From Phycisphaera sp. (GTDB lineage Bacteria; Planctomycetota; Phycisphaerae; Phycisphaerales; Zrk34): a stretch of DNA of 33,073 nucleotides. This document shows positions 1-33,073 of this stretch, piece by piece. A model generated the notes under the pieces. It was given only the letters and a program-made list of their open reading frames with translations, was not told the origin of the DNA and did no database searches. The position numbers were made by a program, and so were the translations under genes. Each line of letters starts with the position of its first letter. The first letter of the stretch is position 1. The stretch lies in contig WGMA01000054.1 of NCBI GenBank assembly GCA_016125285.1, positions 1 through 33,073 of the forward strand, written 5' to 3'.

Positions 1-1
1 C

Positions 2-1639
2 GTGGACTTGGCGGGGATGAACGTTCCGTCGCAGACCCGGCCCATCCGTGTCGGGCACAACAGCGACAAGCGCGTGGGCCATAGCAACGCGATCCGTGTC
101 GCAGAAGGACAGCTCGTGGCCGAAGGCGTCGTGTCGTGCACGGGCGCGACCGCCCGCGAGGTCGTCGCCGACGCGCAGAACGGATTCCCCTGGCAGGCGA
201 GCATCGGCGCGAGCGTCGACCAGTTCGAGTTCGTCCGCGACGGCCAGACCGTGACGGTCAACGGCCGCCCGTTCACCGGCCCCGTCAACGTCGTGCGCCG
301 CTCGACGCTCGGCGAGATCAGCTTCGTCGACCTCGGTGCCGACGCCAACACCTCAGCCAACGTGGCCGCATCGGCCAAGGAGACCCCCGAAATGACCGTT
401 CACAACAGCGACAAGAACAACAACAATGGCAGCGCCGCCACGGTGGAGGCGACCGGCACGGAAGCCGGTTCCTCTACCTCTACCCCCGGCACCGCCGCCG
501 ATCCCGTGCGGCAGATGCGCATCCGCGCCGCCGCCGAGCAGGAGCGCATCACCGCGATCCAGCAGGTCTGCGGCGAGCGCCACGGCAAGATCGCCGGCCA
601 GGCGATCCGTGAGGGCTGGGACGCGACGCGCACCGAACTGGAAGTGATGCGCCAGGACCGGCCCAAGGCCCCGGCGATCCACGCCGGGGGCGCGGGCGGC
701 GACGACGGTCCCGTTCCGGCTGAAGTCATTGAGGCGGCGCTGTGCGGCACGCTCAACACCCCCGGCCGCGAGAAGCGGTTCTCCGAGCAGACGCTCGAGG
801 CAGCCGACAAGCAGTACCGCCGGCTGGGCATTCAGGAACTGATCCTCATGGCCGCGCAGGCCGGCGGGTACGTCGGTCGCCCCACCGTCACGCGCGACAC
901 ACTCCGCGAGATGTTCCACGCCGCGTTCGCGCCGATCAACGCGGCGTTCAGCACGCTGTCGCTGCCGGCCATCCTCTCCAACGTCGCCAACAAGGAACTG
1001 CTGGCCGGGTTCATGGAGGAGGACCAGACCTGGCGCGACGTGTCCGTCACGCGCTCGGTCAGCGACTTCAAGACCGTCACCAGCTACCGGCTGCTGGACG
1101 ACATGGAGTACGAGGAGCTGGCCCCGGGCGGCGAGATCAAGCACGGCAAGCTGTCGGAGGAGACATACACCCGGCAGGCGCGCACCTACGCGAAGATGTT
1201 CTCGCTGACGCGCGACAAGATCATCGACGATGACATGGGCGCGTTCGAGGACCTGCGCGTGCGGCTCGGCGCGGGCGCTGCCCGCCGCTTCAACCGGGTC
1301 TTCTGGTCCCGGTTCATGGACAACGCCTCGTTCTTCACGTCCGGGCGCGGCAACTACGTCACGGGTGCGGACTCGGCGCTGGACATCAACGGCACCGGCC
1401 TGCAGAAGGGCATCCTCGCCTTCCGCAAGCTCAAGTCGCCCGACGGCAAGCGCCTCGGCGGCATCCCGACGATCCTGCTGGTGCCGCCGGAGCTTCAGTT
1501 CATCGCACAGCGTCTGTTCCAGAGCACGACGGTGAACAAAGTGGTCGAGTCGATCCTTACACGCATCGTCGTGCTGCAATCGAATGACACATCCGACCAA
1601 CCCCCATTGGAGGAGGGCGATCTCAATGACACCCGTTGA
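2..1639 (+). CDS. Prohead protease / Mu gpT-like major capsid fusion protein, 5' partial and 3' truncated
   Basis: The reading frame is open from the window edge, so the true start probably lies upstream. Residues 1-125 look like the C-terminal part of a phage prohead protease, with conserved stretches such as PWQASIGASV and GEISFVDLGADAN. Residues 130-290 are a charged, low-complexity linker like a scaffold. Residues from about 300 to 512 resemble the Mu gpT-type major head subunit, with INAAFSTLSLPAILSNVANK and FRKLKSPDGKRLGG. Such protease/capsid fusions are known in phages. After FQSTTVNKVV (about residue 513) the capsid similarity stops. The roughly 100-residue C-terminal part expected of gpT is replaced by about 30 unrelated residues ending at an overlap with the next start. 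I infer an internal deletion near 1540-1560. It is therefore unlikely to make a working capsid. Confidence 0.8.
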   Translation: MDLAGMNVPSQTRPIRVGHNSDKRVGHSNAIRVAEGQLVAEGVVSCTGATAREVVADAQNGFPWQASIGASVDQFEFVRDGQTVTVNGRPFTGPVNVVRRSTLGEISFVDLGADANTSANVAASAKETPEMTVHNSDKNNNNGSAATVEATGTEAGSSTSTPGTAADPVRQMRIRAAAEQERITAIQQVCGERHGKIAGQAIREGWDATRTELEVMRQDRPKAPAIHAGGAGGDDGPVPAEVIEAALCGTLNTPGREKRFSEQTLEAADKQYRRLGIQELILMAAQAGGYVGRPTVTRDTLREMFHAAFAPINAAFSTLSLPAILSNVANKELLAGFMEEDQTWRDVSVTRSVSDFKTVTSYRLLDDMEYEELAPGGEIKHGKLSEETYTRQARTYAKMFSLTRDKIIDDDMGAFEDLRVRLGAGAARRFNRVFWSRFMDNASFFTSGRGNYVTGADSALDINGTGLQKGILAFRKLKSPDGKRLGGIPTILLVPPELQFIAQRLFQSTTVNKVVESILTRIVVLQSNDTSDQPPLEEGDLNDTR

Positions 1640-1829
1640 AATCCTCGCTCTCGTTCAAGCCGCCCGATCGCTGCTGGAACTGGGCGTCTCGCAGTACCGC
1701 CTCGCCGAACAGGAAGGCCGACTGACTGACGAGCAGAAGGCCGCAATCCTGGCCGCCGCCGACATCACCGACGACCACGTGGACACCATCGTTGCCGCCG
1801 CCCGTCAGCGCCTCGCAGATCGGAGTTGA
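1626..1829 (+). CDS. Small phage protein of unknown function (67 aa)
   Basis: I do not recognise this family. The ATG at 1626 is chosen over an upstream in-frame ATG at 1584 because AGGAGGG at 1611-1617 is a strong ribosome binding site with good spacing. It starts inside the last codons of the capsid frame and ends 3 nt before the tape measure gene. The protein is mostly helical and acidic, with TDEQKAAILAAADITDDHV in the middle, and has no signal peptide or membrane segment. Small helical proteins are common between head and tail genes of siphophage-type prophages, so a virion-assembly accessory role is possible but is inference. The strong ribosome binding site suggests this gene is intact although its upstream neighbour is not. 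Confidence 0.6.
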   Translation: MTPVEILALVQAARSLLELGVSQYRLAEQEGRLTDEQKAAILAAADITDDHVDTIVAAARQRLADRS

Positions 1830-1832
1830 TCA

Positions 1833-3857
1833 GTGCCGTCAACCCAAGGCATCCGAGCAGGCCGCGCATTTGTTGAGCTGTTCGCCGACGACAGCCGACT
1901 TGTGCGCGGCCTGCGCGCCGCGGAGAAGAAGCTCAAGGCCTTCGGCCAGGGCATCCGCAATCTTGGGCTGAAGGTCATCGGCATCGGCGCGGCGATCCTC
2001 GCCCCGCTCGCCGCCTCGGCGAAAGTGTTCAGCGGCTACGGCGACCAGATCGCCAAGATGGCCAAGCGCACCGGCCTGAGCGTCGAGGCGCTCAGTGAAC
2101 TGCAGTTCGTCGCGTCGCAGACCGGCACCGACATCGACTCACTCGAAAACGGCGTCCGCCGAATGCAGCGGACGATCTACGACGCCGAACGCGGTTTGAG
2201 TACGGCCGTCGACGCGCTAAAGGACCTGGGACTGACCGCCGCCGATTTCAAGGGATTGTCGCCCGAAGCGCAGTTCAAGCTGCTGGCCGAACAGATCAGC
2301 AAGGTGGAAGACCCGTCGCGCCGAGCGGCGCTGGCGATGACGATCTTCGGGCGCAGCGGCACGGCGCTACTGCCCATGTTCGCGTCTGGGGCCAAAGGCA
2401 TCGAGGTGTTGCAGGCCCAGGCGCGACGGCTCGGCTTGACCATGAGTGGCGAGGATGCCCAAGCGGCCGAGGATTTCACGGACGCGATGGACCGGCTCTG
2501 GAAGACGATCCGAATCGGCATGTTCAACATCGGCGCAGCGCTTGCCCCGCTGCTCCAGAAGATCGCCAACACCATCACGAAGGTTGTGGTCAGCGCCGGC
2601 ACGTGGATCAAGGCGAACCGCCAGGTGATCGTCACCGTGGCCAAGGTCGCGGCCATCGTCATCGCTGTCGGCGCGGCACTGGTCGTGCTCGGCGTGCTCA
2701 TCTCCGGCCTGGGGTCGGCGATCGGAGTGCTCATCACGGTCATCACGGCCGTCGGTGCTGTGTTCAATATTCTGGCGGGCGTGATCGCGTTCCTGCTTTC
2801 GCCCATCGGAGCCGTGATCGCGGCCGTCGTGGCGCTCGGGGCATACCTCGTCTACGCGACCGGCATCGGCGGCAAGGCGCTGACGTGGTTGGGTGACCGC
2901 TTTGGGGAACTCAAAGACACCGCGATGGCCGCCTTCGGCGGGATCGCCGACGCCCTGGCCGCTGGCGACATTGCATTGGCGGCACGGATTCTGTGGCTGA
3001 CGCTCAAACTCGCATGGCAGGCGGGCATCGACCAGCTCAACCGATTGTGGCTCACGTTCAAGTCCGGGTTCCTCAAGATCGCCAGCGAGGCGTTTTACGG
3101 CGCGATCGCGGCGCTGGAGATCGCCACGCACGGGCTCGAAGTCGCCTGGATCGAAACCACCGCGTTCCTCAGCAAGACATGGACGAGCTTCACGGCGGGG
3201 TTCCAGAAGGCATGGGGAGGTGCCGTGGACTGGACGACCAAGCGTCTGCTCGAACTGCAGGGACTCTTCGACGACACCTTCGATGTGGACCAGGCCAAGC
3301 GGCTGGTCGATCAGCAAAGCGAAGCCGACAACCGCAACATCGATCAGCAGCGCGACGCGACGCTGGCGGCGCGGGAACAGGAGCGCCAGCAGCAGCGTGA
3401 CCAGTCTAAGCAGTTGCACGAAGCGACGCTCGCACAGATCGGATCGGAAGCCGACGCGAGTCTCAAGGCCATCAACACCGAGGCCGCCGCGAAGCGCAAA
3501 ACGACCGAGGACGCGCTCAAGCAGGCGCGCGATGAGTTTCAGAAGGCCGTGGATGAGGCGCGGCAGAAGCGCCAGACCCATGACGCGACGGGCCCCGGCG
3601 CACTCGAAGGACCGGATTCCATTCTCGACAAAGCCCGTCGCGCGCTCGCCGGGCTCGGCGACATCGGCGACACGATCAAGGAGCAGGCCGACAAGATCGG
3701 TGTGCGCGGCACGTTCAACGCATCGCCCGCCAGTCTGTTGGGTCTGCAGTCCGGGGCCAAGACGCAAGATCGCATCGCCAAGGCGGCGGAAGACACAGCG
3801 AAGAACACCAAGCGGATCGAGCAGGCGATCAACAACCACGCGATCGCCTTCGCGTAA
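1833..3857 (+). CDS. Phage tail tape measure protein (674 aa)
   Basis: It determines tail length and is packed in the tail lumen. The N-terminal 190 residues carry the usual tape measure pattern (an ADDSRLVRGLRAAEKKLKAF opening, then a gaSLEAL-like region seen here as KRTGLSVEALSELQFVASQT, and FGRSGTALLPMF). Residues about 269-345 are a long run of hydrophobic, Ala/Val/Ile-rich sequence with several potential membrane segments, typical of tape measure proteins. Residues about 480-585 are a highly charged Gln/Glu/Arg-rich coiled coil. The start is GTG at 1833, preceded by GGAG and 3 nt after the previous stop, which suggests coupled translation. At 674 aa it is within the range of short-tailed siphophages, and no frameshift is visible. 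The gene appears intact although the adjoining capsid and tail genes are truncated. Confidence 0.85.
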   Translation: MPSTQGIRAGRAFVELFADDSRLVRGLRAAEKKLKAFGQGIRNLGLKVIGIGAAILAPLAASAKVFSGYGDQIAKMAKRTGLSVEALSELQFVASQTGTDIDSLENGVRRMQRTIYDAERGLSTAVDALKDLGLTAADFKGLSPEAQFKLLAEQISKVEDPSRRAALAMTIFGRSGTALLPMFASGAKGIEVLQAQARRLGLTMSGEDAQAAEDFTDAMDRLWKTIRIGMFNIGAALAPLLQKIANTITKVVVSAGTWIKANRQVIVTVAKVAAIVIAVGAALVVLGVLISGLGSAIGVLITVITAVGAVFNILAGVIAFLLSPIGAVIAAVVALGAYLVYATGIGGKALTWLGDRFGELKDTAMAAFGGIADALAAGDIALAARILWLTLKLAWQAGIDQLNRLWLTFKSGFLKIASEAFYGAIAALEIATHGLEVAWIETTAFLSKTWTSFTAGFQKAWGGAVDWTTKRLLELQGLFDDTFDVDQAKRLVDQQSEADNRNIDQQRDATLAAREQERQQQRDQSKQLHEATLAQIGSEADASLKAINTEAAAKRKTTEDALKQARDEFQKAVDEARQKRQTHDATGPGALEGPDSILDKARRALAGLGDIGDTIKEQADKIGVRGTFNASPASLLGLQSGAKTQDRIAKAAEDTAKNTKRIEQAINNHAIAFA

Positions 3858-3868
3858 CGGACGACGAC

Positions 3869-4492
3869 ATGGCAGTCACGGTTCAAGAGCGATACGGCCG
3901 ACGGCTCAGCGACAAGAACGCTGAACTGCTGTATCTCATCCGTGGCACGAGCGACGACGCGACCGCTCGAACGGCGCTGTCGGCCGCAGCGCCAACGACG
4001 CACGACGGGCTGCCGATCTCCGACATTGAGGTCGAGGAACTCGAAGGCCTCGACGCCTATCTCGGAACGGTGCAGTACGCGCCGCCGGATTTTGAGCCGC
4101 CGGCCGAACCGTCGTTCTCGTTCGACACCTCCGGCGGCACGCAGCACATCACCCAGTCGCTCGGCACCGTTGGCTCGTACCCGGCCCCGGGCGGCAACGC
4201 GCCCAACTTCGGTGGCGCGATCGGTGTGACGCAGGACAGCGTCGAGGGCGTGGACATCACCGTCCCCGTCTACACCTTCTCCGAAACCCACTACCTGTCC
4301 GCGGGCACCGTGACCAACGCCTACAAGGGCACGCTGTTCAACCTCACCGGCAAGGTCAATTCCGGGGGGTTCAAGGGCCTGGCGGCGGGAGAGTGTTTGT
4401 TCCTGGGCGCATCGGGTTCGCAGCGCGGCGTCGGGGAGGATTGTAGATATCACGAAAGCGCTCTTCCTTTTCTTGGCCCGACAGTCCGATGA
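3869..4492 (+). CDS. Phage tail-region protein, 3' truncated
   Basis: The gene follows the tape measure gene by 11 nt on the same strand. It starts MAVTVQERYGRR and has a Thr/Gly/Pro-rich body that looks like beta structure. Hypothetical proteins of this kind follow the tape measure gene in planctomycete prophages, but I cannot name a function. The frame reads sensibly to GECLFLGASGSQRGVG at about 4433. After that come about 18 residues of unrelated sequence that overlap the antisense 3' end of the tcmP gene. The natural C-terminus therefore seems to have been lost at a junction near 4432-4445, and the last residues are translated from the other strand of tcmP. Probably non-functional. Confidence 0.65.
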   Translation: MAVTVQERYGRRLSDKNAELLYLIRGTSDDATARTALSAAAPTTHDGLPISDIEVEELEGLDAYLGTVQYAPPDFEPPAEPSFSFDTSGGTQHITQSLGTVGSYPAPGGNAPNFGGAIGVTQDSVEGVDITVPVYTFSETHYLSAGTVTNAYKGTLFNLTGKVNSGGFKGLAAGECLFLGASGSQRGVGEDCRYHESALPFLGPTVR

Positions 4493-5117
4493 CTGCCTTC
4501 CACTCGTCGCCCCCGAAGGCCTTCGAAATGCCCGTGTGCTTGGTTGCATCTGTCATGAATGGATGCAAGAGATTCCAATTCAAGTAAGAGAACGCCTCGC
4601 AGACATCGTGCTTAAGAATGCGATGAATCAGGCCCATCGAAAATGACGAATACCCGAATTGGTCCAAAAAGAACAAAGCGGGACCGACCCGGCGGTTGGT
4701 CTTCTCATGCTCGTCGATGATCTGCATGATGACCTGCTCGCAATCACCTTTGATCGGGTCGTCGATTATGATCTTCCCCGATTGCCCACGGGCGGGGTGC
4801 TGAGCGATTAGCGATCGAAGGTGCTGGACTCTGTCGTCCCGCAACTCGATCAACTTGATCTGAATGGGCACGTGAAAGTTTGTCGAATGGGTCAGCGCTG
4901 TTTCGATGGCAACAAGCGGGCTACCTGGAATGTTGTTGGTGAATTCGCCTGCGCCGGCGAATCCGTCGACATAAAGCAGGCGTCCATCGTTCAGACCAAG
5001 CCGGCGTGACTGGTTCGCCAAAATTGGCAACCATCGCTTCAAATACTCCCGAAGGATGTGGTGCTTGGCGCGTGAGTGGGGCTCCGCATCGTAGATGGTT
5101 TCCTTCGGATCGGCCAT
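4371..5117 (-). CDS. tcmP: Three-Cys-motif partner protein TcmP, 3' truncated
   Basis: The protein resembles the TcmP family (three-Cys-motif partner), usually encoded beside a DUF5131 (phage Gp37/Gp68 family) protein. Conserved stretches are HHILREYLKRWLPIL (residues 19-33), YVDGFAGAG (49-57) and FFLDQFGYSSFSM (149-161). The Gly-rich DGFAGAG and the later DQFGYS are placed like motifs I and IV of a Rossmann-type methyltransferase; this is my inference, not an established activity. ATG 5117 is preferred because the upstream TTG adds only four residues. Similarity runs to about FRDIYN (residue 226). The last 22 residues (Pro/Arg-rich) are translated from antisense phage tail-gene sequence, so the usual C-terminal portion is missing. 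The gene is probably a relic. Its partner is reduced to a scrap just upstream. Confidence 0.75.
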   Translation of the reverse strand: MADPKETIYDAEPHSRAKHHILREYLKRWLPILANQSRRLGLNDGRLLYVDGFAGAGEFTNNIPGSPLVAIETALTHSTNFHVPIQIKLIELRDDRVQHLRSLIAQHPARGQSGKIIIDDPIKGDCEQVIMQIIDEHEKTNRRVGPALFFLDQFGYSSFSMGLIHRILKHDVCEAFSYLNWNLLHPFMTDATKHTGISKAFGGDEWKAVIGLSGQEKEERFRDIYNPPRRRAANPMRPGTNTLPPPGP

Positions 5118-5125
5118 ACATGCTC

Positions 5126-5182
5126 TCAAACGGCGGTTGCGAATTCCGGCATCTCATCCCACGTACCGCCGCTCCCACATGT
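5126..5182 (-). pseudogene. C-terminal remnant of a DUF5131 (Gp37/Gp68 family) gene
   Basis: Read on the - strand in the frame ending at TGA (5126-5128), this stretch encodes CGSGGTWDEMPEFATAV and a stop. As I recall the family, the motif G-x-T-W-D-E-M-P close to the C-terminus is characteristic of DUF5131 proteins (the three-Cys-motif partners of TcmP), whose C-termini read like DGRTWDEMP. The stop lies 8 nt before the tcmP start, the spacing expected of the usual two-gene operon. Upstream of about 5182 the frame has no recognisable homology and runs into the sigma-like gene in another frame. I infer that a deletion removed almost the whole DUF5131 gene. The identification rests on one short motif plus position, so confidence is moderate. 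Confidence 0.5.
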
Positions 5183-5615
5183 CGATCGTGTATTTGAGCT
5201 GCGTGGTCCGCGGAGGTTTGGCCAACGACAGCACGTGCAGGCGGATCTCCTGACAGAGGTCGTCTTCGTCCGATCGCGAGAACTCCCGACGACGACAAAT
5301 CTGCTTTGCTCTTTGACGGATGAATTGATCTACGCCCGGGTCCAGCAGGTCGACGATCGTGTCGTCGCTCGGATTCTTTGAGCGCCGTGGTCGTTTGGTT
5401 GGCGACGCGTTTGAAGGCTCGGTGGCGGGTCGTGGTTGTGTTCGCGCGACGGGTTCCGCAATCGGGTCTGGGTGCGGCAGGAACTCCGGGATCGACGGCG
5501 GCAGCATGATCCCTCGAGCGAGTTCGTCCTTGTTGAGCGACCGGAGTAGGCCGATCGCGAGGATCTGTGCTACCGCGAGGAATTGTTCGTCGCGAGGCGT
5601 TTCGTCTTGGTCCAT
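5154..5615 (-). CDS. Short phage sigma-factor-like protein, probably truncated or chimeric (153 aa)
   Basis: ATG 5615 is chosen because GGAG lies 8 nt upstream on the - strand; an upstream in-frame extension (to 5717) would read through the inverted repeat. Residues 1-90 hold a hydrophobic helix (FLAVAQILAIGLLRSL) and a Pro/Arg/Ser-rich linker. Residues 94-128 (VDQFIRQRAKQICRRREF then SRSDEDDLCQEIRLHVL) resemble the start of sigma-70 region 2 as found in short sigma-like proteins of planctomycete prophages. After residue 128 that similarity ends. The remaining 25 residues share DNA, in another frame, with the DUF5131 remnant. I infer a deletion joining the sigma gene to the DUF5131 3' end near 5190-5215. 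A second possibility is that the two halves were once separate genes. Confidence 0.55.
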   Translation of the reverse strand: MDQDETPRDEQFLAVAQILAIGLLRSLNKDELARGIMLPPSIPEFLPHPDPIAEPVARTQPRPATEPSNASPTKRPRRSKNPSDDTIVDLLDPGVDQFIRQRAKQICRRREFSRSDEDDLCQEIRLHVLSLAKPPRTTQLKYTIDMWERRYVG

Positions 5616-5623
5616 CGTAGAGG

Positions 5624-5657
5624 CTCCTTGTGTGGTGACCGGCGCACACACAAGGAG
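5624..5657 (-). promoter_or_regulatory. Inverted repeat covering the ribosome binding site of the sigma-like gene
   Basis: CTCCTTGTGTG at 5624-5634 and CACACAAGGAG at 5647-5657 are perfect reverse complements (11 bp) around a 12-nt loop. In the - strand mRNA the arm nearer the start contains GGAG, the only good ribosome binding site for the ATG at 5615, 8 nt before it. Folding would hide the site. It could equally be an operator for a dimeric repressor, since the repeat also works as a dyad in DNA. No poly-U follows, so a terminator is unlikely. Confidence 0.55.
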
Positions 5658-5908
5658 CGGTAGTTGGGACGAAACCGCAAGGGGAAATCGCGGGTTTGCG
5701 ATGTTGCGACCAAGCACTGCACAACGTGGCGGCCAAGCCCTTTATGACAACGCCAAAAGTCGCAAGCTGCCGTGGCCGTGAGACCAGATCGAGAGTCTCT
5801 GACTGGACGGCCCGCCTAATTTGTACGTATTTTGTTAGTATGCCACAGAACTAGTTTGACTGGTCCGATCTCGCCTACGACACGATTGCGCACCCACTAC
5901 TTGCAGAA
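5658..5908. other. Prophage/chromosome boundary region without a gene
   Basis: I see no gene here. The most striking feature is an AT-rich patch at about 5816-5860 (around GTACGTATTTTGTTAGTATG), unlike the GC-rich surroundings. It is the last sequence before the chromosomal terminator hairpin and may mark the prophage end. A small inverted repeat, GAGAC at 5780-5784 and GTCTC at 5795-5799, lies nearby. No tRNA fragment is visible, and the other attachment site would lie left of the window, so no attachment core can be named. Confidence 0.3.
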
Positions 5909-5949
5909 GCACGGAAAGGCCGGTCGCTTACGACCGGCCTTTTCCGTGC
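5909..5949. terminator. Strong bidirectional-looking terminator hairpin
   Basis: An 18-nt arm at 5909-5926 (GCACGGAAAGGCCGGTCG) pairs with 5931-5949 around a CTTA loop, with one bulged T. The inner stem GGCCGGTCG/CGACCGGCC is flanked by AAA and TTTT, the layout of an intrinsic terminator that can act in both directions. It lies 145 nt past the stop of the large secreted cytochrome gene on the - strand and may end that transcript. Confidence 0.7.
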
Positions 5950-6093
5950 GCGGTGCGCTTCGCCTGGATCACGCTGCGGGGAGATGTCGCGTGTCACGCG
6001 CTGAATGTTTCGAGCCACGTGTCTTGCGGAATCGAACAACGACACCGTCGAGCCGCAACGTTAGCGATGGTGGCGCGGTGGTCGAGTCCGACG

Positions 6094-9000
6094 CTACTCG
6101 AGCGGATGCATCTTCAGCAGTTCATCGGGGGCGTAGAAGCCGACCTTCTCCTTGGTGGCGTCACGGACCTCTTTGACCTTGGCCGGGTCGACCATCGGGC
6201 CCTTGTTGCCGAACGAGTTGCGGACGTAGGTCAGCACGGCGGCGATCTCGTCGTCTTTGAGCATGCCGGCGAAGGGCGTCATCGGGACGAGGCCGGGGTA
6301 CTTCGCGCCCTTGACCTCGATCGGGCCGAACACGCCGTTGAGCGCGATCTTGATGATGCGTTCGTCGGAGCCGTGGACCCAGCGGCTGCCGGCGAGCGGC
6401 GGGAATCCCGCGGCGGACAGGCCGTTGCCGTCGGGCTGGTGGCAGGTGATGCAGAACCCTTCGCGGGCGTAGATCTCGGCGCCCTGCGTGTAGAGCTTGC
6501 GCGCCTCGCCCTTGAGGTGAGCGGGCACGTTGATGACCACCTTCTCCTTGATCGCCTGGTTGTTGAGGTGCGCCAGCGCGGTCTTGAACGGCGGATCGAT
6601 CCAACTGTCGTAGGCAAACGGCGAGTCTTTACCGCCGCTGTTGCCCGAGATCTTGACCTGGACGGACGCGACCTTCTTCTTGCCGTTAAAGAACTCGATC
6701 TTGGCGTCATTGAAACGATCCTCGAAGCCGCCGCGGTTCCATATCCGCAGGCCGTCGAGCGCGACGGGCGCGTCGAACGCCGCCTTGATCCACGGGTTCG
6801 ACGTGCCATCCTTCGAGTGGGACATCGACGCCTTGTTGCCGTCGGTCAGATTCTTGATGGGGTACTCGCCGGAGTGGTACTCGGAGTCGCTCGTGACCTT
6901 CGCATCGCCGGCGATGTTCCTGCCGCCAGCGAGGATCTCCATCTCCATCAGGTTGATGGTGCGATTCTTGCCGGGCAGCGAGATCATGAGGTTGGTGACC
7001 TTCTCGCCGTTGAAGGCGGGGGTCACGTCGATCTGCAGGCCGTTGATTTTCACCGCGTCCTGCTGCTGATCGTCCTGCTTCTCCTTGGCGCCGGTGACGG
7101 CTGCAACGGCGGCGTCGAGCACGGCCAGGCCGTCGGTCTTGTCGAGCCACGACGCGGCGACGATCGCCTCGAGCTTCACACGCCCCTGCGGGTCCTGCGC
7201 CGCCTTCTTGAGCAGCGCGACCTGGTCCTTGACCTGGTGGCCGGTGTACCGCAGCACCTCGACCGCCGCGGCGCGGGCGCGGTAGTCCTGCGACTCCAGC
7301 AGCTCACGCAGCAGCGTCTGGTCGACGCGGTCCATGCCCCACGTCACCCACAGCGCCTCGAGGCGGTGGTGCTCGTAGCGCGGGTCGTTCTTGTCGAGCC
7401 CGGCGACCCACTTCGTGACCGCCGCGCACACCGCGTCGGCGTCGCGGCCACGCAGCTCACGACGCGTGCGGTAGCGCGTGCGGTACTCCGGCAGCTTGAG
7501 GTTGTCGAGCAACTGCTCGATGCTCGCGCCGTCGATCTTCGCCGGCGTCACGAGCGGGCGGCCCGTGTAGTAGATGCGGTAGATGCGGCCGTGCGCGTGG
7601 TCGCGATTGGGGTCACGCGCGTTGTGCTGCATGTGACCGATCAGCGGGTTGTGCCAGTCGACGATGAACAGCGAGCCGTCCGGCGCGAACTCCAGGTCGA
7701 CCGGGCGGAAGTTGCCGTCGCTCGACACCGTCAGGTCCTGCCGCCACTTCGTCTTGTAGCCCGTGCCGTCGTCCATCACCTGATGCTGCTTGGTGCCGCG
7801 GAAGCCGATGTTGTTGTTGATCAGCATGTCGCCTTGCACCTCGTCGGGGAAGTTGCGGCTCGAGACGAACTCGAGTCCCGCGGTCGGGCGCACGCGGTGG
7901 GCCGGCTCGACCAGGTCTTCGCTGCGCGGGTTCGCCGAGCCGTACATCGACTTGACGGTGCCCGGCACCATCCACTCGGCGTTGGGGCTCGACGTGTAGA
8001 GGAAGAAGTGCTGGCCCCAGTCGTCGTAGGCGACGCCCCACGGGTTGGGGATCGGCAGCTGCGCGTGACGCTCGAGCTTGTGGGTCTGCGGGGCGTAGCG
8101 GTAGAAGCCGCCGTCGGTGCCGCGGACCGGGCCGTACGCCGTCTCGACGTCTGTGCGGAGGAACGTGCCTTCGCTCATGATGAAGGCGCCCGACGGGTCG
8201 GCGCAGTAGGCGCCGATCGCGTGGTGCGTGTCGTGATCGTCGAAGCCGCTCATGATGATTTCCTGCGTGTCGGCGTGGTCGTCGCCGTTGGTGTCGCGCA
8301 GGCGCACGAGGTTGATGCCCTGCGAGACGTACACGCCGTCGTGCGAGATCTCGAAGCCCATCGGCAGGTGCAGACCGTCGGCCCAAACGGTTTCCTTGTC
8401 GGCCTTGCCGTCGTTGTCGGTGTCCTCGAAGATCAGGATCTTGTCGTTCGGCTTCGGATCGCCGGGCTTCCAGTGCGGGTAGATCGGCATCACCGCGACC
8501 CAGAGCCGGCCCTTGTTGTCGAAGGACATCTGCACGGGGTTCGCCAGGTCGGGGAACTCCTGCTCGGTGGCCCACTGCTCGATCTTGTAGCCCTCGGGCA
8601 CCGTGATCGTGTCGAGCGCCTCCTTGCCGGTAAGGAACGTCAGCTCGCCGTTCTTGCCGCCGGGCTTGTAGTTGGTCGGCACGGGCGGCAGCGTCGAGGT
8701 CTTGGCGTCGAGCGCCGCGACGTCGAGCGTGTTGCCGGTCGCCGCGGCCCAGATCGCCTGGTCGCGGATGTCGGTCATCTCACGGATCTTGTTGATCTCG
8801 AACGGATAGTTCTGCGGGCCGAACGGGTTGTATCGACGCCCGAACACGTGCACGCCGTTGGGGATCTTGAAGTCCTTGAGCCACATCCAGTTCTTCTCTT
8901 TGACCGCCGCGGCGACCGCGTCCTGATACTGCGTCGACGGGGGCTCGGTCTTGCCGAACGTGCGGTCGATCAGCAACTCGGAGAACCTGCGGTAGCCCGC

Positions 9001-9750
9001 GTCGTTCATGAGCGCGCCGTCGATCGTCAGCGGCTTGTCCGTCTCGCTGTACCACTTGATCGACGGGCTCAGCGCGTCGACGAACAGCACGTTGTTGTCC
9101 TTCGCCACCGCCTCCATCACCGAGGTGTACGCCGCGAGATTGCTGTTCTCTTTCTTGCCGTCCGGCACGTCGGGCGCGCCCGGCATCTTCGTGATGTCCT
9201 GGATCGCGGTGGGCGACACGAGCACGAGCTGCGGCGTCGACTCGCCGTTGTACTTCTGGCTCAGCGTGTGCTTCACGAACGCGTCGAGCTCGGCGTGGTA
9301 GTTGTTCAGACCCGCGCTGCCCTGGAACGACTCGTTGAAGCCGAAGAACGCGATGATGATGTCCGGCTTGAGACGCGCGAGCCACTGCTCTTCGGTCTCG
9401 AAGTGGCCCACGCCGTTGGCCGTGTTGCCGCCGGTGTACTGACGCGTGAACGGCTCGGCGCCGGGGAACCCGAGCTGGTCGGCGCGGCCGGAGTGCGGAC
9501 GGAAGCTCGGCGTGTTGCCCTCGTCGCACATGTTGCGGATGAACAGCTTCGCCTGCGGGTAACGCAGGTACATGCCCGTCTCGAAGTAGCCGAAGTGGAG
9601 CATGCGGGACCCGAGCCCGTTGCCCATCAGCACGATCCGCGCGTTGGGCTCGATCTTCAGGTGCTCGGGCGCCGCGGCGCTGAGCACGCACGGGGAAATC
9701 ATCGCGATCAACACAGCAAACAACGCACGCGGGGCGAATCGATCAATCAT
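6094..9750 (-). CDS. Secreted PVC-type CxxCH heme protein with SGNH-like, propeller, HEAT-like and cytochrome c domains (1218 aa)
   Basis: ATG 9750 gives a clear signal peptide (MIDRFAPRALFAVLIAMIS, cleavage near LSAAA) and has an AAAGG ribosome binding site; the longer frame to 9810 does not. Order of parts: an SGNH/GDSL-like domain (about 32-290); a PVC-type dehydrogenase-like beta-propeller (about 380-730, with PVQMSFDNKGRLWVAVMPIY and GDMLINNNIGFRG); helical HEAT-like repeats (about 750-880); an F5/8C-like beta domain (about 900-1040); and a C-terminal cytochrome c with CITCH near 1103 and a likely Met ligand in VPMTPFAGM near 1156. It is presumably periplasmic, with the cytochrome taking electrons from oxidation of a sugar or alcohol (family-based inference). 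The SGNH block I serine is replaced (VLMGNGL) and the usual catalytic His of block V is missing (DGALMNDAGY), so that domain is probably a binding module. It has no close operon partner. Confidence 0.9.
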   Translation of the reverse strand: MIDRFAPRALFAVLIAMISPCVLSAAAPEHLKIEPNARIVLMGNGLGSRMLHFGYFETGMYLRYPQAKLFIRNMCDEGNTPSFRPHSGRADQLGFPGAEPFTRQYTGGNTANGVGHFETEEQWLARLKPDIIIAFFGFNESFQGSAGLNNYHAELDAFVKHTLSQKYNGESTPQLVLVSPTAIQDITKMPGAPDVPDGKKENSNLAAYTSVMEAVAKDNNVLFVDALSPSIKWYSETDKPLTIDGALMNDAGYRRFSELLIDRTFGKTEPPSTQYQDAVAAAVKEKNWMWLKDFKIPNGVHVFGRRYNPFGPQNYPFEINKIREMTDIRDQAIWAAATGNTLDVAALDAKTSTLPPVPTNYKPGGKNGELTFLTGKEALDTITVPEGYKIEQWATEQEFPDLANPVQMSFDNKGRLWVAVMPIYPHWKPGDPKPNDKILIFEDTDNDGKADKETVWADGLHLPMGFEISHDGVYVSQGINLVRLRDTNGDDHADTQEIIMSGFDDHDTHHAIGAYCADPSGAFIMSEGTFLRTDVETAYGPVRGTDGGFYRYAPQTHKLERHAQLPIPNPWGVAYDDWGQHFFLYTSSPNAEWMVPGTVKSMYGSANPRSEDLVEPAHRVRPTAGLEFVSSRNFPDEVQGDMLINNNIGFRGTKQHQVMDDGTGYKTKWRQDLTVSSDGNFRPVDLEFAPDGSLFIVDWHNPLIGHMQHNARDPNRDHAHGRIYRIYYTGRPLVTPAKIDGASIEQLLDNLKLPEYRTRYRTRRELRGRDADAVCAAVTKWVAGLDKNDPRYEHHRLEALWVTWGMDRVDQTLLRELLESQDYRARAAAVEVLRYTGHQVKDQVALLKKAAQDPQGRVKLEAIVAASWLDKTDGLAVLDAAVAAVTGAKEKQDDQQQDAVKINGLQIDVTPAFNGEKVTNLMISLPGKNRTINLMEMEILAGGRNIAGDAKVTSDSEYHSGEYPIKNLTDGNKASMSHSKDGTSNPWIKAAFDAPVALDGLRIWNRGGFEDRFNDAKIEFFNGKKKVASVQVKISGNSGGKDSPFAYDSWIDPPFKTALAHLNNQAIKEKVVINVPAHLKGEARKLYTQGAEIYAREGFCITCHQPDGNGLSAAGFPPLAGSRWVHGSDERIIKIALNGVFGPIEVKGAKYPGLVPMTPFAGMLKDDEIAAVLTYVRNSFGNKGPMVDPAKVKEVRDATKEKVGFYAPDELLKMHPLE

Positions 9751-10108
9751 GCTTGTAAACCTTTCGTGCTGTAGCTCTCTCGTCAGGCGGCACGGCCCTG
9801 AACGGTGCAAGTGTGGTCATACTCTAGCGAAGCGCTTTCTCGCGTGCGACACTCCGCCGCAAGAATTATTGCCCCGGGGGAGACCGACACGAATCGGCGA
9901 GGCGGCATTCCTTATACATAGCGGCTCGCCGCGATTCTGACACGCCGCGACGCCAACTTTCCGCCTAACGAACGGCTACAAGAGTTGCACCGTCCGCGTA
10001 CGTATCTGGTATCATTGCTGCTGACAACACGGCGCCGAACGGGCGGCTGATTGTGCCGATCGCCCCGGGCCCGTGGCAGGTCTCTCGGTCTGATTGGGGG
10101 CAACGCTG
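9751..10108. other. Divergent intergenic region with a weak promoter candidate
   Basis: This 358-nt gap separates the - strand heme protein from the + strand signalling operon, so it should hold both promoters. For the + strand the best candidate is TTGCAC (9985-9990) with TATCAT (10010-10015), but the 19-nt spacing is long. TATACA at 9913-9918 stands out in GC-rich sequence and reads TATAAG on the - strand, with no good -35. I see no gene or other structure. Confidence 0.3.
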
Positions 10109-10252
10109 ATGTATGCCGGCAAACTCGAACTGTGCATCGCCGCACCGAACCAGCCGCACAGCGAGCGCGTCGAATACGTGAGCGGGCCATTCCGGGTGGA
10201 GCCGGGCGAGATCGCCCGGTCGGCGTACGGACGTTCGAGCTGGCGATCCTGA
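10109..10252 (+). CDS. Small ORF translationally coupled to the YfiR-like gene (47 aa)
   Basis: I do not recognise the product. It reads MYAGKLELCIAAPNQPHS at the start and ends RSSWRS, with no signal peptide or membrane segment. Its codon third positions are mostly G or C, as in neighbouring genes, which supports real coding. Its TGA (10250-10252) overlaps the ATG of the YfiR-like gene at 10252 in a TGATG arrangement, which usually means coupled translation. The ribosome binding site is poor (only a G-run about 8 nt upstream). It may be a small protein of the operon, a leader ORF controlling yfiR-like translation, or the remains of a longer gene. Confidence 0.4.
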   Translation: MYAGKLELCIAAPNQPHSERVEYVSGPFRVEPGEIARSAYGRSSWRS

Positions 10253-10953
10253 TGTTTTTATCGACGGCACACAGAGCGATCAGCGCAACGCAGCGTCACG
10301 GGCGGCGCGGGCGGGTGTGGGTGGTACGGCTGGCTTGCGCGGCCGCCGCGGTGATCCTCGCGGCGGGCGGGCCGATCGAAGCCGCCACGAAGGCCGGCGA
10401 CGCGAAGGTCAACGAGGCGAAGGCCGCAACGGTCAAGGCCGCGTACCTGCGTTACCTGGCCGAGTACGTCACCTGGCCGGACGGCGCCTTCGCCGACAAG
10501 GACGCGCCGATCGTCATCAGCGTGATCGGCGACGACCCGCACGGCGTGGGCGCGACGCTCGACGCCGCGGTCCGCACGAAGCAGCTCCAGGCGCAGGGTC
10601 GGCCGATCCGCGTGCTGCGGCTGGGCTATGTGCCGCACGGCGCAACGGGGCGCGAGGCGTTCGTCAAGGGCGTGACAAGCAGCCACCTCACGTTCCTCAC
10701 CAACGCGGCGGGCAAGGCGTGGCCCGACCTGCGTGAGATGATCGGCCGCCGCCCCATCGCCACGACCAGTGAGATCGACGACTTTGCGACGAACGGCGGC
10801 ATGGTCGAGTTCGCCGCCGCGCCGCAGGAGGACGACGCGAGCAAGGTCTCGATCGTGCTGCGCGTCAACATCGGCGCGACACGCGAGGCGCAGCTGAAGA
10901 TCAGCGCGCGGCTGCTGGTCCTCAAGAATACCGTACACATCGTTGACGAGTAG
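10252..10953 (+). CDS. YfiR-like (DUF4154) periplasmic signalling protein (233 aa)
   Basis: The protein has the YfiR/HmsC family opening KAAYLRYLAEYVTWPDGAF (about residues 61-79), then I-x-I-S-V-I-G-D-D-P, a late TSEIDDF-x-x-x-GGMVEF and the ending REAQLKISARLLVLKNTVHI, all typical of the family. A basic N-terminus followed by a hydrophobic stretch (residues about 22-44) acts as signal peptide or anchor, so the protein is periplasmic. In Pseudomonas, YfiR binds the periplasmic domain of the diguanylate cyclase YfiN and represses it. Here the next gene, 4 nt downstream, is a hybrid histidine kinase with a comparable periplasmic domain, so YfiR probably modulates the kinase (inference). ATG 10252 is chosen for the coupling with the upstream small ORF and because the family homology begins after it. 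Confidence 0.85.
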   Translation: MFLSTAHRAISATQRHGRRGRVWVVRLACAAAAVILAAGGPIEAATKAGDAKVNEAKAATVKAAYLRYLAEYVTWPDGAFADKDAPIVISVIGDDPHGVGATLDAAVRTKQLQAQGRPIRVLRLGYVPHGATGREAFVKGVTSSHLTFLTNAAGKAWPDLREMIGRRPIATTSEIDDFATNGGMVEFAAAPQEDDASKVSIVLRVNIGATREAQLKISARLLVLKNTVHIVDE

Positions 10954-10957
10954 TGGC

Positions 10958-12847
10958 ATGAAGCTCGCGGAAGGTCCGACATTCGGCACGAAGCTCATGA
11001 TGGCCATGATGGCCACGACGCTGTCGGTGCTGCTGCTCGCGTCGGGCGCGAACCTCGTGTCCGACTACTTCCAGCTGCGTCAGAACATCGTGCACGAGGT
11101 CGAGACCTACGCCGCGTCTCGCGACCAGGCGACCACCGCCGCCCTCATCTTCGACGACGCGACCACGGCGGCCGAGAGCCTGCATATCTTCTCGCAGCGT
11201 TCGCACATCGAACTGGCCGTGGTCTACGACAGCCAGGGCGCCGTGTTTGCCAGCTACCGTCGCGACGAGTCGATGCAGATCGCGCCCCTGACGGGCGAGG
11301 TGTTGCCCGGACACGTCTTTCACGAAGACCACCTGAGTGTCTACGCCGACGTATTGGACTCGAACGCACGTCGTATCGGAACGATCTACATCGAACGCGA
11401 CCTCGACGACATCACCGCGCTGTTCACCGAGAACGTGGTGATCACCGGCGTGACGCTCTTCTTCGCGGTGCTCATCGCGTTCGGCATCGCGGTGTACTTC
11501 GAACGCCTGATCACGCGGCCCGTCGACGAACTGGTCAGCGCGGCGTCGAGGGTCGCTCGCGACAAGGACTACAGCGTCCGCGCCCGCAAGATCAGCAACG
11601 ACGAACTGGGCGTGCTGACCGATTCATTCAACGAGATGCTCGACCAGATTCAGGTGGCGGCGAGCGACCTGAGCAAGGCCAAGGACGCCGCGGAGGCCGC
11701 GAGCCGCGCCAAGAGCGAGTTCCTGGCGAACATCTCGCACGAGGTGCGCACGCCGCTCAACGGCGTGATCGGCATGACGGAGCTGACGCTCGACACACGC
11801 CTCAACGCCGAGCAGCGCGACTACGTCGACACCATCCGAACGTCGGCCGATCAGCTGCTCTCGCTGATCAACGATATCCTCGACTTCTCCAAGATCGAGG
11901 CGGGCAAGCTCGAGCTGGCCGAAGAGCCGTTCAGCCTCCGCCGCCTCATGCACGACACGCTCGCCCCGCTGCGTGCGCGGGCCGAGAGCGCAGGCCTCGA
12001 TCTGTCGCATACGGTCGCCGACAGCGTGCCGGACCGACTGACCGGCGACCCGAACCACCTGAGGCAGGTGCTTACCAACATCGTCAGCAACGCGATCAAG
12101 TTCACCACCCGGGGCCGGATCGACGTGCGTGTGCGCCGTGAGGGCGACCTGGCAAACGACCAGACGGTGTACGTCAAATTCGACGTGCAGGACACCGGCT
12201 GCGGCATCCCGAAGGACCGCCAGGAAGCGATCTTCCACGCGTTCGAGCAGGCCGACACATCCAGCACGCGCGAGTTCGGCGGCACCGGCCTCGGCCTGGC
12301 GATCGCGTCTTCCCTCGTACGCATGATGGGCGGCACGATCCACGTGACCAGCGAGGTCGGCGTGGGCAGCACGTTCTGGTTCACCGCCTACCTCGGCATC
12401 GACACGGGCGCGGCGGGCGCGGCGTCCAACGAGCCGCCCCGGAGCGCGGGCTACGAAGCCGCGCCGCCCACGCGACGCGTCCTGCTCGTCGAGGACAACC
12501 CGGTGAACCAAAAGATCGGCGTGCACACGCTGACCATGCAGGGATTCGCGGTTGACGTCGCCAACGACGGCCGGGAAGCGTTGAAGAAGATCGAGGCGGC
12601 GCGATACGACATCGTGCTCATGGACATGCAGATGCCGTCGATGGACGGCCTCGAAGCCACGCGTGCGATCCGCCAGCGTGAAGCGCAGGCGCCCAGCCAC
12701 CCGCACCTGCCCATCGTCGCGATGACCGCGAACAACGATTCCGAAGACCGCGACCGCTGCCTCGAAGCGGGCATGGACGCGTTCATTTCCAAGCCGTTCA
12801 AGCCGAGCGAATTGACGCAGGTGATCGATCAGATGCTCAACGCGTGA
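10958..12847 (+). CDS. Hybrid sensor histidine kinase with CHASE8-like periplasmic domain (629 aa)
   Basis: Order: membrane helix (about 11-33), a periplasmic domain of some 120 residues resembling CHASE8 (it has [20 protein letters not shown]), a second helix (about 160-182), HAMP (about 183-235), HisKA with H-box [10 protein letters not shown] (phospho-His near 261), HATPase with N-box NIVSNAIKF (near 374), DTGCGIP and [10 protein letters not shown], and a receiver with the phospho-Asp in [12 protein letters not shown] (near 555) and the conserved Lys in ISKPFKP. No Hpt or DNA-binding output is present, so the phosphate must pass to another protein or the receiver is regulatory. It lies 4 nt after the YfiR-like gene and is surely co-transcribed with it. 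An upstream TTG (10943) is possible, but ATG 10958 is the simpler start. Confidence 0.92.
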
Positions 12848-12883
12848 CCGCGTCCCGCACCGCGCGGATCGAGATGAAGAAAA

Positions 12884-12956
12884 TGGAGCGGAAGGGGATC
12901 GAACCCTCAACCTCAGCCTTGCAAAGGCCGCGCTCTCCCAATTGAGCTACCGCCCC
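12884..12956 (-). tRNA. tRNA-Ala (anticodon UGC)
   Basis: The - strand reads GGGGCGGTAGCTCAATTGGG at the 5' end and folds into a cloverleaf. The 7-bp acceptor stem pairs GGGGCGG with CCGCTCC and has one G-U. The D arm is GCTC...GAGC, the anticodon loop is TTTGCAA and the T arm contains GGTTCGATCC. The discriminator base is A, and CCA is not encoded. It lies between two unrelated protein genes. Confidence 0.97.
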
Positions 12957-12983
12957 AGGATTCCGACGCGTCGCGTCAGCGGG

Positions 12984-13451
12984 TCATTGTACAACGGCCT
13001 TTTCGCGATCGGCAATCAGGCCGAACAGCGCGTCGGCGGACTTGGCGTTGATGGCCTGCTCGCGGATGTCCTCCTGCGACATGAGGCGGCTGATGCGAGC
13101 GAGGATCTTGATGTGTGGCCCGGTCTGATCGGGCGGGCTGAGCAGCAGAAAGATGAGGCGGACGGGCTTGCCGTCGATCGCGTCGAACTCGATGGGCTCG
13201 TCGGTGCGACCGATCGCCATGAGCAGGCGGTCGCAGCACGACGTCTTGCCGTGCGGGATCGCCAGGCCGTGGCCGATGCCGGTCGAGCGCGTGTTCTCAC
13301 GCTGCCACACCGAACGCCGCGCCGAGTCAACATCCGTGAGTCGACCGAGGTCGGCAAGGAGGTTGATCAACTCGTTGATCGCGCCTTGCTTGTCGGTGCT
13401 GTTGAGGGGAACCTTGACACACTCGGGCTTGATGATGTCGGTCAACTGCAT
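12984..13451 (-). CDS. PTS EIIA (PtsN/fructose-type) regulatory protein (155 aa)
   Basis: A single cytoplasmic EIIA domain of the fructose/nitrogen-PTS type, about the usual PtsN length. The active-site region is TGIGHGLAIPHGK, with His67 (in IPH) the expected phosphorylation site. RLIFLLLSPPDQTGPHIKIL matches the family core. No sugar permease (EIIB/EIIC) lies nearby, so a regulatory role like PtsN is more likely than sugar transport. In this family phosphorylation comes from HPr or NPr, and neither gene is in the window. It lies on the - strand upstream of tRNA-Ala with 27 nt between. The ribosome binding site is weak. Nothing here shows its targets. Confidence 0.88.
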   Translation of the reverse strand: MQLTDIIKPECVKVPLNSTDKQGAINELINLLADLGRLTDVDSARRSVWQRENTRSTGIGHGLAIPHGKTSCCDRLLMAIGRTDEPIEFDAIDGKPVRLIFLLLSPPDQTGPHIKILARISRLMSQEDIREQAINAKSADALFGLIADREKAVVQ

Positions 13452-13561
13452 TTCGACACTCGCAGATCACGTTAAGGGGAAAACGTCAGTGTATGACGCG
13501 CGGGGTGTAAATGCCAGAGCTGTTGGCTCGCCGACCGCCGTGGGCCTGCTAGGATAGGGCC

Positions 13562-14575
13562 ATGGGATCGCTCGCCCGCACCATTCTGCCCACGCTCCGG
13601 CTGATGCGGATCGGCCTGGTGTTCACCGCCGTGTCCAACATCTGGCTCGTGGCGCTGCTCGGCCGGGCGATGGCCGCCGCCGAGCCCGATCCGAACCTGG
13701 CCTCCATCATCATCACCCCCGAGCTGCGGGCCCTGCCGCTGGGCGCCGTGCTCGGCTGCACGGCCGCGGTCGCCATCGGTATGTACGTGTTCGGCATGGT
13801 GCTTAACGACGTGATGGACGTGCGGCGCGACCGGACCTTCGCCCCGGACCGCCCCCTGCCGAGCGGCCAGTTGGGCGTGGGCGGCGCCGTCGCCATCGCC
13901 GTGATCGCCCTGCTCGTGTCGATCGCCGGCAGCGTGCCGCTGGGGCGCTGGTCGACCGGCGTGTGCCTGCTGTGCGCCGTGCTCGTCGTGTTCTACAACA
14001 CGCTCGGCAAGCACCTGCCGGGCGTCGGCGTGCTGACGCTGGGCCTCATCCGCGGGGCGCACATGCTCGTGGCGAACCCGGTGATGGGATTCGTCTGGCC
14101 GGCGTGGGTCACCGTCAGCCACGTCGTGGGCATCAGCGCCGCGTCGTACCGCCTCGAGCTCAAGCGGCCGCGCCTCGCCGGCGGGCAGCTGTGGACCGTC
14201 ATCGGCGGCTGGGCGTTCGTCACCGCGGCGATGATGGCGTGGATGAACACGCGCGGCACGCTCATGGCCGAGTCGATGCCGTGGATCTGGGTCGGCCCGC
14301 TGGCGTCCGCCGTGGTCTTCATCACGATGGGCATCCGCATCGGCAGCCGGCGCGGCGACAACCCCAAGGCGGCCGGCGGCAAGCTGATGAAGTGGGGATT
14401 GCTGTGGCTGATCGTCTACGACGCGTCGTGGTTCGCCGCCGCGCAGCTGTGGTGGCAGGCCGGCGTCGCCGTCGCGCTCGCCGCCGCGGCGTGGGGCTCG
14501 ATGGCGCTGCTGCGGCACCTCAACACCGCCACCGCCCCGCTGCCCTCATTCCAGCGCGAGCCGCAACGTAACTAA
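13562..14575 (+). CDS. UbiA-superfamily prenyltransferase (337 aa)
   Basis: An integral membrane protein with about nine hydrophobic segments. The first Asp-rich motif of the UbiA superfamily is clear: NDVMDVRRDRTFAPDRPLPSG (near residue 81), which binds Mg-diphosphate. The following helix region YNTLGKHLPGVG and LIRGAHMLVA also match. The second Asp-rich motif seen in most family members is not evident; the aligned region reads SAASYRLELKRPRLAGG, so a Glu may substitute or the substrate may differ. Such enzymes attach or cyclise isoprenoid chains on quinone, heme or lipid acceptors. No quinone or heme biosynthesis gene is adjacent, so the acceptor cannot be told. It is convergent with the STAS gene. 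Confidence 0.85.
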   Translation: MGSLARTILPTLRLMRIGLVFTAVSNIWLVALLGRAMAAAEPDPNLASIIITPELRALPLGAVLGCTAAVAIGMYVFGMVLNDVMDVRRDRTFAPDRPLPSGQLGVGGAVAIAVIALLVSIAGSVPLGRWSTGVCLLCAVLVVFYNTLGKHLPGVGVLTLGLIRGAHMLVANPVMGFVWPAWVTVSHVVGISAASYRLELKRPRLAGGQLWTVIGGWAFVTAAMMAWMNTRGTLMAESMPWIWVGPLASAVVFITMGIRIGSRRGDNPKAAGGKLMKWGLLWLIVYDASWFAAAQLWWQAGVAVALAAAAWGSMALLRHLNTATAPLPSFQREPQRN

Positions 14576-14584
14576 GTGGGAACC

Positions 14585-14651
14585 CGGAACGCGGACCGCG
14601 AAAGAATTGTGAAAAGACCGACAGATCGAACGCGCACGCTTCCGCGTTCCG
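14585..14651. repeat. Long-loop inverted repeat between convergent genes
   Basis: CGGAACGCGGA at 14585-14595 and TCCGCGTTCCG at 14641-14651 are perfect 11-nt reverse complements separated by 45 nt. The segment lies between the ends of the UbiA (+) and STAS (-) genes. The right arm is followed by two GTTCCGAG/ATCCGAG-like repeats. It may end both transcripts or be a mobile small repeat; no U-tract is present. Confidence 0.4.
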
Positions 14652-14672
14652 AAATCCGAGTTCCGAGTTGAG

Positions 14673-15020
14673 TCAGATCTTCTGCGCCGCCTCGGCGTCG
14701 GCGGCGATGTCGAACAGCATCGTCAGGTGCCCTTCCTCGAACATCCGCTTGACGCGGTCCTGCAGGCCGAACAGGATCAGCCGGCCGGCGTGCTCGCGCT
14801 GACGCTGGATCAGCTCCATCAGCACCGCGATGCCCGAGCTGTCCATGAACGTCACCTCGGTCATGTCGAGGCAGATACGCGGATGCTCGTCCTGCGCGAT
14901 CGTCATGATCTGGCCGCGCAACGCAGGTGATCGGCTCAGATCGATGTCGCCCGACAGCTTGACGATGACGCCCTCGTCGATGGAAACCGTTCGGCTGATC
15001 ACGCGGCTCGTCTGATTCAT
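14673..15020 (-). CDS. STAS-domain anti-sigma factor antagonist (115 aa)
   Basis: A single STAS domain. VIVKLSGDIDLSRSPALR is the typical first beta strands, and VTFMDSSGIAVL carries the conserved phosphorylatable Ser (61 or 62) used in SpoIIAA/RsbV-type partner switching. In that family the unphosphorylated form binds an anti-sigma kinase and frees a sigma factor. No kinase, phosphatase or sigma partner adjoins, so its switch partners are elsewhere. ATG 15020 is chosen over GTG 15059 because the domain starts right after it; neither has a strong ribosome binding site. It is divergent from guaA with about 260 nt between. Confidence 0.88.
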   Translation of the reverse strand: MNQTSRVISRTVSIDEGVIVKLSGDIDLSRSPALRGQIMTIAQDEHPRICLDMTEVTFMDSSGIAVLMELIQRQREHAGRLILFGLQDRVKRMFEEGHLTMLFDIAADAEAAQKI

Positions 15021-15279
15021 ATCAGTGCATCCCACTGCTCGATTTTGATCTGTCCGCACCTTCGACGACGCGCCCGACCCCGTAACCCCATCGCCGGTGT
15101 GGTGTAACAGGCTCCATCATACGTAACGTCGCCGCGCTGTCCACCCGATCCGCGTCCCGCCACGCGCCGCGCCCGCCCCGCTTTACGACACCCCGACGCG
15201 CCCCACGCCGCCGCGATGGACCGACCCGCGACCAGCAATTACCATGGTCCCCTTTCGGAAGTATCCCCGGAACCTGACC

Positions 15280-16839
<1,560 letters not shown>

Positions 16840-16842
16840 CCG

Positions 16843-17205
16843 ATGATCCGGCGATACGTACGCCGCAGCATCGCATGGTCCGTTCCGGGCATCACCCTGT
16901 CCGTTGGCTCGATGGTCTATGCGCTTCAATACCAAAAGCCCACTCCCACCGAATTTGCCACCTTCCTCGCGATCGCCGTGCCGGGCATGGCGATGTTTGT
17001 GTTGGGCATGATGGACCTGGCGCGTGCCAAACGCCGCCATCCCGCGTGGGGCCTGCTCGGAATCGGCGGCCTGCTCGGCGCCGTAGGCTTGCTGCTTATT
17101 CCTGATCAATCAGTCATCGCCGCGAGCGTGTGTTGCACCAAGTGCGGTCGCGACCTCGATATCGAAGACACCGCCTGTCCGACGTGTGGTGCAACGCGCG
17201 ATTAG
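16843..17205 (+). CDS. Small membrane protein with C-terminal zinc ribbon (120 aa)
   Basis: Three hydrophobic segments (about 13-30, 41-59 and 67-86) are followed by a cytoplasmic or extracytoplasmic zinc-ribbon knuckle pair, CTKCGRDLDIEDTACPTCG. I do not recognise a named family; zinc-ribbon plus membrane helices is a common planctomycete architecture without known function. It begins 3 nt after guaA, so it is probably co-transcribed, but this does not imply a role in purine metabolism. The first residues are basic (MIRRYVRR), which suggests the N-terminus is inside. Confidence 0.75.
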   Translation: MIRRYVRRSIAWSVPGITLSVGSMVYALQYQKPTPTEFATFLAIAVPGMAMFVLGMMDLARAKRRHPAWGLLGIGGLLGAVGLLLIPDQSVIAASVCCTKCGRDLDIEDTACPTCGATRD

Positions 17206-17292
17206 CGTTACGCCGTTCAAGCCGGCACAGCGCGATCACAATTCGCTATGCTCTTCGTCAGGCACACACGACTCATCACATGGAGCACGAAT

Positions 17293-18069
17293 ATGAATCA
17301 CCCCCGCCGCGCTGTTGTTGTTTGCGTGACGGCGATGATCATCTCACTCATCGCGACCGGCGCACGCGCCGCGGACCCCGCGGGCGCACCTGCCAAGCCA
17401 CAGCTCGTCATCCTCAAGGCCGACGACTTCCGCAAGTCGGCGCGGTGGGAGCGGTACACGAACTACATCGTCGAGCACGATCTCAAGGCCAGCATCGGCA
17501 TCATCTGCAACGTCTTCGAGAAGGACGCGGCGTCCGTCGACTACGCGAAGGAGTTGCTGAAGACCGGCCGCATCGACTTCTGGCATCACGGCTACGACCA
17601 TCGCCTGAACTACAAGGAAGGCGACAAAACCGTCAGCGAGTTCAAGGGCACGCCGTTCGACTACCAGAAGGCCAACCTCGACAAGGGCGCGGCGCTCGTC
17701 GAGCAGAAGCTCGGCTACAGGTTCTTCGCGTTCGGCGCGCCGGGTAACGCCGTGGACGAGACGACCACCGCGGTGTTCACCAAGAGCCCGCAGTACAAAC
17801 TCATTTTCTACGGCCCGCGCCAAGTCCCCGGCGCGATCCTGCTGGAGCGGTGGATGAACCTCGAGGTGCCGACGTTCAACCCCAACTCCGCCGACTTCGA
17901 GAAGAAGTACGAGCAGAACGCCACACGTCCGTACCTCGCGCTGCAGATGCACCCCAACCAGTGGACCGACGAACGCTTCGCGGAGTTCGAAAAGATCATC
18001 GCGTTCCTCAAGTCGAAACACGTGCGCTTCGTGACGGCGCAGGAGATGTTGGAGGCGTTGGGCAAGTGA
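17293..18069 (+). CDS. Secreted polysaccharide-deacetylase-like protein (258 aa)
   Basis: ATG 17293 is supported by GGAG 7 nt upstream and gives a signal peptide (MNHPRRAVVVCVTAMIISLI, cleavage after ARA). The mature protein has NodB-like features: ILKADDF with two Asp (44-45) as metal/base residues, FWHHGYDH (96-103) matching the H-x3-H metal motif, FFAFGAPGNAVDE as the motif with a conserved acidic residue, and LALQMHPNQW near the end with a catalytic-type His. It most likely deacetylates an extracellular sugar polymer, or is a related hydrolase; the substrate is unknown. It stands alone, followed by one copy of the 22-nt palindrome. Confidence 0.75.
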   Translation: MNHPRRAVVVCVTAMIISLIATGARAADPAGAPAKPQLVILKADDFRKSARWERYTNYIVEHDLKASIGIICNVFEKDAASVDYAKELLKTGRIDFWHHGYDHRLNYKEGDKTVSEFKGTPFDYQKANLDKGAALVEQKLGYRFFAFGAPGNAVDETTTAVFTKSPQYKLIFYGPRQVPGAILLERWMNLEVPTFNPNSADFEKKYEQNATRPYLALQMHPNQWTDERFAEFEKIIAFLKSKHVRFVTAQEMLEALGK

Positions 18070-18070
18070 C

Positions 18071-18092
18071 CCCGGCGCAGGCCTGCACCGGG
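18071..18092. repeat. 22-nt palindrome, copy 1 (imperfect)
   Basis: Two arms meet at the core GCAGGCCTGC, flanked by CCCGG and CCGGG with one C/A mismatch, then CTTCA. It begins right after the stop of the deacetylase-like gene. Two perfect copies occur at 19977 and 20884. A transcription terminator without a good U-run, or a spreading intergenic repeat, are the two likely explanations. Confidence 0.65.
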
Positions 18093-18164
18093 CTTCATCG
18101 GGGGTGCATGCGTTGGTTGGGATATTGAGTGGGCGTTGCGTCAGGCGGAGCCTTAGCAATGTGT

Positions 18165-18470
18165 TCATTCTGTGGATTGTTCTGTCTCGGTGTCGACGCG
18201 GCGGCGGGTGAGGGCGTAGCACACGCCGGCGACGATCGATAAGAACAGCAGGTACTGCGAACAAATCAACCATCCGGGGAGCCACTGGCCCTCGATGACG
18301 CCGAAGAACCAGTCGGACGCCGCGACGGCGTTCTGCTGCATCGGGCTCAGCGGGGCGCCGTGCGCCTGCCACGACTCGATCCGGCCCGGCAGGATCAGCG
18401 CGGCGTAGAGGAACAGCAACCAGCACGACGCGACGACGATGATGACGGCGTTGGCGAGTTTGCGCTTCAT
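18165..18470 (-). CDS. Small membrane protein of unknown function (101 aa)
   Basis: I do not recognise the family. Two clear membrane helices are visible, near residues 8-28 (ANAVIIVVASCWLLFLYAAL) and 68-88 (ICSQYLLFLSIVAGVCYAL). The loop between them is about 40 residues long and the C-terminal tail is charged (RRRVDTETEQSTE). The N-terminal MKRK suggests both ends are in the cytoplasm. It lies downstream of the thioredoxin/PDZ gene on the same strand, but a terminator-like hairpin separates them, so it is probably transcribed alone. Confidence 0.65.
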   Translation of the reverse strand: MKRKLANAVIIVVASCWLLFLYAALILPGRIESWQAHGAPLSPMQQNAVAASDWFFGVIEGQWLPGWLICSQYLLFLSIVAGVCYALTRRRVDTETEQSTE

Positions 18471-18513
18471 GCCGATGTTCCCCGGTGGTGGTCGCGTGTC
18501 TATTCGATCGTGC

Positions 18514-18537
18514 GCCCGGGGAGCGTTGTCCCCGGGC
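18514..18537. terminator. Hairpin terminator candidate
   Basis: GCCCGGGGA (18514-18522) pairs with TCCCCGGGC (18529-18537) around a 6-nt loop, followed by TTT on the + strand. It is 20 nt after the thioredoxin/PDZ gene's stop (- strand). The T-run is on the + side, so termination of the - strand transcript would rest mainly on the stem. Confidence 0.5.
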
Positions 18538-18557
18538 TTTGGTGACCGTGATGTCGA

Positions 18558-19898
18558 CTACTCGCCGAGGCCTTTGAGGGTGTAGGTGATGTCGTGCGTC
18601 TTGCCGCCCTCTTTGACGGTGAGCGTGACCTTGTCGCCGGGGTTGTGGTGGAAGCGGAACCACGTGAGGAAGGCGCGGCCGGAGACGGGTGGGGATTGGC
18701 CGTCGACGGCGGTGATGACGTGGCTCTTCTTGAGGCCGGCGTCGGCGACGTAGGGCGCGTTCTTGCCCCAGAAGGGTTTGACGGACATGGTGTCGCTGTC
18801 GGGTCCCTTGAGCGGGAAGAAGCCGGGGCCGACGCCGATGACGCCCTGGGACATGGTCATGCGCCAGTCGAGGACGGTCTTGCGCCAGCCGTCGGCGAGG
18901 TGGAGCGTGGCTTGTTTGATGTCGTCGCCGCGTCGGTAGACGACGTCGATGTCGCCGGCGGCTTTGGGTCCGCGGTGCAGGACGCCGCGGAAGTCGGCCT
19001 GGCCGAAGAGCAGGCGATCGCCCGCGGCGGCGAGTTCGTCGCCGGGCTGCATGCCGGCCTTCGCGGCGGGGCTGCCGGGCGTGACCTTCGTAACGCGCAG
19101 GCCGTGGTCGCGGTCGACGGTGAGGCCGACGTTTTCGGGCAGCGGCCAGACCCACACGTCGCGGTTCTTGTCGAACGTGCCGAGGCTCATGTCGCGCAGG
19201 CGGAGCATGTCCTGGACCTGGTGGCAGTGGATGCATGTCTGGTTCTGCGCCCACGGTCGGTCGGCCTTCCACTGGTTGTAGCTGGGCAGTTCGGTCGCGT
19301 TGTGCGGCGCGGTGGAGGCGAGGTCGGGGAGCGGGCCGTCGATGGACCACGCGGCGCGGGCGGGATTGCGGTGATGGTCGAGGACGCGGCGCATGGTGTT
19401 GGCGAGCGCGTCGACGGAGATGCGTGTGGCGTCGGAGACCTCGTCCTTGCCGCCGAACACGCCGTAGACGCGGCCCTCGGGCGAGAGGAACCAGCCCCAC
19501 CACGACATGTCGAGGTCGGCGAATCCCTCGACGGGGAAGTAGCGGAAGTCGATCTGCGACGCGTCGGTGATGCGGACGGTGACGAAGCGCTGGAGCAGCG
19601 GCGTGAGGGTTGTGCCGCCCTCGAGCACGTCCTTGTCGAAGGCGGAGCACTGCTTGCAGGGCAGGCAGCGGAAGGTGACGAAGAGGGGTTTGTTGGTGCG
19701 CTGGGCTTCGTCGAGCGCGGCGGTCAGGTCGGTGCGCCAGACGACGGCGGCGTCGTTGGGCCCGAGCGGCGGGAGCGGCGTGACGGGCGCGTCGAGGATG
19801 GCGCGCCATTCGGCGAGCGTGCGATCGGCGGCGCGGGCGGGCGCGGCAACGGCGATCGCGGCGAGGGACATGAAAACAGCGAGTAACGTGCGTTGCAT
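18558..19898 (-). CDS. Secreted thioredoxin-like / PDZ protein with CxxCH heme motif (Trx7/PDZ type, 446 aa)
   Basis: A signal peptide (MQRTLLAVFMSLAAIAVAAP, cleavage near ARA) precedes a thioredoxin-like domain with FVTFRCLPCKQCSAFD, which puts Cys at 78, 81 and 84. A middle region holds CIHCH (222-226), a c-type heme attachment motif. Two PDZ-like domains follow (about 255-335, with GSPAAKAGMQPGDEL, and about 355-446). It matches the planctomycete Trx7/PDZ family, some of whose members are selenoproteins; here the active-site residues are ordinary Cys and no in-frame TGA is used. The likely role is periplasmic redox or disulfide chemistry on an exported protein (inference). It lies alone on its strand between + strand genes. 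Confidence 0.8.
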   Translation of the reverse strand: MQRTLLAVFMSLAAIAVAAPARAADRTLAEWRAILDAPVTPLPPLGPNDAAVVWRTDLTAALDEAQRTNKPLFVTFRCLPCKQCSAFDKDVLEGGTTLTPLLQRFVTVRITDASQIDFRYFPVEGFADLDMSWWGWFLSPEGRVYGVFGGKDEVSDATRISVDALANTMRRVLDHHRNPARAAWSIDGPLPDLASTAPHNATELPSYNQWKADRPWAQNQTCIHCHQVQDMLRLRDMSLGTFDKNRDVWVWPLPENVGLTVDRDHGLRVTKVTPGSPAAKAGMQPGDELAAAGDRLLFGQADFRGVLHRGPKAAGDIDVVYRRGDDIKQATLHLADGWRKTVLDWRMTMSQGVIGVGPGFFPLKGPDSDTMSVKPFWGKNAPYVADAGLKKSHVITAVDGQSPPVSGRAFLTWFRFHHNPGDKVTLTVKEGGKTHDITYTLKGLGE

Positions 19899-19976
19899 GG
19901 GCGTGCCCCGTGAGGTGATGACGACATTGTACGGTGCGCGGGGTTGGAATTCAGCGGTGGGCGTGAGGCACGTGAC

Positions 19977-19998
19977 CCCGGGGCAGGCCTGCCCCGGG
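19977..19998. repeat. 22-nt palindrome, copy 2 (perfect)
   Basis: A perfect palindrome with core GGCAGGCCTGCC flanked by CCCGG and CCGGG, followed by CTTTA. It is identical in sequence to the copy at 20884. It lies about 80 nt upstream of the Trx7/PDZ start and about 100 nt upstream of the DUF1080 start, so it sits in a divergent promoter region rather than after a gene, which argues against a pure terminator role. Confidence 0.75.
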
Positions 19999-20099
19999 CT
20001 TTATTGCGCGGGGTGCGTTACAATTACCCTGGGCACGCACGTCTGAATTCGGCGCGCGGGTGCTATAACAGGTAAACCGATACGAAAGGATCGAACGTT

Positions 20100-20825
20100 A
20101 TGTCAATCGCGCGAACGGTATGGACGGGTGTGGCGGTGTGTGTGGTGGTCACGGGTGTGCTGGCGGGCGTGCGGGCGGCGGACAAGCCGCTGGCGGAGGT
20201 TCCGCCGCTGCGTCACCCGGACTCCAGCGGGTGGGACAAGCTGATCGACGACGACCTGTCGAACATGATCCTGCCGGGCAACGTGTGGTCGGTGACCGAC
20301 GGGATCATGACCGCGACGGAAGACAAGAACATCTTCACGAAGAAGAAGTACAAGGACTTCGTGCTGGACCTGGAGTTCAAGACCGCCGACGGGACGAACA
20401 GCGGCGTGGTCGTGCACTGCTCGGACGCGCAGAACTGGATCCCCAACGCGGTCGAGATCCAGATCGCCGACGACTATTCGGAGCACTGGAGCAAGGCGGA
20501 CCCGACGTGGCAGTGCGCCGCGATCTTCGGCCATCTGGCGCCGACGCACTCGGCGGTGAAGAAGCCGGGCGAGTGGAACCGCTACACGATCACCTGCAAG
20601 GGCAAGATGATCTACGTGCTGCTGAACGGGCAGCTGGTGACGGTGATGGACATGGCGCAGTGGACGAGCGGCAAGAAGAATCCGGACGGCAGCGACATCC
20701 CGGGGTGGATGCCCAAGCCGTTCGCGGAGCTGCCGCTGGAGGGGCACATCGGCTTCCAGGGCAAGCACGCCGGGGCGCCGATCTGGTTCCGCAACGTGCG
20801 GATCAAGGAGCTGGCGTCGGAGTGA
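20100..20825 (+). CDS. Secreted DUF1080 (3-keto-disaccharide hydrolase-like) protein (241 aa)
   Basis: A signal peptide (MSIARTVWTGVAVCVVV, cleavage near VRA) is followed by a single DUF1080 domain, a concanavalin-like beta sandwich. Typical stretches are VWSVTDGIMTATEDKNIFT, KDFVLDLEFKTADGTNSGVV, VEIQIADDY, KKPGEWNRYTITCKG, and the closing HIGFQGKHAGAPIWFRNVRI. Members of this family hydrolyse glycosidic bonds, in some cases of 3-keto sugars; the substrate here cannot be read from sequence. The ribosome binding site is AAAGGA, 10 nt upstream. A TATAAC box at 20064-20069 is a possible -10, but no clear -35 is present. It is a short secreted protein like many copies in planctomycete genomes. 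Confidence 0.9.
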   Translation: MSIARTVWTGVAVCVVVTGVLAGVRAADKPLAEVPPLRHPDSSGWDKLIDDDLSNMILPGNVWSVTDGIMTATEDKNIFTKKKYKDFVLDLEFKTADGTNSGVVVHCSDAQNWIPNAVEIQIADDYSEHWSKADPTWQCAAIFGHLAPTHSAVKKPGEWNRYTITCKGKMIYVLLNGQLVTVMDMAQWTSGKKNPDGSDIPGWMPKPFAELPLEGHIGFQGKHAGAPIWFRNVRIKELASE

Positions 20826-20883
20826 ATCTCGACGCGCGCGGGTGACAAAACGCCGGGAAGTGGCGTGTATGGGTAGCCGGATC

Positions 20884-20905
20884 CCCGGGGCAGGCCTGCC
20901 CCGGG
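20884..20905. repeat. 22-nt palindrome, copy 3 (perfect)
   Basis: Identical to the copy at 19977 and followed by the same CTTTA. It lies 58 nt after the DUF1080 stop and before the dnaG promoter candidate. With copies 1 and 2 it makes a family of three within about 2.8 kb. Here the position fits a terminator. Confidence 0.75.
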
Positions 20906-20956
20906 CTTTAGCGGTGACGGTGGTTGGTGAAATACAACAGGCTGGTCGAAGAATAT

Positions 20957-20984
20957 TTGACTCTGGCAAGATGACGCCTATCTT
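20957..20984 (+). promoter_or_regulatory. Candidate sigma-70 promoter for dnaG-rpoD
   Basis: TTGACT (20957-20962), then 16 nt, then TATCTT (20979-20984). It is the best housekeeping-type match in the 328-nt gap before dnaG and is about 170 nt from the start. The rest of the gap (20985-21153) shows no gene and no other clear structure. Confidence 0.4.
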
Positions 20985-21153
20985 TATGGTGTAGGCGACA
21001 GTTACGGCGAAGGCCAACGCCCGGCGACCCACCACACTGCGTGTCCCGGCGTCCAAATCGACCTTCTCTCGCCCAGACATAAAGTCCGGGCTCTGTATTG
21101 ATAACAATCAACCGGGACGGCCAACGACACGGGCTCGTCGAGGGATGGTTCAC

Positions 21154-23115
21154 GTGAGTCGGGACGATGTAAAGCGACAGGTCGCGGACGCCACGGATAT
21201 CGTGCAGCTCATCGGCGAGCACGTGGCGTTGACGCCGCGCGGGCGCGAGTTCATCGGCCTGTGCCCCTTCCACGAAGACCGCAAGCCGTCGATGTACGTC
21301 GTGCCGGCCAAGCAGATGTACCACTGCTTCGCGTGCGGCGCCGGCGGCGACGCGTTCAGCTTCCTGATGAACTACCACAAGATGGGCTTCCGCGAGGCGC
21401 TGACGCTGCTGGCCGAGCGGGCGAACATCAAGCTGCCCGCGTACGGCGGCGGCGGCAACAAGGACGACGGCCCGTCGCCCAAGGAGCGCATGCGGTCGGC
21501 CAACAAGCTCGCGACCGAGTTCTTCAAGCGGCTGTATCACGACGAAAAGATCGGCAAGGTCGCGCGTGACTACGTCGCGACGCGCGGCATCAATAAGGAT
21601 ATGGTCGAAGCGTTTTGCATCGGCTACGCGCCCGACGAGTGGGACGGCATGGTGCAGCAGATCAACACCAAGCGGTGGGACCGCGAGGCGTTCGAGCTCG
21701 CCGGGCTGATCGCGCCGCGCAAGAACGGCGGCGGCCACTACGACCGGCTGCGGCACCGGCTGATCTTCCCGATCTTTGACAACATGGGCTCGCCGATCGC
21801 GTTCGGCGGACGCGTGCTCGCCGGGACGACGCGCGACGACAGCTCCGACGCGAAGTACCTCAACAGCCCCGAGACGCCGCTGTTCAACAAGTCGGCCACG
21901 CTGTTCGGCTTGCACCTGGCGCAGAAGCCGATCATCGACAGCCGGACGGCGATCATCGTCGAGGGCTACACGGACGTGATCGCCTGTCACCAGGCGGGCG
22001 TGCGGAATGTCGTGGCGACGCTCGGCACGGCGTTGACCGAGCAGCACGCCGCGAAGCTGCGCAGCTACTGCGATCGCGTGGTGCTGCTGTTCGACGCCGA
22101 CGAGGCCGGGCAGAAGGCCGCGGACCGGGCGCTGCAGGTGTTCTTCAACGAGCGGATCGACGTGGACATCGCGGTGCTGCCCGGCGCGAAGGACCCCGCC
22201 GAGCTGTTCCAGCTGCCCGACGGCATGGCGCTGTGGCAGGGCGCGGTGGACGCGGCGGTGGACGCGATGACGTTCCAGTTCAACCGCGTTCGGCGGCTGT
22301 TCGAGGAGGCCACGACGATCGCCGGAAAGCAGCGTGTGACAGAGGAATACCTGCGTACGCTGGTGAATCTGGGCTTCGACCGGCTGGACATGGGCCGCCG
22401 CGGGCTGGTCATGGCGCGGCTGGCGGATCTTTTATTGCTTGATGTTCCGACGGTAGACGCTATGATTCGCGGTCTTGCGCAGGGGTCGCGGCCACGGGTA
22501 AGCCCACCGCGTCCCGCCCTGCCGCCCGAGCCGGTCTATGACGAGTACGGCGAGATCGTCGACGCGAACGTGGACGGCGGATACGGCGGCGAGATCGACG
22601 AGGCCGACACGCGCGTGTCGGTCCGCCAGCGTGCCGAGCGTGACGTCGTCGGCTGCCTGCTGGTCAAGCCCGAGCTGATCCACGTGGACCTGCCCGACGG
22701 TCGACCGCTGAGCGAGTCGATCGGGCTGGCGGACTTTACCGACAAGCCGGTCGCCCGCCTGTACGACGGCGTGTTCGAGTGGCTGATGGAGCATGAGGGA
22801 CTGACGACATCCGACCTGCGAGAAGTGTTCGACAGCGAACAGCCGATCCGCCTGGCAACGCGTTTGCAGATGCAGGTAGAGCAGCTGACCCGGTCGGACG
22901 ACGATCAACTGATGGACCTGCTGGTCAAGTCCGTCGAGGCGATCGTCCGGTATCGCTCCGAGGAGGAGTACCGCGAGCAAAAGATGCAGCTGCGCAGCGA
23001 AGAGGCAAGCGAGACGGTCGAATCGACCGATGAACGACAGCGTCGCCTGGAACTGGCGGTGGCGCACATGAAGGCGAACCCGTCGGCGGCGCGTGTGCCG
23101 CGGATCAAGCGGTGA
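21154..23115 (+). CDS. dnaG: DNA primase
   Basis: Makes RNA primers for replication. The CHC2-type zinc finger is visible (CPFHEDRKPSM, then YHCFACGAGGD, about residues 37-62), then the catalytic core with FGGRVL, and the TOPRIM domain with VEGYTDVIACHQAG and LLFDADEAGQKAA (about 266-345). The C-terminal region (about 480-650) is a helical helicase-binding part. Start choice: an ATG at 21145 has GAGGG only 2 nt before it, too close. The in-frame GTG at 21154 lies about 10 nt after the same GAGGG and gives MSRDDVKRQV. It is followed by rpoD, the classic dnaG-rpoD order, without rpsU in front. Confidence 0.95.
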   Translation: MSRDDVKRQVADATDIVQLIGEHVALTPRGREFIGLCPFHEDRKPSMYVVPAKQMYHCFACGAGGDAFSFLMNYHKMGFREALTLLAERANIKLPAYGGGGNKDDGPSPKERMRSANKLATEFFKRLYHDEKIGKVARDYVATRGINKDMVEAFCIGYAPDEWDGMVQQINTKRWDREAFELAGLIAPRKNGGGHYDRLRHRLIFPIFDNMGSPIAFGGRVLAGTTRDDSSDAKYLNSPETPLFNKSATLFGLHLAQKPIIDSRTAIIVEGYTDVIACHQAGVRNVVATLGTALTEQHAAKLRSYCDRVVLLFDADEAGQKAADRALQVFFNERIDVDIAVLPGAKDPAELFQLPDGMALWQGAVDAAVDAMTFQFNRVRRLFEEATTIAGKQRVTEEYLRTLVNLGFDRLDMGRRGLVMARLADLLLLDVPTVDAMIRGLAQGSRPRVSPPRPALPPEPVYDEYGEIVDANVDGGYGGEIDEADTRVSVRQRAERDVVGCLLVKPELIHVDLPDGRPLSESIGLADFTDKPVARLYDGVFEWLMEHEGLTTSDLREVFDSEQPIRLATRLQMQVEQLTRSDDDQLMDLLVKSVEAIVRYRSEEEYREQKMQLRSEEASETVESTDERQRRLELAVAHMKANPSAARVPRIKR

Positions 23116-23243
23116 TCCGCGTGCGGGCGTCCGGATAACCAGCCGGACCCCCGAGCGTCGGCGACGATGGAGAAATACCGGCCTGGGCACCTACAATGCT
23201 GCCCTGACCGGGCAACGGACCAACCGTGAGCGGAGTGAAGACG

Positions 23244-24944
<1,701 letters not shown>

Positions 24945-24953
24945 CAGAGACCT

Positions 24954-24985
24954 CCCTCCCCACCGGGGAGGGACTGAGGGAGGGG
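24954..24985. repeat. REP-like hairpin element, copy 1
   Basis: CCCTCCCC (24954-24961) pairs with GGGGAGGG (24965-24972) around ACC, followed by ACTGAGGGAGGGG. The design of a short C/T-G/A hairpin followed by a GAGGG-rich tail is shared with the two elements at 26098-26229. It lies 10 nt after the rpoD stop. Confidence 0.5.
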
Positions 24986-25012
24986 CCAACGCCAACTCCG
25001 AATCCCGCAAAG

Positions 25013-25040
25013 CCCGGGGTCAGCCGACCCCGGGTTTTTT
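25013..25040 (+). terminator. Intrinsic terminator after rpoD
   Basis: CCCGGGGTC (25013-25021) pairs perfectly with GACCCCGGG (25026-25034) around AGCC, followed directly by six T. An AAAG run precedes the stem. This is a textbook Rho-independent terminator, 68 nt after the rpoD stop. Confidence 0.9.
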
Positions 25041-25061
25041 CATCCGCATCACACCGCACGC

Positions 25062-26090
25062 ATGCCCGACACACGCCCCACCCAGCCGCTTGATCACCCC
25101 GCCGCGTGGGTCGGCGACGAACTGCTGCGGCGCGACGACTGGCTCGTGCGCCTCGGCGCCGACGACGTCGCCGAACTCGACGCCGCGACGCGCGCCCTCG
25201 GCGACCTGCACGTCGATCACGACACCGCGGCGTTCACCGCCGAACGCTTCGCCCTGCCCACGCTCGCGCCGCGGCTCGCAAAGATCCAGCACAACCTCGA
25301 ACACGGCAGCGGCGCGGTGATGCTGCGCGGCCTGCCGGTGATCCACGACGAACTCTACGCGCGACGCCTGTTCTTCGGGCTCGCGTCGCACATCGGCGCC
25401 GCCGTCACGCAGTCCGCCGCCGGCGAGCGTGTGTTCAGCGTGCGCGACGCCGGGTACGCCGAGGGCGACGCGCGGGCGCGCGGACCCAACACCGCCAGGA
25501 AGCTCAGCTTCCACACCGACCGCTGCGACGTCATCGCCTTCATGTGCCTCCGCCAGGCGAAGTCCGGCGGCGATAACCTGCTCGTCAGCTCGATGACGCT
25601 GTTCAACCGCCTGCTCGACACGCGGCCGGACCTGCTCGATGTACTGATGCAGCCGGTGCTCTACAAGCGGCACAACGTCGACACCGCCAACCCGCTGCCC
25701 TACTGCCGCCAGCCGATCATGTCGTTCACCGAAGGCCACTTCGCGTGCGGTTACCTGCGTGTGCTGATCGATCGCGCCTACGCCGAGCCCGACACGCCGG
25801 CCATGACGGACGCGCAGCGCGAGGCGATGGACACGCTGGAGCAACTCGCGGAGGACCCGTCGCTGCACGTGCGCTTCGCGCAGCAGCCGGGCGACGTGCT
25901 GCTGTTGAACAACTGGGTGACGCTGCACCGCCGCGACGCGTTCGAGGATCACGAGGACGCGGCGCTGAAACGGCACATCCTGCGCATCTGGCTGTCGATG
26001 CCCAACAGCCGCCCGCTGCACGCGTTGTTCAAGGACAACTACGGCGCCGTCGAAGCGGGCGCGATCCGCGGTGGGATGCCGAAGGCCTGA
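25062..26090 (+). CDS. TauD/TfdA-family Fe(II)/2-oxoglutarate dioxygenase (342 aa)
   Basis: A cytoplasmic non-heme iron oxygenase. The facial triad is visible: FHTDRCD (His-x-Asp near 151-153) and a distal His in LLNNWVTLHRR (near 289). The 2-oxoglutarate-binding Arg is in KRHILRIWLS (near 308). The first 90 residues contain GSGAVMLRGLPV, the family's early beta strand. These enzymes hydroxylate small molecules such as taurine or amino-acid derivatives; the substrate cannot be inferred, since no sulfonate or biosynthetic genes are near. ATG 25062 comes 22 nt after the rpoD terminator and has no strong ribosome binding site. It is convergent with the second PVC heme gene. Confidence 0.88.
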   Translation: MPDTRPTQPLDHPAAWVGDELLRRDDWLVRLGADDVAELDAATRALGDLHVDHDTAAFTAERFALPTLAPRLAKIQHNLEHGSGAVMLRGLPVIHDELYARRLFFGLASHIGAAVTQSAAGERVFSVRDAGYAEGDARARGPNTARKLSFHTDRCDVIAFMCLRQAKSGGDNLLVSSMTLFNRLLDTRPDLLDVLMQPVLYKRHNVDTANPLPYCRQPIMSFTEGHFACGYLRVLIDRAYAEPDTPAMTDAQREAMDTLEQLAEDPSLHVRFAQQPGDVLLLNNWVTLHRRDAFEDHEDAALKRHILRIWLSMPNSRPLHALFKDNYGAVEAGAIRGGMPKA

Positions 26091-26097
26091 CGTTTCC

Positions 26098-26229
26098 CCC
26101 TCTCCCTTCCAGGGAGAGGGCCGGGGTGAGGGTCGAGCCGTCATCCAGCATTGATGATGCACGGACGCCGCGCCAACCGCTGGTATCCATCCCCCTCACC
26201 CAACCTCTCCCCCACTTGAGGGAGAGGGG
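26098..26229. repeat. Inverted pair of REP-like hairpins
   Basis: The left element is a perfect 10-bp hairpin, CCCTCTCCCT (26098-26107) with AGGGAGAGGG (26111-26120), followed by CCGGGGTGAGGGT. The right element is the same design in the opposite orientation: CCCTCACCCAACC, then CCTCTCCC (26204-26211) pairing with GGGAGAGG (26220-26227). The pair fills the gap between two convergent genes, like a bacterial interspersed mosaic element. It may also act as a bidirectional terminator. Confidence 0.65.
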
Positions 26230-26235
26230 TTCTAC

Positions 26236-28842
26236 TCATTCCTTCCGCATCAGGAACGCGATCAGGTCGCGGAACTCCTGGATGGTCATCGTCGCGTGCA
26301 GGCCGGGCGGCATGATCGACGTGGTGAGCTGCGTCTTGGACTTGATCTTGTCGGCGTCGAGCGTCACTTCCCTGCCGTCGATGGTCTTAAACGTGTGCTT
26401 GCCGTGTCCGTCGGCGAGGCTGAAGCCGACGAAGCTGTTGCCATCGTCGGTCGTCACCGCGTAGGGATAGAAGTACGGCGCGACCTCCTTGCTGGGCTGG
26501 AGGATCGACTCGACGAGGCGTGCGGTGGTGATGCGTTTGCCGATGGGCGAGAGGTCGGGACCGATCTTCGCGCCGCGGCCGTCGAACGTGTGGCAGCGCG
26601 AGCACGTGGCGACCTTGGCGTGGAAGAACACGCGTCGCCCGGCCTCGGCGTCGCCGGGCTTTTCTTCGAGCAGCTTCACCCACGCGGCGGTGTCGGTCAC
26701 GTCGGGGCGGCCGGCGAGGTGCGGCGCGCCGATGACGCGGTCGCTGAGCGCGGCGAGCGCGGCGTTGGACTGGCCGACCGTTTTCAGCGCGGCGCGCTGG
26801 TCGTCGTTGAGCGACGCGCCGAGCAGGCCGCGCAGGCCCTCGGCGGCGAGCGTCGCGTCGTCACCCGTCGCCAGGGTCATCATCAGCGCCACGTCCGGCT
26901 GCTGGGCCGACGCCAGCCCCGCCACCGCCTCGGCGCGCACGCGCGTGCCGTAGTTCGTGTTGCGCGCCACGTCGGCCAGCACCGGCAGCCGGTCGGCGTC
27001 CGTGCGCGACGCCAGCGTGCGCACCGCCTCCAACCGCAGCGCCGCGTCGTCCTGCCCGATCATCTCCTTGAGCCGCGCGGTCGTCAGCCACGGGTGGTCC
27101 GGCGGGATCACACGCAGCGCCATCGCCCGCACCGCCGCCGGCGTGTCGGTCGCCTGCAGCCGCGGCAACAGGTACTGATCGATCGTCGGGCCGCGGCCCT
27201 GGATCGCCGTGTCCGACAGCCGGTCCATCGCGGCCAGCGCCCCGGCCAGCAGACGCGTGCTCATCACGGGGTCCGACAGCAGCGCCTCGAGGTCCGGCTT
27301 GAGGTCCGTGAGTTGCGCGTCGGCGATCCACCGCACGGCGACGAGCCGTACCTCCACCGACGTGTCGCGCAGCGCGATCCGCAGCAGCGACGACGCCTCG
27401 GCGATCCCCGACTGCCGCAGGGCCAGCAGCGCGCCCACGCGCTGCGACGCGGTGGTGAGGCGCGGCCAGTCAAGGCGTTTGAGTGCATCGCTCCGTGACA
27501 ACCCGTACGTCGCGGCGGTGCGGATGAACGGGTCGGGGTCCTTGAGGGCCTCGAGCAGCGCGTCGACGTCCGTCGTCGATCGCAGCACACGCGCGCGACG
27601 GTCGGCGTCGGTCAGCGGCGGCGTGGCGGTCGTCGGTTTGTCCGCGGGATCGGGCGTCGTCGGCGTGGCGTCCGTGGCCGTCGGCGTGGTCGTGCCGCTC
27701 AGCCGCCAGATGCGGCCCTGCTTGTGCAGCGGATACGACCGGCTGACCCAGTCGCTGAAGTAGATCGACCCGTCGGGCGCGACGGCGATGCCGACTGGGC
27801 GGAACTCGTCGTCGCCGGTGACCAGCGGCGTGGCCGTCGACGTGAACGACGCGCCGCGTTTGACCAGCTGGTACGCCTCGATGCGGTGATCGCCCCACGA
27901 CGTGACCAGCAGCCGCCCGCGGAACGTCTCGGGCAGCTGGTGCGCCTCGTAGCTCAGCAGCTCGCACGGCGCCTCACCCGTGCCGCTGATCATGCCGAGC
28001 GTGCCGGGCAGCTCCCCGTCCCACGCCTGCAGCGGATGCAGCCCGCCGCGGCCGTAGCGGAACTCGAAGCCGTAGTCGCCGCCGGGCACCACGTGCAGCA
28101 ACCGGCACGGCGGGCTCGAGTCCGGGTCGTTGTCCGTCGCGAAAAGCCGGCCCTGCGCGTCGAAGCACAGGCCGAACGGATTCCAGAACCCGGTGGCGAT
28201 GCGCTCGAGGTCCGTGCCGTCGGGATCGCAGCGGTAGATGTTGCCGCCCTCGCCGCCGCCGGTGAGCGTCGTGTCATCGGAGCCGATGAGCTTGTACGGC
28301 TCGCCGAGGTTTTCGCCGAGGCCGAAATAGAGCTTGCCGTTGGTGGGGTGAAACGCAAGACCGCACAGGCCGTTGTGCGGGTAGTTGCCCTTCGTGTCGA
28401 GCTTCGCGATCGTCTCGCGTTTGTCGGCCACGTCGTCACCGTCGGTGTCACGCAGGCGGAACACCTCGCGGCGCGTCGCGACGTACACCCAGCCGTCGCT
28501 CGCGAGCCGGTCCAGCGACAGGCTCATCGTGAACTCGCCGCCCTCGTAGAAGCTGGTGACCTTGTCGGCCTGACCGTCGGCGTTGGTGTCGGTGAAGATG
28601 CGGATGCGATCGGTCGGCGGGCCGTCGTAATCCTTCGGGCGGAAGTGCGTGTGCGATTCGACCACCCACACGCGCCCCTTCGCGTCGACCTCCAGCGCGA
28701 TCGGTGTGACGATCTGCGGGTGCTCGGCGAACAGCGTCAGCTTCAGCCCCGCGTCTCCCACACGCGGCGGTTCGGCCAACAGACCGGATGTCAGCAAGAG
28801 AAAAACAGCGATGACGATGACGTGCCCGAGTGTTCGATTCAT
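26236..28842 (-). CDS. Secreted PVC-type CxxCH heme protein with propeller and HEAT repeats (868 aa)
   Basis: ATG 28842 gives a signal peptide (MNRTLGHVIVIAVFLLLTSG, cleavage after LLA). The beta-propeller dehydrogenase-like domain (about 30-380) has ALEVDAKGRVWVVESHTHF, NGLCGLAFHPTNGKLYFGLG and GFWNPFGLCFDAQGRLFATD. A Thr/Pro-rich linker (about 385-415) leads to HEAT repeats (about 415-700). The C-terminal cytochrome c has CSRCH near 748 and a Met ligand in SIMPPGLH near 844. Related proteins are annotated as membrane-bound dehydrogenases of planctomycetes; the substrate is unknown. It starts 41 nt after dnaN on the same strand, so it may be transcribed from the dnaN promoter. It lacks the SGNH and F5/8C-like parts of its relative at 6094-9750. 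Confidence 0.9.
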   Translation of the reverse strand: MNRTLGHVIVIAVFLLLTSGLLAEPPRVGDAGLKLTLFAEHPQIVTPIALEVDAKGRVWVVESHTHFRPKDYDGPPTDRIRIFTDTNADGQADKVTSFYEGGEFTMSLSLDRLASDGWVYVATRREVFRLRDTDGDDVADKRETIAKLDTKGNYPHNGLCGLAFHPTNGKLYFGLGENLGEPYKLIGSDDTTLTGGGEGGNIYRCDPDGTDLERIATGFWNPFGLCFDAQGRLFATDNDPDSSPPCRLLHVVPGGDYGFEFRYGRGGLHPLQAWDGELPGTLGMISGTGEAPCELLSYEAHQLPETFRGRLLVTSWGDHRIEAYQLVKRGASFTSTATPLVTGDDEFRPVGIAVAPDGSIYFSDWVSRSYPLHKQGRIWRLSGTTTPTATDATPTTPDPADKPTTATPPLTDADRRARVLRSTTDVDALLEALKDPDPFIRTAATYGLSRSDALKRLDWPRLTTASQRVGALLALRQSGIAEASSLLRIALRDTSVEVRLVAVRWIADAQLTDLKPDLEALLSDPVMSTRLLAGALAAMDRLSDTAIQGRGPTIDQYLLPRLQATDTPAAVRAMALRVIPPDHPWLTTARLKEMIGQDDAALRLEAVRTLASRTDADRLPVLADVARNTNYGTRVRAEAVAGLASAQQPDVALMMTLATGDDATLAAEGLRGLLGASLNDDQRAALKTVGQSNAALAALSDRVIGAPHLAGRPDVTDTAAWVKLLEEKPGDAEAGRRVFFHAKVATCSRCHTFDGRGAKIGPDLSPIGKRITTARLVESILQPSKEVAPYFYPYAVTTDDGNSFVGFSLADGHGKHTFKTIDGREVTLDADKIKSKTQLTTSIMPPGLHATMTIQEFRDLIAFLMRKE

Positions 28843-28883
28843 GCGGGCATTGTAGGGCGGGCGATCGGCGATCGCACAACCCT

Positions 28884-29984
28884 TTAACCCAGGCTCACCG
28901 GCATCACCACGCACAGGAAGTCGGCGCCGACGCGGAGCGTGCCGGGCTTGTTCGACGCCTTGAACTCGAACGTCACCTCGTCGGTGTCGACGACCTTGAG
29001 GCAGTCGGTGATGAACGCGGGGTTGAAGCCGATCTCGATCTCGTTGCCGCTGTACGACTCGGTGGGCACGGTGACCTCGGCCTCGCCCATCTCCGGGGCG
29101 CGGCTCGACAACACGAGCTTGCCGTCGGAGAACGCGAATCGCACGCCGCGGGACTCCTCGTTGGTCAGCAGCGCCGCGCGACGCACGCCGCTGGCCAGCA
29201 CGTCGGTGTTGAACGTCGCCTTGGAGTCCTGGTCCTTGGGGATCACGTCCTGGTACGGCGGGAAGTTGCCCTCGACGAGGTTGCTGGTCAGCGCCGCGGT
29301 CTCGGTGGCGAACTGGACCTGGTTGTCGTCGATGCGGACGCGCACCGCCTCGTCGGGATCGTCGAGCAGACGCTGCAGCAGGTTGAGGCACTTGGCGGGT
29401 ACGATGCAGCTGCTGCCCTTGCCCTTGGCCTCGGTGGCCGTGCCGCGTGAGATCGCGAGGCGGCGGCCATCGGTCGCGACCAGCGCGACTTTCTTGTTCT
29501 CACGCTCCATCAGCACGCCGTTGATCGCGTAGCGGCTCGTCTCGCGCGCCGTCGCGAAGATCGTCTTGGTGATCAGCTGCGACAGCTGACCGGCGGCGAT
29601 GATGAAGTCGGCGTCGCCCTCGAACACGCCCACCGGCGGGAACTCGTCGACGGTGTGGCCGAAGATCTTGAAGTGCGAATCGGCGCCGCGGATCTCCGCG
29701 GCCTCGGCGTCGGCCTCGATGGTGACCGTCGGATCGACCGACTCACGCACGATCGCCGTCAGCTTGTCGGCGGGCACGAGCACCTGCCCGTCCTCGGCGA
29801 CCTCGACCTGCGGGACCGTCAGGTGCAGGCCCACTTCGAGGTCGGTGCTCGCGAGCGTCAGCACGCCGTCGGCGGCGCTGAGCTTGACGCACAGCAGCAC
29901 CGGCTTGGGCGTGCGTGACACCACCACGCCGCCCGCCAGGTTCAACGCTTCGACCAATGCACCACGATCACAGGTAACCTTCAT
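28884..29984 (-). CDS. dnaN: DNA polymerase III beta subunit (sliding clamp)
   Basis: Forms the ring that tethers the replicative polymerase to DNA. The 366-aa length and three-domain plan fit the family: MKVTCDRGALVEALN opening, LTLASTDLEVGL and VPADKLTAIVRE in domain 1, ATDGRRLAIS in domain 2, EIEIGFNPAFITDCLK in domain 3, and the typical end VVMPVSL. An AAAGGA ribosome binding site lies about 9 nt upstream. dnaA and recF do not adjoin; the gene beyond the 5' side is a secreted protein in the opposite direction. No cluster of DnaA boxes is visible in the 178-nt gap at 29985-30162, so this is not evidently the origin region. Confidence 0.95.
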   Translation of the reverse strand: MKVTCDRGALVEALNLAGGVVVSRTPKPVLLCVKLSAADGVLTLASTDLEVGLHLTVPQVEVAEDGQVLVPADKLTAIVRESVDPTVTIEADAEAAEIRGADSHFKIFGHTVDEFPPVGVFEGDADFIIAAGQLSQLITKTIFATARETSRYAINGVLMERENKKVALVATDGRRLAISRGTATEAKGKGSSCIVPAKCLNLLQRLLDDPDEAVRVRIDDNQVQFATETAALTSNLVEGNFPPYQDVIPKDQDSKATFNTDVLASGVRRAALLTNEESRGVRFAFSDGKLVLSSRAPEMGEAEVTVPTESYSGNEIEIGFNPAFITDCLKVVDTDEVTFEFKASNKPGTLRVGADFLCVVMPVSLG

Positions 29985-30162
29985 TCACGGCGTCCTTTCC
30001 TGAGGTTCTAGCCGGGTACAGTAACACGACCACCCCCGGAATCAAGCGATTCGCCGCAGGTATCGACACCCCACGAAATGCCCCGTCCGGCTTGTCCGAA
30101 TCGATCGGGCGAGCTACCGTAAACCCGTGTCGGGCACGGCACTCAGCTGAGGACTCCCAATC

Positions 30163-32532
30163 ATGCTCTGGACCGCCCACGCCGCGCGTCGCCTGGTCGT
30201 CGCCGTTGCGCTCTGCGCTGCGCTCGCCGCCGCTGCCCCCCTCACTCAGGCCGCGAAAAAGGAAGCCGCTCCCCCGCAGGCCGAGAAGAAGCCCAAGCCC
30301 GACGCCAAGGGGCAACCCGCCGGCAAGCAGGCCTGGCTCGAGATGGACTACGGGCCGTACATCACCTCGACCGTCGAGGCGCCCGAGCCCGAGGGCAACT
30401 TTGCGTTCAAGGGCGTGACCGTGCCGCTGGCGGACGACGCGTCGGTCGTGTTCGATACCGACACGCTGCGTTACGCCGCGGGCTGGGACGGGCCGCTGGG
30501 GCTGTACGGCGTCGTGTTCGACGGCAAGCACTGGGCGTACCCCAAGACAGAGGGCGACGTCGTGTTCGCCACGCCGATGGGCCCGGGGTGGGCCAAGCCC
30601 GGTGAGACCTCGGCCGCGGCGTTCAAGGACGTGCGGTTCGTCGGGCACGACGACCGGCGCTACGGCCCCCTGCCGCGCGACTGGGCGCAGTGGAAGGGTC
30701 TCTACCTGTACAACGACCGCGTCGTGCTGTCTTACACGGTCGGCGATGTCGCGGTGCTGGAGACGCCGGGCCTCGAGAAGGCGGGCGACGCGAAGCTGTT
30801 TACGCGGACGCTGAACGTCGGGCCGTCGTCGCAGGCGATGACGCTGCGCGTGGCGATCGCGGACGGCAAGAAGCTGGGCGGCGGCGATCAGTGGATCGCG
30901 TTCGGCAAGAAGGACGGCACGCTGGCGATGGGCGCGACGGCGTCGGGCGCCGATGTGAAGTGGACCGTCGACGAAGGCATGGCGGGTCTCACGATCGCGC
31001 CGCACGACAAGCCCGCCCGGATCAAGGTGCTCATCGCCAAAGCCGACGGCGACGCGATCGCCAAGGCGATCGGTTCGACCGCCGCGCCCGAGGACCTGAC
31101 GCCGCTGACCAAGGGCGGCCCGGCGCGCTGGCCCGACAAGCTGACCACGCAGGGCAAGCTCGGTGAAGTCAGCAAGGACAACCCGTGGGTCATCGACGAG
31201 ATCACCTGGCCCGACGATAACCCGTGGCATTCGTGGATGCGCTTCGGCGGGTTCGACTTCTTCTCCGACCCATCCCGCGCCGCGATCGGCACGTGGTCCG
31301 GCGACGTGTGGATCGTCTCGGGCCTCGACGACAAGCTGGGCAACCTGACGTGGCAGCGCATCGCCACCGGCATGTTCCAGCCGCTGGGCCTGAAGATCGT
31401 CAACGATCAGATCTACGTCTGCTGCCGCGACCAGATCACCCGCCTCGTCGACCTCAACGGCGACGGCGAGACCGATTTCTACGAGAGCTTCAACCACGAC
31501 CACCAGGTCACCGAGCACTTCCACGAGTTCGCGATGGACCTGCAGACCGACAAGGACGGCAACTTCTACTACGCGAAGTCGGCCCGGCACGCGCGCGACT
31601 CGCTCGTCGAGCAGCACGGCACGCTGATGAAGGTCAGCCCCGACGGCGCGCACAGCGAGATCGTCGCCAACGGCTACCGCGCGGCGAACGGCGTCGGCAT
31701 CGGCCCCAACGGCGAGATGTTCACCTCCGACCAGGAGGGTCACTGGATGCCCGCCAACCGCATCAACCTCGTCCAGCCCGGCAGCTTCTCTGGCAACATG
31801 TACTCGTATCACCGCGGCGAGGTGCCGACCGATTACGACCGGCCGATCGTCTGGCTGCCCAAGGGCGTGGACCGCTCGCCCGCCGAGCAGCTGTCGGTCA
31901 ACAGCGACAAGTGGGGCCTGCCGCGCGGGTCGCTGCTGTCGCTGTCGTACGGCACCGGCTTCATCGAGAACTTCATGTACGAACGGGTCGAGGGCGTGCC
32001 GCACGTCGTGGCGCAGGGCGCGTTCGCGCGGCTGCCGCTGCAGTTCCCCACCGGCATCATGCGCGGCCGCTTCAGCCCCGCCGACGGACAGCTCTACGCG
32101 TGCGGCCTGGTCGGCTGGAGTTCCAACCGCGCCCAGCCCGGCGGCTTCTACCGCATCCGCTACACCGGCGCCCCCGTCACGCAGCCCATCTCGTATCACG
32201 TGATCAAGGACGGCCTGGTGATCGGCTTCAGCGGCAAGCTCAGCAAGGAACTGGCCGAGGACACCGAGAGCTTCGGCGTCGAGCAGTGGGATTACAAGTG
32301 GACCAAGAACTACGGCTCGCCCGAGTTCAAGCTGTCCGACGGCGACAAGGGTCACGACGAGGCGAAGGTCGACAAGGCGACGCTCGCCGCCGACGGCCGC
32401 ACGATCACGCTGCACATCCCGGGTCTCAAACCGTCGATGTCCGTGCGCATCCGCTACGACCTGGAAACGCCCAGCGGACAGGTACTGACCGGCGACGTGT
32501 ACGGGTCGATCTTCCACGTGCCGGAGAATTGA
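30163..32532 (+). CDS. Secreted DUF6797-type beta-propeller protein (789 aa)
   Basis: GAGGA 8 nt upstream supports ATG 30163. A signal peptide (MLWTAHAARRLVVAVALCAA, cleavage near TQA) and a Lys/Pro-rich linker (about 31-55) precede a domain with WLEMDYGPYITSTVEAP and NFAFKGVTVPLADDASVVFD, as in planctomycete DUF6797 proteins. A propeller follows (about 345-680), with PLGLKIVNDQIYVCCRDQIT, RLVDLNGDGETDFYESFN, FYYAKSARHARD and GVGIGPNGEMFTSDQEGHW. The ending is a beta domain. It has no CxxCH, so it does not bind c-type heme itself; it may work with a separate cytochrome. DxNxDG-type loops (DLNGDGETD) suggest calcium binding. It is divergent from dnaN. Confidence 0.85.
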   Translation: MLWTAHAARRLVVAVALCAALAAAAPLTQAAKKEAAPPQAEKKPKPDAKGQPAGKQAWLEMDYGPYITSTVEAPEPEGNFAFKGVTVPLADDASVVFDTDTLRYAAGWDGPLGLYGVVFDGKHWAYPKTEGDVVFATPMGPGWAKPGETSAAAFKDVRFVGHDDRRYGPLPRDWAQWKGLYLYNDRVVLSYTVGDVAVLETPGLEKAGDAKLFTRTLNVGPSSQAMTLRVAIADGKKLGGGDQWIAFGKKDGTLAMGATASGADVKWTVDEGMAGLTIAPHDKPARIKVLIAKADGDAIAKAIGSTAAPEDLTPLTKGGPARWPDKLTTQGKLGEVSKDNPWVIDEITWPDDNPWHSWMRFGGFDFFSDPSRAAIGTWSGDVWIVSGLDDKLGNLTWQRIATGMFQPLGLKIVNDQIYVCCRDQITRLVDLNGDGETDFYESFNHDHQVTEHFHEFAMDLQTDKDGNFYYAKSARHARDSLVEQHGTLMKVSPDGAHSEIVANGYRAANGVGIGPNGEMFTSDQEGHWMPANRINLVQPGSFSGNMYSYHRGEVPTDYDRPIVWLPKGVDRSPAEQLSVNSDKWGLPRGSLLSLSYGTGFIENFMYERVEGVPHVVAQGAFARLPLQFPTGIMRGRFSPADGQLYACGLVGWSSNRAQPGGFYRIRYTGAPVTQPISYHVIKDGLVIGFSGKLSKELAEDTESFGVEQWDYKWTKNYGSPEFKLSDGDKGHDEAKVDKATLAADGRTITLHIPGLKPSMSVRIRYDLETPSGQVLTGDVYGSIFHVPEN

Positions 32533-32544
32533 CAGAACGTGTGG

Positions 32545-32569
32545 CACTGACAAGCGCAGCTTGTCAGTG
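32545..32569. terminator. Perfect 11-bp hairpin between convergent genes
   Basis: CACTGACAAGC (32545-32555) pairs perfectly with GCTTGTCAGTG (32559-32569) around GCA. It lies 13 nt after the DUF6797-type gene and 30 nt from the 3' end of the convergent small gene. It has no U-tract on either side. The position fits a bidirectional terminator, but a small repeat is also possible. Confidence 0.5.
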
Positions 32570-32598
32570 GCGGAGGCGGCGCATGCCTGCGATGCCGG

Positions 32599-32892
32599 TT
32601 AAGTCATCGTCGTACGCCAAATCACGGCCACAACGATCGCAAGGCCAAGAACTGTGATGATTGTCGCACGCCGTCGACGTCGTCGTTGGATGCACGCGTA
32701 GCAAATAAACTGCTTCGAATTGCCGATTCCCGATAGCACGCGCCCCAGTGCTGACACGGCATTGATCGGATCGGCGTTCGCCACGTTGTCGCCTTCTAGA
32801 GCAATTATGCGGCCCTCTGCCGGCTCATGCCATTGATGGCAGTCCATGCAAAAGCAGTGCATTTCGTTGTCGGGAAAGCCGTCAATCGGCAT
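32599..32892 (-). CDS. Small zinc-ribbon protein with C-terminal membrane helix (97 aa)
   Basis: ATG 32892 is chosen because GGAGG lies 6 nt upstream; the frame extends to 32907 without a good site. Two Cys pairs, CFCMDCHQW and FICYACIQ, are placed like a split zinc ribbon around a 45-residue middle. An Arg-rich stretch (RRRRRR) and a final helix (TIITVLGLAIVVAVIW) follow; the basic residues before it suggest the ribbon is in the cytoplasm. The family is not recognised. CMDCH could in principle also attach heme, but there is no signal peptide, so zinc is more likely. It lies beside the IS element. Confidence 0.65.
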   Translation of the reverse strand: MPIDGFPDNEMHCFCMDCHQWHEPAEGRIIALEGDNVANADPINAVSALGRVLSGIGNSKQFICYACIQRRRRRRATIITVLGLAIVVAVIWRTTMT

Positions 32893-32927
32893 CTGAGACC
32901 TCCGCAATCACCCGGCACACTCCCCAC

Positions 32928-33073
32928 TGACAATGAGGTTCCCCACGAATGGTGGGCGCGAGTATATCGCTAGGCGGCGGATTGTTCATACTCGACGGGG
33001 CTGAGGTAGCCCAGGGCCGAGTGACGTCGTTGGGGGTTGTAGTAGTTGTCGATGTAGTCGGTGATCGACGCGA
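32928..33073 (-). mobile_element. 3' end of an IS3-family insertion sequence, running off the window
   Basis: The transposase stop is at 32970. The stretch from about 32928 (TGACAATGAGGTTCCCCACG) is the likely terminal inverted repeat, starting with TG as expected for IS3 ends. The other end lies beyond the window, so the repeat and target duplication cannot be confirmed. Confidence 0.55.
32970..33073 (-). CDS. IS3-family transposase, C-terminal end (partial)
   Basis: Only the last 34 codons are in the window. They read YIDNYYNPQRRHSALGYLSP followed by VEYEQSAA and a stop. This is the very conserved C-terminus of the IS3-family OrfB DDE transposase (rve fold), just after the catalytic Glu helix. 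It has no frameshift or stop in the visible part, so the element could be intact. The rest of the gene continues to the right. Confidence 0.9.
   Translation of the reverse strand, partial: ASITDYIDNYYNPQRRHSALGYLSPVEYEQSAA

What the first reader, a model, noticed from the sequence alone, without database searches (positions are those of the whole stretch)
5118..5215. Collapsed DUF5131-TcmP cassette inside a prophage
tcmP normally follows a DUF5131 (Gp37/Gp68) gene. Here the only trace of the partner is a C-terminal GGTWDEMPE stretch, ending 8 nt before tcmP, in a frame overlapping the tail of a sigma-like gene. A deletion seems to have removed the rest of DUF5131 and the end of the sigma gene. 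Finding the pair in phage cargo supports the view that it is a mobile accessory module; its biochemical role is, as far as I know, unsettled.
Basis: partly seen in the sequence, partly recalled or inferred. Interest (0 to 1): 0.6.

Follow-up and report, generated by a model that had tools for sequence, protein, structure and literature searches.

The report
Broken defence-gene pair in decayed prophage
A 0.7-kilobase scrap of a two-gene cassette that databases list as a candidate anti-phage system is stranded, broken at both ends, in a decayed prophage; an intact copy occurs in a related virus, so this is probably a dead relic of a known kind.

Summary
On the minus strand, the last codons of a DUF5131 gene (GGTWDEMPEFATAV-stop, 5170-5126) end 8 nt before the tcmP ATG (5117), overlapping a sigma-like ORF. 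The stretch is too short for a profile hit (E 4.3); motif, frame, stop and spacing identify it.

tcmP is broken too: it stops matching relatives at 4443, where a plus-strand phage tail gene also stops, losing about 156 of 382 residues. A 0.73-kb cassette fragment, 54% G+C, is thus wedged between two truncated genes. A further deletion lies near 1540-1583.

The pair is PADLOC's unvalidated candidate PDC-M30/M41. Models of the intact relatives show a radical-SAM fold (DUF5131) and an RlmJ methyltransferase fold (TcmP). The window copy is most likely non-functional; a mis-assembly cannot be excluded without reads.

The parts
5126..5170 (-). DUF5131 remnant: GGTWDEMPEFATAV and TGA; the rest of the gene (about 248 of 260 residues in the relative L138) is missing
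4443..5117 (-). tcmP fragment: start codon to the break, 225 residues matching residues 1-226 of the 382-aa relative in L138; the frame reads on into tail-gene DNA and stops at 4371
4441..4444 (.). junction 1: tail gene joined to the interior of tcmP
   Evidence: tail homology to 4441, tcmP homology from 4443, sequences compared; the BLAST alignment to the C84 copy runs on to 4454
3869..4442 (+). phage tail-region gene, 3' part lost (residues 1-194 of 266 kept)
5154..5615 (-). sigma-like ORF; homology ends at residue 132-133 of 153 (about 5220), the origin of 5171-5219 is unknown
1833..3857 (+). phage tape measure protein gene
2..1639 (+). prohead protease and capsid fusion gene, collinear with the C64 prophage only to about 1540
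1540..1583 (.). another deletion junction: about 4.2 kb of the C64 prophage order is missing here

Best explanation
This is a dead relic. A temperate phage of this family carried a DUF5131-tcmP cassette as cargo; after integration the prophage decayed by several rearrangements. One joined the interior of a tail gene to the interior of tcmP (4441-4444). Another joined the last codons of DUF5131 to a sigma-like gene (about 5170), with an inversion if the ancestor was laid out like the known intact phage. The intact cassette most likely encodes an anti-phage pair: a radical-SAM-type enzyme (DUF5131) and an RlmJ-like SAM methyltransferase with a C-terminal winged helix (TcmP), jointly modifying nucleic acid. 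Shown: the remnants, the cuts, the intact relative, the predicted folds. Inferred: the order of events, loss of function, the anti-phage role and the substrate.
For: Remnant motif, frame, stop and spacing. TcmP 135 bits to TIGR04474 but only positions 1-206 of 263. Tail gene cut at the same place. Intact pair in a related phage contig. Other decay of this prophage family in the same genome. No DUF5131 elsewhere in the genome and no second TcmP. Lower G+C of the fragment. PADLOC candidate defence models. Folds.
Against: The remnant alone gives no significant profile hit. 0 of 19 viral contigs sharing the tail gene carry TcmP, many being fragments. The sigma gene orientation needs an extra inversion. 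No reads were available to rule out a mis-join.
Confidence: 0.83

Rival explanations
1. Assembly chimera: the 0.73-kb fragment was wrongly joined between pieces of unrelated prophages in a draft genome.
For: The genome is a 90-contig draft holding four related copies of the tail gene, which favours mis-joins; both breaks are abrupt.
Against: Contamination is estimated at 0.04%. The fragment has no second copy in the assembly to have come from. Its nearest relative found is in a phage related to a prophage of this genome.
Confidence: 0.1
2. The shortened tcmP is kept and works alone: the open 252-aa frame still holds the SAM-binding DGFAGAG and the DQFG motif.
For: The frame is open with no internal stop and both motifs are present.
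Against: It lacks the part that forms strands 238-245 and 251-259 and the winged helix in the relative's model, and ends in 23 residues read from tail-gene DNA. Full-length partners adjoin in 17 of 17 bacterial loci, though one of those TcmPs is itself interrupted by a stop.
Confidence: 0.04
3. The GGTWDEMPE stretch is chance or belongs to a different gene.
For: The full-length profile search ranks it third with E 4.3.
Against: One exact pattern match against 0 in 100 shuffles; 12 of 12 other TWDEMP motifs lie in DUF5131 ORFs; right frame, stop and distance beside tcmP.
Confidence: 0.02

Closest known systems
Intact DUF5131-TcmP pair of IMG/VR contig 3300050581_000226 (L138)
   Same: TcmP 69% identical; DUF5131 ends in the same TWDEMP motif just before tcmP; the contig has terminase-region, portal, recombinase-module and sigma genes related to this genome's C64 prophage or to the window
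   Different: Both genes intact (260 and 382 aa), next to hsdRM; its sigma gene points the other way relative to the pair
PADLOC candidates PDC-M30 and PDC-M41
   Same: TcmP hits the A models and DUF5131 of intact relatives hits the B models
   Different: The window has a partial A and no B beyond a few codons; the candidates themselves are unvalidated
RlmJ, 23S rRNA A2030 N6-methyltransferase
   Same: Closest solved fold of the intact TcmP, Z 17.1, rmsd 3.2, 210 aligned; weak sequence match E 2.6e-5
   Different: 14% identity; D-P/Q-x-G instead of the DPPY motif (DPPY recalled); extra C-terminal winged helix
Radical SAM enzymes: spore photoproduct lyase, viperin, lipoyl synthase
   Same: Fold of the intact DUF5131 (Z 12.7 to spore photoproduct lyase, about 11 to viperin-like and lipoyl synthase) and three invariant cysteines
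   Different: CX6CX2C spacing rather than CX3CX2C (the latter recalled); about 10% identity to spore photoproduct lyase; no sequence match in the PDB

Membership tests
TcmP (TIGR04474) | score above the curated cut-off of 53 bits | tested here: met
   135.2 bits
TcmP (TIGR04474) | full-length domain | tested here: not met
   profile positions 1-206 of 263 only
DUF5131 (PF07505) | C-terminal DGRTWDEMP-like end before tcmP | tested here: met
   GGTWDEMPE, stop 8 nt before the ATG
DUF5131 (PF07505) | full domain with the three N-terminal cysteines | tested here: not met
   no match in the genome; the remnant is 14 codons; profile E 4.3
PDC-M30 candidate defence system | both genes present and complete | tested here: not met
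   partial A (residues 14-197 against 9-189 of 372), B reduced to its tail
PDC-M30 candidate defence system | anti-phage activity | not testable with these tools
   unvalidated in the passages read
Radical SAM superfamily (intact DUF5131) | partial TIM-barrel radical-SAM fold | tested here: met
   Z 12.7, rmsd 2.8, 188 aligned to spore photoproduct lyase; Foldseek alone gave E 0.0024 at best
Radical SAM superfamily (intact DUF5131) | CX3CX2C motif (recalled) | tested here: not met
   invariant C20, C27, C30, that is CX6CX2C; variants are known (recalled)
RlmJ (intact TcmP) | methyltransferase fold | tested here: met
   Z 17.1
RlmJ (intact TcmP) | DPPY catalytic motif (recalled) | tested here: not met
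   D-P-x-G in most rows, D-Q-F-G in this subtype

The most novel reading that the evidence does not exclude
The intact cassette is a two-enzyme antiviral system in which a radical-SAM protein resembling spore photoproduct lyase and viperin (DUF5131) works with an RlmJ-like methyltransferase (TcmP) on nucleic acid or nucleotides; temperate phages carry it to exclude rivals, and the window shows one such copy after decay.
Probability: 0.4. Interest if true: 0.6.

Novelty: new member of a known kind. Interest (0 to 1): 0.25.

Why it matters
The window copy is a relic and changes little by itself. Tracing it led to an intact phage-borne pair next to type I restriction genes and to fold evidence for both partners of a candidate defence cassette. 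That gives the open question of what DUF5131-TcmP does a concrete enzymatic hypothesis to test.

Tried and rejected
The first family accession I used for DUF5131 was recalled wrongly (PF18583) and told nothing about it; the search was repeated with PF07505. A peptide-pattern scan of genome contigs with the window TcmP found no relative, nor did viral scans with the sigma ORF or the window TcmP alone; the alignment-based scan succeeded. The tail gene found nothing among annotated phages; TcmP found 6 phage records, 23-39% identical, 5 of them Gordonia phages. The idea that phages sharing the tail gene commonly carry the pair was not supported: 0 of 19 contigs, all classed without a completeness of 90%. 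The capsid fusion of C64 found nothing in the intact-pair contig, and the window's capsid, tape measure and tail proteins found nothing in the stretches of it that I held; that contig ends within the portal gene, so relatedness rests on the terminase region, portal, recombinase module and sigma. The origin of 5171-5219 was not found: in the rows that were printed (first 20 of the tblastx list) only the window's own copies appeared. The idea that the pair is only phage cargo was rejected because bacterial neighbourhoods mostly look chromosomal, judged by eye from N-terminal sequences, not by profile. A profile search of the PDB with DUF5131 found nothing.

Literature: DUF5131 occurs in 0 papers of the library. 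'Gp37Gp68' or 'three-Cys-motif' occurs in 4 papers (listing; passages read in 2 of them). PDC-M30 occurs in 2 papers (listing; passages read). Passages were also read in PMC11514479, PMC12988326 and PMC12255303. No whole paper was read.

Full report
Observation. The window is the whole contig C6 of a 6.09-Mb draft genome in 90 contigs. On the minus strand, the frame closed by the TGA at 5126-5128 ends CGSGGTWDEMPEFATAV, and the tcmP ATG follows 8 nt later at 5117. The frame overlaps the last codons of the ORF 5154-5615, called sigma-like because of a weak match to region 2 (E 0.13, below the cut-off) and relatives in 36 of 400 genomes, own included. Intact DUF5131 proteins mostly end in DGRTWDEMP-like sequence close to the start of tcmP. 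The degenerate pattern occurs once in the window and in 0 of 100 shuffles. In 1.24 Mb of other loci TWDEMP occurs 12 times, always in a DUF5131 ORF, one place being counted twice; these loci were largely fetched for DUF5131 or TcmP, so the count says where the motif lies, not how rare it is. A family profile alone does not find the remnant (E 4.3).

tcmP is cut as well. The ORF scores 135 bits to TIGR04474 but matches only positions 1-206 of 263. Its closest relative found, in L138, has 382 aa; the window matches residues 1-226 of it, and nucleotide similarity starts at 4443. The plus-strand tail-region gene matches the 266-aa homologue of L030 only over 3869-4441. A copy on contig C84 is 91% identical over 264 bp (that alignment runs to 4454) and shares GAGGATTG with the window before they part. 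The junction is therefore at about 4441-4444. The cassette fragment has 54.3% G+C, the tail piece 66.1% and the sigma piece 61.1%.

Other decay. The capsid fusion gene runs collinear with the C64 prophage to about 1540 and then jumps about 4.2 kb. The same genome holds full-length tail genes on C64 and C68, and on C84 a copy that starts at residue 103. The phage identity of the capsid fusion and the tape measure is firm.

A scan of IMG/VR with an alignment of five TcmPs gave 10 loci. The best, contig 3300050581_000226, has a TcmP 69% identical to the window's and an intact DUF5131. Its neighbours are hsdM and hsdR and a module of DUF2924, serine recombinase and a small protein. Further along, by eye, are XRE, ImmA-like, sigma, exonuclease, Sak4-like and primase-like genes, with profile support for their counterparts in L093. 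At the far end are a terminase-region protein and a portal 64% and 59% identical to those of the C64 prophage; the recombinase-module proteins are 52-54% identical to C64's, and the sigma gene matches the window's at 43% over 44 residues. So a phage related to this genome's prophages carries the intact pair. There the pair is on the strand opposite to the late genes, as in the window, but its sigma gene is on the late-gene strand, unlike the window; an inversion is needed if that layout is ancestral.

How general the pairing is. In 17 of 17 bacterial loci examined DUF5131 and TcmP adjoin: 12 DUF5131-first, 4 TcmP-first, 1 convergent; in L087 TcmP is interrupted by a stop. These 17 are the 15 other TcmP-bearing genomes of the relatives search (16 of 151 with the own genome) and the two best of the phylum search. 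Among 90 viral loci chosen by DUF5131 or TcmP similarity, 86 had DUF5131, 48 had TcmP and 44 had both within 500 bp; two of the 44 are the same contig. Bacterial neighbourhoods looked mostly chromosomal, for example trpS-like genes in three loci (by eye).

What the intact cassette may do. PADLOC places TcmP in PDC-M30A/M41A and DUF5131 in PDC-M30B/M41B. Such candidates come from guilt-by-embedding and most are unvalidated (passages of PMC10855318 and PMC12988326). PMC10855318 predicts PDC-M30 in 32 of 100 Pseudomonas aeruginosa strains, 68.8% of the 32 phage-resistant, a correlation only. In PMC12445080 a TcmP gene stands in the same table as the defence gene hna of Sinorhizobium meliloti, two locus numbers away (passage). 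AlphaFold2 models of the L138 proteins have mean pLDDT 89.7 (TcmP) and 87.1 (DUF5131). TcmP aligns best with RlmJ, Z 17.1, rmsd 3.2, 210 aligned, and a TcmP profile also matches RlmJ by sequence (E 2.6e-5); it carries a GMT-wHTH domain at 294-351. DUF5131 aligns best with spore photoproduct lyase, Z 12.7, rmsd 2.8, 188 aligned, then with viperin-like enzymes and lipoyl synthase at about Z 11; Foldseek's own E-values were 0.0024 or worse. Its three invariant N-terminal cysteines are spaced CX6CX2C, not the canonical CX3CX2C (recalled). Joint action of the two enzymes on nucleic acid is an inference from folds and context.

Verdict. The window holds a relic, cut on both sides, of a known candidate defence cassette in a decayed prophage. 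Loss of function is inferred: the part forming strands 238-245 and 251-259, the winged helix and nearly all of DUF5131 are missing. A mis-assembly cannot be excluded without reads. The relic is ordinary; the intact phage-borne pair it points to is the more interesting object.

Noticed in passing
L102 2817-4208 (own genome, contig C84): A related prophage copy in which no tape measure gene was picked between the tail-assembly genes and a tail gene that starts only at residue 103: another internal deletion.
   Followed up: partly
window 5623-5634 and 5647-5658: Perfect 12-bp inverted repeat (GCTCCTTGTGTG / CACACAAGGAGC) just upstream of the sigma-like start at 5615; possible operator or terminator (read).
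   Followed up: no
window 5909-5949: Long near-perfect inverted repeat (GCACGGAAAGGCCGGTCG and its complement with one extra T), terminator-like, between the sigma-like gene and the host-like gene at 6094 (read).
   Followed up: no
L084 9941-11050, L085 8162-9226, L012 68-1459 (same place as L086): DUF5131-TcmP beside a trpS-like gene in three genomes (two or more genera), suggesting a recurrent chromosomal site (by eye).
   Followed up: no
L100 1822-9851 (own genome, contig C64): Between the late genes and the recombinase module of the C64 prophage lie MerR-like and other non-phage-looking genes, possibly metal-resistance cargo, judged by N-terminal sequence only.
   Followed up: no
window 5400-5615 and L093 about 9545-9700: The N-terminal half of the window's sigma-like ORF resembles sequence that other genomes have upstream of the sigma gene with stops between, so the window ORF may be a fusion.
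   Followed up: no
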